Below, one piece after another: positions 1 to 64,000 of a stretch of DNA of 64,000 nucleotides. The DNA comes from Chitinophaga lutea. Its GTDB lineage: Bacteria > Bacteroidota > Bacteroidia > Chitinophagales > Chitinophagaceae. The stretch spans positions 1 through 64,000 of the forward strand of contig NZ_RPDH01000001.1 of the NCBI RefSeq assembly GCF_003813775.1. The letters run 5' to 3'. Below the pieces are notes generated by a model that saw only the letters and a list, made by a program, of their open reading frames with translations, made no database searches and was not told the DNA's origin. Position numbers and translations under genes: made by a program. Numbering within the stretch: position 1 is the first letter of the stretch; every line of letters starts with the position of its first letter.

Positions 1-141
1 ACAAAATCAAAAGGCGCCTTCCAATCCGAAGACGCCCTAATGAAACTTTTATTCCTCGTTCAGGAAAATATCTGCGCTAAGTGGAACAAACCGGTTCACA
101 ACTGGAATCAGACGCTTGCTCAACTATTACAGCATAAATGA
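1..141 (+). pseudogene. IS256-family (mutator-type) transposase, C-terminal end, cut by window edge
   Basis: The reading frame is open from the first base to TGA at 139-141 and gives 46 residues. They match the pattern of the C-terminus of IS256-family transposases: TKSKGAF near the start, then a DALMKLLFL stretch, then KWNKPVHNWNQTL. In that family the segment follows the catalytic DDE domain, which here would lie outside the window. It cannot be told whether the upstream part is intact. No terminal inverted repeat could be recognised in the 76 bases after the stop. It sits next to the AT-rich peptide locus and suggests that locus arrived with, or was bordered by, an insertion sequence. Confidence 0.75.
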
Positions 142-217
142 TCGTTTGATTTAATTTTTCTTCATTCAAAATATATCCTCAAGCTATGTTCAAAAGCCGA
201 ATTGCAAGAAGTTACCT

Positions 218-592
218 TTAGTCAATGATTAAGGCCCTTTTTTTACTAATTATTTTATTGGCTTCATTAGTTTTTTCTGGTAATAAATGTGTATGAAAAA
301 AGACGGTTTTGTCACCATGGTTGGTTTTAACTCTAAAGCTACCTGCTCCAACTTTATGCGGTTTGAGATCCAGGAAGCCAGGTCGAATACTGGCCTCAAC
401 GTCCGAATTTGGTAAGATTGAAATAATCTTAATTTTTGTACTGTCGAAGTAGAGATGATTTTTGGTAGCTAGGTACAGATGATTTGCCTTTTTTTCATTA
501 CTCTGATAAACTTGACTTTTCTGCAAATGCCAATTTTCAATGGGAGCCATTAAGGATAAAGGCAGGATTAGGAGAATATTGACAATATTCAT
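218..592 (-). CDS. Small exported protein of unknown function, last gene of peptide operon
   Basis: This 124-residue product has a short hydrophobic N-terminus (residues 1-17, about MNIVNILLILPLSLMAP) that could be a signal peptide, followed by a soluble, Lys-rich domain. Residues about 39-100 (LYLATKNHLYFDSTKIKII... then FRVKTNHGDKTVFF) read like a small beta-sandwich and loosely resemble the repeat domains of GldM-type proteins, but that likeness is weak. Its ATG overlaps the stop codon of the upstream TlpA-like gene as ATGA (589-592), so the two are probably translationally coupled. It is the last gene of the VKOR/peptide operon. It is AT-rich like its neighbours. Function unknown. Confidence 0.6.
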   Translation of the reverse strand: MNIVNILLILPLSLMAPIENWHLQKSQVYQSNEKKANHLYLATKNHLYFDSTKIKIISILPNSDVEASIRPGFLDLKPHKVGAGSFRVKTNHGDKTVFFHTHLLPEKTNEANKIISKKRALIID

Positions 593-1884
593 TTGGAAGT
601 GAATTTTATTTTGTTCAACAAAAAGGATTCTATTTTATAAAGGCCACCTCCAGTCTCCCTCATTACTATATTCCCTTCCTTATTTACTAGAATGTAGGTA
701 GGGTATGAAATTAAACTCATTGGTCGCAGTGGATTGTTTGAATTTGATATATTTACGAAATAATCTGTTCTGGAACTGTTTTTGCTTTTTAAAACGCTTT
801 TGGTTCCCTGAATATTGTTTGTATATTCGCAAGCGATGCCGATTATTGTAAGTGTATTCTTGTCGAACTTTCTTTTTAGTATAGAAAGAGAATCAAAATC
901 TCGGATGCAAGGCATGCACCAGGATCCCCAAAAATCTACCAAATAGTACTCTGTAGAACTGCTGCCGTTCAAAATATAGTTGCTTACAGCGGTATCCGAT
1001 ACTAAAGGCAATTTCAAGTCGATAAAGCGTTGCCCGATACGGTAGTTGCTGACTGGATGAATGGTATCCCTGATGTATTTTAGTATTAGATACTCTCCAG
1101 ACGGTGATATGCTATCAACTGAGACCTTATATGGAGGAATTGAAATCTGAGTTCTCAGATGATAGGGTAAAACTTCTTTGAAATCAATTTTTTGTAGAGG
1201 ATGGCCTGGCTTAGAAATATTTATAGTAACATTTCTACCAACGTAGCCTTTTCGGGCAAGGCTCATCCTAGCCTCAACGGCAACGGGTTCGATCCCGTCC
1301 AATCGAAACATTCCCTTCGCACTATTATTGTGAAGAAGTTGAAGATCGAGTGTTATATTGCCGCCAAAGCGTTTTATTAACGGCTTCAACTGAAAGTCAT
1401 ATGCTGATCGAGAAATGATCTTTCCCTCCGCCATTTCTAGCGTGGAGGAAAGATTATATAAGTTTCCTGAATTTACAATCAATTGTTCTGAGCTGCTAAA
1501 TATTCCATTATTGTCCCTATCTATTAGAAGATAAGCGGTTGAATCTGTTTCAGCTGGCCTCAGTAAAAATTGAATCGCATTTGGTTTGGCAAAAGTGGAT
1601 GTGGTGTCGATATTGTAAGTCTTAATAAGCGTTTTGACGCTGTCTAATGGTAATCCCCCTTTCTCAATAAGCTCATGATAATAAGAGTTTATATCGTGTA
1701 TATACGTAAAATAAATTGACTCGTCGGGGCTAGCATATGTTGTGCCTGACTTCTTTACCAAAGCCTGATTCGTAGAAATGTTTGAAACATTCCCCTTTGT
1801 TTGTTGTAATGGTACAACTTTAGTTTCTTGTGCTGATGCCGTAAAAGCCAAGGCTATCAGAAGGTTTGCAATAAGTATGCGCAT
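589..1884 (-). CDS. TlpA/ResA-like thioredoxin-fold protein, exported
   Basis: This 431-residue protein starts with a clear signal peptide (MRILIANLLIALAFTASAQ). Residues 20 to about 290 form a region without a recognised domain; it contains an EF-hand-like DRDNNGIFSSSEQ stretch. The C-terminal ~130 residues are a thioredoxin fold of the TlpA/ResA type: VDFWGSWCMPC with active-site pair C323-M-P-C326, and a cis-proline strand SYPTYILVN further on. Such proteins work in the periplasm as thiol-disulfide reductases or isomerases. It follows the second peptide gene by 59 bases and overlaps the next gene by 4, so it belongs to the same operon as the VKOR-thioredoxin and the Cys-rich peptides. A role in folding or proofreading their disulfides is inferred from that context. 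Confidence 0.85.
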   Translation of the reverse strand: MRILIANLLIALAFTASAQETKVVPLQQTKGNVSNISTNQALVKKSGTTYASPDESIYFTYIHDINSYYHELIEKGGLPLDSVKTLIKTYNIDTTSTFAKPNAIQFLLRPAETDSTAYLLIDRDNNGIFSSSEQLIVNSGNLYNLSSTLEMAEGKIISRSAYDFQLKPLIKRFGGNITLDLQLLHNNSAKGMFRLDGIEPVAVEARMSLARKGYVGRNVTINISKPGHPLQKIDFKEVLPYHLRTQISIPPYKVSVDSISPSGEYLILKYIRDTIHPVSNYRIGQRFIDLKLPLVSDTAVSNYILNGSSSTEYYLVDFWGSWCMPCIRDFDSLSILKRKFDKNTLTIIGIACEYTNNIQGTKSVLKSKNSSRTDYFVNISNSNNPLRPMSLISYPTYILVNKEGNIVMRETGGGLYKIESFLLNKIKFTSK

Positions 1885-1943
1885 TCTTGGAAATTAAAGT
1901 TTCGGGACGAACTGATTGCCCGCCCCGAAACAATTTGTACCAC

Positions 1944-2168
1944 TTAGTCACAAGGACAATATTCAGTATCACCGCAGTAAACAGATTCCCTTTCTGGGTC
2001 TGCGTAGCAACTTACGCCAAGTCCACAATCTTTCGTACCATAAGTATTCTTGTTTTTGCACCAAACGGAACAGATTGAGGGTGCGTCGCCTTCGCCGCCC
2101 GGGTTAGTAACCTCACCTCCAAGAATATCTTTCATTTGTTCTTTACTTAAAGTGATGACATTTTTCAT
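1944..2168 (-). CDS. GG-leader Cys-rich precursor peptide B
   Basis: This 74-residue product has the form of a secreted natural-product or bacteriocin-type precursor. The leader, MKNVITLSKEQMKDILGG, ends in a double glycine at 17-18 with the usual LS-x-x-x-M-K-x-I-L pattern before it. The core (residues 19-74) holds seven cysteines (two near 33 and 37, then about 48, 54, 65, 71 and 73) and is acidic. The odd number implies one free, paired or modified Cys, or a dimer. It lies 17 bases after the sister peptide gene and 59 before the TlpA-like gene. No modification enzyme of the lanthipeptide or radical-SAM type is nearby; the only linked chemistry is disulfide exchange. Precursor identity is well supported by the leader; activity is unknown. 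Confidence 0.75.
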   Translation of the reverse strand: MKNVITLSKEQMKDILGGEVTNPGGEGDAPSICSVWCKNKNTYGTKDCGLGVSCYADPERESVYCGDTEYCPCD

Positions 2169-2185
2169 CGGTAAGAGTTTAGTTG

Positions 2186-2452
2186 TTAAACATATGGTTC
2201 ATCGCTATTCCGGCGTTCATTACACGACACGGACTTTACTTGCCCTCCTTCGGAACAGTAAGCGTATCCATTGGCGCCACCTCCATAATCGTTTGCTGTA
2301 CATCCTGCATCCGAATTTGGACAAGTAATTGTTACAGAGCCTCCACCCTCACACATTGCCGTAGCTGCGCAAGCTCCTCCAATTGATCCTCCCATGATGG
2401 ATTTCATCTCTGACGAACTAAGGGACTTAATTTGGGTTTTGTTGACCGTCAT
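2186..2452 (-). CDS. GG-leader Cys-rich precursor peptide A
   Basis: This 88-residue product has an N-terminal leader, MTVNKTQIKSLSSSEMKSIMGG, with double glycine at 21-22. The leader shares the LS-x-x-x-M-K-x-I-[LM]-GG pattern with the following peptide gene. The core is rich in Gly, Ser and Ala, with six cysteines (in GAC, AMC, ITC, AGC, AYC and VSC contexts), enough for three disulfides. It ends in a charged tail, NERRNSDEPYV. It lies 93 bases downstream of the VKOR-thioredoxin gene on the same strand, in an AT-rich setting. Cleavage after GG by a C39-type peptidase is expected from the leader class, but no such peptidase with intact catalytic residues is encoded in this window. Confidence 0.78.
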   Translation of the reverse strand: MTVNKTQIKSLSSSEMKSIMGGSIGGACAATAMCEGGGSVTITCPNSDAGCTANDYGGGANGYAYCSEGGQVKSVSCNERRNSDEPYV

Positions 2453-2545
2453 AAATTCCAGTTGTATTTATTTTTTAATATGGGTACTCTTTTTTTTCGA
2501 GGTTCGTATCATCTCCTCGTTTAATCGATCGAATTAAAAGTGTGA

Positions 2546-4156
2546 CTATGTTTGAAGTAGTATTGTTTTTAAGTCTTCAATACTATAACGATCCGGCAAT
2601 TTTTTTCCATTGATATAGAACGTTGGAGTGTGCGATATTTTGGCATCCTCACACCACTTCTCCATGGATTTTATTCTCTTATCAATGTCGGTCGGGATTT
2701 TATGTGTACCGTTGCTCGCAAACATTGCTATATCTTTTATAGGTGCTTCATACCATTTTGAAAGAAGTTCAGAGAATTTTTCAGGGCCTTCAGTTTCTTG
2801 AGTTGAAATGAAATGCCTTACGGGCGCTGTTCGCGGATCTCCTTCGTGAGTACTCGCTGTAAAAATGATACGCATGTTTACATTACTATTTACCTTAAGT
2901 ATTTGCTCTAATGGGTGGTGTGCTTTTGCGCATGGGCCACAATACGGATTGCAAACCTTTAGGATTGTAATTGATGCGTTTGGATTTCCAATTAACATTC
3001 CTATCTCACGCCATCCTTCCGGCGCCGAAGTTTCCCGGTTGAGCTGATGATTGAAATAGTCGGGGCTGTTCAGGATTCGTTTATATGCATACTTATATCT
3101 TTTCTCGTTACTGGCCTTTATGAAGATTCTCTTCAGTGACTTCCAGCAAACAACCGGGAGTAGTAATGCGATTATTACTGGAAAGAGAAATATCGGTGAG
3201 AATTGTCGGAATGCTGAAAATTGATACTGATTCAATGAAGCGAGTGCAATGATTAATTCTACGATCAATGTGACTTGGATTCCCAGGCATAACGGACAAA
3301 ATTGTTTTACTACTTTAAATTGATAGTAAAAGCTGAAAATTATGAAAGGAGTCGCTGCTAATGATAAACTAGCCAGCAATGCTCCTTTGAAGGGGGTGGT
3401 TATTTCGCTACTTAATAGTATAATTGCTGTTGAGAAAAAATAGTAGAATCCGATTTCACTCCAGGTATGACCCCAAATCTTTGCGCCTTTACTTTTAAGC
3501 ACTGCATCACAGTTTAATTCTTTGCTGCCAGTGCATATGTTTTTTATTAAAGAGTTACTTTTGTCGACTTCGTAAGTTAGTAACAGCGTTGTAATTATTG
3601 CACCAAATAGTTTTAGCGCCAGTAGAGGTACGAAAATTTTGGAATCCCCAATGGAGAGTATCGAAAAGTATTTTCCAAGTATTAAGAACAGAATAATAAT
3701 ACCTCCAACAATTGGAAAGGAAAGTTTCGACCTTAGAAATGAAGATAATTTTGTTTGCGTATTCTCTTTAGGAAGATTTTTCCCTTGCAATATTATGCCT
3801 TGATAGGAGCTGATAAATTGCTCTCGGGATACCGAAACTTTCTTCCAGTGTCCTGAATAGTAATTAACGCTAGTTTTAGAAATCTCTGTGACAATGACGA
3901 AATCCTTGCCTGTGGGTAAATTTTTAAGATAGGTTATAAACGGCGGCGTGAAATCAAATACCGAGTCGGTTTCCACCGCATATGCGTTATTCGTAACACC
4001 GTTTCGATGAAGTATATCACTTAGCGAGTAAAGCGACGGATAGTCAGGATGTACCTGCAGCTGCTCTGCAATATTTATTTTATCTAGCGGGATATTTAAA
4101 AGTTCGGAATATTTTGCGCCAACAAGAGGTAGGCGGGTATTAAACTCAAGCGCCAT
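2546..4156 (-). CDS. VKOR-thioredoxin fusion with degenerate C39-like N-terminal domain (copy 1)
   Basis: This is a 536-residue inner-membrane disulfide-forming protein. Residues about 1-125 follow the fold pattern of C39 (double-glycine) peptidases: HPDYPSLYSLSDIL, then PPFITYL, DFVIV, and a final EQFISSYQGIIL. There is no catalytic Cys in that stretch and no His in the HFV-type position, so it cannot be a working protease. Residues about 145-345 are a VKOR-type multi-helix membrane domain with the loop cysteines C208 and C216 and the quinone-side pair C287-P-L-C290. Residues about 380-536 are a DsbA/thioredoxin-like domain with C402-NPY-C406-G-P-C409 and a HTPTFYINGKKLP cis-proline motif. 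VKOR passes electrons from protein thiols to quinone. First gene of the operon with two Cys-rich peptides and a TlpA-like protein. A paralogue lies at 37967-39583. Confidence 0.88.
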   Translation of the reverse strand: MALEFNTRLPLVGAKYSELLNIPLDKINIAEQLQVHPDYPSLYSLSDILHRNGVTNNAYAVETDSVFDFTPPFITYLKNLPTGKDFVIVTEISKTSVNYYSGHWKKVSVSREQFISSYQGIILQGKNLPKENTQTKLSSFLRSKLSFPIVGGIIILFLILGKYFSILSIGDSKIFVPLLALKLFGAIITTLLLTYEVDKSNSLIKNICTGSKELNCDAVLKSKGAKIWGHTWSEIGFYYFFSTAIILLSSEITTPFKGALLASLSLAATPFIIFSFYYQFKVVKQFCPLCLGIQVTLIVELIIALASLNQYQFSAFRQFSPIFLFPVIIALLLPVVCWKSLKRIFIKASNEKRYKYAYKRILNSPDYFNHQLNRETSAPEGWREIGMLIGNPNASITILKVCNPYCGPCAKAHHPLEQILKVNSNVNMRIIFTASTHEGDPRTAPVRHFISTQETEGPEKFSELLSKWYEAPIKDIAMFASNGTHKIPTDIDKRIKSMEKWCEDAKISHTPTFYINGKKLPDRYSIEDLKTILLQT

Positions 4157-4572
4157 AAGATTGGTATAAGAATTGGGTTAAAAAGTTTTGTTGTCATTCA
4201 CATCTTTTCCATTATGCATAATGGTACGGGGTGCGTGAAAATTTATTTTAGAGAATTTGAAAAAAAATTGGGTCTTAACGTTTTCAACTTCTACTGTAAC
4301 TATCATACATTTCTAAGTTACAATGTTTGTGAATCCAAATATCAGTGTGGTGTTTTTTTAATCCAAATAAAGCATAACTCAATTTTTGAATTGCAAAATA
4401 GTATCAATTTAAATTCAAACTATTGATTACTAATAGATTATAATAAATGGAAAGTTTTGACTGTCTAGGAAAGTCGAAAACTGTTCTACACTATGATTGA
4501 CGCTATGAAAATTCGCCTATAGTTGGGTGCACATTTGCCTTACAATTTATTTCATAATCAAAATACAATTGT
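4157..4572. other. AT-rich intergenic region, no gene seen
   Basis: These 416 bases separate the AT-rich peptide operon from the conjugative-element remnant. Apart from the palindrome at 4209-4224 they hold only short, low-quality open frames. Base composition shifts near 4570 from AT-rich to the GC-rich level of the rest of the window, so an acquisition boundary lies close by. No Bacteroidota -7 box (TAnnTTTG) was found in the direction of the operon. Confidence 0.5.
4209..4224. promoter_or_regulatory. 16-bp perfect palindrome upstream of VKOR/peptide operon
   Basis: CCATTATGCATAATGG is a perfect 16-base inverted repeat, 52 bases before the ATG of the VKOR-thioredoxin gene (ATG at 4156). 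The position and symmetry fit an operator for a dimeric regulator. No regulator gene is adjacent, and AT-rich DNA produces palindromes by chance, so the role is a guess. Confidence 0.3.
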
Positions 4573-5079
4573 ATGGCATCGTTCAATTTTTCCCCAGTAC
4601 TGCTCGCCCTCCTTCTTTCGGGCATTACATACGTCCTGGTATATCTCTTTTTCATAAGGACGAAAAACTTCAACAAAAAGGAAATACCCGTGCCCATCGT
4701 TCAAGCTGCCGGCGTGAGGGAGTCTGTATCTCCCTCCTTTAGCCACCGCCTGCCCACCTACGAACGCCGTGAACCTGAGATATACTTAACGGAGGATGAC
4801 GATATCGGCGAACTGGAGCTGGTGGAAGACGATTCGAGCATCCTCCTTAAAGAAGCGGAATCCGTCATCGATCAGATCTCCGCGGTGATCGATAATATCG
4901 CCTCCCAACCGGCGAATCCCGCCGAGGTATTCACGAAGATACGTGCAATCGTGAGCCAGTACAGTATTTTCCAGGGCACCGAGTTCTACGATGCCATTAA
5001 CCGGTACGTGGCCGTGTCCGTCGAGCGCGAGCTGGCATTGCGCTTTACCGAAGCGGAGCTGTCAGAAATGTGGGCGTAG
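4573..5079 (+). CDS. Membrane-anchored hypothetical protein of conjugative element remnant
   Basis: This 168-residue product has one N-terminal transmembrane helix (about residues 8-28, PVLLALLLSGITYVLVYLFF) followed by a basic stretch (RTKNFNKK). It continues with a soluble acidic linker (EDDDIGELELVEDDSS) and a helical C-terminal part with no recognised motif. It lies 113 bases before a DUF4134/TraE fragment on the same strand, a position that in Bacteroidota conjugative elements is held by small membrane proteins of the transfer operon. I do not recognise a named family. It appears full length, with no frameshift, even though the element around it is deleted. Confidence 0.6.
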   Translation: MASFNFSPVLLALLLSGITYVLVYLFFIRTKNFNKKEIPVPIVQAAGVRESVSPSFSHRLPTYERREPEIYLTEDDDIGELELVEDDSSILLKEAESVIDQISAVIDNIASQPANPAEVFTKIRAIVSQYSIFQGTEFYDAINRYVAVSVERELALRFTEAELSEMWA

Positions 5080-5192
5080 ATCTGCGCGATCAAATCAACT
5101 TTCCCATCATAGCCCTGCCTGCCGATCAACGGTTCTCCGTCGGCGACGGGCCCCCACAGGCGGGGCATCTTCACCTCCCAAATATCTGATTC

Positions 5193-5405
5193 ATGCAATT
5201 ACCCAATTCTCACGGGCGGAAGGCCCGCTGGCAGGCTATTGCCGCTATTCTCCTGATTACAGGCATTTCGGCTCAGGCCCAGGACGGCGTTGCTGGTATC
5301 GAGCAGGCAAACGAAATGGTGCGCGAATACTTCGACACTGGTATCACCCTTCTTTACGCCATTGGCGCCGTCCTGGGCCTCGTGGGCGCCGTGAAGGTCT
5401 ATACC
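5193..5405 (+). pseudogene. DUF4134/TraE-type conjugative transfer protein, 3'-truncated
   Basis: The frame opens at ATG 5193 with a signal-like segment (WQAIAAILLITGISAQAQ), followed by DGVAGIEQANEMVREYFD and LLYAIGAVLGLVGAVKVY. That series is typical of the small two-helix DUF4134 proteins called TraE in Bacteroidota conjugative transposons. Family members are roughly 100 residues, with a second hydrophobic segment after VKVY. Here similarity stops at about residue 71, and the frame continues out of register into recombinase sequence until 5579. The break is a deletion junction, so the gene is not functional as a transfer protein. Confidence 0.7.
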
Positions 5406-6066
5406 CGGCCTTTTTTCGAAAGAACTAAAAAAGCTGGTTCCGAAACCAGGCATGGTGGAAGTGTACAAGACCGTTCTAAACGCTGCATACAGGGAGCGCA
5501 ACAAGGGAAACAAAAGCGACCTGTCACTGATCTCCAACCAAATAGCCAACGCCCAAGGGGAAATCATAAAAGCCCGTAAACTGATGCTAGCCGATGACCT
5601 AGAGCCTTCCGAGTACAAGGAGATAAAGACTGATGCTGAAGGCAGAATTCAAAAATTGGAGGCAAAATTGATGGAGGTGAGCCGGCGCACAGCGAATATC
5701 GATGGCCTACTGGATAAGGCTGTTAAGGCGCTTGCGAAAGTAGACGTTTTATATGCTGATTCTGACGTTAAGACCAAACGCAGGATCATCGGTTCGATTT
5801 TCCCTGAAAAACTCGTTTTTGACGGATTCCAATATCGAACCGCCCGCATGAATGAGGCGGCGGAACTGATATTCAAGCTGGATAAGGGTCTGCTTAAAAA
5901 TGAAAGTGGACAAACCAGAAGAATTTCCGATTTGTCCACTAAGGTGCCCAGAACTGGATTCGAACCAGCACACCCTTGCGAGCGCTGCGACCTGAACACA
6001 GTGCGTCTACCAATTTCGCCATCTGGGCATCTTTTTTTTTGCGTCAGGGAGTGCAAATGTAGGTGA
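5405..6066 (+). pseudogene. Large serine recombinase, C-terminal fragment reading through tRNA-Leu
   Basis: From about 5405 the frame reads KELKKLVPKPGMVEVYKTVL and then a long charged coiled-coil region (about 5500-5740), followed by KTKRRIIGSIFPEKLVFDGF and YRTARMNEAAELIF. This is the C-terminal pattern of Bacteroidota serine site-specific recombinases. The catalytic N-terminal domain and most of the DNA-binding region are missing, so it cannot recombine. An internal ATG at 5452 would give 204 residues. The frame has no stop before the tRNA and runs through the whole antisense tRNA (VPRTGFEPAHPCERCDLNTV...) to TGA at 6064-6066. That tail marks where the element met its tRNA attachment site. 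Confidence 0.7.
5945..6028 (-). tRNA. tRNA-Leu (anticodon CAG)
   Basis: Read on the minus strand, the 84 bases fold as a class II tRNA. The acceptor stem is GCCCAGA with TCTGGGC and discriminator A. The D-arm (GGCGAAATTGGTAGACGC) is typical of leucine tRNAs. The anticodon stem is CTGTG/CGCAG around the loop TTCAGGT with anticodon CAG. There is a long variable arm, and the T-arm contains GGTTCGAATCC. Two C residues but not the full CCA follow in the DNA. The gene is complete even though a conjugative-element remnant abuts its 3' end. That is expected when integration restores the tRNA end. Confidence 0.95.
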
Positions 6067-6083
6067 TTATTTCAAATTTCCAA
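6054..6083 (-). promoter_or_regulatory. Bacteroidota-type promoter for tRNA-Leu
   Basis: On the minus strand TTG (6083-6081) is followed after 19 bases by TACATTTG (6061-6054). This matches the Bacteroidota primary-sigma consensus TTG-N19-TAnnTTTG in both boxes and spacing. Transcription would start near 6047, about 19 bases before the tRNA 5' end. Confidence 0.72.
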
Positions 6084-6331
6084 ATTCATTGCAGCATAGC
6101 GGAAAAATATTTCTCATCCGTGCGTGCCTCAACGCACCAGGCAGTACCACTATTTTAGCTTTTATATATGCAATTTTGCCTCCCCCACACAGGCCATACC
6201 GATTTTGATATCTTTACGCCCCGTTAAAGCCGGCGAACGCAATCGCTGCTCATGTCGTCAACCAAGCGTTTCACTTTCCACTGCAATGAAAGCCCGGCAA
6301 ACAATATAATTGATACCTAACAATGTATGAT

Positions 6332-8422
6332 ATGAAAAAAGCCGTCTTGCTTACTGCATTCCTGCTCCGGTTGTTTCAGCCCGACGCCCGGTCCCAAACC
6401 GTCAACGCCGCGCCATTTGTTATTCCCGGCTTACGGGAATGGCAGGGAAGCACAGGCCAATTCACCCTTCTCCCGTCGAGCGCCATCGTATTGGAGCCAG
6501 GTTCCGCGCAGGCGCTCTCCGGCACCGCGCGCATCCTGCAACAAGACCTGCAGCAACTGACGAACGGGCTGGCTTTTCCTGTAAAAACCGGTACGCCGGC
6601 CAACGGTGATATCTTTTTAAGCCTGCACAAAACAGACACCTCGCTGGGGAAAGAGGGATACTTAATAAACTCGACCCCGCACGCGCTGCACATTGCTGCA
6701 CCGGAAACCCGGGGCGTATTCTGGGGAACCCGCACGCTGCTCCAGGTATTGGAACACGACAGCCTGCACGCGCATTTCCCCTGCGGTGAGGCGAAAGACT
6801 ATCCACGGTATGAAGTACGCGGCTTCGTACTCGATGTCGGCCGCAAGTTCTTCAGCATGGACTTCCTCCGGCAGTACGTGAAATTCATGTCTTACTACAA
6901 AATGAATGATTTCCATATCCATCTCAACGATAATGGCTTTTACAAGCTTTTCGGGAACAACTGGGATAGCACCTACGCGGCCTTCCGCCTGCAAAGCGAT
7001 TTTTATCCCACCCTTACCGCCAGGGACGGCTCCTATACGAAACAGGAATTCAGGGAGCTGCAGGCGCTGGCCACGTCGTATGGCGTCAACATCGTCCCCG
7101 AAATTGACGTACCGGCGCATTCGCTCGCCTTTTCAAAGCTCCGCCCGGAAATCGGCAGCAAAAAATACGGCATGGATCATCTCGACCTTGACAATCCGGT
7201 TACCTATCAGGTTATCGACAGCGTGTTCATGGAATACCTTTCGGGGCCCAACCCGGTATTCACCGGGCCGGATGTGCATATAGGCACCGACGAATATGCA
7301 AAGGAAGCCGCCGAGCAGTTCCGCGCCTTCATCGATCATTACATCCGCCTGGTGGAAGGTTATGGCAAAAAAGCAAGGATATGGGGCTCGCTTACGCATG
7401 CCAAAGGCAATACGCCCGTTAAGGTAAAAGACGTCACCATCAACGCATGGTATAATGGCTACGCTGATCCCGTGGAGATGGCCAAACTAGGGTACAACAT
7501 GATCTCCACACCCGACAGCTGGTTATATATCGTGCCCGCGGCAGGCTATTACTATGATTATCTCAACCTGAAAACGTTGTACAACAAATGGGAACCGGTA
7601 CAGGTAAACAGCATCCGCTTTAAAGACGGCGACCCGCACATCAAAGGCGGCTCTTTCGCGGTGTGGAATGATCGCGTCGGCAACGGGATCACCGAAAAAG
7701 ACGTACACGACCGGGTATTTCCCGCCATGCAGGTGCTCGCCCAAAAAATGTGGAAAGGCGCCGACAGTACGCAATCCTACGCCGCCTTTGCCGCCCGTGC
7801 AGCCGGCACAGGAGAGGGCCCCGGCGCCAATATGCGGGGCAAACTCCAGGGGAAAAACGGGCTGGTGCTGCAATACCAACCGGGAAAGCCGGTAGCTAAA
7901 GACAATGCCGGCGCTCGCGCAAAAGCAGTTAAAACAGCCGGCACAACCACCAGAAAAGATGGGCTGCATTTTAACGGAGGACGCAGCTTCGTACAAATGC
8001 CGGTACCGGAAATAGGTTACGGCTATACGGTAAGTTTCAGCATCAAACCTGCCGCAGGCAATATACCCAATGCCGTGCTGTTCCGCTCTCCCCACGCAGT
8101 CGTTAAACTCAGGCAGCAACAAACAGGGAAAATCGGTTTTTCACGGGAGGGCTACGACTATGCGTTCGATTATGTGGTACCGGAAAATAAGTGGACGCAA
8201 CTGGCTATCAGCGGCGATCATAAAGGCACCCGTCTGTATGCCGACGGCAAACTTGTGCAAAGCCTCCAGGGGAAAAAGATCGGCATTGCCGGCAAGAAAG
8301 ATTCGATGCTCATCGTACAAACGCTTTTCTTTCCCCTGCAATACATCGGAGATACCACACATGCCTTTAAAGGTGCGATAAAGGATCTGCAAGTCTGGAA
8401 CAGCGCGGATAAAATAAAATAA
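6332..8422 (+). CDS. GH20 beta-N-acetylhexosaminidase with C-terminal LamG-like domain
   Basis: The product is about 696 residues. A start at ATG 6332 gives a clean signal peptide (MKKAVLLTAFLLRLFQPDARSQ); the ATG at 6323 would add only three residues. The N-terminal part (about 25-150) resembles the GH20b accessory domain. The catalytic barrel includes YEVRGFVLDVGRKFFSMDFL, YKMNDFHIHLNDN and the acid/neighbour pair D320-E321 in HIGTDEY (usual form GGDE). Residues about 530-696 form a LamG/concanavalin-like jelly roll, possibly a carbohydrate-binding module. The enzyme removes terminal beta-GlcNAc or GalNAc using the substrate acetamido group. It is not in a SusC/SusD operon; a damaged ECF sigma gene follows by 25 bases. 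Confidence 0.9.
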   Translation: MKKAVLLTAFLLRLFQPDARSQTVNAAPFVIPGLREWQGSTGQFTLLPSSAIVLEPGSAQALSGTARILQQDLQQLTNGLAFPVKTGTPANGDIFLSLHKTDTSLGKEGYLINSTPHALHIAAPETRGVFWGTRTLLQVLEHDSLHAHFPCGEAKDYPRYEVRGFVLDVGRKFFSMDFLRQYVKFMSYYKMNDFHIHLNDNGFYKLFGNNWDSTYAAFRLQSDFYPTLTARDGSYTKQEFRELQALATSYGVNIVPEIDVPAHSLAFSKLRPEIGSKKYGMDHLDLDNPVTYQVIDSVFMEYLSGPNPVFTGPDVHIGTDEYAKEAAEQFRAFIDHYIRLVEGYGKKARIWGSLTHAKGNTPVKVKDVTINAWYNGYADPVEMAKLGYNMISTPDSWLYIVPAAGYYYDYLNLKTLYNKWEPVQVNSIRFKDGDPHIKGGSFAVWNDRVGNGITEKDVHDRVFPAMQVLAQKMWKGADSTQSYAAFAARAAGTGEGPGANMRGKLQGKNGLVLQYQPGKPVAKDNAGARAKAVKTAGTTTRKDGLHFNGGRSFVQMPVPEIGYGYTVSFSIKPAAGNIPNAVLFRSPHAVVKLRQQQTGKIGFSREGYDYAFDYVVPENKWTQLAISGDHKGTRLYADGKLVQSLQGKKIGIAGKKDSMLIVQTLFFPLQYIGDTTHAFKGAIKDLQVWNSADKIK

Positions 8423-8447
8423 CTTGCGCTGCTAACAGACCCTTGTC

Positions 8448-9016
8448 ATGAAGGAACAGCCCTTACATAGTATGACGGACGAACCGGCAGATGAAACGAT
8501 CCTGCTTGAGCGAATTGCGTCAGGGGATGAAAGGGCGTTCGCGGCATTGTACCAGCGCTACTGGAGCAAGGTTTTCACTTACCTCCTCCGGCTTACCAAA
8601 TCAAGGGAAACGGCAGAAGAACTGCTTTCTGAAATATTTACCCGACTCTGGGTGAACAGGGCCGCAGCTTCCGGCATAGGGAACGTAGACGCCTTCCTGT
8701 CTAAAGTGACCTACAACAGGGCCATAGATTTCTTCCGGTTTGCCGCGAAGGAAAAGAAAATACAGGCATTGGTCACCCTGGAACTTAACCGGCACCCATC
8801 TCAGACAAACGACGGATACCTGGCGGACAAAGAGTATAAAGCATTGCTCCGCCAGGCCATCCGCCAGTTACCACCCCAACGCCAGCGCGTTTTCACCCTC
8901 AGCAGGGAACAGGGGCTTACGCACGAGGAAATTGCCCGGCAACTAAATATGTCGCCGCAGACCGTGAAGAAAACAATGTCCAATGCCAGAACCTGAAACA
9001 AAACCCCAATTACTGA
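8448..9016 (+). pseudogene. ECF RNA polymerase sigma factor with frameshifted C-terminus
   Basis: The intact frame gives 182 residues ending at 8996. Sigma region 2 is clear (FAALYQRYWSKVFTYLLRLT, AEELLSEIFTRLWVN, YNRAIDFFR). Region 4 shows IRQLPPQRQRVFTLSREQGLTHEEIARQLNMSPQTVKKTMSNA. The protein then stops at RT, just after the DNA-recognition helix. In another frame the next bases read L-K-Q-N-P-N-Y-stop (TGA at 9014-9016), a typical FecI-like terminus for such proteins. A small deletion therefore probably removed about ten residues and shifted the frame. Most of region 4 remains, so partial function cannot be excluded. No anti-sigma FecR gene or TonB receptor follows. Confidence 0.68.
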
Positions 9017-9070
9017 TACGCACCCCCCAAATGACGTATGTAACCAAAGTACATGCGCAATGCACATGAG

Positions 9071-9105
9071 AAACCGGCTCTTACCTGAGCCGGTTTTCTT
9101 TCTTT
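9071..9105 (+). terminator. Rho-independent terminator after sigma gene
   Basis: A perfect 10-bp stem (AAACCGGCTC, 9071-9080, with GAGCCGGTTT, 9087-9096) has a 6-base loop and is followed by a T-rich run (TCTTTCTTT). It lies 75 bases past the sigma-factor stop and also at the 3' side of the minus-strand epimerase pseudogene. Confidence 0.75.
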
Positions 9106-9113
9106 GGTCCTTT

Positions 9114-9455
9114 TTACCCCAGGAAAGACATGTTGAAATGGGTGGCTATCCAGGTTGACACCGGCCGCGCTTCTGCGTCGAAGTTCCCGTCCATCCTGCC
9201 GGTATTTTCGAGCCAGGCGCAATACCTGTCCAGGTGCCGGGAAAAATCCCGGTCGTTGGTATCGTAATGCTGCGCGATGATTTTCAAACCTGTGCGCCGG
9301 GCAATGTTTCACACCATATCCAGCTCCCGCTCCCCGGCTATGCCCGCTATCCCGTATTCGATTCCGTCATATCCTTCATCCCTCGCCGTTTTGCAGAACA
9401 ATTCCCACGAAACCGCTTCGCTGCCCCCACCCGGGCAATAAAATTCAACCACCAT
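9114..9455 (-). pseudogene. Sugar phosphate isomerase/epimerase (TIM barrel) pseudogene, nonsense and truncation
   Basis: From ATG 9455 the frame reads MVVEFYCPGGGSEAVSWELF, then CKTARDEGYDGIEYGIAG, ERELDMV, an in-frame TGA (9311-9309), and on to NIARRTGLKIIAQHYDTND and FSRHLDRYCAWLE. This is the N-terminal third of a xylose-isomerase-like TIM-barrel epimerase. The stop falls where a Trp codon would be natural (V-W-N). After CAWLE the sequence changes to NTGRMDGNFDAEARPVSTW and ends at TAA 9116-9114, with no relation to the family that I can see. So the gene has a nonsense codon and a deletion fusing it to an unknown tail. It belongs to the same decayed stretch as the damaged sigma gene. Confidence 0.65.
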
Positions 9456-9535
9456 GCTTACTGACTTGTTATGTGCTTGCCGATAAAAGAACGACTGTTC
9501 TTCACTACGGTATGATTTTCAACGGGGGGCCGGTA

Positions 9536-11875
9536 TCACAACGCGGTGATTCCCCAGGTTTTATTCGGCGAAGGCCCCAGCGTCAGCTGCAGCAGGCCGC
9601 CCTTGGCGAAGGCGCTGAACGGGAATGAGAAGCTGTTCCATAATTTCCCGTTCAGGCGGGCAGACTGGATGTAGGTGTTATCTTTCCCGCGCGGTGATTT
9701 CGCCTCGATAACGAAGCGTTTTCCGCCGGGCAGGTGAAACGTGATTTTATCAAAAACGGGAGATGTGATTTCCAGGGAGGGGTTCATATCCGCCAGGCCC
9801 TGTACGTCGAACAAGCCAACGGCCATTAACGCGCTGAGCGCGCCCATCTGGCCCTGGTCTTCGTCGCCGCGGTAGCCGGCGGCAAAGGTGGTATCGCCGA
9901 AGGTGACCGCTTTCACACGGCGTACCCAATATTGCGTTTTCCAGGGCGCGCCGGCATAGCTGAACAGGTGCGCCAGGTGGCAGCCCGGCTGGTTGTCGTA
10001 ATCGATTTCCGATTTTGCATGCTCACCGTGCTCCGCAGCAAACCCAAAGGCGGCGGCCTTTGAAAAACTTGCATCCAGCCGCTTTACGAATGTTTCCCTG
10101 CCGCCCATGGCATGCACCAGGCCGTCAACATCCTGCGGCACATAATAACTGTAAATAGCCGAGTTCGACTCGATGAAACCCGGTGCAGCAAATCCTTTTC
10201 CGTTTGGAGGAATCACCGGCTCGAACGGAGTGAGCCAATGGCCGGCGGTATCTTTCGGCCGCATGTAGCCGGAGCCTGCGTCGAAAATATTTTCCCAGTT
10301 CGCGGCCCTTTTCATAAATACCCGGTGCTGGTCGTGCTTCCCCAGGCTTAAAGCCATCTGGGCGATGCACCAGTCCTGGTACGCATACTCCAGCGTCATG
10401 GCCGCGCCGCCGCGATGAAAGCCGCTCCCCCGCTTCGAGATTTCGTACGGCACATAGCCGAACCTGACGTACCAGTCGATGCCGCCTCCCTGCGGGTTAG
10501 GCCCCGCCTCGTAGCCGGCCCGGTCACGGATACCGCCCGGGAATGCGTTTTTATATGCGCCGGCAAACGCCTCGTTCGTGTCGAACGTGGCGCGCCCCGT
10601 TTGCATCAATGCCGCCAGCAGCGGAGCTGTCTGATCGCCTACCATGACGTACGACATATTACCTCCCCACGATTCCCGGGCGAGCAGGCCCGCGTTGCGG
10701 TAATAGGCCAGAAACGTAGCGGCGAGGCTGTTGCCGTATTCGGGGTACACCATCGACCACAGCACATTCAGGTTCCACTGTGATCCCCACAAGCCGTCCG
10801 CATCCAGGAAATGAAATGCCGGCTTGCCTTCCGGCGTCAGTGGAATGTTTCTTACCACGGGAGCCGGTCCGGTATTATCAAGGTACTGGCCGTTCACATC
10901 TTCCGTCCATCTGCGGCCGATGGCGGTATGCATCAGGTCCGTATATAACTTCACCTGCTGCTGCCGTGTTCCGCCGGCTACGTCAATTCTTCCAAGGTAG
11001 TCGTTCCACGCCTGCGTGGCCTTTTCAACGGCAGCGCCAAAGTCCCAGTCCTTCAGTTCGCTTTCGAGGTTCAGCCGGGCGTTGGCCATGCTGACGAAGG
11101 AGATACCCACCTGCAGCATCACCTGCTCACCCTGCCGCAGGTTATAAAAACTCGCATATAAACCCGCCCGGCGGTCTTCCACCTGGGTTGCCGTTGTGAG
11201 AACCCTGGCGCCGGAGCTGTCTGTGGACGATTGCCAGAGATTTATTTTATCCGCCGGCTTGCTGAACCTGGCGAAAAAGTATACCGTACAGTTCTTTTTC
11301 CGCCGGAAAGTGGGCGCCATAACGGAGTAACCTTCTATTTCGGTACCGCTCACCTGCCTGGCATGTCCTTTCAGCATGACAACCGGCCCCAACGCGGCGG
11401 TGAGGTCCATAATAACATGCGCCTCCCCGGCCGCGGGAAAGGTATACCGGTGAAACCCCGCACGGGGGGAAGCGGTGAACTCTGCCGTGATGCCATAGTC
11501 TTCCAGGCGGATTTTATGATACCCCGGCTTTGCCACTTCCCCTTCGTGACTCAATCTCGACCTAGATGCCTCCAGCCCCTGCAATGCCTTGCAGGAACCA
11601 ACCACAGGCATCACGGGGATGCCGGCAGTTTGGGTATTGTGGACGTGGCTGAAATTCAGGATATGGGTATCATTATAGCGATAGCCGGCGTTCCAAAGAT
11701 CGCCGTGGTGTGTATCGGGTGCGAGCGACACCATGCCGTAAGGCATTGAGGCGGCGGCGAAAAAATCAAACCGGGGCTTGGCCGTTGCCACCAGCGGGTT
11801 GGCCAAATCGGCCGGCCGCTGGCCGGATGCTGCAAGCGCCGAAAAAAGACACAACAATAATGAGCGTAGTTTCAT
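9536..11875 (-). CDS. GH92 family alpha-mannosidase with Glu-to-Gln change at the catalytic-acid motif
   Basis: This 779-residue exported protein has a signal peptide (MKLRSLLLCLFSALAASG). GH92 hallmarks are all present: FFAAASMPYGMVSLAPDT near the N-terminus, NFSHVHNTQTAG, LWGSQWNLNVLWSMVYPEY, GGAAMTLEYAYQDWCIAQMA, YAGAPWKTQYWVRR and GYRGDEDQGQMGALSALMAVGLF with the catalytic-base Asp pair. GH92 enzymes are calcium-dependent inverting exo-alpha-mannosidases. The motif usually written GNEP, whose Glu is the general acid, reads DNQP here, with Gln at residue 629 (codon CAG). Gln at this place is known from a GH92 enzyme acting on mannose-1-phosphate diesters, where the leaving group needs no acid. 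A mannosyl-phosphate substrate is therefore likely, or the enzyme is impaired. Downstream of the XylR-type regulator on the same strand. Confidence 0.9.
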   Translation of the reverse strand: MKLRSLLLCLFSALAASGQRPADLANPLVATAKPRFDFFAAASMPYGMVSLAPDTHHGDLWNAGYRYNDTHILNFSHVHNTQTAGIPVMPVVGSCKALQGLEASRSRLSHEGEVAKPGYHKIRLEDYGITAEFTASPRAGFHRYTFPAAGEAHVIMDLTAALGPVVMLKGHARQVSGTEIEGYSVMAPTFRRKKNCTVYFFARFSKPADKINLWQSSTDSSGARVLTTATQVEDRRAGLYASFYNLRQGEQVMLQVGISFVSMANARLNLESELKDWDFGAAVEKATQAWNDYLGRIDVAGGTRQQQVKLYTDLMHTAIGRRWTEDVNGQYLDNTGPAPVVRNIPLTPEGKPAFHFLDADGLWGSQWNLNVLWSMVYPEYGNSLAATFLAYYRNAGLLARESWGGNMSYVMVGDQTAPLLAALMQTGRATFDTNEAFAGAYKNAFPGGIRDRAGYEAGPNPQGGGIDWYVRFGYVPYEISKRGSGFHRGGAAMTLEYAYQDWCIAQMALSLGKHDQHRVFMKRAANWENIFDAGSGYMRPKDTAGHWLTPFEPVIPPNGKGFAAPGFIESNSAIYSYYVPQDVDGLVHAMGGRETFVKRLDASFSKAAAFGFAAEHGEHAKSEIDYDNQPGCHLAHLFSYAGAPWKTQYWVRRVKAVTFGDTTFAAGYRGDEDQGQMGALSALMAVGLFDVQGLADMNPSLEITSPVFDKITFHLPGGKRFVIEAKSPRGKDNTYIQSARLNGKLWNSFSFPFSAFAKGGLLQLTLGPSPNKTWGITAL

Positions 11876-12079
11876 CTGTATTTGAATAAAAGTATCCGGC
11901 TCACGAACCGCGTGGATGACGGCGCCGGGGACTGTGCAGGAAAATTACTGCCAATATTCCAGGCGCTTCCGTCAGAATGCGAAAAAAAACCGTCAGTTTG
12001 CGAATATTTTAAACCCATGCCGGCCAACGGCAGGAAAAAAAGTGAGGGTAGAAAAGACCGGGGTGGCCGTCTGATTATG

Positions 12080-13261
12080 TCAGCCGCGCGTCTGGCGCGT
12101 GGCCTGTTTGCTCCGGCTACGGTATTCCAGTGGCGACAGGCCGGTCGATTGCCTGAAATAACGGGTAATATTGCCGTCATTGCGAAAATTCAGTTCGTAA
12201 GCGATCTGCTGTACCGTGAGCTCCGATTGCTCCAGCAAAAATTTTATCCTTGCGATCCTAACTTTTTTTATTTCATCCAGGATGGAGCTTTTCAACATTA
12301 GCTGAAACCGCTTTTCGAGAATGCGGCGGGATAGGCTGGTGGCGTTCACCACATCTTTCACCGCTATATCTTCGGATGGGGCGGTCGTCGTAATATAATG
12401 CAACGCCGTGCGCACCTGCTCGTCGTCAACAGCCAGCGTGTTCGTAGAATTGCGGGTTACGATGCTGTAGGAATTAACCATGATATTGCCGGCCGGCCTG
12501 TCTCCCCGTTCTATCCACCCGGCCAGCGCCGCGGCGGCGTCAAACCCGGCCGGTGCAACATGCTGATCCACGCTGGACAAGGTGGGGCTTGCCGTTTCGC
12601 AAATCATGGTATCGTTGTCTGCGCCGATGATGGAAAAATCGTCCGGCACTTTGGCGCCCGTTTCCCTGGCGGCCTCCAGCAGCAGCAGGCTAAGTTCGTC
12701 GGTGGCTGAAAATACGGCGCACGGCCTTTTCAGCGTGTTCAGCCAAACGGCCAGCTTTTCCGGTAGATGTTCCCAAAGCAGGTTGGTATTATCGAAAATG
12801 AAGGTCTCCACGGAGGCGCCCGCCTCGCCTACCCTGCCGGTAAAGCCCCGCTGCCTTTCCAGGGACCACTGAAAATGTTTAAAGCCAAGGAAAGCAAACC
12901 TTTTATGTCCCCTGGAAATAAAGTACTCCGCGACTTCCCTTCCCATCGCCATCCCGTCGCCCCACACATTGATCTGCGCCGGGTACAGGCTGGTATGCGG
13001 CGCCACGATGAGCGGGATTCCCAGTTCCAGGAGCGCCTGCAGGTTCACAACTTCCCGGGCAAAGATGCCGTCAGGTCTCCAGGCGATCACCCGCTGGATC
13101 AGGGCGTCCGCATCATCACCGGTATGAATATATTTCGGGGAATAGGAGAAAAACACAAACCTGTCGTGAATTTTATTGTAACCGGTCAAACCAGTCAGCA
13201 AAGCCCTGTCATAGGCCCGTGAAACGTCGAGCAAGATCGCGATCTTCAACTTGTTTTTCAT
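12080..13261 (-). CDS. XylR-family transcriptional regulator (sugar-binding domain plus AraC HTH)
   Basis: This 393-residue cytoplasmic protein has two parts. Residues about 5-275 are a LacI/periplasmic-binding-like sensor (KIAILLDVSRAYDRALLTGL, DGIFAREV, RGHKRFAFLGF, ERQRGFTGRV, VFSATDELSLLLLEAARE, FSIIGADNDTMICETASPTLSSV). Residues about 285-390 are a double-HTH AraC DNA-binding domain (ILEKRFQLMLKSSILDEIKKVRI, LTVQQIAYELNFRND, ITRYFRQSTGLSPLEYR). This order is that of the XylR type, which senses a free sugar. It stands alone, 204 bases upstream of the GH92 gene on the same strand, which makes GH92 a likely target. The ligand cannot be told from sequence. Confidence 0.88.
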   Translation of the reverse strand: MKNKLKIAILLDVSRAYDRALLTGLTGYNKIHDRFVFFSYSPKYIHTGDDADALIQRVIAWRPDGIFAREVVNLQALLELGIPLIVAPHTSLYPAQINVWGDGMAMGREVAEYFISRGHKRFAFLGFKHFQWSLERQRGFTGRVGEAGASVETFIFDNTNLLWEHLPEKLAVWLNTLKRPCAVFSATDELSLLLLEAARETGAKVPDDFSIIGADNDTMICETASPTLSSVDQHVAPAGFDAAAALAGWIERGDRPAGNIMVNSYSIVTRNSTNTLAVDDEQVRTALHYITTTAPSEDIAVKDVVNATSLSRRILEKRFQLMLKSSILDEIKKVRIARIKFLLEQSELTVQQIAYELNFRNDGNITRYFRQSTGLSPLEYRSRSKQATRQTRG

Positions 13262-13518
13262 GCCTGATAATTTGCCGCCCCTATGTCAAATGACCTGCTT
13301 TGGTTGATGTGAAAGATGCAGGCAGCCATTTGCCGGTCTGTCGCCGGAAGATGTGCCGTTGATTGAACCGCGGCAAAATAGAAAAAAATTCATCCCCGGC
13401 AAAACTTCCCGTAAACGGCAAAAGCAGCCGGGTTCGTACGCGGGAGGGAAAACCTGGCTGCCCGGCCGGGCGTTCCTTCATTGGGCGCTTCCATGCGAAC
13501 CGTATACGGACCGGACAT

Positions 13519-14415
13519 TTATTGCTGAGATGTGCCGCCCGGCGCCCTATCCGGGTTTATTTCGTATTGTTTCAGGAAATCCCGCGGGGAGCGGCCTTTT
13601 ACTTCCTTGAAGTGTTTGTTGAAATTGGAGAGATTATTATACCCGCTTTCGTAACAGGCGCCGGACACGTTATGGGTACCGTCGAGCAACAGCTTGGCGG
13701 CATGCCCTATCCTGACTTCCTTGAGCACATCGGTAAACGTTTTCTTCGTATTCTGCTTAAAAAAGCGGCAAAACCCCGTTGTAGACATGTGAATAACTGC
13801 CGACACCTCCTGCAGCGATATTTCGTTCCTGAAATTTCTGTAAATAAAGTCGAACACCTTGCTGATCTTCTGGCTGTCGGGGGACCATTCTGCCGCATTG
13901 TAGTAAGGCGAGGCCAATACTGTGTAGGTTTTCGAGTTCACCAGTACATCCATCAGCTGTATGAATAGGGAAATCCTTCCAAATCCCTCTTCAAGCAACA
14001 ACTGCTGTATGAGCGGTCTGGCCCTGTCAACCGTATCCCCGGGAAACAGTATTCCCCGGGCCGCGAGACTGAACAGTTCGCTGAGCTTTCTCGCTTCGGG
14101 GGTTTCCAGCATTTCTTTCCCCAGGAAGCCGGGCAAAAAATGGATCACGTAGCACTGCGGCAGACAGGAAGGGTCTTTTACCTGTTGATACTGCCAGCAA
14201 TGCGGCAGGTAACTGCCCATCAGCACCAGCTCCGGCGCATCAAAACCGTCGATGTGGTCGCCAATCAGTCTTTTCCCACGGCAATTCTCCAGTAACGCAA
14301 TTTCAAAGTGCAGGTGGCTTTTGAAAGTTACATACTTCTTCATTTCCAGGGTATCCCGCCGGACGGTAAAAGATCGGTCGCTTGGGAACACAAAATTCTC
14401 GTATAAATGTTTCAT
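13519..14415 (-). CDS. AraC-family transcriptional regulator
   Basis: ATG 14415 is preferred (MKHLYENFVFPSDRSFTVRR, 298 residues); an upstream ATG at 14484 adds a 23-residue extension without domain character. Residues about 1-170 form a cupin-like sensor (FKSHLHFEIALLENCRGKRLIGDHI, PELVLMGSYLPHCW). The C-terminal ~100 residues are an AraC DNA-binding domain (ISLQEVSAVIHMSTTGFCRFFKQNTKKTF, RIGHAAKLLLDGTHNVSGACYESGYNNLSNFNKHFKEVKGRSPRDF). It lies 191 bases past the end of the nine-gene glycan operon on the same strand and is the natural candidate regulator of that operon, which has no HTCS or anti-sigma pair of its own. Confidence 0.88.
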   Translation of the reverse strand: MKHLYENFVFPSDRSFTVRRDTLEMKKYVTFKSHLHFEIALLENCRGKRLIGDHIDGFDAPELVLMGSYLPHCWQYQQVKDPSCLPQCYVIHFLPGFLGKEMLETPEARKLSELFSLAARGILFPGDTVDRARPLIQQLLLEEGFGRISLFIQLMDVLVNSKTYTVLASPYYNAAEWSPDSQKISKVFDFIYRNFRNEISLQEVSAVIHMSTTGFCRFFKQNTKKTFTDVLKEVRIGHAAKLLLDGTHNVSGACYESGYNNLSNFNKHFKEVKGRSPRDFLKQYEINPDRAPGGTSQQ

Positions 14416-14606
14416 TATTCGTTCGTCATTTTCACCGGCTACGATATTTCTGGCGCAGTCCCCGGCCAGCACATCAGCCGCCATCAGTCATTTTCCGGAC
14501 AAATGATACTATCCGGGTAAAAATTTGATGGGACCAGGACTAGTCCCATTTCTTGATATTTTATTGTTGTTGGACTAACTGTTTTATATTGCCATGGAGG
14601 GCGGGT

Positions 14607-16343
14607 TCATTTTACCCCTGTGAGCCCGGTGAGCCACACGCGGCCCTCCAGTTGCCAGCCCGGCTCGGGCGTGATATTGAGCCAGGTCAGCAGCAACAAT
14701 GGCAGATCCTTGCCCGCAGGCACCAGGCTTTCCAGGTTACTGACAGCAGGCGGGTTGAGGATGGTAGAGAACGGCACCCAGGTATACTTACCGGTTGGCG
14801 ATCCCTGCAACACAAAATCGCGCCGCAGGGGAGACTTGTCCCTGAAAACCGATCCGGCGCCGTCGGTGGCGGGCCAATAACCCAGCAGGTAATCCAGGTA
14901 GGGATGATCGTCGCCAACCCTGATCGAGCCGGCATCTCTGGCGATAACCGAGTCCGGTATGGCCGTCTTGAAAATTCTCACCTCGGCCATATACACATCC
15001 GCCGGGATATTGTCCGACCCGGGGATGCGCCCCATCGTCAGCGGAGCCGGGCTGTTGATATTTCCCTGCCCCGTGATCTCCTTTTCCTCGCCGAACTTTC
15101 CGTCTGTAAAGGTTCTGACATACCGTTTGCCGCCCCGCCCAAGCACGGTCACGGCAATGTTGTGCCATTTTCCATCGCCGATCACGGCACCCTTGGCTTG
15201 CACATTCCCCTTCCCCACCTGTCCGAAATTCACCTGCCAGAAATTATTCTCAAGGAATATTAGCCAGCCCGGCACCCCGCTGGTAAATGTAGCGCGCTTG
15301 CTGAACACGGACGGGTATGTGTAGTTGTAGGAGCCGTCCGAACGCTTGTTCACCTTGATGTTGAGCTCCACCGTGAAGGAGGTGGTATCGCCGAAATTGT
15401 ATTCCTCAATAGCGCCGGGCACGGTAGCAAAGATGGCGTTTTCTTTCCCGAACAGGCGTACGGCGCTGCCGGAAAATTTGGTGCCGTTGAACGGGCGGTC
15501 GAGAAAGAGCGGCTTGAATGTGGGGGAATAAACAATGGTGAAAGTATTGAACAATGGTTTGCTGAATATCGAGTTATCGTCCGCCTGCGGGTCTACCGGG
15601 TAGTTACCGCCCATACTGGAAGTGACCACCACCAGCCATTTTTCGCCTGCAAACCCCTTTCGCGCCCGCAGCTTGCCCAGCATTTCGCCCACGTACCCGT
15701 CCAGCACGCCTACGGCATCGCGGTATTGCGGAACGGATGCATCGTACCCGTAGGCGGCGCCGGCGGCATTGACACTGCCGAACTGCGCTATAATGAGGCC
15801 GGCCGTATCTTCCGCCAACGCTGCCAGCACCGCATTTTTTACGGCAGGATCGTCATTTTCAAAGGCGACTGCTTTGTCTGATCCCGTGGAGAGATTGCTC
15901 AGCAGGGATTTGCTCGCGCCGAAAAAACGAATGGGGTACTCGGGTAAGCGGGACTTCACCAGCTTTGTGAACGGCGGAAACGCAGCCAGATTATTCCCTG
16001 AAAAATCGTTGTTGATGACCTGGTGCCTGCTGCCGCCGACACCCGTCAGCATACCGGCCCAGGACGCGGCCTGTACGCCCAGCGTATCCGTCAGCGAATT
16101 CCACGAATAGATGGCGTTGGCCTTCAGGGTCATCAGGTTTGCCGGGGCTATTTTGTTCACCGACTCTCCCCGCCCTCCGTCGATGATGATATAAAGCACC
16201 TTCGGCAACGGATCGATGGCGATCGTGTCCTTTCCTTCCGCCGCGTTGCGGGCGGGAGCGGCATCTTTATTGCAAGCAGTGAGCGCAGCGGCCGTTAGCA
16301 GTACAATCAGCCCGGATATGGTAGTTTTAAGATTCATGCGCAT
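14607..16343 (-). CDS. Lipoprotein with phosphodiesterase-like pseudoenzyme fold and LamG domain (DUF4983-like)
   Basis: This 578-residue lipoprotein has a lipobox ending in LTAC at Cys24. Residues about 45-260 follow the alkaline-phosphatase/nucleotide-pyrophosphatase fold (KVLYIIIDGGRGESV, LGVQAASWAGMLTGVGGSRHQVINND, LDGYVGEMLGKL). The key sites have drifted: the nucleophile Thr region reads QAASW, and the usual SDHG metal motif reads TSSMGG. It is therefore probably not catalytic. Residues about 315-490 are a LamG jelly roll (FTVELNIKV, WHNIAVTVLGRGG, VYMAEVRIFKTAIPDS). The C-terminal end matches the DUF4983-type tail of Bacteroidota surface lipoproteins in general layout. It is the last gene of the nine-gene operon, 28 bases after the DUF5008-like gene, and is likely a surface glycan-binding protein. 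Confidence 0.75.
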   Translation of the reverse strand: MRMNLKTTISGLIVLLTAAALTACNKDAAPARNAAEGKDTIAIDPLPKVLYIIIDGGRGESVNKIAPANLMTLKANAIYSWNSLTDTLGVQAASWAGMLTGVGGSRHQVINNDFSGNNLAAFPPFTKLVKSRLPEYPIRFFGASKSLLSNLSTGSDKAVAFENDDPAVKNAVLAALAEDTAGLIIAQFGSVNAAGAAYGYDASVPQYRDAVGVLDGYVGEMLGKLRARKGFAGEKWLVVVTSSMGGNYPVDPQADDNSIFSKPLFNTFTIVYSPTFKPLFLDRPFNGTKFSGSAVRLFGKENAIFATVPGAIEEYNFGDTTSFTVELNIKVNKRSDGSYNYTYPSVFSKRATFTSGVPGWLIFLENNFWQVNFGQVGKGNVQAKGAVIGDGKWHNIAVTVLGRGGKRYVRTFTDGKFGEEKEITGQGNINSPAPLTMGRIPGSDNIPADVYMAEVRIFKTAIPDSVIARDAGSIRVGDDHPYLDYLLGYWPATDGAGSVFRDKSPLRRDFVLQGSPTGKYTWVPFSTILNPPAVSNLESLVPAGKDLPLLLLTWLNITPEPGWQLEGRVWLTGLTGVK

Positions 16344-16371
16344 TTGATGTTATCAATATTATCGGTGAATA

Positions 16372-17952
16372 CTACTTTACCAGCAATCGGGTAAAATTCC
16401 CGGCAGACTGGCCGTTGAATGAATTGAAACTGCCCAGCAGCGTTATCCGCATATCGCCGTTCAATGCCCGCGATTCCACTACGCCCGATAAAAAGCCATA
16501 GAATTTCCCGATGGCATTGTAGCCGGCGGCCAATTTACCCCTGGCATCCAATACCATTATCCCGTTGCGCTGTACGTTATCATACCTCGAAAAGAAGCCC
16601 GTAACGAAAATGAGGCCATTGCTCAGCTGTGTTGCCTGGTTAATGCCGCCGCCCTCCAGCATACCGGTGGCAAAACCGGCTACCGGGTTGAAGCTTTCAT
16701 CGACCAGTACGATCTTATTGAACCTGGTTTTATTATAGTTATTAAAAATGCCGGCGAGTACATACTGCTTTGTTACTGCATTGTATGTAATCCGCTGGAC
16801 GGCATCGTCGGCGGTAGCCGTGAACGTGCGGTCGGGGCTGCCATCCGGGTTGATGCGGGCGATGTTCGACACCTGCATGTCGTCGTACCGGCTGAACCTG
16901 CCAACGATGATCAGCTTCCCGTCCGGCTGCATGACAGCATCCGAAATGTACCCGTTGGTGGCCGGGCGCCCTTTATGCAACAACAGATCGTAGTGGTAGG
17001 TTGAATCGAGCGAGCCGTCGCTGTTAAACCGCAGCATCTGCGACACTTCCACACTGTCTGTTACCAGCGAGTCCTTCAGCCCGTCTGCCGTTCCCACGCC
17101 GTATCGTTTTTGAACAAAGTAGTTGAAATCACCGATGGCCACGGTACGCCCGTTGGCATCCTGGAACAGCCTGGCGATGGAGCCGTCGGTGCCTCCCTTC
17201 CATACCGGCACCGTGTCCTTTTTGGTGAATGACTGAACCACGGTGGTATCCGGAGAACCGTTGGCGTTCAGCCGGCAGACATTGAACATCCGCTTCACCC
17301 CCCAGAAATGCCGGTCGAAGCCGGAGAAATTTCCCGCAACCAGCATTTTGCCGTTGGGCTGCACCACTACATCCGACAGCGGGCCGTAAGCGCCCTTGCC
17401 GAACAGCATCGTGCGGTCGAGCTCCTCGTTCCGGCTGATCACGATGATCCTGTTCAGGGGAGTCACCGCGCCCTTGTTCTCATAATTAGTAAAATTTCCG
17501 ATCAGCAGGAAGCGGCCGTCCGGCAGTTCCGGCATTTTACTGATGGGCCCGTTGGTACCAACGTTTGCCCGGAAAGTAATGTCGTTTTCAATTTTGCCGA
17601 GCACATTGAATACCGGCCCGTAAAAAGCCTGGTCGTCCACCACGATCTGCACATTGCCCGTGCTGGCGAGTTCCGGAACTTTAACGCTGACGTGCGTACT
17701 ATCCAGTTCCGTCACCTCCGCCGGCTGCCCGTTGAAGGAAAATACCAGCCGGCTCTTGTAGGGCAACAGGCCCTTTACCTTAAAACTCACCATGGCACCG
17801 GGCTCTCCCGCCGGAACGGAGGGCGGCTCGTCGAGGAACTTTATACCCAGCGGCTGTTTCCCTCCCTCATAGGGATTCTCAAAAATCTGCTCGTCACGGC
17901 GGCATGCGAAGGCCGCCGAAGCGAACAATATAAAAACAAGCAGTTTCTTCAT
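16372..17952 (-). CDS. DUF5008-like lipoprotein with IPT/TIG domain and beta-propeller repeats
   Basis: The start at 17952 gives MKKLLVFILFASAAFAC with lipobox Cys17; ATG 17958 is an alternative. Residues about 35-125 form an IPT/TIG immunoglobulin-like domain (LGIKFLDEPPSVPAGEPGAMVSF...NVLG). The rest is built of repeats of the delta-60/DUF5122 type, each with a D-x-x-x-Q-P-D-G-K-x-[IL]-x-x-G-x-F signature (VVVQPNGKMLVAGNF, AVMQPDGKLIIVGRF, and weaker copies), forming a beta-propeller of about 526 residues in total. It sits between a fasciclin gene and the LamG lipoprotein in the operon. A surface-exposed glycan-binding role is inferred from context; family name by resemblance only. Confidence 0.75.
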   Translation of the reverse strand: MKKLLVFILFASAAFACRRDEQIFENPYEGGKQPLGIKFLDEPPSVPAGEPGAMVSFKVKGLLPYKSRLVFSFNGQPAEVTELDSTHVSVKVPELASTGNVQIVVDDQAFYGPVFNVLGKIENDITFRANVGTNGPISKMPELPDGRFLLIGNFTNYENKGAVTPLNRIIVISRNEELDRTMLFGKGAYGPLSDVVVQPNGKMLVAGNFSGFDRHFWGVKRMFNVCRLNANGSPDTTVVQSFTKKDTVPVWKGGTDGSIARLFQDANGRTVAIGDFNYFVQKRYGVGTADGLKDSLVTDSVEVSQMLRFNSDGSLDSTYHYDLLLHKGRPATNGYISDAVMQPDGKLIIVGRFSRYDDMQVSNIARINPDGSPDRTFTATADDAVQRITYNAVTKQYVLAGIFNNYNKTRFNKIVLVDESFNPVAGFATGMLEGGGINQATQLSNGLIFVTGFFSRYDNVQRNGIMVLDARGKLAAGYNAIGKFYGFLSGVVESRALNGDMRITLLGSFNSFNGQSAGNFTRLLVK

Positions 17953-17984
17953 AATCAAATCTTCAGATAGGTCCGTTAATATAT

Positions 17985-18695
17985 TTACGGCTTGTATGCC
18001 AGGAAGTCATTCAAAAAACCATCGGGATCAAAAGCGAAATACCCGTCCGAATCCCTCAGCACATGCACGGCGGCATGGTAAGGCTGAATATTGCAGGATG
18101 CCACCGCCACATTGAAAAAATTATACCTGCTCAGGCTGCCCGGCTCGCGCAGGTACGAGAGGTTCAGCTGCCGGTAGCCCACGTACTTGACGCCGCCGGA
18201 TGTGGCGTAGGTAACGCCGATGTTCATCGGCGTGTTGTTGATGGAAAGATAAATTTGCCCGCCGTATACCTGCAGCAGGTCGAAATCTATCTGCGGATAG
18301 TCCTTCAGCAGGTTAATCCCTTTGAAAATATACATCGACATGTATTTTCTCCACACCACGGCGGGTACCTCCTCCAGTGTCTTGATGGTATCCTTCCCCA
18401 GCTTGTACAACCGGTTGTTGAATGCCGTGAGCAGGCTCGTCACGCTCCGGTCGGTAGGCGCAAACAATGTAAGGGAGTCTTTCTTCAGCGCCTCGTCGAG
18501 CCCGGCTATTTTAATGATGGCCTCGATCGTGTCGAAAAACAGCGGCTTTTCGTGCAGGTAATCCATCACCGTTCCCTTGTATACGGGCGATGTGATACCG
18601 GTATCCTTGTAATAATCGTCTTTCTTGCACGACACCAGGACGATTGCCGCCAGTAGGAAGCCGGGGAAAAATCCGGGGAATGAAAACTTCTTCAT
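17985..18695 (-). CDS. Fasciclin-domain lipoprotein (second in operon)
   Basis: This 236-residue lipoprotein has lipobox LVSC at Cys23. The fasciclin (FAS1) pattern is seen in residues about 45-215: YLHEKPLFFDTIEAIIKIAGLDEAL, LTLFAPTDRSVTSLL (the conserved FAPT-D segment) and the closing AAVHVLRDSDGYFAFDP. FAS1 domains mediate adhesion and are common accessory lipoproteins in SusC/SusD operons of this phylum. The start lies 4 bases after the SusD stop, so the two are closely coupled. A second fasciclin protein lies at 24442-25098 in the same operon, each next to its own SusD. Confidence 0.85.
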   Translation of the reverse strand: MKKFSFPGFFPGFLLAAIVLVSCKKDDYYKDTGITSPVYKGTVMDYLHEKPLFFDTIEAIIKIAGLDEALKKDSLTLFAPTDRSVTSLLTAFNNRLYKLGKDTIKTLEEVPAVVWRKYMSMYIFKGINLLKDYPQIDFDLLQVYGGQIYLSINNTPMNIGVTYATSGGVKYVGYRQLNLSYLREPGSLSRYNFFNVAVASCNIQPYHAAVHVLRDSDGYFAFDPDGFLNDFLAYKP

Positions 18696-18699
18696 AAAA

Positions 18700-20223
18700 T
18701 CAGTTTGTCCAGTAATTATTCAATGTCATCAGGGGATTGTTGTCCATCACGCTGGGCGACAGCGGCCACGTCCAGCCCCCGCGTTCGAACTGATCGGCGG
18801 AGAGCGGGTAGTAGCACCATTTCTGGTCCATCACCCTGCCCGTTCTGACGAGGTCGAAATAATAGACCCCTTCTCCCATGAGCTCCTTGGCCTGCTCTAT
18901 ATAAATCGCCTGCCGCAGGTTGTCCACTCCCGTTGCGATATACCTGGGCGCGCCGGCCCGGTCGCGGATTATATTCAGCAGGGCAACGGCCTCGTCTGTA
19001 CGGCCGGTTTCCGCCATGGCTTCCGCCGTCAGCAGAATGACGCCGGCATACCTGAAAATGATGACATTATCGTCCGGGTTACCACCTTCTCCGGCGTGGG
19101 CATAAACGTTGGTGAACTTGAGGAACATAAACCGGCCGTTGTCTGCCAGCATATACTGGTCGAACCACAAGAGCCGCCGCATATCCTGTTCCCCCTCCGG
19201 GTACAGCATCCGCAGAAACGAAGCACGGAAAAAGCCCATGCTGAAGGTGTGCCCCGACTTGTAAGGCACATGCAGCAACATATCCGAAAAGGACGCGTAC
19301 AGCGACAAGGTTTCGCCATAGTTGTAGTTCTGGGCAATCTCCAGCAACCCTTCTTGGCTCCTTCCCTTGAAAATGTTGTGAAACTCCTCGATCGGCAGCA
19401 GCTTATAGGTCCCGCTTTGCATCAGTTCCTTCCCCAATGCCACTGTTTTCTCGTAATGCTCCTGCTTTTTCCCCTTGTCGAATCCGGCGTTCCACATGTG
19501 CATATACATCAGCATCGCCAGCGCGCCGCCTTTGGTGGCCCTCACAGCTCTCATGGAGGGATCTTTATAATTCCAGGGAAGATCGTTCACACGCTTTTCC
19601 AGGTCCGCAATGCAGTTATCGATGACGGTCACCATATTCGTCCTTGGCAGCGGCTTGCTGAGATACGCCTCGGTATAATACGGCACGTCGCCATACAACC
19701 TGACGAGAAACAGATAGGTCATGCACCGGATAAACACGGCTTCGGCCGTATACCGGTTAAGGTCCCCTGTTGAAAGTTCCGGGATGGTCCGTTTCGCCAG
19801 CTCTTCTTCCATGATATTGGCCGACTGGATAACACGGTAAAACTCCTTCCACTTCGTCATGGAAGGGAAATTGAAATTGGTGGTGTTCCACTTCGCGTTC
19901 GGCGCTATCAGGCCCAGCAGGTCGTTTTGCCCGGCTACGTCGATATAGGCCCGTCGTACGGGATCGTCCGTTTCAGGCGACATCCTTACCTGGCCGGAAC
20001 GCAGTTCGCCCGACGCTGCGATAAACGAAGTGCTCGACAGTTTATCCCTGAACTGGCCGTACATATCGCTGACGTAAGCCTCCACGTCCGCCGGCTTTTT
20101 CCAGAAAGCGTTACCGGATAATTTGTCGACCGGCTCCACCAGCAGGAATTTCCTGCAGCCGGCGCTGCAAAACGTTCCCGCGATCAATATCAATGCTGCA
20201 ATTTTCAGTTTCATATATTTCAC
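18700..20223 (-). CDS. RagB/SusD family nutrient-uptake outer membrane lipoprotein (pair 2)
   Basis: This 507-residue lipoprotein has a lipobox near Cys22 (GTFCSAGCRKF). SusD hallmarks are the N-terminal DKLSGNAFWKKPADVEAYVSDMY, the TPR-like helices (LNRYTAEAVFIRCMTYLFLVRLYGDVPYYTEAYL), and the C-terminal VIIFRYAGVILLTAEAMAETGRTDEAVALLNIIRDRAG and QAIYIEQAKELMGEGVYYFDLVRTGRV. It binds glycan at the cell surface and caps the partner SusC. It begins 16 bases after that SusC gene, and the fasciclin gene follows by 4 bases. Confidence 0.93.
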   Translation of the reverse strand: MKYMKLKIAALILIAGTFCSAGCRKFLLVEPVDKLSGNAFWKKPADVEAYVSDMYGQFRDKLSSTSFIAASGELRSGQVRMSPETDDPVRRAYIDVAGQNDLLGLIAPNAKWNTTNFNFPSMTKWKEFYRVIQSANIMEEELAKRTIPELSTGDLNRYTAEAVFIRCMTYLFLVRLYGDVPYYTEAYLSKPLPRTNMVTVIDNCIADLEKRVNDLPWNYKDPSMRAVRATKGGALAMLMYMHMWNAGFDKGKKQEHYEKTVALGKELMQSGTYKLLPIEEFHNIFKGRSQEGLLEIAQNYNYGETLSLYASFSDMLLHVPYKSGHTFSMGFFRASFLRMLYPEGEQDMRRLLWFDQYMLADNGRFMFLKFTNVYAHAGEGGNPDDNVIIFRYAGVILLTAEAMAETGRTDEAVALLNIIRDRAGAPRYIATGVDNLRQAIYIEQAKELMGEGVYYFDLVRTGRVMDQKWCYYPLSADQFERGGWTWPLSPSVMDNNPLMTLNNYWTN

Positions 20224-20239
20224 ATTGAGTGCCTCTGCG

Positions 20240-23200
20240 TTAAAAATCTACATTCAGGCCCAGGTTATACGTATGCGGTGACGGATAACCGTCTGAGCGG
20301 TCGCGGCCCAGGTCCGTCACGTTTTCCGCGCTCGGGCCCCGGTACTTCGACCAGGTAAACAGGTTGTTCACCGAGCCGTAGAACCGTACGGAATTGAGCC
20401 CTGCGCGCCTTACGAACTGCTTGTTCAGGGTGTAGGAAAATGAAGCCGTGTTCAGCTTGTAATAGCTTCCCGTTTCCTGGAACAGGCTCTGGTTGTCCCT
20501 GTAAGGTTTGGTCACCGGCGCGCGTTTATAGTCGTATACATTCGCGAATTCAGCGTTATCGCCCGGCTTTTGCCAGTAGGTAACGCCCGGCGGCAGCACC
20601 GTGATGGAATTCGGTTTGTGCGGATCCTGCAGGAAGTTCATGCGCTCCACCAGGGCACTGTTGATCACGTCCCTGATGAGGGTATAGGAACCATTCACAT
20701 TCAGGGAATAGTTCTTATACCGGAAAGAGGTGCTGAAACCGCCCGTGATCAGGGGCATGCTGTTACCCATAATTACACGGTCATTGTCTGTAATCACATA
20801 GTTCCCGTCCAGGTCGAGGAACCTGGCATCGCCGGCACGGAAAGGAACGCCTTCCGGTGTGCGCAGGTAAATACCCGTGGCCGGGTCGAGCGGCACGTCG
20901 TCGTCGGTCGCATACACCCCCGTATTTTTATACAGGTAATTGCTGAACGTGTTACGCCCTACCCGCAGGTAAATATTACCGCCTGTCAGGAACTGGCGTT
21001 CGTTACCCGGCAAACGCGTCAACACGTCTTTGTTCAGCGCGCCGTTGATGGAGAAGGTCCATTGCAGCGCACTGTTTTTGGGCAGAGGGCGGAGCGTAAT
21101 GCTCAACTCGTGACCGTAATTGACCAGCCCCACCTCGTTGCTCGTTATTTCGTCGAACCCGACGATATCCGGCATGGCCTTGCCCCTGGTGAGAAAGTCC
21201 ACCTGTTTGTAATACGCATCATACGAAAGCTCTACATGGCTGTCGAAGAAACCTGCCTCGAAACCGAAGTTGTATTGTGTAGTGGTGGTGGGACGCAGGG
21301 CCGGGTTCGGCAGTTTTCCGAAACCGATCCCTATCCGTGGAACGTTGTTATAAGTTTTACGTAACTCATACAGCCCCGTTGCCGAGTAAATATCGCCATT
21401 GGGTACAATGTTACGGCCCCACGACATACGGATGGATCCATAGGAGAGCCAGGAAAGATCCTTGAGCAGGTTCTCCTTATTGAAGTTCCACCGGAAGCCG
21501 GCCGCCGGGTTGCGGGCATACCTGTTGGCGATACCGCTGGCCGATGAAGCGTCCATCCGGTAGCTTGCATCGAAAATGTATTTCTTTTTGTAATCGTAGG
21601 TGAAGTTTCCAGAAAAGGAAACGCCCGTGTTCCTGTTATAACCGATCAGGCCGGCTCTCGACGAAAGCCCGTCTGCGCCCAAAGGCCCCTGGAACTGGTC
21701 GCTCGGCGTTTTCTTCTGCCGGATAACGGCCGACTGGGACGCGCCTGCGTGCAGCTCGTTGGAAAAGGAGAGACCGAAACTATGATCGCTGGCCACTTTC
21801 CTGTAAAAGGAAAGCGCATTCCTGTTAAAAAGGGAGGCTCCCCGGTCGTTATACCCGTACACTTCCGAAAAGTCTTTATTGGCCGCCGAAGGGATATAGC
21901 TTCCCTCCGTGTTGGTGGAATAACTATAGGCCAGGCTCGACGACACAGAGGCTCCGCTGAACAGCTCATAATTCACATCCAGGTTGATGCGGTAGCTGCC
22001 GCTTTTGTTATCGTTCCTGGTATTCAGCGACGACAGGGCGCTGTTGGTGCTCAGGAAAAAGCTTGGCGGCGGCAGCAGCGAAGACGACTTGCCGTCCGTT
22101 GCCACGCCCTTCTGCAAAAGCCCTGTTCCCGATCCTTTGTTCTTTAAGCCAACCGAAGACGAGATGGCCGCGAACACCCGCAACTTCTTGCTCGGCTTGT
22201 ATTCCATATTCGTGTTCAGCGAATACCTGGTGAAACCGGTATTCTTGATCACTCCCGACTCGTTATAATAGCCCAGGTTCACCTTGTAGTTGAATTTGGG
22301 ATCCCCACCGCTGATACCTACGTTATGCGTCTGGTTGAATGTTTTACGATAGAAGATACCCTGCCAGTCCGTGCTGTTATTGTAGAACGGGTTCAAACTA
22401 TCGGCCAGCAGCGGGGTGTAGGAAATATTGTAGATATCCTGCATCGACCCGTATCTGAATATTTCGGACAGCCTGAAATCACGCTCCTCTTTTCCCCCGA
22501 TGGTGGGCCGCAGTTTAGGGGGTGTATTCAGGAAGAAATTGCCCGTATACCTTACAACGGGGACCGGCGAGTTACCGCGTTTCGTGGTAATGATGATCAC
22601 CCCGTATGCGCCGCGGGAACCATACAGTGATGTTGCCTGGCCGTCTTTCAACACCTCCAGGCTTTCAATATCTTCAGGCGGGATCATTGAAGTGGGGCTG
22701 ACGCCCGGGCCCGCCGTTTGGAAGCCGTATTCGAAGCCAACGTCCGGGGAAACCGGCACACCGTCTATCACGTACAGGGGCGAAGTAGGGGTAAGAAAAG
22801 CATCGTCGCCTCCGCCGGTGATCCCGATCGACGAGATACCGCGCAACTGCATGAAGCCACGGGCGCCCGGCGCGCCGGTGTTGTTCTGGATGTTAAGGCC
22901 TGCCACCTTGCCCTGTAGCAGCTGCTCAACGTTCGACACCGGAATGTCCTGCAACTCCTTTCCACTTATCTTGACCGCCGAGCCCACCACGGTTTCGCGT
23001 GTCTTCTTCTGGTACCCGACTATCAGGGCTTCATTCAGTTTGTTTTCGCTCGTGCTCAAACGCACCACGAGCTCCCGTTTAACACCGGGCTTGAATTTAT
23101 AATCGGCATATCCCACATAGCGGAACACCATCAGTGCATTGGGGTCCGCGTATACGGTGAACGCCCCGTTGTTGTCGGTTACACCCAGCGCTTTCAGGGG

Positions 23201-23353
23201 ATTGCCCCCTAAGATACTCACGCCTATCAATCGCTCGTCGGAGCCTGCTTCCCGGACAACGCCCTTGATCGGCACCCTGTTCTGCGCGGCGAGGCATTGC
23301 CAAACCGTCAACAAACAGCCAACCAGCGCCAATCGTGTGTAGATATATTTCAT
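20240..23353 (-). CDS. SusC/RagA family TonB-linked outer membrane transporter (pair 2)
   Basis: This 1037-residue protein has a signal peptide (ends near residue 23, LAAQ), then a carboxypeptidase-regulatory-like domain (about 28-110, IKGVVREAGSDERLIGVSILG). The TonB plug follows with VGYQKKTRETVVGSAVKISGKEL, LLQGKVAGLNIQNNTGAPG, the SusC signature PLYVIDGVPV, and SLEVLKDGQATSLYGSRGAYGVIIITTKRG. A 22-strand-type barrel ends in YNLGLNVDF. It imports glycan fragments into the periplasm with SusD pair 2. It lies 50 bases after the DUF5007-like gene, within the operon. Confidence 0.93.
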   Translation of the reverse strand: MKYIYTRLALVGCLLTVWQCLAAQNRVPIKGVVREAGSDERLIGVSILGGNPLKALGVTDNNGAFTVYADPNALMVFRYVGYADYKFKPGVKRELVVRLSTSENKLNEALIVGYQKKTRETVVGSAVKISGKELQDIPVSNVEQLLQGKVAGLNIQNNTGAPGARGFMQLRGISSIGITGGGDDAFLTPTSPLYVIDGVPVSPDVGFEYGFQTAGPGVSPTSMIPPEDIESLEVLKDGQATSLYGSRGAYGVIIITTKRGNSPVPVVRYTGNFFLNTPPKLRPTIGGKEERDFRLSEIFRYGSMQDIYNISYTPLLADSLNPFYNNSTDWQGIFYRKTFNQTHNVGISGGDPKFNYKVNLGYYNESGVIKNTGFTRYSLNTNMEYKPSKKLRVFAAISSSVGLKNKGSGTGLLQKGVATDGKSSSLLPPPSFFLSTNSALSSLNTRNDNKSGSYRINLDVNYELFSGASVSSSLAYSYSTNTEGSYIPSAANKDFSEVYGYNDRGASLFNRNALSFYRKVASDHSFGLSFSNELHAGASQSAVIRQKKTPSDQFQGPLGADGLSSRAGLIGYNRNTGVSFSGNFTYDYKKKYIFDASYRMDASSASGIANRYARNPAAGFRWNFNKENLLKDLSWLSYGSIRMSWGRNIVPNGDIYSATGLYELRKTYNNVPRIGIGFGKLPNPALRPTTTTQYNFGFEAGFFDSHVELSYDAYYKQVDFLTRGKAMPDIVGFDEITSNEVGLVNYGHELSITLRPLPKNSALQWTFSINGALNKDVLTRLPGNERQFLTGGNIYLRVGRNTFSNYLYKNTGVYATDDDVPLDPATGIYLRTPEGVPFRAGDARFLDLDGNYVITDNDRVIMGNSMPLITGGFSTSFRYKNYSLNVNGSYTLIRDVINSALVERMNFLQDPHKPNSITVLPPGVTYWQKPGDNAEFANVYDYKRAPVTKPYRDNQSLFQETGSYYKLNTASFSYTLNKQFVRRAGLNSVRFYGSVNNLFTWSKYRGPSAENVTDLGRDRSDGYPSPHTYNLGLNVDF

Positions 23354-23403
23354 CTGCGGAAATCTTTAGGTTTTAAGAAAATGAAATGGATACACGGCTG
23401 CGG

Positions 23404-24438
23404 TCACTCGTCCCTGAAACGGGGATTGTCTTTATAGAAGTGGAAAACAATCTCCCAATCCCCTTTTTCGAAAATTCTGAAGTTGAACGACAGCGACGAG
23501 GTGGACCTTATCCCTCCCAGCCCCAGCCGGTCGTAGGTAAACGCCACTGCCGCCTGGGAACCGTCGTTATTCGTGTAGCGCGTTTTCAACCTGATCAACG
23601 GAATTGGATAGGCAACATCAAACGCCAGCGAAGTGGCCGTTTTTTTGACATTAAAGCCGTGCACGACGGAATCCAGCACTGTTCTGTTGAACTTCGCCGG
23701 ATCTATGGGAAGTGAATCCTTATCGAGGAACTGGAATGACAGGCTGTTGCCTTCTCCTTTTTTCCTGAAATAAACCCTCACCTGGTCTGCGGTGAGCGCT
23801 TTGCCTGTCAAATCCCCGGTAATATTGTTCACCGTAGGATTGATATGAAGTATATTCCCGTTGTTGTCCTTTTTTACCTGGCCGGTCACCGGATCGAACT
23901 GGTTCGGTTCGTATGCGCGTTGTGAAAGCGGTTTCAGTATGAGGTTTTTGAACACCCTCCGGCCGCCCGAGTTACTGACGTCCACGTCAAAAAAATACCC
24001 CGAATCCGGCTGCGACACCATTTGCTGGTTGGTAGCCTCCGCCCATATCACGAACTCGCCGGAATGCGGCCGGATTTCCCATAGCGGGTGTTTCTCCGGC
24101 TTTCTCTTCTGCGTAATTTCCTCCAGCGTCTTTTCAAGGCCGGTATATCCCTTCTTCCACACCAGCACCTCCACGCTGCTATCGGCAAGGTCAACCGCGT
24201 TGCCGGCGCGCGTACGCATATTCACAATTTTAAAATTCAACGGAAGAGACGACTGACCTGCGTTGAAGACATTCGAATAGAAAGTGGTGCGGCCCAGCAC
24301 CGGCTGGTATAACGTAGTGGTGAACACCGCCTTCTCGCTGAGGTAGTCCAGGTCGTCCGGCAGGTACTTTTTGCACGCCGGTCCCGCCAGTACCGCTACC
24401 GCGAGTAAAAAGCCATAAAATAGTCTGTTGCCTGGCAT
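23404..24438 (-). CDS. DUF5007-like surface lipoprotein
   Basis: This 344-residue lipoprotein has a lipobox ending near Cys22 (LAGPACKKYLPDDLDYLSEKAVF). The body is beta-rich, with repeated WxxxPHSGEFVIWAEATN-like and F-x-F-x-x-K-D-N stretches and no enzymatic motif. The opening CKKYLPDDLDYLS and overall length are those of the DUF5007 proteins found beside SusC/SusD pairs and fasciclin proteins in Bacteroidota. It lies 3 bases after the fasciclin gene. A surface glycan-binding role comparable to SusE/SusF is inferred from context. Confidence 0.72.
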   Translation of the reverse strand: MPGNRLFYGFLLAVAVLAGPACKKYLPDDLDYLSEKAVFTTTLYQPVLGRTTFYSNVFNAGQSSLPLNFKIVNMRTRAGNAVDLADSSVEVLVWKKGYTGLEKTLEEITQKRKPEKHPLWEIRPHSGEFVIWAEATNQQMVSQPDSGYFFDVDVSNSGGRRVFKNLILKPLSQRAYEPNQFDPVTGQVKKDNNGNILHINPTVNNITGDLTGKALTADQVRVYFRKKGEGNSLSFQFLDKDSLPIDPAKFNRTVLDSVVHGFNVKKTATSLAFDVAYPIPLIRLKTRYTNNDGSQAAVAFTYDRLGLGGIRSTSSLSFNFRIFEKGDWEIVFHFYKDNPRFRDE

Positions 24439-24441
24439 ATC

Positions 24442-25098
24442 TTATTTGTTTAAACGTGGAATAAACTCTTCAAACCCGAACGCATGATCGTCTCTCAGCA
24501 CATGCACTATCCCCGTAGTGGTGACCAGATTGACGGACTGCGTGGAGGTAATTACCCAATCGCGGTTATATTTTGATCCTTTTGTGTCGCTGTATTCGGC
24601 GTAGGAAGGCCCGCCGCCCACAAAACCCTCCGCATTGGTGGTTCTCCGGCGGCCGTTCATGACATATTGATATCTTACCGTCGTGAACTCAATACCGTCG
24701 GCATAGTTCATGTCTTCCGTGTTATACGCCTTAGCCAGGACGTACCGCGTCAGCATGGTATCTAGCTGAGCGGAATCCGCCTGCCGGAGGTAAACGGGGG
24801 GCAGGTTTTTTGCTTTCCTGACGGCGTTCAGGTTTTCCAGTACAAATCTGAAGCTGGCGTTGGTAGGCGCAAAAAGCGTGTATTGCCCGGTTTTGAGCGT
24901 ATCCGTCAACTTTAAACGATCCACCAGCAACAAGAGCGAATCGAACCTGCCCGTATTGCTTTTCAGGTATTCATACGTGCTTCCCGGGTACACCTGCTGC
25001 GCATTCACGGATGTGTAATCTCCATCGTCTTTTCCGCAGGCGAATATGAATATGGCCGTTGCAAATACCCAAAAATATAATTGCTTTAACATCACCAT
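24442..25098 (-). CDS. Fasciclin-domain lipoprotein (first in operon)
   Basis: This 218-residue lipoprotein has lipobox IFAC at Cys21. The FAS1 pattern covers residues about 40-215: STYEYLKSNTGRFDSLLLLVDRLKLTDTL, YTLFAPTNASFRFVLENLN and TTGIVHVLRDDHAFGFEEFIP. It lies 12 bases after SusD pair 1 and 3 bases before the DUF5007-like gene. With the other fasciclin gene it shows that the operon is built of two similar blocks (SusC, SusD, fasciclin, lipoprotein). Confidence 0.85.
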   Translation of the reverse strand: MVMLKQLYFWVFATAIFIFACGKDDGDYTSVNAQQVYPGSTYEYLKSNTGRFDSLLLLVDRLKLTDTLKTGQYTLFAPTNASFRFVLENLNAVRKAKNLPPVYLRQADSAQLDTMLTRYVLAKAYNTEDMNYADGIEFTTVRYQYVMNGRRRTTNAEGFVGGGPSYAEYSDTKGSKYNRDWVITSTQSVNLVTTTGIVHVLRDDHAFGFEEFIPRLNK

Positions 25099-25110
25099 TG
25101 TTCCATGTAT

Positions 25111-26634
25111 TTAATTCCAGTAAGGATTTTGTTTCAGGCGTGGATTCTGGCGGAGTACCACCGAAGATACCGGCCAATAAATACCACCTTCGCTGATCAG
25201 TTTCATAAAGCCGGGATTGTTCCGCTTGATCTTGTGATACCGTACCAGGTCGAACCACCGGTGGCCTTCTCCCATCATCTCTTTCCGTCTTTCCAGGAAA
25301 ATGGCGTCCAGCAGGTCTTCACTCCCATTATCCGTAAAGAGGGGTACTTTGCGCAGGTTCCTTACACTGTTCAGGGAATTGATCGCGTCGGTGCGGTTGC
25401 CGATTACCGCCAGCGCCTCGGCGTTGAGCAGCGCCATTTCTTCCAGCCGGGTGTAGATAAGGCAGCTGGAATATAATCTGAACGAGGGATCCGAGCCATC
25501 CTTCTGTATGACCTTTATTTTGCAGAAAATGGGGATGTCGCTGTCGAAGTTGGCAAACCACCTGTCGGGATACTTCGGTTTACCCGTAACCGGATCCAGC
25601 GAAAAACGGGTATCGAGCGGCGTTGAAAAAATGGAAGTAATGGAATCCCTCGTCACGTAAATATCCGGCAGCGACTTCCTGACAAGCGGCTCCGCCAGTG
25701 TAAACTCCTCGAAATGCCCGCTGAAAGTGCCCTCCTGGTTGTCGAATTCAAAGTTGAGCCCATACAGCTGGTTCGTTTTGTGCCCCTGGAACATGCCGTT
25801 GGGGGCGGAAATCCAGTACGTATCCGGCTCGTAGTACATGCCGCTTCTATCTTTGTTGTCCAGTACGAACTTGCTGTAAGCATAAACGCTGCGGTAGTCG
25901 CCCCTCCACGCTGCAACATGGGCGAGCACACCGTAAACCGACAGCTTTCTGGCCAGCACGCTCAGCCATCTGGACGATGGCTCGTTATAGTAGTCGCCCA
26001 GCTGCTGCGGATCGTTGGAACTATAGTTGAAAGGCAGATCCGCAGCGGCGGCCAGCATTTCGCTTTCAACAAACGCCAGGATCTTTTCCTTGTCTTCCTG
26101 CGGTTTGTTTTCGAACGAACCGTCGTGCGAATTCAGTACGAAAGGCACGTCGCCCCACACGGTAGTGAGCCAGAAATAGGAAAAAGCCCGCAGGAACCTG
26201 ATTTGGGCAATATCCACGCGCATGTTCTGGTCTGAATACTTGGGATCAAGCTGCTTCACGTCGCCCACCCGCTCCAGGAAAATATTAGCCGCGTTAATCA
26301 CCGCGTAAAACCGCCGCCAGTTGGTCAACCCTTCAAAAAGCGGAAAAGCCGCATTGAGTTTCCCCTTGATGACGGCATCGAGGTCGGGCCGCTGAACGGC
26401 GGTGAAGTCACCGTTCCGGAGTTCTCCGTACATCCAGAAACATCCGTTGTCCGACAGCGCGGCTCTCATTAAGCCATAAATGCCTAACAACGCCGCGCGG
26501 GTATCTTTATAAGACTGCCAGAAATTTTTGTCGCCCACCGTTTTGGTGGAGTCGATATCCAGCTGCTTGTTGCAACCGATTGTCAAACATAGGATCAGTA
26601 TCCCCTTTATCAACATCATCCTGCGTATCCTCAT
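25111..26634 (-). CDS. RagB/SusD family nutrient-uptake outer membrane lipoprotein (pair 1)
   Basis: This 507-residue lipoprotein has a lipobox LTIGC near residue 21. It shows SusD features: TVGDKNFWQSYKDTRAALLGIYGLM, AQIRFLRAFSYFWLTTVWGDVPFVL, YTRLEEMALLNAEALAVIGNRTDAINSLNSVRNLR and AIFLERRKEMMGEGHRWFDLVRYHKI, with a closing LKQNPYWN. It is the surface binding partner of the SusC encoded 46 bases upstream. The same length as pair 2 SusD but clearly diverged, so the two pairs may take different glycans or different sizes of one glycan. Confidence 0.92.
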   Translation of the reverse strand: MRIRRMMLIKGILILCLTIGCNKQLDIDSTKTVGDKNFWQSYKDTRAALLGIYGLMRAALSDNGCFWMYGELRNGDFTAVQRPDLDAVIKGKLNAAFPLFEGLTNWRRFYAVINAANIFLERVGDVKQLDPKYSDQNMRVDIAQIRFLRAFSYFWLTTVWGDVPFVLNSHDGSFENKPQEDKEKILAFVESEMLAAAADLPFNYSSNDPQQLGDYYNEPSSRWLSVLARKLSVYGVLAHVAAWRGDYRSVYAYSKFVLDNKDRSGMYYEPDTYWISAPNGMFQGHKTNQLYGLNFEFDNQEGTFSGHFEEFTLAEPLVRKSLPDIYVTRDSITSIFSTPLDTRFSLDPVTGKPKYPDRWFANFDSDIPIFCKIKVIQKDGSDPSFRLYSSCLIYTRLEEMALLNAEALAVIGNRTDAINSLNSVRNLRKVPLFTDNGSEDLLDAIFLERRKEMMGEGHRWFDLVRYHKIKRNNPGFMKLISEGGIYWPVSSVVLRQNPRLKQNPYWN

Positions 26635-26680
26635 AGGAATGATTATTTATTGCTTTGATTGAATTTTATTACAATCGCTA

Positions 26681-29629
26681 TTACAGCTCCAGTTTAACAC
26701 CGAGTGAGTATGTTTTGGGGATTGGCAGTCCATACCCCATGTCGTACCCTCTGAAGTCGGTCAGCTCCGGATCCCTGCCGGAATATGGCGTGAACGTCAG
26801 CAGGTTGGCCGCGTTGCCGTACAGGTACAGTTTTTTAACTCCGGTCCACTTCCGGCGCTTCCACCAGTCCGCGCCGGTAAAGTCATATCCGATCATTACA
26901 TGGCGGAGTTTGACGAAGGAACCGTTTTCAAGGAACAGATCCTGGTCGGTCCGGTAAGGCACAACGTTGCTCCAGGGATTGTAAACCGGGTACTTCGAGT
27001 AATCCCCGGTTTTGGTCCAGTAGGTGATCTCTTTGACGGCATCCATGTTCAGCGTGCTTTCCTTGTTAATGAAGTCGAACCGGCTGGCCATGGCCTGGTG
27101 GAGGATGGTACGGCCGAACGCGGCGTACAGGGAAAAGCCGACGTTGAAGCAGCCGTAGGTAAAATCGTGGCCAAGGCTGCCGGTCACAGCCGGCAGGTAA
27201 TGACCGGTCAGCACTTTGTCTTCATCGTTGATCGCAAAATCGCCGTTCCTGTCTTTCCACCTGGGGTCTCCCTTCGCCAGCGTTATCCCCTTGTAATGGA
27301 GGGGCATTCTGGTAGCCGGGTTTACCGGTACTTCGTTATCGCCGTTGTAAATGCCGTCGTTCTCCAGTACCCAGAATTGATCGAAGGCTTTGCCTACCTC
27401 CAGGTGACGTTCGCCGATGGTGAGCTGGCGCAGCCCGCCCGGCAGGGCCAGCAGTTTGTTGCGATTGTATCCTGCGGCCAGCGATGCGATCCAGCCGATT
27501 TTCCCGCCCGGCTTCAGCGGCCGGATGGCCAATGCAACGTCTACCCCTGTATTCCTTACATCCATCCCGTTCTTGAACGCGCTGGTATAGCCGTAATCGG
27601 AATAGGCCGGTACACCGATGAGCAAATTCCTGTCTGTTTTGCTGTACAGGGCAACGTTCAGCGACAGCCTGCCTTCCGCGAGGGAAACATCGAGCCCTGC
27701 GTTGAACTGGTCGCAATAGGGCCAGTTAATGCCATTGCCGACATATCCATAGGTATAGGGGCGCATAAGACCTGAAATACCTCCGTAGGAGCTGATCACC
27801 GGTTCGCCCGTCCAGCTCATGTCTACCGTATACTGCGGCCCTTGTGCAAAGCGGTCGGTAGTCAGCAGCCTGCCCACACGCCCCCAACCGGCAAACAGGA
27901 TGGCATAATCGATCCCCTCCAGCGACTCCAGCACGGTAGGCTTCATATCCCACTTTACGCTGGCCGTTGGCGAAACGAACCACCGCGCCGTGGGCTGCAT
28001 GTTAGACGAGGCATCCGTCCGCACCAGCAGCGAAACCTCCAGTTGCCGCAGGAACTGGTAGCTCACACGGCCATACAGCGACGACAATCTGAGCCGTTCC
28101 TTGTCGAGAAACTTGTAAATCAGCTGGTACAAATACGACTTCGGGTTCATCGTATTATTATCTATCTGGTTGATCTTGATCCGGTCGTTAGGGCCCTTAT
28201 AGGCGTAGATATAATCGTATTTGTAGAAATCCATGTGCAACGACTGGCCCGCATCGAATTTCAGCGTATGCCGGCGCTTCCACGAAGTTGTAAAATGCAT
28301 CGCGTTATCGAAAATGATGCGCTGGTTATACCCGATATAGTTGGATGCGTAGTTGTTGCCTTCCAGCAGCGTACCGGGATAAAATACATCCCGCATATCC
28401 TCCGTGTAATCAAAAGAAAGCTGCGAAGTCAGATGAAGTCCTTTTCCAACGTCTGCTTTCAGCCTGAAAAAGCCGGCCAGCGCATTTGCTTTGTTATCAT
28501 CGTAGGATTTCTCCAGCTCCCCCAGGTAACGGGCATACCTGTCTTTATTGGGCGGCAGAGGGTTCATGAGATCCGGCAGGTAGCGCATCTCCGCAAACCT
28601 GTCGCGCAAATAAGTATTCCTGTCGCGCTCCAGCCGCGCTCCATTCAGCATGGTCGATATCGTCAGCCATTTCAGCGGCATCATATTGATCGAAAAACTG
28701 GCCGTATACCTGTCCATGTCTGTTTTGTCCGCCGGGTTTGCGCTATGCTGGTTACCGATGCTGAGGCGGAAATTGGCGCGCGGGTATCCGCCGCTGATGC
28801 TGATATTGGTACCTCTGACGGCCGCATTGCGATAGTACAGGTCGGTCCAGTTGGCCGGGCCATAATAGGCCGGATTGGTGGAATCGCGGAGGAATGAGGG
28901 ATATCTTCTGAAATCCGCGCCGGTCGCGTACCGGTCGTAGAATGGTTTTCTGAAACTGTTTTCAGAAGCGGCGTTCGTAGTCGTCACATTAGGCCGCTGA
29001 ACAAATCCGAACCAGCTATTGAACGCGATGTAGTTCCGTTTTGCAGTGGCCTGTTTCGTATTGACCTCTATCACCCCGTTTACCGCGCGGGGGCCATATG
29101 CGGCGCCTTCCGCCACATCTTTGATCACCCTGACGGATGCAATATCGTTCACATCCAGCCGGTTTATGAAATCGAATGCAGCGCCGAGCCTGGTAAAACC
29201 ATACTGCTGGATATCATAAACAAAAGGATGCGGAGCAACCAGCGGTACACCGTCCAGTACAATCAGCGGCTGTGTTTCGTACATGTCTTTGCGATGCGTG
29301 TACGGTATGGCGGCTCCTCTGATCAGCATATTCAATTCTACGCCCGACTCACCCGAATGCTCCTGAACATACAGACCCGCAATATTTCCTTTCAGTAATT
29401 GAGACAATGAAGCAAAGGGCGCATTGAGCCACCGCTCCGCATTTTTTACAGCCGGCTTGACGACAACGGTAGCAGAGCGCAGGTGAAACAACGTATCTGA
29501 CAACAACATCGGACGGGTACTGTCCGCGGCCGCCGGCACCCGGGACGGCCGGGCGCCCTGACTGTGGGACGGCCTGTGAAGACATAGCAATAACAGGCAC
29601 GTAAGAATGATACGTACGGATTGAAACAT
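26681..29629 (-). CDS. SusC/RagA-like TonB-linked transporter lacking the carboxypeptidase-like domain (pair 1)
   Basis: This 982-residue protein has a signal peptide (ends near HSQG, residue 24). Unlike most SusC proteins it has no N-terminal carboxypeptidase-regulatory-like domain. A short linker leads straight to the plug (WLNAPFASLSQLLKGNIAGLYVQEHSGESG, PLIVLDGVPLV, ASVRVIKDVAEGAAYGPRAVNGVIEVNTK). The barrel ends in KTYSLGVKLEL. It is the first gene of the nine-gene minus-strand operon; about 950 bases without a gene lie upstream, where its promoter must be, but no consensus box was found. It pairs with the SusD encoded 46 bases downstream. Confidence 0.9.
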   Translation of the reverse strand: MFQSVRIILTCLLLLCLHRPSHSQGARPSRVPAAADSTRPMLLSDTLFHLRSATVVVKPAVKNAERWLNAPFASLSQLLKGNIAGLYVQEHSGESGVELNMLIRGAAIPYTHRKDMYETQPLIVLDGVPLVAPHPFVYDIQQYGFTRLGAAFDFINRLDVNDIASVRVIKDVAEGAAYGPRAVNGVIEVNTKQATAKRNYIAFNSWFGFVQRPNVTTTNAASENSFRKPFYDRYATGADFRRYPSFLRDSTNPAYYGPANWTDLYYRNAAVRGTNISISGGYPRANFRLSIGNQHSANPADKTDMDRYTASFSINMMPLKWLTISTMLNGARLERDRNTYLRDRFAEMRYLPDLMNPLPPNKDRYARYLGELEKSYDDNKANALAGFFRLKADVGKGLHLTSQLSFDYTEDMRDVFYPGTLLEGNNYASNYIGYNQRIIFDNAMHFTTSWKRRHTLKFDAGQSLHMDFYKYDYIYAYKGPNDRIKINQIDNNTMNPKSYLYQLIYKFLDKERLRLSSLYGRVSYQFLRQLEVSLLVRTDASSNMQPTARWFVSPTASVKWDMKPTVLESLEGIDYAILFAGWGRVGRLLTTDRFAQGPQYTVDMSWTGEPVISSYGGISGLMRPYTYGYVGNGINWPYCDQFNAGLDVSLAEGRLSLNVALYSKTDRNLLIGVPAYSDYGYTSAFKNGMDVRNTGVDVALAIRPLKPGGKIGWIASLAAGYNRNKLLALPGGLRQLTIGERHLEVGKAFDQFWVLENDGIYNGDNEVPVNPATRMPLHYKGITLAKGDPRWKDRNGDFAINDEDKVLTGHYLPAVTGSLGHDFTYGCFNVGFSLYAAFGRTILHQAMASRFDFINKESTLNMDAVKEITYWTKTGDYSKYPVYNPWSNVVPYRTDQDLFLENGSFVKLRHVMIGYDFTGADWWKRRKWTGVKKLYLYGNAANLLTFTPYSGRDPELTDFRGYDMGYGLPIPKTYSLGVKLEL

Positions 29630-30576
29630 AAGCGATATTTAATAAACGTGAAATTTCGGCCGTCGTTACAGGCAGCAATCAGCATATAGCGCCCCTCGCA
29701 GCGACGGTCGTCAACAATTACCTCCGGTTAAATTCATGAAAAGAAAGTGTACGGGAGAGCCGGAACTGGTCGTTTTCCGGCCATTTCGTTAGTTTACTTT
29801 ACAATTGATCAGACGCGCTTTAAAAAAACTTATAAATTCATTTTCATTGCCTTCGAAAACAAGGGTAACTCACCACTTTTGCAAAGGAGACGATACGGCC
29901 ATTACCACACATCCTTCTTTACGGGGACGGATATCCGGCAAAAAACGCCTCCATGGGGTGTATTCCTGGTATTATCAATCACTGTAGACTTTACATACAA
30001 TCTTCCATAGTCATCGTTACTGTCAGCTATACAGTATATATTCTTTGAAGCAACACACTCTTTGGCCAATTCAAACAATTCGTTTCGTCAGGTATACAAC
30101 AACGTAAAATTAAATAGTCTCTTCTACAACACTTCACAACATCTTAGCAAAAACAGATGCTTTCTTTGCGAATCAAAACAGGCTGACAAGCGCGGGAAAG
30201 AAACGCACCGGCAAAACGCCTGATGTTATTTTACACAGCGCCGATTCGGTGCCGGCCACCGGTTCACCCCGTGTCGTTTTTCCGGCGTACCCCGCTTAAG
30301 TTTCCTGGAATCATCCAATACGCAAAAATTGCGTTCCGGCTCCGATGTTTTCCCCTTAGGATTATCATAGTTTGATATTTTTTTAACAACCAGATAATTT
30401 AACATAGCGTGCCGGGTGAGCTGTAACATTTCGAAATTCGGCGGCCGGCATGCCCAGGTAGATCCGGATTAGGCTGACCATATTACGGCATGATTGCCTG
30501 ACCCGGCAAGACTTAAAGAAACCATAACGTCGAACTCCCGATAATCCCCCTACATTTACACCCCGTAAGCAAAACC
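29630..30576. other. Long intergenic region between divergent operons
   Basis: These 947 bases separate the minus-strand glycan operon from the plus-strand ECF/FecR operon. The central part (about 29800-30200) is AT-rich compared with its flanks and carries no convincing gene; the short open frames there have no family features. Its right part holds one copy of an imperfect repeat (30421-30474) that recurs at 37588-37649. No TAnnTTTG box could be placed for either operon. Confidence 0.55.
30421..30474 (-). repeat. Imperfect ~55-bp repeat, copy 1 (before ECF/FecR/TonB operon)
   Basis: The plus-strand sequence starts CTGTAACATTTCGAAATTCG and continues through GCGGCC to GATCCGGATTAGGC. It matches 37588-37649 over its length with a 7-base gap near the CTGTAACAT end and scattered substitutions; the shared blocks are CTGTAACAT, TCGAAAT, CGGCGGCC and CCGGATTAGGC. 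In the other copy this is the 3' coding part of a 57-codon GG-leader peptide gene. Here no leader or double glycine is found upstream, so it is either a decayed peptide gene or a non-coding element. Confidence 0.55.
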
Positions 30577-31155
30577 ATGCGTTCCAGCGAACATACCGAC
30601 TCCGATCTCTGGCTACAGGTCCAACAGGACGACGGCCTCGCCTTCAAATCCCTGTTTGAGCGGTACTGGGAAAAACTCTACGTCTACGCCCTCAACCGCC
30701 TCAAATCCGAGACAGACGCGCAGGATGTTGTGCAGGACGTCATGATCAACCTCTGGTCGCGCCGGGCCACTATCTCCATCGAAACCTCCCTCGCCGCCTA
30801 TCTCCACGCCGCCGTGCAATACGAGGTGCTGGCCAATGTGTCCAAAGCCAGCAAAACAGCCGGCCGCAAACAGGAACTGGAGAAAACCATCCTCCCCGGG
30901 TTCGTCAGCTTCCTCGACCCCGTACAACTGAAAGAGCTCCAGGCCATCGTGGAAGCGGAAGTTGCGCGCCTTCCCGGGAAAATGCAACAGGTTTACCGCC
31001 TCCGCCAGGAAAAAGACCTCTCCGTCAAAGAAATCTCCCGTCTCCTCGACATCTCTGAACAAACCGTCCGCAACCAGCTCAACGCCAGCTATCACAAGCT
31101 GCGCAAACATCTGAGAGAAGCCATGCTCACTGCCATCTTCATCCAGCATCTCTGA
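30577..31155 (+). CDS. ECF sigma factor, FecI-like
   Basis: This 192-residue protein is a sigma-70 of the ECF class. Region 2 spans about 20-95 (FKSLFERYWEKLYVYALNRLKSETDAQDVVQDVMINLWSRR). Region 4 spans about 130-185 (LPGKMQQVYRLRQEKDLSVKEISRLLDISEQTVRNQLNASYHKLRKHL). It is complete, unlike the sigma gene at 8448. Ninety-seven bases later comes FecR, then a TonB receptor with an STN signalling domain: the standard surface-signalling cascade, in which substrate-loaded receptor signals via FecR to release this sigma factor. It probably drives its own operon. Confidence 0.92.
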   Translation: MRSSEHTDSDLWLQVQQDDGLAFKSLFERYWEKLYVYALNRLKSETDAQDVVQDVMINLWSRRATISIETSLAAYLHAAVQYEVLANVSKASKTAGRKQELEKTILPGFVSFLDPVQLKELQAIVEAEVARLPGKMQQVYRLRQEKDLSVKEISRLLDISEQTVRNQLNASYHKLRKHLREAMLTAIFIQHL

Positions 31156-31252
31156 GCGCACGAACTTTGGTAATGATTTGGTAACATTCGCGGATAGTTG
31201 AAATGCCCCGTTTCCCACGCATATAGGTAAGGACGGAAAAGTCCCCCTTCAT

Positions 31253-32194
31253 ATGAACATCGAACAACTGGGAGACATCATCCAACGGTACCTCGACGGC
31301 ACCGCTACGGACAAGGAAAAAGACTGGGTCCGGCAATGGCTGCAGGAGCGGCCGGAAGACCACTCATCCCTCGAACCCGAGCACCGGCAGGCAGTCGAAA
31401 CCAGGCTGTGGCAGTCCTTTACAGATCGCACAGACTGGAAACCCTCGCCCTCCAGGTCAATCCCCATTTACCGCAATTGGCTGGCCTATGCCGCCGCCAT
31501 TGCCGTGCTGGTCGCCTGCGCCTTCTGGCTGAACGCTTCCGTCCAGCGCTCCCCGTCCTCCCATCCCCAAACCATCACGGCCCTGCCCGGCTCCCATAAA
31601 AAAGTGACCCTGCCCGATAGCAGCGTGGTGTATCTGTTCCCGGGCGCCACGATCACCCTGCCGGAAGACTATAATGACAAAGACCGCCGCATCGCCCTCT
31701 CGGGCCGGGTTTTCTTTGAGGTGAAACCGGACCCTGCCCGCCCGTTTGAAGTATCGGCGGGGAAGATGGTGACCCGCGTGCTGGGCACCTCCTTTGAGAT
31801 AACGGCGGCCGACAGTCTGCTGGCTTCCGTAACCGTGCGCACCGGTAAAGTAGGTGTGCATTACGACGCCCGCCCGCTGGCAGAGCTCACGCCCGGCAAA
31901 CGCCTGCGCCTTCATACGCAACACAACGATTTTACGATAGACGATGTGAACGCCGCATTGCTCTGCGAATGGTGGAACAACGGCATGGTGTTCAAACAGG
32001 CGCCTCTTTCCGAAGTAGTGCAATCCCTGTCTGCCTGGTACAATGTGCCCATCGTAATTACCCACGCCAAATGGAAACAGGAAACGGTTACGATCCGGAT
32101 CAGGGACCAGTCGTGCCACGAAGCTGTTTCCCTGCTTTCCGGAACGCTCGGTTTCCGCTTTAAAAAGGAACATGACCGCATCATCATTTATTAA
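31253..32194 (+). CDS. FecR-family anti-sigma factor
   Basis: This 313-residue inner-membrane protein has a cytoplasmic N-terminal ~70 residues (IIQRYLDGTATDKEKDWVRQWLQ) that would hold the sigma factor. One transmembrane helix lies at about 74-96 (YRNWLAYAAAIAVLVACAFWL). The periplasmic FecR domain follows (ITALPGSHKKVTLPDSSVVYLFPGATITLPEDY, ALSGRVFFEVKPDPARPFEVSAGKMVTRVLGTSFEITA), then a C-terminal DUF4974/STN-like segment (MVFKQAPLSEVVQSLSAWYNVPIVI, HEAVSLLSGTLGFRFK). It takes the signal from the receptor encoded next and controls the sigma factor encoded before it. Confidence 0.92.
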   Translation: MNIEQLGDIIQRYLDGTATDKEKDWVRQWLQERPEDHSSLEPEHRQAVETRLWQSFTDRTDWKPSPSRSIPIYRNWLAYAAAIAVLVACAFWLNASVQRSPSSHPQTITALPGSHKKVTLPDSSVVYLFPGATITLPEDYNDKDRRIALSGRVFFEVKPDPARPFEVSAGKMVTRVLGTSFEITAADSLLASVTVRTGKVGVHYDARPLAELTPGKRLRLHTQHNDFTIDDVNAALLCEWWNNGMVFKQAPLSEVVQSLSAWYNVPIVITHAKWKQETVTIRIRDQSCHEAVSLLSGTLGFRFKKEHDRIIIY

Positions 32195-32247
32195 CCGCAC
32201 TAAACGCCGATCCCGTATGACGTAACCTTTACCGCCAAAAAAGAAAA

Positions 32248-32269
32248 CCGGCCCGTGGTACCGGGCCGG
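32248..32269. other. Strong hairpin between fecR and receptor gene
   Basis: An 8-bp GC-only stem (CCGGCCCG with CGGGCCGG, loop TGGTAC) lies 54 bases after the FecR stop and 91 before the receptor start. There is no T run on the plus side, while A-rich bases precede it. It may lower read-through or protect the upstream transcript, so that the receptor gene can be expressed differently from the sigma/anti-sigma pair. Confidence 0.4.
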
Positions 32270-32359
32270 CTCATGCTGCAAGGGTATCTCACCACCCTTT
32301 CAGCCATTGTTAAACGCACAGTACAAACAAGAGACTGCAACATTTAATCACGTAAAGTT

Positions 32360-35300
32360 ATGCAAATTAGGATACTTTGTATCATTGGGCTGATCGCCTG
32401 CATGGTGGCTCCGGGCCTTTCCCGGGCGCAGCACATGGCCCGGCTGATCGCGCTGCCTAAAAACGAACTGACAGGAAAGGAAGTGATTGCCCTGATCGAA
32501 AAAGCGGAATCCGTTCAGTTCACTTTCGGTAAAGAAGTGAGTGGCCGGCTGGAGAAACCCGTCCGCTTCAACACCGCCCGGCCTACCGTAAAAGAAGCGC
32601 TGAGCACCCTTCAATCCACACTGGGCATCACCCACAGTTCCGGCGACGCGGGCGCCATCATTCTCAAACCCGCCGTTGCCGATGCGCCCCGGCAAACGGC
32701 CCTGCCTGCCGACGGACGCATTGCTGGTAAAGTGATTGACGAGTCCAACGGGGATCCGCTGCCCTTTGTAACGGTTCGCATCGGCAACAAAGGCACTACA
32801 ACTAAAGCGGATGGCTCCTTCGTCATCAGCCTGCCCGCCGGTGAATATGTAGCGGAAATATCCTCCATCGGTTACGCCACCAAACGCATCACGGACATCG
32901 GGCTGAAAAACGGGCAAACCTTCGAATTGAACGTCACGCTCAAAAGGCAGAAAAGCACGCTGAGCGGAATTGTGGTTACTTCTTCCGCCAGCCGCGAATC
33001 GGTGGCCTCGCTCTACGCCCGGCAAAAGAACGAAGCCGGCATCTCCAACGGCATCAGCCGCGAACAGATTTCCACATTGCCAGACAAGCACATCGGTGAA
33101 ACCCTGAAACGGATCTCCGGCGTCAGCACCAACGATAACCGCCGTGTAGTAATTCGCGGCATCGCGGAACGCTACAACCTCGCCATGATGGACGGCGCCA
33201 TCCTCCCCAGCACCGACGTTCAGGTACGCGATTTCGAGTTCGACATCATTCCCAATAACCTGATCGATAATGTGATTGTGTCCAAAACCGCCACGCCCGA
33301 TATGAGTTTCGGCTTCGGTGGCGGCCTCGTACAGGTAAATACCTTCGCCATTCCGCATCAGCACTTCACCACCGTGAGCGTTGGCGGCAAATACATCACC
33401 GGCGTTACCGGTAAAGATTTCCTCGGCTACGGCCGCGGTAAATACGATTACCTCGGCTTCGACGATGGCGGCCGCAACCACTTCCCCGACAACCTCCTGC
33501 TGTTCGACGGCCGGAACTATAATCCCGCTAATCCCTATGCCACTCCCGAGCCCGGTAAAACGCTGATCACCCCGGAACAGGTGGGTGAGCAGAATAAAAG
33601 GATCGGCGGGCTGGAACGGCTCGGCACCCGTGTTTACAAAGCCGCGCCAGGGCAAAACTACCAGGTGAGCCTGGGCCGCAGCTACAATGTAAAAAACAGC
33701 CGCTTCGGTTTTGTGGGCAGCATCAGCTACCGCAATGAACAATCGGTAGACGACATCGAACACTTTGAACGCGGCAACTGGGAAAAGCTCGAAAACCGCC
33801 GGTATGATGCTGTTACCGGTGCAGAGCTGGAGCCCACCTTTGCCAACCAGTACAATTTCAACACCACCTGGGGCGCACTGCTGAACGCAGGCTGGAGCTC
33901 GGCGAACCACAAGGTTACCGTCCGCAACTTCTACTCCCGCGTGTTCAGTAACCAGTTTAACCGCATGGTGGGCTGGGGCAACGAGATCGGCTTCGGCGAA
34001 CACCCCGCCATCCGTGAATACGACCGCCCCAAGTTCCTCAACATGCTGCAGAACCGCATCAACGGTGATCATACCTTCGGCAAGTTCCGCTTTGAATGGA
34101 ACGTAGCACGCAACAAGCTCACCAACCGCGAGCAGGATGCGGTGGAAGCCTGGCTGGCCCCCGTCACTACCCTCAACCACACAACGTATAACGTGATGGT
34201 TCACGGGGTCACCAACCCCGGCTACGGCACATTCAACCGCGCGCAATACCTGTATGAAGAAACCAACCGCATCGCCGAAGCCGCCCTCAGCTACAGTACG
34301 CATCTGCTGGGCCAAAAACAGATAGTGAAAGTGGGATACCAGTTCATGGACCGCCGAGGCTTCTACGACTGGACCATTCTGCCCATCGGCACATTGAACC
34401 CCAACAATTCCGTATTCCCCTTTTTGCCGGTGCAGGAATGGAGCAAATACCTAGATTTCAAAGACCCGTATTCCGACCTGATGTATTTTCCTGCCGGCTT
34501 CTCCTCCAACGGTTACCAGGGCAAAAACACCAACCAGGGCCTGTACGCCATGCTCGATAACCGCTTTACGAAATGGCTTCGCCTCGTATGGGGCGTGCGT
34601 GCGGAATACTACAAATACGAAAGGCTCCGCAGCGGCCCGAACGATCTGCTGATAGACCAGCTCATCAAGGACGGCGAAAGTATCCGGTACGTAGACCCTG
34701 AATCGGGGAAAATCGTGAGCTCCTTTGCCGACCCTGCCAGTGAAGAGAAAACCTGGCGTTACCTGCCCTCTGCCAGCCTCACCATTACGCCGCTGGCAGA
34801 CTTCAACATCCGCGCCGCATACGCACAGTCGGTTGTACGCCCCTCGCTGATCGAGAACTCCCGCATGATCCGTTTCGACCCCGCACTGGGCTCGTACAGG
34901 ATGAACGAAGGCGTACTGTCCACCCTCATAGACCATTACGACCTCCGCCTCGAATGGTACCCTCAACCCGGCGAGGTGATCTCCTTCGGCTATTTCTATA
35001 AACACTTCGACAAACCTGCGGAGATTTACCGCGACCAGCCGGACGCTACCGGCCGCATCTACGTCAAAACCAATAACTCCGAATGGGCCAGAGTCGGCGG
35101 CTGGGAGTTCGACATCCGGAAGAGCTTCGGCTTCATCAACCCTGCCTGGAAGTTTCTGGATAACCTTTACCTGAGCGGTAACCTTACCCTGCAGCGCTCC
35201 ACCGTGCAGGCGGCCCAGTACGGAGGGAAAAGCATGAGCGCCGATAAATACGGCTATCAATACAGCTACCGTACTAAAAAACAACTCACCGAAAAACGGC

Positions 35301-35791
35301 CGCTCTACGGGCAGGTACCGGTACTGTACAATGTAGCGCTGCAATATGTCGGCAAACGCCTGGGCGCCAACATCGCGTTCAACCACATGGGTTATAAAAC
35401 CTTCACCACGGGAATATTGCCCAACATTGTAGAGTACGAGCGCCCGCGCGACCAGCTCGATGCACAGCTCAGTTACGCGTTTCTGAAAAACAAAAACCTG
35501 ATGGTAAGGCTCAATATGAGCAACCTCACCAACTCCGCTCACCGCTTCTACATCAACAGCGATGAGACGTACAAACTGCGGGACAAATACCGCAACACGC
35601 CCCTCTCCTTCATCCATGAAACCGACTGGAGCGCCATCTACGAATGGAAATTCGGCTTCTCCCAGAAATACGAAGAAGGGTACCTGGAGTTGTCGGACGA
35701 CGGCAAAACGAAAAGACGGATCGGCGACCAGGATACCTTCATCCGCAAGGTGGGCACTTCTTTCAGCCTGTCTATCGGGTACACATTCTAA
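32360..35791 (+). CDS. STN-domain TonB-dependent receptor (FecA-like transducer)
   Basis: This 1143-residue outer-membrane receptor has a signal peptide (MQIRILCIIGLIACMVAPGLSRAQ). An STN signalling domain spans about 45-112 (LPKNELTGKEVIALIEKAESVQFTFG, RPTVKEALSTLQSTLGITH). A carboxypeptidase-like domain spans about 118-200 (IAGKVIDESNGDPLPFVTVRIGNKGTT). The plug includes GISREQISTLPDKHIGETLKRISGVST and PNNLIDNVIVSKTATPDMSFGFGGGLVQVNT. The barrel ends with SFSLSIGYTF. It lacks the SusC PLYVIDGVP motif and has no SusD partner, so the ligand is probably not a glycan. It signals through FecR and the ECF factor upstream. Two related lipoprotein genes follow. Ligand unknown. Confidence 0.9.
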   Translation: MQIRILCIIGLIACMVAPGLSRAQHMARLIALPKNELTGKEVIALIEKAESVQFTFGKEVSGRLEKPVRFNTARPTVKEALSTLQSTLGITHSSGDAGAIILKPAVADAPRQTALPADGRIAGKVIDESNGDPLPFVTVRIGNKGTTTKADGSFVISLPAGEYVAEISSIGYATKRITDIGLKNGQTFELNVTLKRQKSTLSGIVVTSSASRESVASLYARQKNEAGISNGISREQISTLPDKHIGETLKRISGVSTNDNRRVVIRGIAERYNLAMMDGAILPSTDVQVRDFEFDIIPNNLIDNVIVSKTATPDMSFGFGGGLVQVNTFAIPHQHFTTVSVGGKYITGVTGKDFLGYGRGKYDYLGFDDGGRNHFPDNLLLFDGRNYNPANPYATPEPGKTLITPEQVGEQNKRIGGLERLGTRVYKAAPGQNYQVSLGRSYNVKNSRFGFVGSISYRNEQSVDDIEHFERGNWEKLENRRYDAVTGAELEPTFANQYNFNTTWGALLNAGWSSANHKVTVRNFYSRVFSNQFNRMVGWGNEIGFGEHPAIREYDRPKFLNMLQNRINGDHTFGKFRFEWNVARNKLTNREQDAVEAWLAPVTTLNHTTYNVMVHGVTNPGYGTFNRAQYLYEETNRIAEAALSYSTHLLGQKQIVKVGYQFMDRRGFYDWTILPIGTLNPNNSVFPFLPVQEWSKYLDFKDPYSDLMYFPAGFSSNGYQGKNTNQGLYAMLDNRFTKWLRLVWGVRAEYYKYERLRSGPNDLLIDQLIKDGESIRYVDPESGKIVSSFADPASEEKTWRYLPSASLTITPLADFNIRAAYAQSVVRPSLIENSRMIRFDPALGSYRMNEGVLSTLIDHYDLRLEWYPQPGEVISFGYFYKHFDKPAEIYRDQPDATGRIYVKTNNSEWARVGGWEFDIRKSFGFINPAWKFLDNLYLSGNLTLQRSTVQAAQYGGKSMSADKYGYQYSYRTKKQLTEKRPLYGQVPVLYNVALQYVGKRLGANIAFNHMGYKTFTTGILPNIVEYERPRDQLDAQLSYAFLKNKNLMVRLNMSNLTNSAHRFYINSDETYKLRDKYRNTPLSFIHETDWSAIYEWKFGFSQKYEEGYLELSDDGKTKRRIGDQDTFIRKVGTSFSLSIGYTF

Positions 35792-35817
35792 CATTTCCCG
35801 CATTCAAACAGCAAACC

Positions 35818-36600
35818 ATGAAAACGAAACATATATTTTTCAGCCTGATGGCCGCACTAACAATGCTTGCTGCGGCCTGCAACAAAGAAGGCGTATTCCT
35901 GTACAAAGGCGACATGCTGCCCTTCGTTATTTCCGGCTACAACGCCAGCAATGAGCGGCTCAATGTGAGGCTCGATACCTTCCAGCGCCTTTTCCAGATC
36001 CCCGGCGGACCGTTCAAGGTCAGCCAGGCTTTTACCTTTCCCGAAGGCCAGCAAACGCTGAAGATGTCCATCACGCCGGAAGGGGCCGATAAACCGGTGC
36101 TGGAAAGGGAATGGAAGAAGGGAGACAGCGTAGCCAAAGTCAATTTCTTTTATCTGAACGGGATGGCAGGCGAAATGCCCGAGCCGCCGGCGCTGGAAGA
36201 AGGAAAGATCAAACTGCGGTATATGTGGAACCCTGTGATGACGAAATACGACGGACCGGTAGATATCGCCGTGGGCAAACTGTTTTTCACGCCGAAAGTG
36301 TTCCAGGAACTGGCAAGGGTAAAGAACGTGAAAGCCGGTGAGTTCAGTGAAACGATCACCATCGACCCGTTCCCTACAGCCGGGCAAACCTACAACGGCC
36401 AGCCTACCAGCGTGCTGTTCGTGGTCTACATCTACAAAGCCGGCACCAATGAGTTTTATACGGCCGGCACCGGTTACAGCTGGAACATCACCACATCTGC
36501 ACCGAAGCCCAGCGCCAACGTTGCATCTTCCAAAATGTACATCTTTACTGAAAACCCTTCCGGTCCGCTGATGGCCTTCGTAAAGAACCTTGAAATATAA
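35818..36600 (+). CDS. Lipoprotein paired with TonB receptor (paralogue 1)
   Basis: ATG 35818 gives a proper lipoprotein signal (MKTKHIFFSLMAALTMLAAAC, Cys21); open frame upstream of it overlaps the receptor gene and is not used. The 260-residue product has LPFVISGYNASNERLNVRLDTF after the anchor, then a VAKVNFFYLNG strand and a second half (VDIAVGKLFFTPKVFQEL, SVLFVVYIYKAGTNEFY). The same layout recurs in the next gene (VLVAGYNSSDHALQISIDTT ... AYFNFLYIDG), so the two are tandem paralogues. They lie 26 and 11 bases apart in the receptor operon and probably form surface-exposed co-receptors. No named family was recognised. Confidence 0.75.
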   Translation: MKTKHIFFSLMAALTMLAAACNKEGVFLYKGDMLPFVISGYNASNERLNVRLDTFQRLFQIPGGPFKVSQAFTFPEGQQTLKMSITPEGADKPVLEREWKKGDSVAKVNFFYLNGMAGEMPEPPALEEGKIKLRYMWNPVMTKYDGPVDIAVGKLFFTPKVFQELARVKNVKAGEFSETITIDPFPTAGQTYNGQPTSVLFVVYIYKAGTNEFYTAGTGYSWNITTSAPKPSANVASSKMYIFTENPSGPLMAFVKNLEI

Positions 36601-36611
36601 AACCAGATACC

Positions 36612-37412
36612 ATGCAAACATTCATCAACAATACCATTACCCTTCTGCTGCTGGCCTTGCTGCCAGCGGCGTTTACGGCCTGCAACAAAGAGGATGTTAC
36701 ACCCGGAAAGGCGATGCAGGTATTGGTGGCCGGTTACAACAGCTCGGATCACGCCCTGCAGATATCGATCGACACGACCATTTACGACGTGTCTGTCGGT
36801 AACGGAAATTATATCGTCAAGCCCGCATCACTCGTGCACTTCAACGCCACCCACCATTATGAGGCCGGCCGCCGGCACAAAATGCTGGTGATCACGGACA
36901 CCGTCACGAAACAGGAAGTTTTCAGACAACCGCTGCCGGAAAACGGCACCAAAGCGTATTTCAACTTCCTGTATATCGACGGGAAAGAAGTGCCCTCGCA
37001 GCCACCCGCGGCCGATGCCAATACCAACAAACTCGGGTTCTATATCCGCTACGCCGAAAGCACCGACCCTGTGGATATTTTCCTCACCAGGACAGATGCC
37101 ACCAACGGGCAGGTGTACCGGGCCTACCTGGCCCGGAACGTGCAGCCCAATACCTGGGCCTATGCCGCATACCTGGCGCATGAGCAATTTGCTACGGTGA
37201 ACATGCTGGGCCTCGCCAGCATCTGTTTTACGAAAGCAGGTACTACAGACCAGTGGGCGTTTTACGACGACGAAAGCAAAAGCAAGATGGCCGCCAGCAG
37301 CCTGCTGCTCCCGAAAGCCGGCGAAAAGGGGATCGTACAGCCTTATTTCGTCGCCCATGGAACATGGGGACTGGAAATCGGGCGGATGTTCTTCTACCCC
37401 GACAGGATCTGA
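36612..37412 (+). CDS. Lipoprotein paired with TonB receptor (paralogue 2)
   Basis: This 266-residue lipoprotein has lipobox LPAAFTAC at Cys24. It shares with the previous gene the GYN-[AS]-S...DT opening, a middle FFYL/NFLYIDG strand and an end region about interaction with a second beta domain (LGFYIRYAESTDPVDIFLTRTDATNG, SICFTKAGTTDQWAFYDDES). It is the last gene of the ECF/FecR/TonB operon, and a terminator-like hairpin follows at 37527. Function unknown; the context says surface binding of whatever the receptor imports or senses. Confidence 0.72.
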   Translation: MQTFINNTITLLLLALLPAAFTACNKEDVTPGKAMQVLVAGYNSSDHALQISIDTTIYDVSVGNGNYIVKPASLVHFNATHHYEAGRRHKMLVITDTVTKQEVFRQPLPENGTKAYFNFLYIDGKEVPSQPPAADANTNKLGFYIRYAESTDPVDIFLTRTDATNGQVYRAYLARNVQPNTWAYAAYLAHEQFATVNMLGLASICFTKAGTTDQWAFYDDESKSKMAASSLLLPKAGEKGIVQPYFVAHGTWGLEIGRMFFYPDRI

Positions 37413-37526
37413 TCGTTTCTCCGCCGTTCATTCCATTGAATCGGGGTATTTTAATGGTTTATAGCTGACAGCGCTTCAAAACCGGCAGAAAGCGGTTCCG
37501 GGCAAAAATGCGCTCAGGAGCACCAC

Positions 37527-37564
37527 AAATGGGCAAACCGGAAATTCTTCCGGTTTGTCCATTT
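37527..37564. terminator. Hairpin between convergent receptor operon and peptide operon
   Basis: A 17-bp stem with a single G-T pair (AAATGGGCAAACCGGAA with TTCCGGTTTGTCCATTT, loop ATTC) is followed on the plus strand by GCATTTTTAAG. It ends the lipoprotein operon and also lies 6 bases beyond the stop of the minus-strand 57-codon peptide gene, so it may serve both directions. Confidence 0.7.
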
Positions 37565-37570
37565 GCATTT

Positions 37571-37744
37571 TTAAGCAAGCCCAAATCTGTAACATTCATC
37601 ATCTCGAAATCCGGCGGCCACCACCTCCATGTTGACCCGGATTAGGCCATCCTCCCCGGAACTGTCCGGGAAGCCTGCGCCACCATGCAGGTGACGCAGG
37701 CTGTTGCTGCTGAATCCTTTGAAGAAATGCGCTTTTACGCTCAT
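37571..37744 (-). CDS. GG-leader precursor peptide D (57 codons, below usual gene-calling size)
   Basis: ATG 37744 opens a 57-residue frame. Its leader, MSVKAHFFKGFSSNSLRHLH, is followed by GG at 21-22. It closely parallels the leader of the adjacent peptide gene (MKTHLFRTLSRNSLRAVNGG): H-[LF]-F-[RK]-x-[LF]-S-x-N-S-L-R-x-x-x-GG. The short core starts AGFPDSSGEDGLIRVNMEVV and ends DDECYRFGLA, with a single Cys. It lies 18 bases after peptide C on the same strand. The 3' half of the gene is the part repeated at 30421-30474. The shared leader makes it a real gene in my view, but whether the core is intact or shortened is open. Confidence 0.6.
   Translation of the reverse strand: MSVKAHFFKGFSSNSLRHLHGGAGFPDSSGEDGLIRVNMEVVAAGFRDDECYRFGLA
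37588..37649 (-). repeat. Imperfect ~55-bp repeat, copy 2 (after ECF/FecR/TonB operon)
   Basis: The plus-strand sequence begins CTGTAACATTCATCATCTCG and runs through CCGGCGGCC to GACCCGGATTAGGC. It matches 30421-30474 in the same orientation. This copy overlaps the 3' part of peptide gene D. Together the two copies bracket the ECF/FecR/TonB/lipoprotein operon as imperfect direct repeats. Confidence 0.55.
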
Positions 37745-37762
37745 AAGGATCCGGATAACCGA

Positions 37763-37948
37763 TCATTCCCCGCTCTCGCACCAGGTATCCATCATGCAAC
37801 TGCAAACAGGGCCCGACATTGCGCATTCAATAAAGTCAATATCGCCGAGGCAGCGGAAGTCGCCACAGGAGGCACTCCATTGGGTGCTGCCTCCATTTAC
37901 AGCGCGAAGGCTGTTTCTGCTGAGGGTTCTGAAAAGATGCGTTTTCAT
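37763..37948 (-). CDS. GG-leader Cys-rich precursor peptide C
   Basis: This 61-residue product has the leader MKTHLFRTLSRNSLRAVNGG, with double glycine at 19-20. The core of 41 residues opens STQWSASCGDFRC and ends CSCMMDTWCESGE. It holds six cysteines, enough for three disulfides, and is acidic. It starts 18 bases after the stop of the VKOR-thioredoxin gene on the same strand, so co-expression is likely. The leader differs from those of the first locus (LS-x-x-x-M-K-x-I) but the gene arrangement, VKOR fusion then two small GG peptides, is the same. Confidence 0.75.
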   Translation of the reverse strand: MKTHLFRTLSRNSLRAVNGGSTQWSASCGDFRCLGDIDFIECAMSGPVCSCMMDTWCESGE

Positions 37949-37966
37949 ACGTGTAAATTGGCTTGT

Positions 37967-39583
37967 TTAATAACCAATATCGTTCATGCACGCTGTTCCC
38001 GGTAGCGGCTGCAGGGCAATCTCCGAAGCCGCCAGGATGGGCACCAGGTGCATCAGGTCTTTCAGTATGTAGTTCTTCGGCATTTTGCGGCCGTTGACAT
38101 AAAAAGTGGGTGTGCCCCTGACGCCTGCCTCATTCATCCATTTGCGATGCGCCACCAACTGATCTTTTACATCGAGCGAAGCGTTGTATTGCCAGCGCTT
38201 GCTCCATTTGTCCATATTCATGTATCTGAACCAGTCGGCCAGCATGCGCCTCACCTCTTCGCCCGGCTGCAAACCGCGCGCACACTGGAAGATGGCCGTT
38301 ACTGCCCTGGCGATGTTCTCTGCGCGGTCTTCCATGCTGAGGAAGCGCACCTTGATAAATACCTGGTCTTTACAGGTTTCATAGATCTCGTCGAGCACCC
38401 TGTGTGCGTATTGGCAGGGCCCGCAGAAAGGGTTGCAGGCCACCACTATTTCCAGTGCGGCACCAGGGTTGCCGAAATGCAGTTCGTGCGGCATCGTGGC
38501 GGTATCTACCTGCTGCATGCGTTCCCACTGGGTAATGAAAAGCAGCGGGTCGCGCTTCCACCTGAGCAGGTCTTTGGCATGATCGCGTTTTTCCTTATCG
38601 TCTTTCAGCTGCGCTTTGACCGGCTGCATGGCAAGGCAGAGAATAGCCTGCACCGCGAGGAAATACCCGGTGGTAACGGGCTGCAGCACGGAAAAGGCGT
38701 CGTTGAAACCGGCGAAGGCCAGGGCGCTCTGCCCGGTGAGCACGCCCGCGATACCAAGGCAGAGGGCACACCATCTCTTCAGCCTGAATTTCTGTACGAT
38801 CACGCTGACGCCGGCCACGAGAAGGAGCGGCATTGCAATCACCATTTGCGTGGCCATGAGGGCGGGATACCAGGCGGCAGCCACAAAAAAGATAAACTGG
38901 GCCAGGAAATAGGAAAGTGCGAGATCGGCTACGGTAACGCCGCCATAGACTTTGGCGAGGTTACTTTTGAGTACGGCTTTACAACCCGCCCTCCCGCCGA
39001 TGGAGTTGCAAACTTCGTTCACAATGCCGATCTGCAGGCCCAGCTCAGTAGTGATGGTGAATATGCCGAGGGTAAGCCCGGCCAACGTAAGGACGCCCCA
39101 TGTGAGCGGCGCCAGGCCCGGGTTAAAGCTGAAGGCCGCACCCACGGCGGCCAGCACCAGCAAGCCGGCGATGATACCGATAGCAGCGAAAGCATGCTGC
39201 CGCTGCAGCAGTTTCGTATTCTCCGGCACTTCCCAGCGGGCCTTTTCGCCGGCAAACAACACGATGCCGCTCCAGTTGTGGCGAAGCTTTTCGTCGGTCT
39301 CGAAAGCGGCGGGCCCGTCTACCTGCATCAGGTAATCGCTGCCCCCGTCGTTCACATATGCCAGCAGCGGGTAGTTGAAATCCGGGATGCCCGCTCTTTC
39401 ACTTTCGACAGCATAATACTGCATACCGCCCATATCTAAAAAGTCGGTAAGCGAAACCAGCGACGGATAGTCAGGATGGGTTTGCAACTCTCTGGCGATA
39501 AATTCCTTATGGGTTTTAATGCCGAGGCTTCGCAGCCAGCGTCGGGCAATGTCTTCAAAAATGATTCGAGGGTGCTTTTTCAT
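37967..39583 (-). CDS. VKOR-thioredoxin fusion with degenerate C39-like N-terminal domain (copy 2)
   Basis: This 538-residue membrane protein has the same three parts as the protein at 2546-4156. The N-terminal C39-like region (about 1-115) has ELQTHPDYPSLVSLTDFLDMGG and YPLLAYVNDGGSDYLMQV, with no catalytic Cys. The VKOR domain (about 130-325) has loop cysteines C192 and C201 and the pair C272-A-L-C275. The thioredoxin-like domain has C383-NPF-C387-G-P-C390 and RGTPTFYVNGRKMP. It also carries a few extra cysteines (C420-x region and the C-terminal TACMNDIGY). It would oxidise thiols in the periplasm and pass electrons to quinone. First gene of an operon with two GG-leader peptides. GC content matches the host, unlike copy 1. 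Confidence 0.88.
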   Translation of the reverse strand: MKKHPRIIFEDIARRWLRSLGIKTHKEFIARELQTHPDYPSLVSLTDFLDMGGMQYYAVESERAGIPDFNYPLLAYVNDGGSDYLMQVDGPAAFETDEKLRHNWSGIVLFAGEKARWEVPENTKLLQRQHAFAAIGIIAGLLVLAAVGAAFSFNPGLAPLTWGVLTLAGLTLGIFTITTELGLQIGIVNEVCNSIGGRAGCKAVLKSNLAKVYGGVTVADLALSYFLAQFIFFVAAAWYPALMATQMVIAMPLLLVAGVSVIVQKFRLKRWCALCLGIAGVLTGQSALAFAGFNDAFSVLQPVTTGYFLAVQAILCLAMQPVKAQLKDDKEKRDHAKDLLRWKRDPLLFITQWERMQQVDTATMPHELHFGNPGAALEIVVACNPFCGPCQYAHRVLDEIYETCKDQVFIKVRFLSMEDRAENIARAVTAIFQCARGLQPGEEVRRMLADWFRYMNMDKWSKRWQYNASLDVKDQLVAHRKWMNEAGVRGTPTFYVNGRKMPKNYILKDLMHLVPILAASEIALQPLPGTACMNDIGY

Positions 39584-39811
39584 ATAGCGGAATTTGCAGG
39601 AAATAACAGTGTCCGTTTACCCGCGGCGGCGCGGCAAACCTGGCAACAGTAATATTCAAAGATGACGGTTCATGCGGGTTCCCGAAATGTGCCCAAAGCC
39701 AACTTTTGCGTTTATTCAAATTAGGAAACGCTACTGCAATAATGCTGCAGCGTAAACCGGACCTGTAAGAAAAGTGTATGGCCCGGGGTTGATATTTTCG
39801 CTGTATGTTTC

Positions 39812-39850
39812 GATAAAAAAGAAGGAGCCATGCGCTCCTTCTTTTTTATC
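39812..39850. terminator. Bidirectional hairpin terminator
   Basis: A perfect 16-bp stem (GATAAAAAAGAAGGAG with CTCCTTCTTTTTTATC, loop CCATGCG) has a T run within the 3' arm on both strands, the form of a bidirectional intrinsic terminator. Oddly, no gene ends next to it: both neighbouring genes start away from it. Confidence 0.65.
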
Positions 39851-39946
39851 CGCCCCTTCCGGGCAAACATCCTTCCTCCTCCCATTGTAGCAAATAAACA
39901 GTCAGCAAACATCAAAAAAGAGGTAGTTCCCTTTGCCGCCGCCGTA

Positions 39947-39954
39947 TAACTTTG
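39947..39954 (+). promoter_or_regulatory. Possible -7 box for beta-propeller gene
   Basis: TAACTTTG matches the Bacteroidota -7 consensus TAnnTTTG, 130 bases before the ATG at 40084. No TTG lies at the right distance upstream, so only half of the promoter is supported. Confidence 0.3.
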
Positions 39955-40083
39955 GTCGCCGCCTATGGCGGGACGGCGCTGTTGAAAGAGCACCAACATG
40001 CGGGATTCCGGTGCCGCGTTGCGCCCACCCGGAAAAACAGCAAGATATTAAGCGTATATTAACCTGGCAAATCAACTAATAAC

Positions 40084-41193
40084 ATGACATCAAGAAGGAA
40101 CTTCATCCGCAATTCCACGATGGCCTCTGCCTTGGTAGCGGCCACCCCGGCCCTGGGCTTCTCCATACTTCACAAAGACAAACAGCCGGATGCCCCCGCC
40201 GTTATCGGGCACGGCGATTTCAAGTATAAAGTAGATAAAGGCTGGGCGAAAATCGGCGTCAACGGCTACCCGCTGGCCAACTGCCACGAAATGGTGCAGG
40301 ACAGCAAAGGCCGCCTGATCATGCTGGGCGATCATACCAACAATAACATCCTGATATTCGACAAATCCGGCAAGTTGCTGGATTATTGGGGCAGCGCCTA
40401 TCCCGGCGGGCACGGCCTTACCATCAGCAAAGAAGGCGGGGAAGATTTTCTGCTCATCACGGACTGTGGTTATTACCAGGACCGGTGGGGCAACGGGAAG
40501 GCGCAGGCCGGCCAGGTGGTGAAAACCAAAACGGACGGCACCCTCATCTTCGCGATCGGGCATCCCCGTACCATCGGCGTATATTCGGAGAAAGAGGCAT
40601 TCAGGCCCACGGAAACGGCGGTGGCCCCTAACGGGGACATCTACGTAGCGGACGGGTACGGCTCCGACTACATCATCCAGTACGACAGCAACGGGAAATA
40701 CATCCGGCATTTTGGCGGCCATAACAATGCCAATCCCGACCACAACCTGCAAAACGCGCATGGCGTCACCGTAGATACCCGCGACCGCAACAATCCCACC
40801 CTCGTTTGCTCTTCCCGTAATGAGAACTGTTATAAAGTGTTTACGCTCGACGGGAAATTCATCAAGCGGATAGACCTGCCCGGCATGTACGTTTGCCGCG
40901 CCGTGATCAACGGCAGCAACCTGTATGCGGGGGTATGCTGGTCTAAAGATGCAGCGGGAAAAATGTTGGGCTCATCCGGCTTCGTCACCATCCTGGATGC
41001 GGAAAACAAAGTGGTGTCCAGTCCCGGCGGCACGGCCCCGGTATATAAAAACGGGGTATTGCAGCCAACCTTGCAGGCCGCTGTTCCCGTATTCCACCAC
41101 GGCCATGATGTTTGCATCGACGAAGACAAGAGCATCTATGTCTGCCAGTGGAACGCCAATCACACGGCGCCCGTCAAATTAACGAGGGTGTAA
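40084..41193 (+). CDS. Tat-exported NHL-type beta-propeller protein
   Basis: This 369-residue protein opens with a twin-arginine signal (MTSRRNFIRNSTMASALVAA), with SRRNFI matching the Tat motif. The rest is a beta-propeller of NHL-like repeats (CHEMVQDSKGRLIMLGDHTNNNILIFDKSGKLLDYWG, PTETAVAPNGDIYVADGYGSDYIIQYDSNGKYIRHFGG, AHGVTVDTRDRNNPTLVCSSRNEN, DVCIDEDKSIYVCQW). Related propellers include peptidyl-alpha-hydroxyglycine lyase-like and 6-bladed NHL proteins; an enzyme role cannot be assigned. It is monocistronic, with a strong terminator just after it. Confidence 0.8.
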   Translation: MTSRRNFIRNSTMASALVAATPALGFSILHKDKQPDAPAVIGHGDFKYKVDKGWAKIGVNGYPLANCHEMVQDSKGRLIMLGDHTNNNILIFDKSGKLLDYWGSAYPGGHGLTISKEGGEDFLLITDCGYYQDRWGNGKAQAGQVVKTKTDGTLIFAIGHPRTIGVYSEKEAFRPTETAVAPNGDIYVADGYGSDYIIQYDSNGKYIRHFGGHNNANPDHNLQNAHGVTVDTRDRNNPTLVCSSRNENCYKVFTLDGKFIKRIDLPGMYVCRAVINGSNLYAGVCWSKDAAGKMLGSSGFVTILDAENKVVSSPGGTAPVYKNGVLQPTLQAAVPVFHHGHDVCIDEDKSIYVCQWNANHTAPVKLTRV

Positions 41194-41206
41194 CATATCA
41201 ATACCG

Positions 41207-41249
41207 ATAACAATGGCCTCCGGAATGTGCTTCCGGAGGCCATTGTTAT
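41207..41249. terminator. Terminator between convergent genes
   Basis: A perfect 19-bp inverted repeat (41207-41225 with 41231-41249, loop TGTGC) begins ATAACAATGGCC. It lies 14 bases past the beta-propeller stop and 34 before the stop of the convergent hydrolase gene, so it can end both transcripts. Confidence 0.8.
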
Positions 41250-41282
41250 TGTATACCCGTTACATCAGCATATTGGCCGGCA

Positions 41283-42140
41283 CTATTTCCTGTTCAGGAA
41301 CTCCATCACCATCGGCATGAACCAGTCTGTTCGCTCCAATACCCGCAGGTGTGAAGTATGCGGCATAACCAGCAAACTGACGGCAGGCATCGGTGTTAAA
41401 TCGCCCATCACCCCACCCCCTAATTTGGTTAACATTTTGGTGGCGTGTTCCATCGTTGTACCATCGGCATCACCGAAAACAAGTAGCAGGGAATGTTTGA
41501 TGTTGACATAGTCTTTCTCCCAATTCTGAGGCGACATATCCAGCTTCTTCAGCTTTTCCACGAGCCTGGGAAAATGCGCCGGATTGGGCGCCAGGCTGTC
41601 GTATTGCTGCTTGAAGATCGTTCCTTCAAACAAGGCGGGTGTCAGCGTCGGCACGAGCGGCTTGAATACAGGCTGAATGCCTTCATCGCTATAAGATGCG
41701 GACATGGAGATCATTTTCTTTACAGCCTGCGGATGCCGGATCGCCAATTGCAGTACAACGGCTCCTCCGAGGCTGAAGCCCATTACATCGGCGCTGTCTA
41801 TTCGCAGATGTTTCAGCAGGGCGGCAACATCGTCTGCCAGGTTTTCGCAGGTAATGTCCCGGTCGATGTCCCCGGTGCGGCCATGCGCCTGAAACTCGGC
41901 GACGATCACCTGTCTTGTTCCTGATAACTCCTGCGCGATTTTCCGCATGGGGCCTTCGATGGTCATATACGCCCCGTGCAATAAAACAATGGGGGCGCCG
42001 GCGCCGTGAATTTCGTAGTACATTTTCAAACCGTTTACCGGTGCGTATCCCTTTTTATGCACCGCCTTTTGCTGAGCAGTGGCAGACATGGACATAAAGC
42101 AGCAGAGGGCAAATACGGTGGTTATTATGCTGGTTTTCAT
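41283..42140 (-). CDS. Exported alpha/beta hydrolase
   Basis: This 285-residue protein has a signal peptide (MKTSIITTVFALCCFMSMSATAQ). The alpha/beta-hydrolase fold is clear: oxyanion-hole IVLLHGAYMT, QVIVAEFQAHGRTGD, nucleophile elbow VMGFSLGGAVVLQLAIRHP (Ser of G-x-S-x-G), a FGDADGTT acid strand and a C-terminal PHTSHLRVLE with the catalytic His. Substrate unknown; it may be an esterase or lactonase. It lies 5 bases after the reductase gene at 42146, so the two form an operon. Confidence 0.85.
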   Translation of the reverse strand: MKTSIITTVFALCCFMSMSATAQQKAVHKKGYAPVNGLKMYYEIHGAGAPIVLLHGAYMTIEGPMRKIAQELSGTRQVIVAEFQAHGRTGDIDRDITCENLADDVAALLKHLRIDSADVMGFSLGGAVVLQLAIRHPQAVKKMISMSASYSDEGIQPVFKPLVPTLTPALFEGTIFKQQYDSLAPNPAHFPRLVEKLKKLDMSPQNWEKDYVNIKHSLLLVFGDADGTTMEHATKMLTKLGGGVMGDLTPMPAVSLLVMPHTSHLRVLERTDWFMPMVMEFLNRK

Positions 42141-42145
42141 GGTTT

Positions 42146-42703
42146 TTATTTTGGTTGATATTGAAGCAATACGATCCCGCAGGGGAAAGCTTTTGATTGC
42201 ACGAGCTGCAGGCCGGTTCTGCCGGTAAACGGCGTAAGCCCCTTCCCGATTGAAGTCGGATTGATGAACAGGTGGAGCTCGTCCACCAGCCCTTCCCCGA
42301 TCAGGGCAGATGCAAAAGTGGCACCGCCATAAGCGATGATGTCTTTACCCTGTTGTTTTTTCAGCTGGGTGATTTCGTGGGAAAGGGTTCCTTTGGCTAA
42401 CACGGTATTGTCCCATCCCGGCAAGCCGGGCGTTCTGGAAAAAACGACCTTGGGTGTGTCTGTAAATTTCCGGCCGGCGCTGTACTGGGGATCGTCCGGA
42501 TCCGCAGCCACGGTAGCCCAGTAAGGGATGAACCCTTCTGCAAGTTTTCGGCCGAGTACGATACAATCGACCGGTTCCGTCAGGTCCGTAACATATTGTT
42601 TTATTTCATCGTCCCATTCGTGGGTCATCCAGTCCATTTCGCCGTCAGGGCCGGCGCAAAAACTGTCGAGCGACAGTTGCATTTGCAGTTTTAGTTTTCG
42701 CAT
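42146..42703 (-). CDS. Dihydrofolate reductase-like (RibD C-terminal type) protein
   Basis: This 185-residue cytoplasmic protein has the RibD-C/DHFR-like fold: KLQMQLSLDSFCAGPDGEMDWMTHEW at the N-terminus, CIVLGRKLAEGF, VVFSRT, KKQQGKDIIAYGGATFASALIGEGLVDELHLFINPTSIGKGLTPF. Proteins of this kind are small NADPH-dependent reductases related to the riboflavin enzyme, though rarely part of riboflavin synthesis. It is followed 5 bases later by the exported hydrolase. No flavin-pathway genes are near. Confidence 0.87.
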   Translation of the reverse strand: MRKLKLQMQLSLDSFCAGPDGEMDWMTHEWDDEIKQYVTDLTEPVDCIVLGRKLAEGFIPYWATVAADPDDPQYSAGRKFTDTPKVVFSRTPGLPGWDNTVLAKGTLSHEITQLKKQQGKDIIAYGGATFASALIGEGLVDELHLFINPTSIGKGLTPFTGRTGLQLVQSKAFPCGIVLLQYQPK

Positions 42704-42771
42704 ATTCTTATGTTTTCATAAAAATATGCGGTCGTTCACCAGAGGGGCGTGATTGAAATCACAAAAGCAAT

Positions 42772-43347
42772 TCAGGCGTTCAGGATCTGGCTTCTGGCCC
42801 TGCTTAATGCTTCCCGGCTGATGTAGAGGTACTTGGCCAGGTCCGTCAGGGAAACGCTGTTCAGTAATCCGGGCTGGTTCCGGAGCACATGATCGTACCG
42901 CGCCATAGGACTTGCCAGCGAAAGTATTTTCAGATGTTCTTCATGCTGCTGCATCAACTGCTGCGTTAGTATGAATCCCAGGTTGGTGATGCGCTGGTTT
43001 TTATAACACAGCTCCACCAATGCGTCGTTACCGGTCACCATCACTACGGACGGCTCCATGGCGACGATGGCAAATTCAGACGGGACCTGCCGGTTATAGC
43101 TCTCGCAGCTGGCCAGGAAGTCGGTTTCGAAGCTGAATTTCAGTATTTTCTCTTCCCCGTTACTGGCGGAAGTCACGTTTTTAAAACTCCCCTCCAGGAT
43201 GAAGGCGCAAACCTTCGACACCTCTCCTTCATACACCAGCACCTGGTCTTTATCGAACCGTTTAATGACGGAGATATCCAGCCACTGCTGCCAGTCGTTC
43301 TCCGAACAGATGCCGTACCGGGTTGCCAGTTGTTGTATGACTTTCAT
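42772..43347 (-). CDS. Crp/Fnr-family transcriptional regulator
   Basis: This 191-residue protein has a cyclic-nucleotide-binding-like beta-barrel (residues about 20-130: IKRFDKDQVLVYEGEVSKVCAFILEGSFKNV, NGEEKILKFSFETDFLAS) and a C-terminal helix-turn-helix (SLTDLAKYLYISREALSRARSQIL). The cAMP-contact residues of true Crp are not evident, as is common in this phylum. It lies 68 bases upstream of the reductase/hydrolase pair on the same strand and may control them. Confidence 0.87.
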   Translation of the reverse strand: MKVIQQLATRYGICSENDWQQWLDISVIKRFDKDQVLVYEGEVSKVCAFILEGSFKNVTSASNGEEKILKFSFETDFLASCESYNRQVPSEFAIVAMEPSVVMVTGNDALVELCYKNQRITNLGFILTQQLMQQHEEHLKILSLASPMARYDHVLRNQPGLLNSVSLTDLAKYLYISREALSRARSQILNA

Positions 43348-43516
43348 ATATTACAAATATACAATTTAACTACAGCGAACTATCGATATTGTGAAATTAG
43401 GGAAAATATGAAGCGGGAACGGAGCGAATCATGAAAAGACCGTAAAGCAGGGTACGCCACCGTTGAAATTTGAATTAAAAATACGCGTTCGCGGCGTATT
43501 GTCAAAGGCCCATGAA

Positions 43517-43556
43517 AAAGGCCCTCAAACATCACCGGTGATATCCGAGGGCCTTT
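43517..43556 (-). terminator. Terminator of HEAT/cytochrome c gene
   Basis: A 10-bp stem (AAAGGCCCTC with GAGGGCCTTT) encloses a second palindrome (ATCACCGGTGAT). On the minus strand it is followed by CTTTTTC. It lies about 20 bases past the stop of the minus-strand gene at 43575. Confidence 0.75.
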
Positions 43557-43574
43557 GTATGTAAAAAGTCCGTT

Positions 43575-46187
43575 CTATTTCTTCTGCTGCGCCAGGAAAG
43601 TCACCAGCGACGCCAGTTCCTCATACGACAGTGCATTGGCCAACCCTGCCGGCATCATGGAATTTTTCAGTTCCTTGCGGCTCACGATATCCGATGCCTT
43701 GATGGTGGTCACATTGCCGCCGATATCTCTCAGCACCACTTTGGCGGCGGTTTCTTCCGTCACGAATCCCATATAGCTCTTGTTGCCTTTGGCGGTGATC
43801 ATCACCGTGGCGAAACCCTGGGAAATGGAAGCGTTCGGCTTCAGGATGGATTCGGCGATCTGCTCGCGGTTCATGATGGAGCCTACCTGCCCCATGAATG
43901 GGCCTTTCATTTTCTCGCCCTTGCTGATGCTGTGGCAGGCGATGCAACCCTGGGTGGTAAACAGCACTTTTCCTTTGGCGGCATCTCCTTTCAGGTTATT
44001 GATGGCCAGCAGTACGTCTTCGATGGACGATTTACCCACCTGTCCTTTCTTATTCTTGATTTTCTCCAGGTCTACCTTCGGTTCTTTGGCTGCTACCGGC
44101 TCCGCTTTCTTTTCCGGTGCGAATGCGGCAATATCCATCCTGTGGCGGGCATCGAGGTCCCTGAAGTATTGTTTGCGGGCAGGCCCTGCCTTTACCGCTT
44201 CCGCTTTCAGGAATTTTTCGATGGCAGGCGAGCTTTCCCACAGCACGGCTTTGTAGTAAGGGCCGTGTGAATCCGGGCGGGTGCCCCACCACCAGGATGC
44301 GTCGTAGGCATCTTCTTTTTTGTAGAGGCGTGCCAGCGTGGTGAGGATCTGTTTTTTCACCTTTTCGTCTTTCGACACGCGGTAGGCGCTCATCAAACCG
44401 GTCACCGCTTTCTGATCGTGCATATAACGCAGCGTCCACAGTGCGAGGGCGCTGTTCGGCGTGTTGATATTAGCCACGGCGGCATCCACGGCATGCAGGT
44501 TCACAAGGGCCTGCACGGCCAGGTGGGGCAGCACGATCGCCGCATTGGGCGTAGCGTGCGGGCCTTCCGTTTCTTTGGCGGGTGTGGCGAAGGAAGCAGG
44601 TACTTTGGTTTGCAGCAGCGCGGTAGCAGCATCCGTGCGGCCCAAACGGCCCAGCCCGATGATGGCGGCAGCCTGCACACGCGGCGACGCATCTTTGAGG
44701 CCTTCCAGGAAGGGCGCTGCAGGCACGTCTTTCACGATGCCTTTACGGTCGGCCAACGCCCGCAGGGCATGTTCTTTCACCGCCGCATCTTTTGTCAATC
44801 CCGCCAATGCAGGAATGCCTTCAGCGCCTGCCGCCTGTGCGTAGGTATAGATACCGGCCACGCGGGCATACAAAGGCAACTGCGCGTCCGATGCGATGGC
44901 GAGTGCGGCGGCAACGCCCTGTTTATCGGCCCGGGCCACCAGTTCCTGCGACGCGTTCAGGCGGGCTACGGAGCTGGGTGATTTCAGCAACTGTGCCAGT
45001 TCTTCAACGGACACTTTCGCCAGGTCGGGAAATGCCGTGTACGTCCAGTTATTGGGTACCGCGCGGATCACATATCCTTTGTTCGGGCTGCCGGAATAAC
45101 CTGCGCCATCCCATGCGGAGAGGAACAGCCTGCCGGAACCGTCCACATCGAGGTCGGTGATCTGGGGGAGTTGCAAAAAGTCTTCTTCCTTCTGGGTGAA
45201 GCTGGAACCATCGGGCATTACCCGGTGGATGTACAGCATGCTCCGGCCCCAGTCGGCCATCATCGGCACGTTATTGTATTTTTCCGGCCAGTTGGGCTCG
45301 GACATAAACAGGGCCCCGGTGCCGGAACCGCCGCCAACGTCTACCAGCGCGGGTAATATTTCGTCTGTAAAATGTTTGAACAGCACAGGATAGCCATATT
45401 CGCCGGACTGGATATGGTGCGAGAACCGCACGTTCCATCCACCGCCGTCGTTGGTATTTTCGCGGGTGAATACGTTCATATACGGGTCGATGGCCACGTC
45501 GTACACGTTACGGGTGCCGTGCGTGAATATCTCCATTTCTGTACCGTCGGGGCGTACACGTACGATCCCGCCGCCCAGCATGGTCAGTTTTTTGCCGGAA
45601 CGGTCGGTGGCGTTATGGAACCCGAAATCGCCCACGGCGATGTAGATCCATCCGTCGATGCCCATCCGGATACCGTTGGTGGCGTGGTCCGTGCCCCGTT
45701 CCTGGATGTATTTGGTGTTGCTGAGGTTCTCGATCAGCGGCTGGGCGGGCCCGTCCGCTTTTCCATCCCCGTCTTTATCTTCAAACAGCACCAGGGCCAT
45801 GCCGGTAGCTTTGCCCGTTTCTTTGGAAAAGGTGGTGTGCAATACGTACACCCGGTTGCCCAGCACCATGATGCCGCGGGGATTGTCCACCACCGCGAAT
45901 TCGATGTGCTGGTCCATTTTGCCGTCGTTATCCTGGTCGACCAGCTTGAGGATACGGCCTTTGCCGGGGTCTTTCCCCAGCGAGCCGATCATATCCACAC
46001 CAACAAACACTTCGCCGGTAGGCGCCACTGCAAGGCAGGCGGGGCTGGGCGTTACGTCAGGGCCGGAAAATCTCGTAATGGTTAACTCCGGCGGGTTGGA
46101 AGACGTGTTGAGCGTGTTTCCAACGAAACTCGTTGCGCCGACTAATACTGTAAGAGAGTAGATCAGTGGAAGTGAAAACTTAATCAT
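43575..46187 (-). CDS. Exported propeller-HEAT-cytochrome c protein (PVC-type heme-binding domain)
   Basis: This 870-residue exported protein has an N-terminal signal (IKFSLPLIYSLTVLVGATSF). Residues about 30-375 are a soluble-dehydrogenase-like propeller (LAVAPTGEVFVGVDMIGSLGKDPGKGRILKLVDQDNDGKMD, GTDHATNGIRMGIDGWIYIAVGDFGFHNAT, GGGIVRVRPDGTEMEIFTHGTRNVYDVAIDPYMNVF). Residues about 390-640 are HEAT repeats (ASQELVARAD, VQAAAIIGLGRLGRTDAATALL). The C-terminus is a cytochrome c domain with heme motif C748-IAC-H752 and a candidate Met ligand in SMMPAGL. Such fusions are thought to oxidise sugars or polyols in the periplasm. It is monocistronic. Substrate and electron acceptor unknown. Confidence 0.85.
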   Translation of the reverse strand: MIKFSLPLIYSLTVLVGATSFVGNTLNTSSNPPELTITRFSGPDVTPSPACLAVAPTGEVFVGVDMIGSLGKDPGKGRILKLVDQDNDGKMDQHIEFAVVDNPRGIMVLGNRVYVLHTTFSKETGKATGMALVLFEDKDGDGKADGPAQPLIENLSNTKYIQERGTDHATNGIRMGIDGWIYIAVGDFGFHNATDRSGKKLTMLGGGIVRVRPDGTEMEIFTHGTRNVYDVAIDPYMNVFTRENTNDGGGWNVRFSHHIQSGEYGYPVLFKHFTDEILPALVDVGGGSGTGALFMSEPNWPEKYNNVPMMADWGRSMLYIHRVMPDGSSFTQKEEDFLQLPQITDLDVDGSGRLFLSAWDGAGYSGSPNKGYVIRAVPNNWTYTAFPDLAKVSVEELAQLLKSPSSVARLNASQELVARADKQGVAAALAIASDAQLPLYARVAGIYTYAQAAGAEGIPALAGLTKDAAVKEHALRALADRKGIVKDVPAAPFLEGLKDASPRVQAAAIIGLGRLGRTDAATALLQTKVPASFATPAKETEGPHATPNAAIVLPHLAVQALVNLHAVDAAVANINTPNSALALWTLRYMHDQKAVTGLMSAYRVSKDEKVKKQILTTLARLYKKEDAYDASWWWGTRPDSHGPYYKAVLWESSPAIEKFLKAEAVKAGPARKQYFRDLDARHRMDIAAFAPEKKAEPVAAKEPKVDLEKIKNKKGQVGKSSIEDVLLAINNLKGDAAKGKVLFTTQGCIACHSISKGEKMKGPFMGQVGSIMNREQIAESILKPNASISQGFATVMITAKGNKSYMGFVTEETAAKVVLRDIGGNVTTIKASDIVSRKELKNSMMPAGLANALSYEELASLVTFLAQQKK

Positions 46188-46372
46188 TTGTATGTACTGT
46201 TAATTTAATATGGCGTTACCATACGCTTATCAATTCAAAAGAGCGGCCAATATTATAAAAAAATATTTTTCGTGGGGGATTTATTTTTTGGACGGCAGCC
46301 AGGCGGAACAGCGGCAATAATCTTCACACTTTAGCCAATATAGCGTTACTTTGCCGTTCAGTCAATACAACT

Positions 46373-46948
46373 ATGGAACATATCCAGGATCTCTTACGGG
46401 CCGGACAGATAGCGGAAGCCATCCGGGAAACAGAAACAAAGCTCGGCCTGCTGCCGTCATCGGACTTTCACGGAGTGATCGGCAAAGACCTGCTGCACCT
46501 GCAGCCGGCGCTTACGTCGTTTCTGAACCACTTTTATACGGACATGAAGGAGGAAGAAGAGCTGGACATGAAGGCGATGTATATCGAAATGAACAGCTTC
46601 ACCATACAATACGACCGCTGGTTCCTTCATGTATTGGGCTACGAGTCGCTGTCAGACCGGGACAACCTCGACTGGCTGACGGACTTCAGCGGCGAATCCG
46701 AAAAGAGCCTCGTCATCACCGGGTATGAAGCGCTGCAGGAAGCCAATAAAAAATACATGCAATCCGAAGGGTACCGCAACGACGACCTGCGGCAGGCATG
46801 TGAACTGCAGGAACTGCTGGTGATCCTGCGGGTGCAGGAACTGGTCAGCCATACCGTAACGGCGGGTAAAGGAAAATTCCCCTGGGCCGACCTTCCCGTA
46901 TTTGTGGCGGCGCATGATTATGAAGACCTGATGTTTATTACGAAATAA
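46373..46948 (+). CDS. Conserved-looking hypothetical protein
   Basis: This 191-residue cytoplasmic protein is mainly helical and acidic (IQDLLRAGQIAEAIRETETKLGLL, DMKEEEELDMKAMYIEMNSF, EALQEANKKYMQSEGYRNDDLRQACELQELLVILRVQELV). It has no signal peptide or membrane helix, and I recognise no family. A near-consensus box (TTACTTTG, 46345-46352, one mismatch to TAnnTTTG) lies 20 bases before the ATG. The RNase H gene follows after 18 bases, so the two are probably co-transcribed. Confidence 0.6.
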   Translation: MEHIQDLLRAGQIAEAIRETETKLGLLPSSDFHGVIGKDLLHLQPALTSFLNHFYTDMKEEEELDMKAMYIEMNSFTIQYDRWFLHVLGYESLSDRDNLDWLTDFSGESEKSLVITGYEALQEANKKYMQSEGYRNDDLRQACELQELLVILRVQELVSHTVTAGKGKFPWADLPVFVAAHDYEDLMFITK

Positions 46949-46966
46949 ATCCGGGACCCACCGATT

Positions 46967-47455
46967 TTGCCCACACCACTCACTACCACCACCGTAACAA
47001 TCTACACAGACGGCAGCTGCCATCCGCCATTGCGCATGGGGGCCTGGGTAGCCATATTGCTGAAAGGGGATGAAAAAACGGTATTGACCGGCACCGCCAC
47101 GGATGCCACCAACAACAGCATGGAACTGACGGCGGTCATTAAAGCCATTGAATATGTGCTGGCACACTACGCCGGCACAACAAGCCTCACCATCGTGACA
47201 GACAGCCAGTATGTAACAGGCCTCCCTGCCCGAAAGGAAAAACTGACCGCCCGTGATTTCAATACCAGGAAAGGAGACGAGCTGCGGAACGCGGATCTGG
47301 TAAAAACACTGTTCGGCTATTTGCCGGCGCTTGACATTGAATTTGTAAAGATCAAAGCGCATCAAAAACGGAACGGGGTTGCGGATTACAACGTGGAGGC
47401 GGATAAACAGTCAAGGAAGCTGGTGCGGGAAATGGTAAAGGGAAACTGCCTGTAA
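46967..47455 (+). CDS. Ribonuclease H family protein, TTG start
   Basis: This 162-residue product has all four RNase H1 acidic positions: D in VTIYTDGSC, E in NNSMELTAVIKAIEYVL, D in LTIVTDSQYVTGL, and the final D in VADYNVEADKQSR. The Lys/His segment FVKIKAHQK matches the usual HVKGH region. The frame has no ATG before the first motif; TTG at 46967, 18 bases after the previous stop, is the best start. It removes RNA from RNA-DNA hybrids. The sequence is rather divergent, so it may be an accessory copy rather than the housekeeping one. Confidence 0.85.
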   Translation: MPTPLTTTTVTIYTDGSCHPPLRMGAWVAILLKGDEKTVLTGTATDATNNSMELTAVIKAIEYVLAHYAGTTSLTIVTDSQYVTGLPARKEKLTARDFNTRKGDELRNADLVKTLFGYLPALDIEFVKIKAHQKRNGVADYNVEADKQSRKLVREMVKGNCL

Positions 47456-47672
47456 TTTATGCGATTTTATACCTGTCGAACAGTTCGGTCATTATTAGAA
47501 ATATTCCAACACCTGACGCTCTCCTTTTCGTCAGCCACGAAAACCACTTCGATGCAGCTTCGATATTTTCCATTCCGGCACGCACTCCCTTTCGTATTTC
47601 TCTAACGGCCCAAACGGGTGCGCGGGCGCTCTGGCGCGGTTTCTGCGGGCCAGCAGCTATAAAAATTCCATT

Positions 47673-48476
47673 ATGGCCACACAAACAGGACTGATAAAAT
47701 TCACCGGCCAGGTGGGCGGCCTGATCGGTTATAAAGTAGGCGCCGCATACTACCTGCGTTCCGCCGCGCAACAGGTACGCCAGAGCGCCCGCACCCGGCT
47801 GGCGGCCCGCGCCTTCGGGAAGGCTTCCACACTGGGCGCCGCCATGCGCCACGCCCTGAACGGGCAGCTGGACGGCCCTGCCGACAGCGCCGCCGTCAAC
47901 CGCCTTAACAAGGCCCTGCTGGGCGTGCTGCAGGCGGACGACCTTCACCGGCACAAACGCTTCGCGCCCCGCAACTTCAAAAGCCTGAACGGGTTCTGCT
48001 TCAACCAGCACGCGGCCCTCTCCGATGTGATCGCCGTAACGCCGGCCGTACATCGCGACGGGAATGGCCATATACATGTGACCATTCCGCCCATGGAGGC
48101 GGGCAATTACAACCCGCGCGCCACCCACCTGAGCATCAAGGCAGTGGCGGTGCACATGCAACCCGGCTTCGACAGGGCGACCTCCACTTCCTCCGGTGCA
48201 GCGTTGATCCCCATCGGCCTTCCCGCCCGGGAAATCACGCTGGTGGTTCCGGCGGAAAAAGGCGCCATCAGCTGCGTATTGCTCGAAGTGGTGTGCTGCC
48301 GGAAGGAAGGAGGCCGGATGTACCAGCTGCAGAACCGCAAATACACCGCCACGGACATCATTGCCATACTGCCGGGGCGTACCTTGCGGGTGAAAAGAAA
48401 AAAAATGCTGCGTACCAGGAACGAAAGGCTGCAGCTGCTGCCGGAACCGCTGGTTGATTTTTATCCCCGGGAATAG
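47673..48476 (+). CDS. Hypothetical protein with DUF6266-like opening motif
   Basis: This 267-residue protein opens with FTGQVGGLIGYKVGAAYYLRSAAQQVRQSARTRLAARAFGKAS. The G-x-V-G-x-x-I-G...Y-x-R-S...R-T-x-x-A-R-x-x-F-x-x-A spacing is like that of DUF6266 proteins common in Bacteroidota. The rest has several beta strands (IHVTIPPMEAGNYNP, THLSIKAVAVHM, ISCVLLEVVCCRK) and a basic tail. No signal peptide is present. Function unknown and the family link is weak. Confidence 0.6.
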   Translation: MATQTGLIKFTGQVGGLIGYKVGAAYYLRSAAQQVRQSARTRLAARAFGKASTLGAAMRHALNGQLDGPADSAAVNRLNKALLGVLQADDLHRHKRFAPRNFKSLNGFCFNQHAALSDVIAVTPAVHRDGNGHIHVTIPPMEAGNYNPRATHLSIKAVAVHMQPGFDRATSTSSGAALIPIGLPAREITLVVPAEKGAISCVLLEVVCCRKEGGRMYQLQNRKYTATDIIAILPGRTLRVKRKKMLRTRNERLQLLPEPLVDFYPRE

Positions 48477-48855
48477 GTCCGCTCCTTCCGCTCCGTACTT
48501 CCAATCTGCCTATCCCATCCAAAACCGCTCAGCGGATGGCCTCCTCATGCCCCTTTGCTTCGTTGCAGCCCGTTATTCTCCCGCAAACACACACTTTATA
48601 CCCGCCCCGATGCTTTCCCCACCCCCCAGGCGTCTCATTTTCAACGGAACAACGCCCTTTCAGCACATCTCCATGCCCCCTGCAGGCCAAATCCGCATCA
48701 AGTCCACCTGTCACGGTATGTTCACCCGGTGTTCACCCGATGTAACCAGTACCTTCAGCCGGACTTCCGGCAGCGCTTCCCGGGAAGCATGCAACCTCCC
48801 CTACAGGAAAATTCCCCGCAAATCGTTATATTACGAACACAGTTCCACGATCTAC
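48477..48855. other. Intergenic region upstream of hybrid sensor gene
   Basis: These 379 bases contain open frame in phase with the sensor gene, but it is Pro/Ser-rich without domain character and is best read as untranslated. The sensor signal peptide begins at ATG 48856. No TAnnTTTG box was found. Confidence 0.5.
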
Positions 48856-51800
48856 ATGTTCCAGAAATACTATCTGCCGCTTTTTTTGTGTTTGCTGCTG
48901 CACTACGCCAACGGTCAGCAGCCGTCGTATGAATTCAGCACGCTCAACATCCATCACGGGCTTTCCAACAACCAGGTCAACTGTATTTATAAGGACGCCA
49001 AGGGGTTTGTGTGGTTCGGCACCATGGGCGGGCTGAACCGGTACGACGGCAGCACTTTCCGCCATTTCCGCCACCGGCTGGCGGATTCGCTTTCCCTCAG
49101 CGACGATTACATCACCGGCATTTTCGCCGCCACGGGCCACCGCATGTACGTCAAAACCCGCCAGGGCGACAACCTGTACGATCCCGTGCTGGAGCGCTTC
49201 AGTCCTGCCGCCGCCTGGCTGCAAAGCCTGGGCCTGCCGCAGGCCGGGGTGGCCACCATCCTCAACAGCGGCGACACCTGCTGGATAGCCTACGCGGATT
49301 CCGGGCTGTACCGCAGCATCGGCGGCCGGAAAGCGGCGCGTATCGCGCTGCACAACCCGCGGCAAACAAGGATCGCAGACCTGAAACAGGAAAACGCGGG
49401 GCAGCTCATGCTCCTGTTTATGGACGGCCGCCTGACCCGGCTTGATGCCCGCAGCGGGCGCACCCTCCTGCAGACAGACACCATCAACCAGTTTGTCCCG
49501 AGCTCCCCGCTGTCGCTGCAGCTGTTTGTAGACAACGATCATGACCTGTGGGTCTGCTCCCCCGGAAGCGACTTCGGGGCGGTGTATTACAACCCGCGCA
49601 GCGGCGCCCTCCACCGCCTCACCAAACGGAACATGCTCCTCAATAACGACATCGTCAACAGCATCATACAGGACGCGCACGGCCGCATCTGGATAGGCAC
49701 GGACCATGGGGGGATCAACGTGGTGGATAAAAAGGATTTCAGCGCCGCCTACGTCACCAACCGCATCCAGGACGCCAAAAGCATCGCGGAGAACGCGATC
49801 TATGCGTTGTATAAAGACGACCAGGGCATCATCTGGTGCGGCACCTACAAACGCGGCGTGAGCTATTATGCCGAAAACAAAATGAAATTCAGCCTCTACC
49901 AGCATAAAAACGGCGTCGCCAACAGCCTGCCGTTCAATGATGTGAACTGCTTCGCGGAAGACAGTAAAGGCAATCTCTGGATTGGCACCAACGGCGGCGG
50001 GCTCATTCATTTCGACCGCAAAGCGCATACCTTCCGGCAGCTCAAACACAACCCGGCAGACGATAACAGCATCAGCAACAACGTGATCGTAAGCCTCTAC
50101 GTCGATAGACACGACAACCTCTGGATTGGGTATTATTTCGGGGGGATGGACTACTATAACCACCACCGTTTTTCTCACTACCGCCATGACCCGAAAGACC
50201 CCAACAGCCTGGCCAACAAGACCGTCTGGAAAATTTACCGCGACCGCCGCAACACTTTCTGGGCGGGTACATTGGGCGGAGGGCTCGACCGGTTCGACCC
50301 CGGTAACGGGATCTTTTATCACAACAGCGCGGACCAGCCCAACTCCGTTCACTCCAATTATATCACCGCCTTCGCCGAAACACCGGAAGGCGATCTCTGG
50401 ATTTCCACGGCGTACGGCATCGATGTGCTCGACAAATCGAAAGGCATCTTTATTCACCTGCTGAGAAGCACGCACCAGCTGGGCAACGACAATGTGAGCT
50501 CCCTGCTCTGCGACAGCCGCGGCAGAATGTGGGCCGGCACCCGTGAGGGACTCAGCCTGTTCGACAAAAACACGCGTACCTTCCGCACCTTCCGTACCGA
50601 GCATGGTTTGCCGGACGATAACATCATCAGCATCCTCGAAGACCGGCAGGGTAACATCTGGGTGAGCACCTCCCGCGGCCTGAGCAGGATAACGGCGGAA
50701 GAAGGCCGCGACGGCATCCAGCTCAAATGCCGCAATTACGACGATGACGACGGCCTGCAGGGGAAAGTGTTCAACGTGAACGCCGCCCTGGGCCTGCGGA
50801 GCGGGGAACTGGTTTTCGGCGGGGCCGACGGGTTCAACATCTTCAGACCGGAAGAAATCCGGCAGTACCAGGCTGCGCCGGCGCTCGTGTTCACCAGCCT
50901 GCAACTATTCAACAAACCCATCGGCGTGAATGAAAAATTCCGCAACCACGTGGTGCTGCCTGCCGCGCTGCCCGAAACCCAGACGCTGGAGCTGCGGTAT
51001 AACGAAAACGATTTTTCCATCGACTTCGCTTCCCTGAACTTTATCCATTCCGACAAAAACCGCTATACCTATTTCCTGGAAGGGTTTAACAAGGAGTGGA
51101 TGCTGACGGACGGGCGTTCGCGGCGCATCACGTATACGAATATCAGTCCGGGCGATTACACCCTGCACCTGAAAAAAGCGGATGAAGACGGGCGCTGGAA
51201 CAGCGAAGGCATTTCCCTGCAAATCCGCATCCTGCCCCCCTTCTGGAAAACGCCCTGGGCATATGCGCTTTACATCATGCTGGCCGTTGCGCTGCTGTAC
51301 TTCTCCCGGAAACTGGTGATACACCGGGCGCACCGCCGCTTCACCCTGCAGCAGGAGCGGCAGGAGGCGCAGCGCATGCACGACCTCGACATGATGAAGA
51401 TCCGGCTGCTCACCAACGTGAGCCACGAATTCAGAACGCCCGTGTCGCTGATACTGTCGCCCGTAGAAGACCTCATCCGTAAAAGCACCAACGCCGCCGA
51501 CAAACAGCAATTCAGGTTGATCCAACGCAATGCCCGCCGTCTGCTCAACCTCGTGAACCAGCTGATGGATTTCCGGAAGATGGAGCTGCAGGAACTGAAC
51601 CCCTCCCTGGTAAAGGGCGAGCTCATGGGTTTCCTCGAAGAGGTCAGCCATTCCTTCTCCGATCTGGCGGAAAGAAAAGGCATCGGATTTTCTTATACGG
51701 CCAACTGCGGCGAGCTGCACGTGTTGTTCGACCACGACAAGGTGGAGCGCATCGTGTTCAACCTGCTGTCGAACGCCTTTAAATTCACTCCGCCGGGCGG

Positions 51801-52908
51801 CACGGTGTCCGTCACCGCCGACGTGACCCGCGAAGCGGAGCTGGCTGTACTCGAACTCAAGGTGACCGATACCGGCATCGGTATGCCTGCCGAGCAGCTC
51901 GACAAAATATTCGAACGGTTTTTCCAGAGCGATCAGCCCGGGCAGTATGTGAACCAGGGCAGCGGCATCGGGCTGGCCATTACGCGGGAGTTCGTGAAAC
52001 TGCACAACGGAACGATTTCGGTGCGCAGTGAGGCCGACAAAGGTTCCTGCTTCACCGTGCGGCTGCCGTTCACGCCTGCGGGCGAAGCAGCGCCGGAGGC
52101 TGCGCCGCCTGTACCCAAACAGGTGACCCTGGCCGGCGGCAAAAAGAAAAACAAGAAGAAAAAGACCATTCTATTGGTGGAAGACAATGAAGACTTCCGC
52201 TTCTACCTGAAAGATAACCTCCGGGAATATTACGACGTGATCGAAGCAACCGACGGGGCGGCGGGATGGCAGGAAGCCCTCGCCCGGCAGCCCGACCTGG
52301 TGGTGAGCGACGTGACCATGCCGGTGATGGACGGGGTGGAACTCTGCCGGAAAATCACCGGCGACGCCCGTACGCGGCACATCCCCGTTATCCTGCTCAC
52401 GGCCCTGGCGGCGGAAGAAGCGCAACTCAAAGGCCTGGAAACCGGGGCGGCGGATTACCTCATCAAACCGTTCAACTTCGAGATCATGCTCTCGCGCGTA
52501 CGCAACCTGCTCTCCCGGCAGGCGCCCTTGCAGCTTGTGATCCCGCAGAAGGAACCCGAAGGCGCCAACGGCCTCTCCAGCGACGAAAAGTTCATGCAGC
52601 GGGCACTGGAAATCGTGGAAAAGAACCTCTCCGACCCCGGCTTTACGGTGGAAGAACTGAGCCGGGAACTGTGCATGAACAGGGTATCGACCTACCGGCG
52701 CATCCACGCGCTCACGGGCCACCCTCCCATCGAATTCATCCGCACGGTACGCCTTCAGCGGGCGGCCATGCTCCTCACCAAAACCGAAATGAATATCACG
52801 GAAGTGGCGTACGAAGTGGGCTTCAACAATCCCAAGTACTTCGCCCGTCATTTCAAGATGGCCTATCACATGCTGCCGTCTGCCTACGCCATCGCCAACC
52901 GGAAATAA
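48856..52908 (+). CDS. Hybrid two-component system (HTCS) sensor/regulator
   Basis: The start at ATG 48856 gives a clean signal peptide (MFQKYYLPLFLCLLLHYANG) and 1350 residues; a longer open frame exists upstream but adds no domain. The periplasmic part has about 14 two-component propeller repeats (IYKDAKGFVWFGTMGGLNRYDG, IIQDAHGRIWIGTDHGGINVVD, ...) and a Y_Y_Y domain (NRYTYFLEGFNKEWM). A transmembrane helix lies at about 800-815 (AYALYIMLAVALLYF). The kinase has its phospho-acceptor His857 in SHEFRTP, followed by the ATPase domain (DTGIGMPAEQLDKIFERFFQSD, GSGIGLAI). A receiver domain has Asp1152 (VVSDVTMPVMDG), and the C-terminus is an AraC HTH. It senses a glycan fragment and activates the adjacent SusC/SusD operon. 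Confidence 0.93.
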   Translation: MFQKYYLPLFLCLLLHYANGQQPSYEFSTLNIHHGLSNNQVNCIYKDAKGFVWFGTMGGLNRYDGSTFRHFRHRLADSLSLSDDYITGIFAATGHRMYVKTRQGDNLYDPVLERFSPAAAWLQSLGLPQAGVATILNSGDTCWIAYADSGLYRSIGGRKAARIALHNPRQTRIADLKQENAGQLMLLFMDGRLTRLDARSGRTLLQTDTINQFVPSSPLSLQLFVDNDHDLWVCSPGSDFGAVYYNPRSGALHRLTKRNMLLNNDIVNSIIQDAHGRIWIGTDHGGINVVDKKDFSAAYVTNRIQDAKSIAENAIYALYKDDQGIIWCGTYKRGVSYYAENKMKFSLYQHKNGVANSLPFNDVNCFAEDSKGNLWIGTNGGGLIHFDRKAHTFRQLKHNPADDNSISNNVIVSLYVDRHDNLWIGYYFGGMDYYNHHRFSHYRHDPKDPNSLANKTVWKIYRDRRNTFWAGTLGGGLDRFDPGNGIFYHNSADQPNSVHSNYITAFAETPEGDLWISTAYGIDVLDKSKGIFIHLLRSTHQLGNDNVSSLLCDSRGRMWAGTREGLSLFDKNTRTFRTFRTEHGLPDDNIISILEDRQGNIWVSTSRGLSRITAEEGRDGIQLKCRNYDDDDGLQGKVFNVNAALGLRSGELVFGGADGFNIFRPEEIRQYQAAPALVFTSLQLFNKPIGVNEKFRNHVVLPAALPETQTLELRYNENDFSIDFASLNFIHSDKNRYTYFLEGFNKEWMLTDGRSRRITYTNISPGDYTLHLKKADEDGRWNSEGISLQIRILPPFWKTPWAYALYIMLAVALLYFSRKLVIHRAHRRFTLQQERQEAQRMHDLDMMKIRLLTNVSHEFRTPVSLILSPVEDLIRKSTNAADKQQFRLIQRNARRLLNLVNQLMDFRKMELQELNPSLVKGELMGFLEEVSHSFSDLAERKGIGFSYTANCGELHVLFDHDKVERIVFNLLSNAFKFTPPGGTVSVTADVTREAELAVLELKVTDTGIGMPAEQLDKIFERFFQSDQPGQYVNQGSGIGLAITREFVKLHNGTISVRSEADKGSCFTVRLPFTPAGEAAPEAAPPVPKQVTLAGGKKKNKKKKTILLVEDNEDFRFYLKDNLREYYDVIEATDGAAGWQEALARQPDLVVSDVTMPVMDGVELCRKITGDARTRHIPVILLTALAAEEAQLKGLETGAADYLIKPFNFEIMLSRVRNLLSRQAPLQLVIPQKEPEGANGLSSDEKFMQRALEIVEKNLSDPGFTVEELSRELCMNRVSTYRRIHALTGHPPIEFIRTVRLQRAAMLLTKTEMNITEVAYEVGFNNPKYFARHFKMAYHMLPSAYAIANRK

Positions 52909-53370
52909 ACGGGCAACGATTGCCGCAGCCGATGGTGCGGGCAATGCATACCTGCATTCCCCGGCCCGGTGCGGCCCTTGCTCTGATGCCGGCATAAAGA
53001 CTTCATGTTTACCGAATTTCCCGGCTGCCGCATCGCCGGGCAGGGAATCAGCACCCGCCATTTTCCGCAAACCCTGGGCAACTTCCACTTCACACATGCC
53101 TGCAAAAGCAACCCGGCCACACCCGCCTTACCATTCCTTCAACAAAATGATCTACAATACATTGCATGAAAACCTGCAACAAATGATACCCCTCAAATTA
53201 ACATCCCATCCCTGCCCTGCAACATTCCCGACCGGTAATATAAACAAGGGAGGCCCCTCACTGTGGAAAGCCGTTTCTACATTTATCCGGAGACTTATTC
53301 CACGTCTACTTATGAAATAACAACCAGGACTGAAACGCTCATTTCCCATCCACAAAAACTAATTGCACGT
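52909..53370. other. Intergenic region upstream of SusC operon
   Basis: These 462 bases between the HTCS gene and its target operon hold no gene. They should contain the HTCS binding site and SusC promoter. No TAnnTTTG box was found; the second half (about 53120-53360) is more AT-rich than its surroundings, as expected for a promoter region. Confidence 0.5.
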
Positions 53371-56300
53371 ATGAAAAAAAACAGCATTACAGCATGGTCG
53401 TGTATGGCCTTATGCGCCATGATCTGCCTCTGGCTGCTCGCCCTGCCGGCCGTGGCGCAGAACACGCCCCGCAAAATCACGGGCACGGTCACGGACGCTG
53501 AAAGCGGCAGGCCCGTGGCCGGCGCCACCGTGGCCGTGCGCGGCACTACCAATGCGGTGGTGACCGACAACGAAGGCCGCTTCAGCATCAACGCCGCTGC
53601 CGGCCAGGTGATCGGCATCTCCTTTATCGGGCTGGCCGCCCGGGAGCTGCGGGTAGGCGCCGGCAATGTGCTGAACGCCTCGCTGGAAAAAGACCAGCGC
53701 CTGCTGAAAGATGTGGTGGTGGTCGGCTACGGCACCATCAAAAAAACGGACCAGAGCAGCGCCCAGGTCTCCATTTCATCGGCAGACATCGGCAAAACCA
53801 TCAACACCACCATGGACCAGGCGCTCCAGGGCCGCGCCGCGGGCGTATACGTCACGCAGAACACCGGTCAGCCCGGCGGCGGCGTATCGGTCGTGATCCG
53901 CGGGGTCAATACCCTCAGCGGCACCAACGAGCCCCTCTATGTAATAGACGGCGTGCAGATGCAACCCGCCACGGTGAGCTACGGCAATACCAGCTCGGTG
54001 AACCCGCTGGCCGGCATCAACCCGGCAGACATCGAGTCCATCGAGGTGCTGCAGGGCCCCTCCGCTACCGCAGTGTACGGCTCCCGCGCCACCAACGGCG
54101 TGGTGCTGGTGACCACCAAACGCGGGAAGGCGGGGCAGATGAAGGTGAACTACAACTACCTGTATTCACAGCAGGGCAAACCCGACGACCTCTCTGTCAT
54201 GAACCTCCAGCAATACGCCATCATGAACAACGAAATAGCCCGCCTGCTGGGCCGCACCCCTACCGCGGAATTCGCCAACCCCTCCGTGCTGGGCGAAGGC
54301 ACGCGCTGGCAGAAAGAGCTCTTCCGCCCGGCGCCGCTGCAAAAGCACCAGGTGACCGTGAGCGGTGGCGCGAACAGCACCAATTATTATCTGTCCGGCG
54401 AATATTTCGACCAGGAAGGCGTTGCCATCGGTTCCGATTTCAAACGGTATTCGTTCCGCCTCAACCTCGACAACCAGTTGTTCAAATGGCTGAAGCTGAA
54501 CACTACCCTCAGCTTTTTCCAGACGAAGGAAAAACTCGCATCCACCAGTGAAGACGTGATCCGCAACGCCATCAACCTCGCCCCCAACATCGCGGTGCGG
54601 AACCCCGACGGGTCTTGGGGCGGCGCCACGGAAAACGAATACGGCGGCAATGCCAAATATGCACCGCTGAACCCCGTGGCCATCGCCAACCTCATCGACA
54701 ATAATCTGAAGAAGACCGGCGGGCTCGGCGGCATTTCCGCGGAAGTGGGCATCATCAAAGGGCTCACCTTCCGCACCAGTTTCAACGGCAACTTCGAATA
54801 TGCGGACGGCAGCAAGTTCACGCCTACCTACCGCCTCGGGTATAACGCCAACGAGAAGGCCAGCCTGAGCATATCCACCAACCGCAACTTCTACTGGAAC
54901 CTGAATGAACTGCTGCAATACAATACGAACATCGGCAAACACAGCATCGGCGTGATGGCCAGCCACGAAGCGCAGGCCTGGAACTACCAGAGCTTCAGCG
55001 CCGCCCGTACCGGTTTCGCCAGCAACGAAATCCCCAGCCTCAACCTCGGCGACGCGCTGGGCCAGACCACCGGCAGCTCCAAGGGCTCCGGCGCACTGGA
55101 ATCGTGGCTGGGCCGCATCAACTACACGTACAACAACAAATACATCCTGCAACTCGCCGGCCGTGCAGACGGATCGTCCAATTTCGGGCCGGAGAACAAA
55201 TGGGGCTACTTCCCTTCCGTATCCGCCGCATGGCGTGTGAGCGAAGAGCCCTTCATGCGCGGCCTCACTTTTATCAGCAACCTGAAGCTCCGCGCCGAGT
55301 GGGGCACCACGGGCAACAACGGCAGCGGCGGCGCGCAATACTCCGCGCTGAACTCGGTGACCACGCCCTGGGGCGCGGGTTTCCGCACGGGGCAATACGG
55401 CAACGCGGCCCTCAAATGGGAATCCACCGAAACCAAAAACATCGGCATCAACCTGGGCCTCTTCAAAGACCGCGTGCAGCTCGAAGCTGATTATTACGTC
55501 CGCAATACGGACAACCTGCTCATGCCCAACCCGCTGCCCGCTTACATGGGCACGCAGGGCGAAGGCGCCATCAACCCGCCCATCGTGAACATCGGCGCGC
55601 TCGAAAACAAAGGTTTCGGCATCACGCTCAACACGGTGAACATCGACAATAAAAGCGGCTTCACCTGGCGGACGAACTTCAACATCTCCTCGTTCAAAAC
55701 AAAAGTCACCCGGTTCTATTCAGACGCCGCTTTCCTCTCCCGCAGCGCCTGGTATATGGACAACTTCACCAGCCGCTCCGCCATCGGGCAGGCGCCCTGG
55801 ATGTTCTGGGGGTATGTGATGGAAGGGATTTTCCAGTCGGAAGAAGAGATCAACAAAAGCGCCATCCCCGCACAGGCGGACGGTACGCGCATGCCCGTAT
55901 CGAGAGACGGCGGCGTGTGGGTAGGCGATATCAAATACAAAGACCTCAACGGCGACAAGATCATCGACTCCCGCGACCAGACCTATATCGGCAATCCCTG
56001 GCCGCAGCTGACTTTCGGGCTGACGAACACCTTTTCGTACAAAGGTTTCGACCTGAGCATCCTGCTCACCGGGGCGCAGGGGAACGACATCTACAATTAC
56101 CTGCGTTTCAACAACACCAACCCGAACAACATCAACCTCGGCCGCAACCTGCTGCGTGAAGCGTTCGACTATGCGCGCATCAAATCCGAAGGCGGCAAAG
56201 ACGTACTGGAAAACCCCGGTACGGATGTGCCCCGCATCACGGGCAGCGATCTCAACGGCAACGGCAACCGGTTTACCGACCGGTTCGTGGAAGACGGTTC

Positions 56301-56559
56301 CTACATCCGCATCAAAAACGTACAGCTGGGCTACAACCTGCCGCAGCAGTGGCTGCAGCGGCAGCCTATCGTGAAAGCGGTGCGGGTGTCGATCGGCGCG
56401 CAGAACCTGCACACCTTCACCCGGTACAAAGGTTTCGATCCCGAAGTGGGCGCCTACCTCGGCAAGGAAGTACAGCTGAACAGCCAGCTGATTGCCGTGG
56501 ATGCGGGGCGTTACCCGCTCACCCGGATGTATACCGCCAGCATCGGTGTTGATTTTTAA
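53371..56559 (+). CDS. SusC/RagA family TonB-linked outer membrane transporter (pair 3)
   Basis: ATG 53371 gives a signal peptide (MKKNSITAWSCMALCAMICL...PAVAQ, 30 residues) and 1062 residues. A carboxypeptidase-like domain spans about 34-112 (ITGTVTDAESGRPVAGATVAVRGTTNAVVTDNEGRFSI). The plug includes VVVGYGTIKKTDQSSAQVSISSADIGK, LQGRAAGVYVTQNTGQPGG, PLYVIDGVQM and SIEVLQGPSATAVYGSRATNGVVLVTTKRG. The barrel ends MYTASIGVDF. First gene of the operon controlled by the HTCS; SusD follows after 17 bases. Confidence 0.94.
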   Translation: MKKNSITAWSCMALCAMICLWLLALPAVAQNTPRKITGTVTDAESGRPVAGATVAVRGTTNAVVTDNEGRFSINAAAGQVIGISFIGLAARELRVGAGNVLNASLEKDQRLLKDVVVVGYGTIKKTDQSSAQVSISSADIGKTINTTMDQALQGRAAGVYVTQNTGQPGGGVSVVIRGVNTLSGTNEPLYVIDGVQMQPATVSYGNTSSVNPLAGINPADIESIEVLQGPSATAVYGSRATNGVVLVTTKRGKAGQMKVNYNYLYSQQGKPDDLSVMNLQQYAIMNNEIARLLGRTPTAEFANPSVLGEGTRWQKELFRPAPLQKHQVTVSGGANSTNYYLSGEYFDQEGVAIGSDFKRYSFRLNLDNQLFKWLKLNTTLSFFQTKEKLASTSEDVIRNAINLAPNIAVRNPDGSWGGATENEYGGNAKYAPLNPVAIANLIDNNLKKTGGLGGISAEVGIIKGLTFRTSFNGNFEYADGSKFTPTYRLGYNANEKASLSISTNRNFYWNLNELLQYNTNIGKHSIGVMASHEAQAWNYQSFSAARTGFASNEIPSLNLGDALGQTTGSSKGSGALESWLGRINYTYNNKYILQLAGRADGSSNFGPENKWGYFPSVSAAWRVSEEPFMRGLTFISNLKLRAEWGTTGNNGSGGAQYSALNSVTTPWGAGFRTGQYGNAALKWESTETKNIGINLGLFKDRVQLEADYYVRNTDNLLMPNPLPAYMGTQGEGAINPPIVNIGALENKGFGITLNTVNIDNKSGFTWRTNFNISSFKTKVTRFYSDAAFLSRSAWYMDNFTSRSAIGQAPWMFWGYVMEGIFQSEEEINKSAIPAQADGTRMPVSRDGGVWVGDIKYKDLNGDKIIDSRDQTYIGNPWPQLTFGLTNTFSYKGFDLSILLTGAQGNDIYNYLRFNNTNPNNINLGRNLLREAFDYARIKSEGGKDVLENPGTDVPRITGSDLNGNGNRFTDRFVEDGSYIRIKNVQLGYNLPQQWLQRQPIVKAVRVSIGAQNLHTFTRYKGFDPEVGAYLGKEVQLNSQLIAVDAGRYPLTRMYTASIGVDF

Positions 56560-56576
56560 AGCTAAAGCATTACAAC

Positions 56577-58217
56577 ATGACCAAGATTTCTCCTAGCATA
56601 TTACTCCTGCTGATCTGGTGCGGCTTGCTCGCCGGCTGCAGCAAAGATTTTCTGAACCGTCCGCCGGAAGACGCCATCGTGGACGCCAACTTTTACAAAA
56701 CGTCCGAACAGGTGCTGGCGGGCACAGCGCCGTTGTACAACATCGTATGGTTCGCGTACAACGATAAATCGTCCCATGGCATCGGCGACGGGCGCGGCGG
56801 CGCGCTCATGTCCGGCTCCTACCAGGTGACCAACATCCGCATGCAGACCACCGACGTGACGCCGGAAGTGTACACCAGCTGGACGTCGTTCTTCAACGTG
56901 GTGGCGCAGTCCAACATGGTGATCAACAACCTCACCAAATACACGTCGCCCGCCGTATCTGAAAACGTCAAACAGGCCGGCATCGCCGAAGGCAGGTTCA
57001 TGCGCGCGGTGGCGTACAGCTACCTGGTGCAGAACTGGGGGCCGGTGCCCATCATCGTGGACAACAACGTGCTGCTCACGGATACTTCCATCACGCGCAA
57101 CACCGTGGAGTCCATCTGGGAGTTCATCATCCGCGACCTGCAGTTTGCCGCGCAGCACCTGCCCTCATCGCCCGCGCTGAAAGGCCGCATCACCAGCTGG
57201 AGCGCCAAGGGCATGCTGGCCAAGGCATATCTCAGCCGTGCAGGCATCAAGGGCACGCTCAACCAGGAAGACCTCAACGAAGCGAAAAAATACGCCCTCG
57301 ACGTGATACAGAACAGTGGGGCGAAACTGATGGCGAACTACGAGGATCTGTTCCTCATGAAAAACAATAATAATTCCGAAAGCCTGTTTGCCCTGCAATG
57401 GAAATACGACGGCGACTGGGGCACACAGAACAGCGTGCAGGCTTTCCTGGCGTATGGCTCGGAAATCACCGGTTTCGGCGACGGATGGGGCGGCGACCTC
57501 GGCGCATCGCTGGATCAGCTGAAACTATACTCCGCCGCGGATAAACGCCGCAAGGCCACCTTTATGTTCCCCGGCGATCATTATCCCTATATCCATCAGT
57601 CCGTAGACGATCCCAACAACCCCGGCAAAAAGCTCATCCAGGAACTGCAGGTGCCGTGGAACTGGCAGGGCACCGACCGGTACAACACCCGCGCCTGGGT
57701 GAAAAAATATGTGGTAGGCCGGCCGGAAGACAATGAAGGCAAAGTGACGCAGCAGCATACGGAGATCAACACGTATATGCTTCGCCTCGCAGATGTGTAC
57801 CTCGTGTATGCGGAAGCCGCGTTGGGCGCGGCCGCTTCCACAGCGGACGCTACCGCGCTGCGGTACTTCAACGAACTGCGCAGAAGAGCCGGTGTTCCGG
57901 AAAAGACGGTGATCACGGCCGACGACATCTTCACCGAAAGAAGGCTGGAACTGGCGATGGAAGGGCAGATCTGGTACGACGTGGTGCGCATGCATTACCA
58001 CTCCCCGCAGAAAGCACTGCAGTTGCTGGCTTCGCAGGACAGGGGCACCTACCGCATCGTGCCGAACGCCGCCACCAACGCTACCAGCTGGACGATCACG
58101 TCGGACACGCCGGCTTTTTACCCGGTGACGGAAAGTAACTTCTACCTGCCGTACCCGGCCGTGGAACTGTCTGCCGCGCCCAACCTCCGCAAACCGCCTG
58201 TGCCTTACAAATTCTAA
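56577..58217 (+). CDS. RagB/SusD family nutrient-uptake outer membrane lipoprotein (pair 3)
   Basis: This 546-residue lipoprotein has lipobox LLAGC at Cys21. SusD features are CSKDFLNRPPEDAIVDANFYKTSEQVLAGTAPLYNIV, GRFMRAVAYSYLVQNWGPVPIIVDN, YMLRLADVYLVYAEAALGAA, LRYFNELRRRAGVPEK and IFTERRLELAMEGQIWYDVVRMHYH. It binds the glycan at the surface for the SusC encoded upstream. The glycan-binding lipoprotein gene follows after 18 bases. Confidence 0.93.
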   Translation: MTKISPSILLLLIWCGLLAGCSKDFLNRPPEDAIVDANFYKTSEQVLAGTAPLYNIVWFAYNDKSSHGIGDGRGGALMSGSYQVTNIRMQTTDVTPEVYTSWTSFFNVVAQSNMVINNLTKYTSPAVSENVKQAGIAEGRFMRAVAYSYLVQNWGPVPIIVDNNVLLTDTSITRNTVESIWEFIIRDLQFAAQHLPSSPALKGRITSWSAKGMLAKAYLSRAGIKGTLNQEDLNEAKKYALDVIQNSGAKLMANYEDLFLMKNNNNSESLFALQWKYDGDWGTQNSVQAFLAYGSEITGFGDGWGGDLGASLDQLKLYSAADKRRKATFMFPGDHYPYIHQSVDDPNNPGKKLIQELQVPWNWQGTDRYNTRAWVKKYVVGRPEDNEGKVTQQHTEINTYMLRLADVYLVYAEAALGAAASTADATALRYFNELRRRAGVPEKTVITADDIFTERRLELAMEGQIWYDVVRMHYHSPQKALQLLASQDRGTYRIVPNAATNATSWTITSDTPAFYPVTESNFYLPYPAVELSAAPNLRKPPVPYKF

Positions 58218-58235
58218 AGTCAAAAAAACAACGAC

Positions 58236-59459
58236 ATGAACAAACTGCCATCCATCATATGCATCCTGCTGCTGGGCCTGCTCTGGGCCTGCTCGAAAGA
58301 CGACAGCGCCGGCGGCCCGCCCGCAGTGCGCGCCGTTACCCTGCTCGATTCCACGAAGCAGGACAGCGCCTTCACCCGTGCCCTGCCCGGCACGCTGCTG
58401 CTCGTCACCGGCGACAACCTGGGCGGCATCACCGAGGTGTATTTCAACGGCATGAAAGCTTATTTCAATCCTGCTTATAACACCAATACCCACCTCATCA
58501 TTACCATCCCGGAGGAAGCGCCCACGGAGGCCACCGACCCGGCCGTACCCAACCAGATACGCATCGTGACCACGCACGGTGAAACCACTTATGCTTTTGT
58601 GGTAGACATCCCGCCACCCAGCATCACCGCCATCTCCAACGAAAATGCGCTGCCCGGCGATTCGCTGATCATCTACGGCTCCGCGCTCTGGCTGATCGAA
58701 AAGATCCAGTTCCCCGGCGGGCGCACCGTCACCGCGCTGAACGGCAACACCGAAGGCACGCGCGTGGGCCTCATCATGCCCGACCTCGGCACGGACACGG
58801 GCCGCATCACCATCGTCGCCAAATACGGCAGCACCCGTTCAGACGGGCCGCTGAACGATCACCAGAGCGGCGATGTATTCAGCAACCTCACCGACGAAGG
58901 GGAAACCGGCGAGCTGCCGCGCTTCAACTGGGCCTGGTGGGGTGCGGACCGCAAGAACGACGCCGCGTTGTTCCCCGGCACCCGCGGGCACTACCTGCAT
59001 TGCCTGTTCGGCGGCGTAGGCGCCGACGACGGCGCCTGGTGGAACAACGGCCGCTCCGGCAACTTCAACGACGCCCCGATGTTTACCGCCGCCATCATGA
59101 CGCAGCAGGCATCCAACTACGCGCTGAAGTTCGAGGTCAACACGAAAGAACCCTGGACCACCGCCGTTTGTGTTTTGCGTTTCGGCGATAACTATGCGTA
59201 CCGCTTCACGCCGTTCACCGGCGCGCCCGGCCAATCGTTCCACACGGCCAACAAATGGCAGACGGTGACCGTGCGGCTGAGCGAGTTCAGGAAAGCCGCG
59301 GACGGTGTGGAAGGCACCGGCGCCAACGCCGCATCCATGGGCGACCTGCTCAAAGCCGGCGGCGTGGTGCCTTTCGGTTTCCGCATCATTTCAGCCGCCG
59401 CGCCGATAGAAGTGTTCAACGCGGCGTTCGATAATTTCAGGATAATAAAGGTCAATTAA
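58236..59459 (+). CDS. Surface glycan-binding lipoprotein with IPT/TIG domains
   Basis: This 407-residue lipoprotein has lipobox LLWAC at Cys19. Two IPT/TIG immunoglobulin-like domains span about 30-120 (RALPGTLLLVTGDNLGGITEVYFNG) and 125-205 (SITAISNENALPGDSLIIYGSALWLIEKIQFPG). The C-terminal ~180 residues are a beta-sandwich rich in Trp (FNWAWWGADR, DDGAWWNNGRSG) that probably holds the glycan site. This layout is that of the SusE-like surface glycan-binding proteins placed after SusD. It lies 18 bases after SusD and 2 before the hydrolase gene. Confidence 0.82.
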   Translation: MNKLPSIICILLLGLLWACSKDDSAGGPPAVRAVTLLDSTKQDSAFTRALPGTLLLVTGDNLGGITEVYFNGMKAYFNPAYNTNTHLIITIPEEAPTEATDPAVPNQIRIVTTHGETTYAFVVDIPPPSITAISNENALPGDSLIIYGSALWLIEKIQFPGGRTVTALNGNTEGTRVGLIMPDLGTDTGRITIVAKYGSTRSDGPLNDHQSGDVFSNLTDEGETGELPRFNWAWWGADRKNDAALFPGTRGHYLHCLFGGVGADDGAWWNNGRSGNFNDAPMFTAAIMTQQASNYALKFEVNTKEPWTTAVCVLRFGDNYAYRFTPFTGAPGQSFHTANKWQTVTVRLSEFRKAADGVEGTGANAASMGDLLKAGGVVPFGFRIISAAAPIEVFNAAFDNFRIIKVN

Positions 59460-59461
59460 GC

Positions 59462-61210
59462 ATGAATGTAATAAGAGGAATCTGGTTGTTATGCCTGGTA
59501 TCCGCAACCGCGGGAGCATGTAACAAAAGGAACGGAGGAGACCGCGGCAACGGCGGGCAACTGGGAGGAACAGACACGAGCGGAACATTGGTGAAACCCG
59601 ATGATCCGCCCACGGCCAATACAATCGGCTTCTTCATGGACGGGTGGCGGGAACGCACATTCACCGCCCCCGCCTTTACGGAAAAGGCCCCCCCTGCCGC
59701 GGCCGCCTATACGGTAACGGTCGACGCGTCTGCCGTCGCCACGAAAGTATCCCCCGCGCTGTTCGGGAACAACGGCAACATCTTCATGAGCCAGGTGGTG
59801 AACCAGCCCAAACTGATCAATCACCTCATACAGCTGCAGCCCGGCATCATCCGCTTTCCCGGCGGCAACCTGAGCAGCGTGTATTTCTGGAATGCCGCGC
59901 CGGGGCAGCCGCCCGCCGACGCGCCGGCACAACTGGCGGATGCGGACGGCCGGCTCAGCGAAGCGGGTTACTGGTACGGTGGCAACACGGCAGACTGGAC
60001 GATGTCCGTCGCCAATTATTACCGGATGCTGGAGCTGACCGGCAACCAGGGCATCATCACCGTCAACTACGGTTATGCCCGCTACGGCACCGGCACTGAT
60101 CCCGTAGCTGTGGCCGCGCACCTCGCAGCGGAATGGGTGCGGGCCGACAAAGGCCGCACACGCTATTGGGAAGTGGGGAATGAAAGCAACGGCACCTGGC
60201 AGGCGGGATACCGGATCGATGGCGCCGGCAATAAAGACGGCCAGCCACAGCTGGTCAACGGAGACCTATACGGCAAACATTTTAAAGTATTCGCGGACTC
60301 CATGCGCAAAGCCGCCGCTGAAAACGGGAAGCCTATTTTTATCGGCGCGCAGCTGCTGGAGCACGAGCCGGCGATCTGGGCCACCACCACCGACAAAACA
60401 TGGAATACCGGGGTGCTCCGGCAGGCGGGCGCTGCGGCGGATTATTTTATCATCCATAGTTATTATACGCCGTACAATACCAACTCCAATCCACCCGAAG
60501 TACTGGCTTCCGCCGAAACCGTCACCAAAGCCATGGTGGATCACGTGACGGCTTCGGCCCAATCGGCCGGCGTACCCATGAAACCCGTGGCGCTGACGGA
60601 ATGGAATATTTTCGCCGTAGGCTCGCAGCAAATGGTATCACAGGTAAGCGGCATGCATGCCGTGCTGGTGATCGGCGAACTGATGCGCAACCGCTTCGGG
60701 CTGGCCTGCCGGTGGGACCTCGCCAACGCCTGGGAAAACGGCAACGATCACGGGCTGTTCAGCCAGGGCGAAGGCCCCTCCGGTGAACAGCGCTGGGAGC
60801 CGCGGCCGGCGTTTTATTATCTCTACTACTTCCGCCGGTGCCTGGGCGACCGCTTCATCCATACCGGCATTTCCGGTACAGACAGCGGTATCAACGCTTA
60901 CGCGTCCACCTTCAGCTCCGGCGAGGCGGGCGTAACCCTTGTGAACAAGACGAATACCACGCGGGATGTGCAGCTCAGTTTTAAAAACTTCAATCCCGGC
61001 GGGCGGTATTATTGGTACGTGCTGACGGGCGGCGAAGGCGTGAGCAGCTTTTCCCGGAAGGTGTTCGTGAATGGCAATGGGCCCACCGGCATTGCAGGCG
61101 GGCCTGCCGATTATGCGAACGTGAAGGCGTTTAGCGCCGCTGCTTCGAAGGAGATAAAAGTGCAGTTGCCCCCGATGTCGGTGGTGTGCATGGTGGTGGA
61201 AAAGAAATGA
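59462..61210 (+). CDS. Clan GH-A glycoside hydrolase lipoprotein, arabinofuranosidase (GH51)-like
   Basis: This 582-residue lipoprotein has lipobox TAGAC at Cys20, then a Gly/Asn-rich linker. The catalytic barrel starts with VSPALFGNNGNIF and PGIIRFPGGNLSSVYFWNA, a form seen in GH51 and related clan GH-A enzymes. The probable acid/base is Glu241 in YWEVGNESNGTWQAGY and the nucleophile Glu380 in VALTEWNIF. A C-terminal beta domain (INAYASTFSSGEAGVTLVNKTNTT) follows. Clan membership is well supported; the exact family and substrate are not, since endo-beta-glucanases and agarases share the pattern. It follows the surface glycan-binding gene by 2 bases and is the last gene of the operon. Confidence 0.78.
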   Translation: MNVIRGIWLLCLVSATAGACNKRNGGDRGNGGQLGGTDTSGTLVKPDDPPTANTIGFFMDGWRERTFTAPAFTEKAPPAAAAYTVTVDASAVATKVSPALFGNNGNIFMSQVVNQPKLINHLIQLQPGIIRFPGGNLSSVYFWNAAPGQPPADAPAQLADADGRLSEAGYWYGGNTADWTMSVANYYRMLELTGNQGIITVNYGYARYGTGTDPVAVAAHLAAEWVRADKGRTRYWEVGNESNGTWQAGYRIDGAGNKDGQPQLVNGDLYGKHFKVFADSMRKAAAENGKPIFIGAQLLEHEPAIWATTTDKTWNTGVLRQAGAAADYFIIHSYYTPYNTNSNPPEVLASAETVTKAMVDHVTASAQSAGVPMKPVALTEWNIFAVGSQQMVSQVSGMHAVLVIGELMRNRFGLACRWDLANAWENGNDHGLFSQGEGPSGEQRWEPRPAFYYLYYFRRCLGDRFIHTGISGTDSGINAYASTFSSGEAGVTLVNKTNTTRDVQLSFKNFNPGGRYYWYVLTGGEGVSSFSRKVFVNGNGPTGIAGGPADYANVKAFSAAASKEIKVQLPPMSVVCMVVEKK

Positions 61211-61282
61211 GATACAGTAAACAATTTTTGAACGGAGATGCATGATCAAACTCCGGATGCCGGTCCTTTTCTTTACCGAAAA

Positions 61283-61306
61283 GGGCCGACCTTTTTTGGC
61301 CGGCCC
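61283..61306 (-). terminator. Terminator of GH16 gene
   Basis: On the minus strand a 9-bp stem with one G-T pair (GGGCCGGCC with GGTCGGCCC, loop AAAAAA) is followed by TTTTC. It lies about 26 bases past the GH16 stop and between the two convergent genes. Confidence 0.6.
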
Positions 61307-61331
61307 CCTGGAACAATATCCTTCCTGCTAC

Positions 61332-63746
61332 TTACCGGATAGTAAGCTTTTGTGTGCTTTTCCTGTTGTGCGCTTCCAGCACCACCACATAAATACCGGC
61401 GGGAATACCGGCGATGCTCACGGTAAACCGGTTCATGCCTTTTTCTACCCTCACGTCGCGGCGTTGAACGGTTTCGCCGGCCATGTTCAGGATGTTCAGC
61501 CTGCCTTGTGCGGCGGCAGTGCTCTCATGTTTCACCGTGAACTGGCCGCTTGCGGGGTTAGGGTAAATACTGAAGATGCCCTCGGTCTTTTGTTCTTCAG
61601 CCGGCATCGTATGCGCCACGGCCAAAGCGCCGCCGCCGCCGGCCGGTGTGATGCGCAGTTTAAAGTCGTGCGCGGTGGTATAATCCGCCTGCCCGCAGGG
61701 GCCGGGGTCTGTATTCCATGCATCATAAAAGCGGACGCGCATGCGCGTATTGCCGGTAACCGCGGATGCCGGCACACTCACCGTCCGGCTGATGTTCAGC
61801 ACCGTGGCGCTATTGTCCTGGCTGGCGTTACCTGCGGTAAAGAGGGTTTCGCCGGCATCGGTAAAGCTGCCGTTTCCGTTCCAGTCCGCATACACATTCA
61901 CCCGCGACCATTTGGTGTTGTTACTGTTCGTCATGTTGAGCGTAAAGGAATTTCCCTGCGCGGCCGCAATGGAGTCCGCCGTATAATAACCATAACCGTT
62001 CGCCGGGTATGCGCTGTTACTGTAGCTGATGTTATGCCCTGCCCCGGTGCTGGTCAGCGAAGTAATATAACGGTCCGTTGCGTGGGTGCCGCCGGATGCG
62101 GTGCAATAGGACGCGGAACCTCCCGTGCCGCCCTTTTCGAGGGCGATGTCGTCGAGTTTAATGAGGCCGGTGCCGGTGTTGGTGAAAGTCACCTTCACCG
62201 TTTTCACATGATCGCCGTATTCCGTGCCGGTTTTACAATCGAGTACGGATTGTGAAAAAGAGGCAGTCACCGCTGCCGCCGCCAGGTAAATGTTTTGCGT
62301 GGTCCCTTTCACGGGAGTGATATTTTCCACTTTCGCTTCGAGGTTACCCGCCCCGGCTGCCCAATACTTCAGCTGGTAGTTCTGATTATTATCCAGGTAT
62401 ACATACTGCGTGAGGGTTTGCCCCGCAGTCAGCGCAAAACCGTTGCTGCCCGATCTTTGCGCCGTAGCGGAAACGGTAGCGGTCCCTTCCCAGGGTAATA
62501 ACTGCGTACCGTATTCGGCGCCGCCGTTCGGCAATTCGTTGCCGTTCACCACCGGCCACTGGTAACCGCGGATGAAATCCACTTCCATGCTGGCGCTGTC
62601 GCCCGCGCCGTAAATACCCAGGAACACATTCATAAAATGGTTTGCAGATTTGATATCGGTTTTGCCCGACCATTCTTTTTTCAACGCCCCGTTGATGTAG
62701 TATTTGATGCTCGTCGGCGTCCACAGCATGCCATGCGTGGCCCAGCTGGTCTGGTTGGTCAGCGTGGCGTTGTAGGTACCGAGGTTGCCCTGGAAGGTGC
62801 CGTCGGCCGCCACGTTGCCGTGAATGGTGAAGGGGGTGATGGTAGACGTGGCGGCATTGTCGCCCTGCTCGAACACGTCGATCTCGAATACCTGCCCCCT
62901 TGGCCGCACACCGGTTACAGGGCCGGTTTTGGAGGTGAAGGTATTGCCCAGTTCGGCATAATATTTCAGGTCGGGACCGGGTGAATCGAACCAGTAGGCG
63001 GCATTCAGGTTGGTCACCTGGGTGGTATTGCTGCGGCGCACCCTGATCTCGTAGTAACCGCCGCGTTTGTTGTCGAGGTAATTTTCGTTGCTCTGCCAGT
63101 CGTACGTCTGTATCGACGATACCTTCCTCCCGTTGGGCCAGAATGCCTGTGCCGGCGCGGCCGCCGATACCAGCAGCTGTATGCTGCTGCCGGTCATCCG
63201 GTATGCGGGCTGGGGCAACGTATTGGTCTGCATTTTGGTGAGGTTGGTCGTGTCGCGGTAGTCGATGGTGGAGTAATAGTTCGTGCTCCATTTGTTGCGG
63301 TTCAGCAGCGCGTCGTTAAACTCGTCGTGCCAGTACAACTGCATGCCGGCGGGCACCGCCGCGGAGCTTGGAATGGACAGCGATCCCGTTTCGGCGGGGT
63401 CCAGTACCCAGGCTTTGGTGGTGTTCACCATACCGGTGAGTGCGCTGCTGGCGCCGGACGCGTTGTAGGCTTCCACCCAAACGTAATAGTCCGTCAGTGC
63501 GTTCACGGTGGAGATGTAATACCGGCCGGTATTAGCGCCGATGGTGGCGTTGGGGGTGCCGGGTTTGACATTGGCGGTGGACCAGTAGATCCGGTACCCC
63601 TGTTCATTGGCCGCATTGTCCGTCCAGTTCAGGCGTATCCAGCTCCTGGTGCCTGTCAGTTTCAGCGCTGTAGGAGCAGCTGGCGTTTGTGCGATGCTGG
63701 TTACCGCCACCAGCAGGAATGATATAAAGAACAAAAGCTTTTTCAT
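61332..63746 (-). CDS. GH16 glycoside hydrolase with FN3, GEVED and type IX secretion sorting domain
   Basis: This 804-residue exported enzyme has a signal peptide (MKKLLFFISFLLVAVTSIAQ). A fibronectin type III domain spans about 22-112 (APTALKLTGTRSWIRLNWTDNAANEQGYRIYW). The GH16 domain spans about 135-400 (MQLYWHDEFNDALLNRNKW), with catalytic E288-ID-VF-E293 in the GH16 order E-x-D-x-x-E. A beta-sandwich carbohydrate-binding-like part (about 400-550) leads to a GEVED domain (VNVYADWNGNGSFTDAGETLF) and a T9SS type A sorting signal (IFSIYPNPASGQFTV ... GIYVVVLEAHNRKSTQKLTIR). It should be secreted and cut laminarin-, agar- or similar beta-linked glycans outside the cell. It faces the SusC operon, whose GH-A enzyme would act next. 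Confidence 0.9.
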   Translation of the reverse strand: MKKLLFFISFLLVAVTSIAQTPAAPTALKLTGTRSWIRLNWTDNAANEQGYRIYWSTANVKPGTPNATIGANTGRYYISTVNALTDYYVWVEAYNASGASSALTGMVNTTKAWVLDPAETGSLSIPSSAAVPAGMQLYWHDEFNDALLNRNKWSTNYYSTIDYRDTTNLTKMQTNTLPQPAYRMTGSSIQLLVSAAAPAQAFWPNGRKVSSIQTYDWQSNENYLDNKRGGYYEIRVRRSNTTQVTNLNAAYWFDSPGPDLKYYAELGNTFTSKTGPVTGVRPRGQVFEIDVFEQGDNAATSTITPFTIHGNVAADGTFQGNLGTYNATLTNQTSWATHGMLWTPTSIKYYINGALKKEWSGKTDIKSANHFMNVFLGIYGAGDSASMEVDFIRGYQWPVVNGNELPNGGAEYGTQLLPWEGTATVSATAQRSGSNGFALTAGQTLTQYVYLDNNQNYQLKYWAAGAGNLEAKVENITPVKGTTQNIYLAAAAVTASFSQSVLDCKTGTEYGDHVKTVKVTFTNTGTGLIKLDDIALEKGGTGGSASYCTASGGTHATDRYITSLTSTGAGHNISYSNSAYPANGYGYYTADSIAAAQGNSFTLNMTNSNNTKWSRVNVYADWNGNGSFTDAGETLFTAGNASQDNSATVLNISRTVSVPASAVTGNTRMRVRFYDAWNTDPGPCGQADYTTAHDFKLRITPAGGGGALAVAHTMPAEEQKTEGIFSIYPNPASGQFTVKHESTAAAQGRLNILNMAGETVQRRDVRVEKGMNRFTVSIAGIPAGIYVVVLEAHNRKSTQKLTIR

Positions 63747-63766
63747 TGGGTGATTTTAAGTGATGT

Positions 63767-64000
63767 TCAGAATCGGTTTTCCCAGATGATGAATTCGGGG
63801 CCTTGCAGCCACCGGTTCATTAACAATGTGTTGTTGCCCGGTTTGGCGGCCATATTGCCGGCGAGAATGTCCGGCCGGCCATCGCCGTTCACATCCTTGA
63901 CGTCCATGCAAACCCATCTCCCCATCGCGGCCACCTGCTCGTCCGCATATACATCGAACTGCCATGCCTGCCTTTGCAGGAGGTACACGAGCGCCTGTAC
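63767..64000 (-). CDS. FG-GAP/VCBS-type repeat protein, C-terminal end (cut by window edge)
   Basis: The minus-strand frame is open from the window edge to TGA at 63769-63767, 77 residues. It contains a calcium-binding-like repeat, MDVKDVNGDGRPDILAGNM, and ends PEFIIWENRF. The D-V-N-G-D-G-R-P-D-I motif is that of FG-GAP/VCBS propeller repeats of large surface proteins. The start lies outside the window. The GH16 gene follows after 20 bases on the same strand, so the two may be co-transcribed. Confidence 0.65.
   Translation of the reverse strand, partial: VQALVYLLQRQAWQFDVYADEQVAAMGRWVCMDVKDVNGDGRPDILAGNMAAKPGNNTLLMNRWLQGPEFIIWENRF

Follow-up and report, generated by a model that had tools for sequence, protein, structure and literature searches.

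A dead C39-like domain fused to VKOR and thioredoxin beside cysteine-rich GG-leader peptides: a putative cytosolic disulfide maturase in Bacteroidota

Introduction

Disulfides are normally not made inside the cell. At the end of contig C1 in the genome of Chitinophaga lutea (4 contigs), one minus-strand operon of five ORFs encodes, in order, a fusion enzyme carrying VKOR and thioredoxin domains, two small precursors with GG leaders and cysteine-rich cores (peptides A and B), a TlpA-like protein and a 124-aa protein, and this raises the question of what such an enzyme does to such peptides and on which side of the membrane. The original prediction, made from the letters of this window (the whole stretch of 64,000 nucleotides analysed), saw here a dedicated system for disulfide-bonded peptides with two periplasmic thiol-redox proteins; as a whole, its interpretation is partly supported by the analysis reported below.

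The operon and its products

The features of the operon are the following, all on the minus strand:

11..38, minus: terminator-like hairpin 3' of the operon (hairpin scan)
218..592, minus: 124-aa protein, kind unassigned, overlapping the TlpA-like gene by 4 bases
589..1884, minus: TlpA/ResA-like thioredoxin-fold protein with WCMPC, 431 aa (Pfam near cut-off)
1899..1931, minus: hairpin with T-rich tail, downstream of peptide B and ahead of the TlpA-like gene, a possible attenuator (14 pairs, 8 of them G-C)
1944..2168, minus: peptide B, GG-leader precursor of 74 aa with 7 Cys in a 56-aa core (ORF and leader motif)
2186..2452, minus: peptide A, GG-leader precursor of 88 aa with 6 Cys in a 66-aa core (ORF and leader motif)
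2546..4156, minus: C39-like/VKOR/thioredoxin fusion (fusion 1), 536 aa (ORF, Pfam, AlphaFold model)
2549..3037, minus: DsbA/ScsC-like thioredoxin domain with CGPC, residues 374-536
3224..3643, minus: VKOR domain, residues 172-311
3659..3715, minus: extra transmembrane helix TM0, about residues 148-166 (hydropathy and model)
3770..4150, minus: proposed leader dock, a C39-like domain without catalytic residues at positions 3-129 of the protein

The ORFs are separated by 93, 17, 59 and –4 bases, exactly as originally stated, and the operon is indeed AT-rich, the GC content of its five genes being 0.35-0.47 against 0.54 in the window between 5000 and 37000. The terminator-like hairpin suggests that the operon ends ahead of the contig end, in a scan whose matches are near the chance number; with five such sites seen and 4.1 expected, the possible attenuator is suggestive only. 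Translation of the ORFs bears out the GG leaders (LSSSEMKSIM-GG and LSKEQMKDIL-GG) and the 6 and 7 core cysteines attributed to the two precursors. The 124-aa protein matched no Pfam or NCBIfam family and has no relative in the neighbour loci compared; a role of the operon in anti-phage defence was rejected, PADLOC returning only weak matches, to this protein. No export gene lies inside the operon and no C39-ABC exporter in the window, the nearest one found being at C1:394430, about 390 kb off.

Domain organization of the fusion

For comparison, 120 VKOR entries from Bacteroidota were collected, of which 76 are full-length proteins with the C39-like domain and 36 lack it, 8 split or partial ones being set aside. 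The 36 controls comprise 34 with a recognised VKOR gene, out of a subset of 40 VKOR places unmatched by the fusion profile, plus two entries (L072 and L074), and L076 and L077, which have the C39-like domain only, were excluded from the counts. A scan of named genomes supplied 78 fusions, in a set which partly overlaps the survey (e.g., Hydrotalea flava) and is not fully independent of it. The fusion recurs in 31 of 195 genomes of the family and in 42 of 395 of the phylum, some C39-only or broken matches in these genome counts not being among the fetched loci.

Three Pfam families match fusion 1 above cut-off: VKOR (PF07884; 64.8 bits, cut-off 27.5), Thioredoxin_4 (39.5) and Peptidase_C39 (27.3); the mean pLDDT of its AlphaFold model is 87.6. 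The N-terminal domain of the fusions has the papain-like C39 fold and is catalytically dead: 1 of the 76 keeps the catalytic Cys and 2 keep the His, whereas all 49 exporters compared have both residues. An active C39 protease was rejected on this ground. Among the fold matches of this domain are a GG protease structure that, by its title, was solved with its leader (6mpz), PCAT1 structures that by title hold substrate, and 3zua, presumably the C39-like domain of HlyB. The fold is shared with 3zua and the PCAT/LahT C39 peptidases, but in HlyB and PCAT/LahT the C39 domain is fused to an ABC exporter and here to a disulfide-forming enzyme. The dead domain is a likely leader dock, a point missed by the original prediction. 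In CDD, VKOR proteins that carry a C39 domain at the N-terminus form the subfamily VKOR_4.

Predicted membrane topology

Ahead of the VKOR match (172-311), and outside it, fusion 1 has a hydrophobic segment at residues 149-167, modelled by AlphaFold as a helix at 146-166. By a hydropathy threshold this helix, TM0, is found in 66 of the 76 survey fusions, in 72 of 73 named fusions and in 1 of 24 controls, and where it is present the N- and C-terminal domains are predicted on one membrane side. The distribution of K+R was compared around active-site loops that were defined post hoc, after the pattern had appeared in the window protein. With the Cys loop left out, K+R is 8.62 on the active-site side of the fusions versus 0.80 on the other, and the active-site side is the larger one in 76 of 76 survey fusions and in 72 of 72 named fusions (of the 78, 73 were long enough, and one of these was excluded because its Cys aligned poorly). 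By contrast, in the 24 VKOR-thioredoxin proteins among the 36 controls (single-domain VKORs, those of other lengths and L188 were left out) the values are 1.46 versus 5.25, with the active-site side smaller in 22. The two exceptions are L072 and L074, which in the tree fall inside the fusion clade; they have no C39-like domain, and no GG peptide, TlpA or exporter is found near them. When the Cys loop is included, the values become 12.84 versus 0.80 for fusions and 3.21 versus 5.25 for controls, where the active-site side is larger in 4 of 24 and equal in 1.

The charge pattern, inverted relative to the phylum controls, together with TM0, thus predicts that the dock, the VKOR cysteines and the thioredoxin domain all face the cytoplasm, the reverse of what the same positive-inside prediction gives for most VKOR-thioredoxin controls. 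Against this topology count the weak TM0 of 10 of the 76 fusions and the spread of helix numbers that simple hydropathy assigns to the 76, with 42 proteins at six, 17 at seven, 16 at five and 1 at eight.

An unlikely alternative is an ordinary VKOR-thioredoxin enzyme facing the periplasm, which would act with the TlpA-like protein to oxidise peptides emerging from the exporter, and in which the C39-like domain would be a relic or an exporter-docking piece. VKOR-thioredoxin enzymes are usually taken as extracytoplasmic, and TlpA-like partners lie within 7 kb of 37 of the 76 fusions. The TlpA-like protein of the window, just below the cut-offs of Thioredoxin_8 (26.4 versus 27) and AhpC-TSA (25.9 versus 26), has by eye a start resembling a signal peptide; of the 64 TlpA-like genes in the survey loci, 35 directly follow a GG-Cys peptide and 12 have one directly downstream. 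The uniform charge bias of the fusions and its reversal in 22 of 24 controls, as well as the extra TM0, speak against the alternative, which would also have the 145-residue N-terminal domain cross the membrane with no evident signal peptide (by eye). The original proposal of two periplasmic thiol-redox proteins is not supported: the TlpA-like one has a signal-like start, but the fusion has a predicted cytoplasmic active site.

Direction of the redox reaction

The redox cysteines at 208, 216, 287, 290, 406 and 409 are invariant in the alignment of the 76 full-length fusions. It is improbable that the fusion works backwards, or isomerises, so as to keep the peptides reduced or shuffle their disulfides while the TlpA-like protein acts as the oxidant: CGPC is typical of reducing thioredoxins, reductases are common among TlpA/ResA proteins, and the best fold matches of the thioredoxin domain include ScsC and DsbG besides BdbD and DsbA, but both VKOR pairs (208, 216, 287 and 290) are retained in 76 of 76, as quinone-linked oxidation needs. 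For cytosolic oxidation by the fusion, the reducing state of the cytosol is an argument against.

The precursors and their association with the fusion

Peptide A has relatives in L266 (32% identity) and in L257 of Sphingobacterium multivorum (35%), with the same gene order, and peptide B in the same two loci (43% each; pairwise BLAST E 1e-17 and 1e-14), so that the block of peptide A, peptide B and TlpA is conserved in three genomes. Protein database searches with the two peptides found no relative, one of them returning only peptide B itself, and neither peptide received a name from Pfam or the PDB. The precursors score below cut-off with TIGR04149, for radical-SAM-modified RiPPs (17.2 and 13.7 versus 25), and with the class I lanthipeptide precursor models NF038158 (16.5 and 13.5 versus 27) and NF038153 (12.9 versus 22); no such enzyme, nor any classical RiPP enzyme, is found by Pfam among the five operon proteins, in support of the predicted dedicated disulfide-peptide locus and against a lanthipeptide or radical-SAM RiPP. 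With the “bacteriocin-like protein” leader model NF047798, peptide B scores 16.0 versus 23.5, and one of ten related peptides, from L148, passes with 39.8.

The number of cysteines is even in 44 of the 48 strict-motif peptides with at least 4 Cys; among 68 strict or loose ones, 7 Cys occur in six and 5 Cys in one. The count was limited to peptides with 4 or more Cys, close relatives were counted apart unless identical, and both sets include peptides beside split fusions, while the 68 may include loose matches beside controls. These odd numbers, that of peptide B (7) among them, count against the reading preferred below.

The window holds a second locus of the same kind:

37571..37744, minus: GG-leader ORF behind the second fusion, 57 aa, 1 Cys
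37763..37948, minus: GG-leader peptide behind the second fusion, 61 aa, 6 core Cys
37967..39583, minus: second C39-like/VKOR/thioredoxin fusion, 538 aa (VKOR and Thioredoxin_4 over cut-off)

Here Pfam gives no C39 match, and the C39-like domain was recognised by a local HMM (64.7 bits). The single cysteine of the 57-aa ORF counts against our preferred reading of cytosolic peptide oxidation. The window has only four strict-motif GG-leader ORFs, all behind its two fusions (two each), and 200 first-order Markov resamplings gave 0.27 such ORFs per window (0.045 with at least 4 Cys), so the association is beyond chance.

Across Bacteroidota, the predicted occurrence of such fusions beside GG-leader genes was confirmed: of the 76 fusions, 36 have a strict GG-Cys ORF at most 3 kb away, versus none of the 36 VKOR proteins that lack the C39-like domain. 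With a loose motif, restricted to the same strand, the figures are 43 of 76 versus 4 of 36; HlyD is found beside 45 of 76 versus 0 of 36, and C39-ABC exporters within 7 kb of 52 of 76, including one generic ABC protein (L071.1), versus 0 of 36. Part of this adjacency contrast may reflect lineage, since most controls belong to other families of the phylum. If a DCG motif is required, the fetched pieces of 53 of the 76 entries contain an exporter at any position. Among the 78 named fusions, 41 have strict GG-Cys ORFs and 48 a C39 exporter; 70 have one or the other when loose-motif peptides are counted too. It is very improbable that the fusion serves the cell at large in disulfide or redox chemistry and has the peptide genes beside it by chance or through the shared history of an AT-rich island such as this operon. 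For 12 of the 76, neither peptide nor exporter was recognised in the fetched piece (short in some cases), which also counts against the preferred reading. But strict GG-Cys ORFs adjoin fusions in six of seven families and a loose one in the seventh, 27 of 35 strict matches of the family set are no more than 3 kb from a fusion, exporters stand beside 52 of 76 fusions, and this genome has three VKOR fusions, each with its own small GG-leader, Cys-bearing ORFs behind.

Relation to known systems

Glycocins such as sublancin, with BdbB, combine a GG-leader peptide, a C39 exporter and a dedicated oxidoreductase in one cluster; their oxidoreductases are of the BdbB type and extracytoplasmic, and the cluster also has a glycosyltransferase. 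A glycocin was rejected here, as Pfam finds no glycosyltransferase in the operon. In the related cluster L010, however, a GT25 gene passes its cut-off, and further genes resemble glycosyltransferases more weakly.

The Synechococcus VKOR (PDB 3kp9, 4nv2) shares with the fusion the VKOR four-helix fold, the two Cys pairs and the fused thioredoxin domain, but the fusion adds the N-terminal C39-like domain and TM0. For the VKOR of Aeropyrum pernix, we know of no C39-like domain or peptide partner. According to the title of a report on that protein, its topology promotes disulfide formation in two subcellular compartments (Hibender et al., 2017, as cited in PMC12453122), and a VKOR of the other orientation therefore has precedent.

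The original prediction knew of no described system with this gene set; a related one exists in the bacteroidetocins (class IIf; Coyne et al., 2019, PMC6671954), the closest known system by gene-set description. In excerpts of that paper, their regions hold a GG-leader Cys peptide, a thiol oxidoreductase, a transmembrane protein (“unknown, five TM”) separate from the latter, and a C39-peptidase ABC exporter, and deletion of the peptide, transmembrane protein or thiol oxidoreductase gene attenuates toxin activity; in bacteroidetocins A and B the leader has 15 aa and the mature peptide 42 aa, 4 of them Cys. Going by these excerpts, a Bacteroidetes host and a GG-leader Cys peptide with a thiol oxidoreductase and a polytopic membrane protein are shared, whereas the C39-like/VKOR/thioredoxin fusion, the mostly 6-8 Cys, the longer leaders and the lack of an exporter in the operon set the present locus apart. 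Among the titles and opening parts of abstracts retrieved by a literature search, none ties VKOR to C39 or GG-leader peptide clusters; extracts of PMC10352776, PMC13289728 and PMC7268733 mention neither VKOR nor thioredoxin, and those of PMC4555120 neither peptidase fusions nor Bacteroidetes.

Discussion

Taken together, we judge it fairly probable that the operon makes two bacteriocin-like, disulfide-stabilised peptides by leader-docked, quinone-coupled oxidation in the cytosol before export. The gene set and its conservation, the dead C39 fold, the intact redox cysteines, the adjacency and the inverted charge pattern are computational results, whereas leader binding, the direction of catalysis, quinone coupling, the order of events and peptide function are inferred. 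The precursors would be synthesised in the cytosol with their GG leaders, and the dead C39 domain of the fusion would bind the leader and keep the precursor at the membrane, where the thioredoxin domain, on the same cytoplasmic side, would oxidise the core cysteines and pass the electrons through the VKOR cysteine pairs to the quinone pool. The folded precursor would then reach a C39-type ABC exporter, which would cleave after GG and export the core; in this genome, the exporter would have to come from another locus, which counts against the reading. The TlpA-like protein may act on the peptide in the periplasm, in proof-reading or in protection of the producer.

For the family at large, we incline, by a little, to the view that these fusions are widespread Bacteroidota maturases, in which the dead C39 domain would serve as an RRE-like leader recognition element and an inverted, quinone-coupled VKOR-thioredoxin module would install disulfides in the cytosol, handing pre-folded peptides to C39 exporters. 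This reading would explain why this VKOR group carries a dead C39 domain. In genome searches, the fusion offers an easy handle on families of secreted Cys-rich peptides and, if functional in a laboratory host, it might become a tool for producing disulfide-rich peptides. If the reading is true, it would represent a leader-guided enzyme that forms disulfides in the reducing bacterial cytosol, coupled to respiration.

Gene organization of the operon and related loci

The original prediction described a one-strand operon at 218-4156 whose genes are 93, 17, 59 and -4 bases apart, and this arrangement was confirmed on the minus strand. The features considered here are as follows:

218-4156, minus strand: operon encoding, in order, the 536-aa fusion of a C39-like domain, VKOR and thioredoxin (fusion 1), the 88-aa and 74-aa GG-leader precursors (peptides A and B), a 431-aa TlpA-like protein and a 124-aa protein
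38..11: hairpin with a T-rich tail, which may mark the operon end
37571-39583, minus strand: second fusion (37967-39583) with two small ORFs; GC content normal
405633-407255 of contig NZ_RPDH01000001.1: third fusion of the genome

The operon has a GC content of 0.35-0.47, against 0.54 in its neighbourhood, and lies at a contig edge, the window beginning at base 1 of one of the four contigs of this 6.6-Mb genome. The hairpin at 38..11 is a candidate operon end from a scan that returned 5 such sites against 4.1 expected; another hairpin with a T-rich tail (1899-1931, minus strand), between the peptide genes and the TlpA-like gene, could set a high ratio of peptide to TlpA. Across the window the strict GG-leader pattern occurs in just four ORFs, namely peptides A and B and two directly behind the second fusion, while resampled windows give a chance level of 0.27 strict GG-leader ORFs per window, and 0.045 with at least 4 Cys. 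Behind the second fusion come a GG-leader peptide of 61 aa with 6 Cys and a GG-leader ORF of 57 aa with 1 Cys; this group is not part of the operon at 218-4156, and the original prediction had not linked the two. Downstream of the third fusion lie two GG-leader peptides, each with 8 core Cys, together with a C39-peptidase ABC exporter, two TlpA-like proteins and genes resembling glycosyltransferases. Four strong C39 matches are present in the genome; their open frames (727-743 aa) have the size of full exporters, and all of them lie outside the 64-kb window.

Distribution of the fusion and of its neighbours

A profile built from the three fusions of this genome matched 31 of the 195 family genomes and 42 of the 395 phylum genomes, the latter spread over seven families (own genome included in both counts). 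Of 7,999 candidates scored in a protein search, 695 were relatives, and VKOR, C39 and Thioredoxin_4 occurred together in 116 among the 120 matches listed, query included. A scan of named genomes hit 230 places, of which the best 80 were kept; these lie in Chitinophaga, Mucilaginibacter, Pedobacter, Sphingobacterium, Hydrotalea, Parapedobacter, Sediminibacterium and others.

GG-leader ORFs had been expected to adjoin VKOR-Trx-C39-like proteins across Bacteroidota, and this is what was found when 76 full-length fusions from the family and phylum sets (the survey) were compared with 36 VKOR genes without a C39-like domain: a strict GG-leader ORF with core cysteines (GG-Cys) lies within 3 kb of 36/76 fusions and 0/36 controls. 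Strict or loose GG-Cys ORFs on the same strand accompany 43/76 fusions and 4/36 controls; within 7 kb, a C39-type exporter is present for 52/76 against 0/36, an HlyD protein for 45/76 against 0/36, and a TlpA-like protein for 37/76 against 3/36. Part of this contrast may reflect lineage, since most controls belong to other families of the phylum. For 12 of the 76 fusions the fetched piece contained neither peptide nor exporter. Among the 78 fusions of the named set, strict GG-Cys ORFs were found at 41 and a C39 exporter at 48. The density of strict GG-Cys ORFs with at least 4 Cys, in own and family loci, falls with distance from the fusion, from 13.05 per 100 kb at up to 3 kb (27 ORFs) to 3.29 at 3-6 kb (6 ORFs) and 1.25 beyond 6 kb (2 ORFs).

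The peptides and their partner genes

A protein database search with peptides A and B returned no relatives. The fetched DNA does contain relatives of both, in two places: a Chitinophagaceae MAG (L266) and Sphingobacterium multivorum (L257). In each, the two peptide genes are adjacent, keep the A-B order and have a TlpA-like gene behind them; identity to peptide B is 43% in both, and identity to peptide A is 32% in L266 and 35% in L257. For peptide B, and for the A relative in L257, cysteine spacing is well conserved; the A relative in L266 conserves it less well. The fusion gene immediately precedes the pair in the window and in L257, and lies about 3.6 kb further on in L266. This conserved arrangement argues that peptides A and B are real genes, which probably act as a pair. 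One peptide core type, starting with CCAH...W and ending with CC..C or CC.C, recurs in different genomes (loci L010, L063 and L064, and L062 by BLAST cluster). NCBIfam has a 'bacteriocin-like protein' leader family, which one of ten scanned peptides related to those of the operon passes.

Even cysteine numbers, the expectation if every cysteine pairs, were found in 44 of 48 survey strict peptides with at least 4 core Cys (6 in 26, 8 in 11, 4 in 7 and 7 in 4) and in 53 of 57 from the named set, close relatives being kept in both counts. Of the 64 TlpA-like genes in survey loci, 35 have a GG-Cys peptide (strict or loose) immediately ahead of them on the same strand, and for 12 such a peptide comes next downstream. 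Alternating pairs of GG-Cys peptide and TlpA-like gene were observed in loci L047 (four pairs), L010, L069, L106 and L110; paired genes hint that each peptide has its own TlpA, perhaps for immunity or peptide-specific folding.

Some loci have further genes in common. GT25-like or other glycosyltransferase-like genes accompany the fusion in L010 (1104-15780; Pfam) and, by eye, in L233, L257 and L299, with a C39 exporter also present in L010, L233 and L257; such clusters could possibly make glycosylated, glycocin-like disulfide peptides in Bacteroidota. The fusion clusters L010 (13788-14120), L052, L054 and L073 share a conserved protein, about 110 to 140 aa long, with similar ones by eye in L233 and L266; it is possibly a winged-helix regulator, its HTH match being sub-threshold only.

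Membrane side of the active site

Fusion 1 has six helices in all, including a hydrophobic helix (148-166) ahead of the VKOR fold. By hydropathy threshold this extra helix is present in 66/76 survey fusions, 72/73 named fusions and 1/24 controls, and a crude helix count gave six helices in 42 survey fusions, seven in 17, five in 16 and eight in 1. In the fusions, Lys and Arg cluster on the membrane side that carries the VKOR cysteines and thioredoxin. With loops defined after inspection of the window protein and then used unchanged on all others, and the Cys loop excluded, mean Lys+Arg on the active side was 8.62 against 0.80 in survey fusions (larger in 76/76) and 8.04 against 0.90 in named fusions (72/72), while in 24 VKOR-Trx controls it was 1.46 against 5.25 (smaller in 22). 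Counting the Cys loop leaves the fusions at 76/76 and 72/72 and brings the controls to 3.21 against 5.25, where 4/24 have more Lys+Arg on the active side and 1 has equal numbers. From their loop sequences, the clear exceptions among the controls are the VKOR-Trx proteins of L072 and L074, which fall inside the fusion clade (support 0.776) and show the inverted charge pattern without a C39-like domain; no GG peptide or C39 exporter was found near either. These two loci have another neighbour gene in common, of about 230-250 aa. By the positive-inside rule, the charge pattern predicts that the C39-like domain, the VKOR cysteines and thioredoxin are all cytoplasmic, on the side of the precursor. 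The archaeal VKOR of Aeropyrum pernix reportedly acts in two compartments.

Comparison with known systems and proposed mechanism

Within the literature library searched, no paper joining VKOR with C39 or bacteriocins looked relevant by title. Bacteroidetocin loci encode a four-Cys GG-leader peptide and a C39 exporter along with a thiol oxidoreductase and a five-TM protein whose function is unknown; mutants that lacked the peptide, the TM or the oxidoreductase gene showed attenuated toxin activity (PMC6671954). The present loci would work in a similar way but count only as candidate members of that class; the window operon differs in having no exporter.

In the proposed mechanism, the dead C39 domain of the fusion would bind the precursor, the core would be oxidised by the thioredoxin domain and electrons would pass via VKOR to quinone. 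A C39 exporter encoded elsewhere in the genome would then cut at the GG and export the folded core, which would meet the TlpA-like protein in the periplasm; we infer that the peptides are active. The earlier interpretation is partly supported and is extended: the peptide-disulfide role holds on comparison across genomes, whereas the periplasmic placement of the fusion gives way to the cytoplasmic side predicted by the charge pattern. That the locus serves peptide disulfide formation is well supported by comparison and highly probable; for the mechanism, action on the cytoplasmic side with a docked leader is strongly predicted and, in our view, somewhat favoured.
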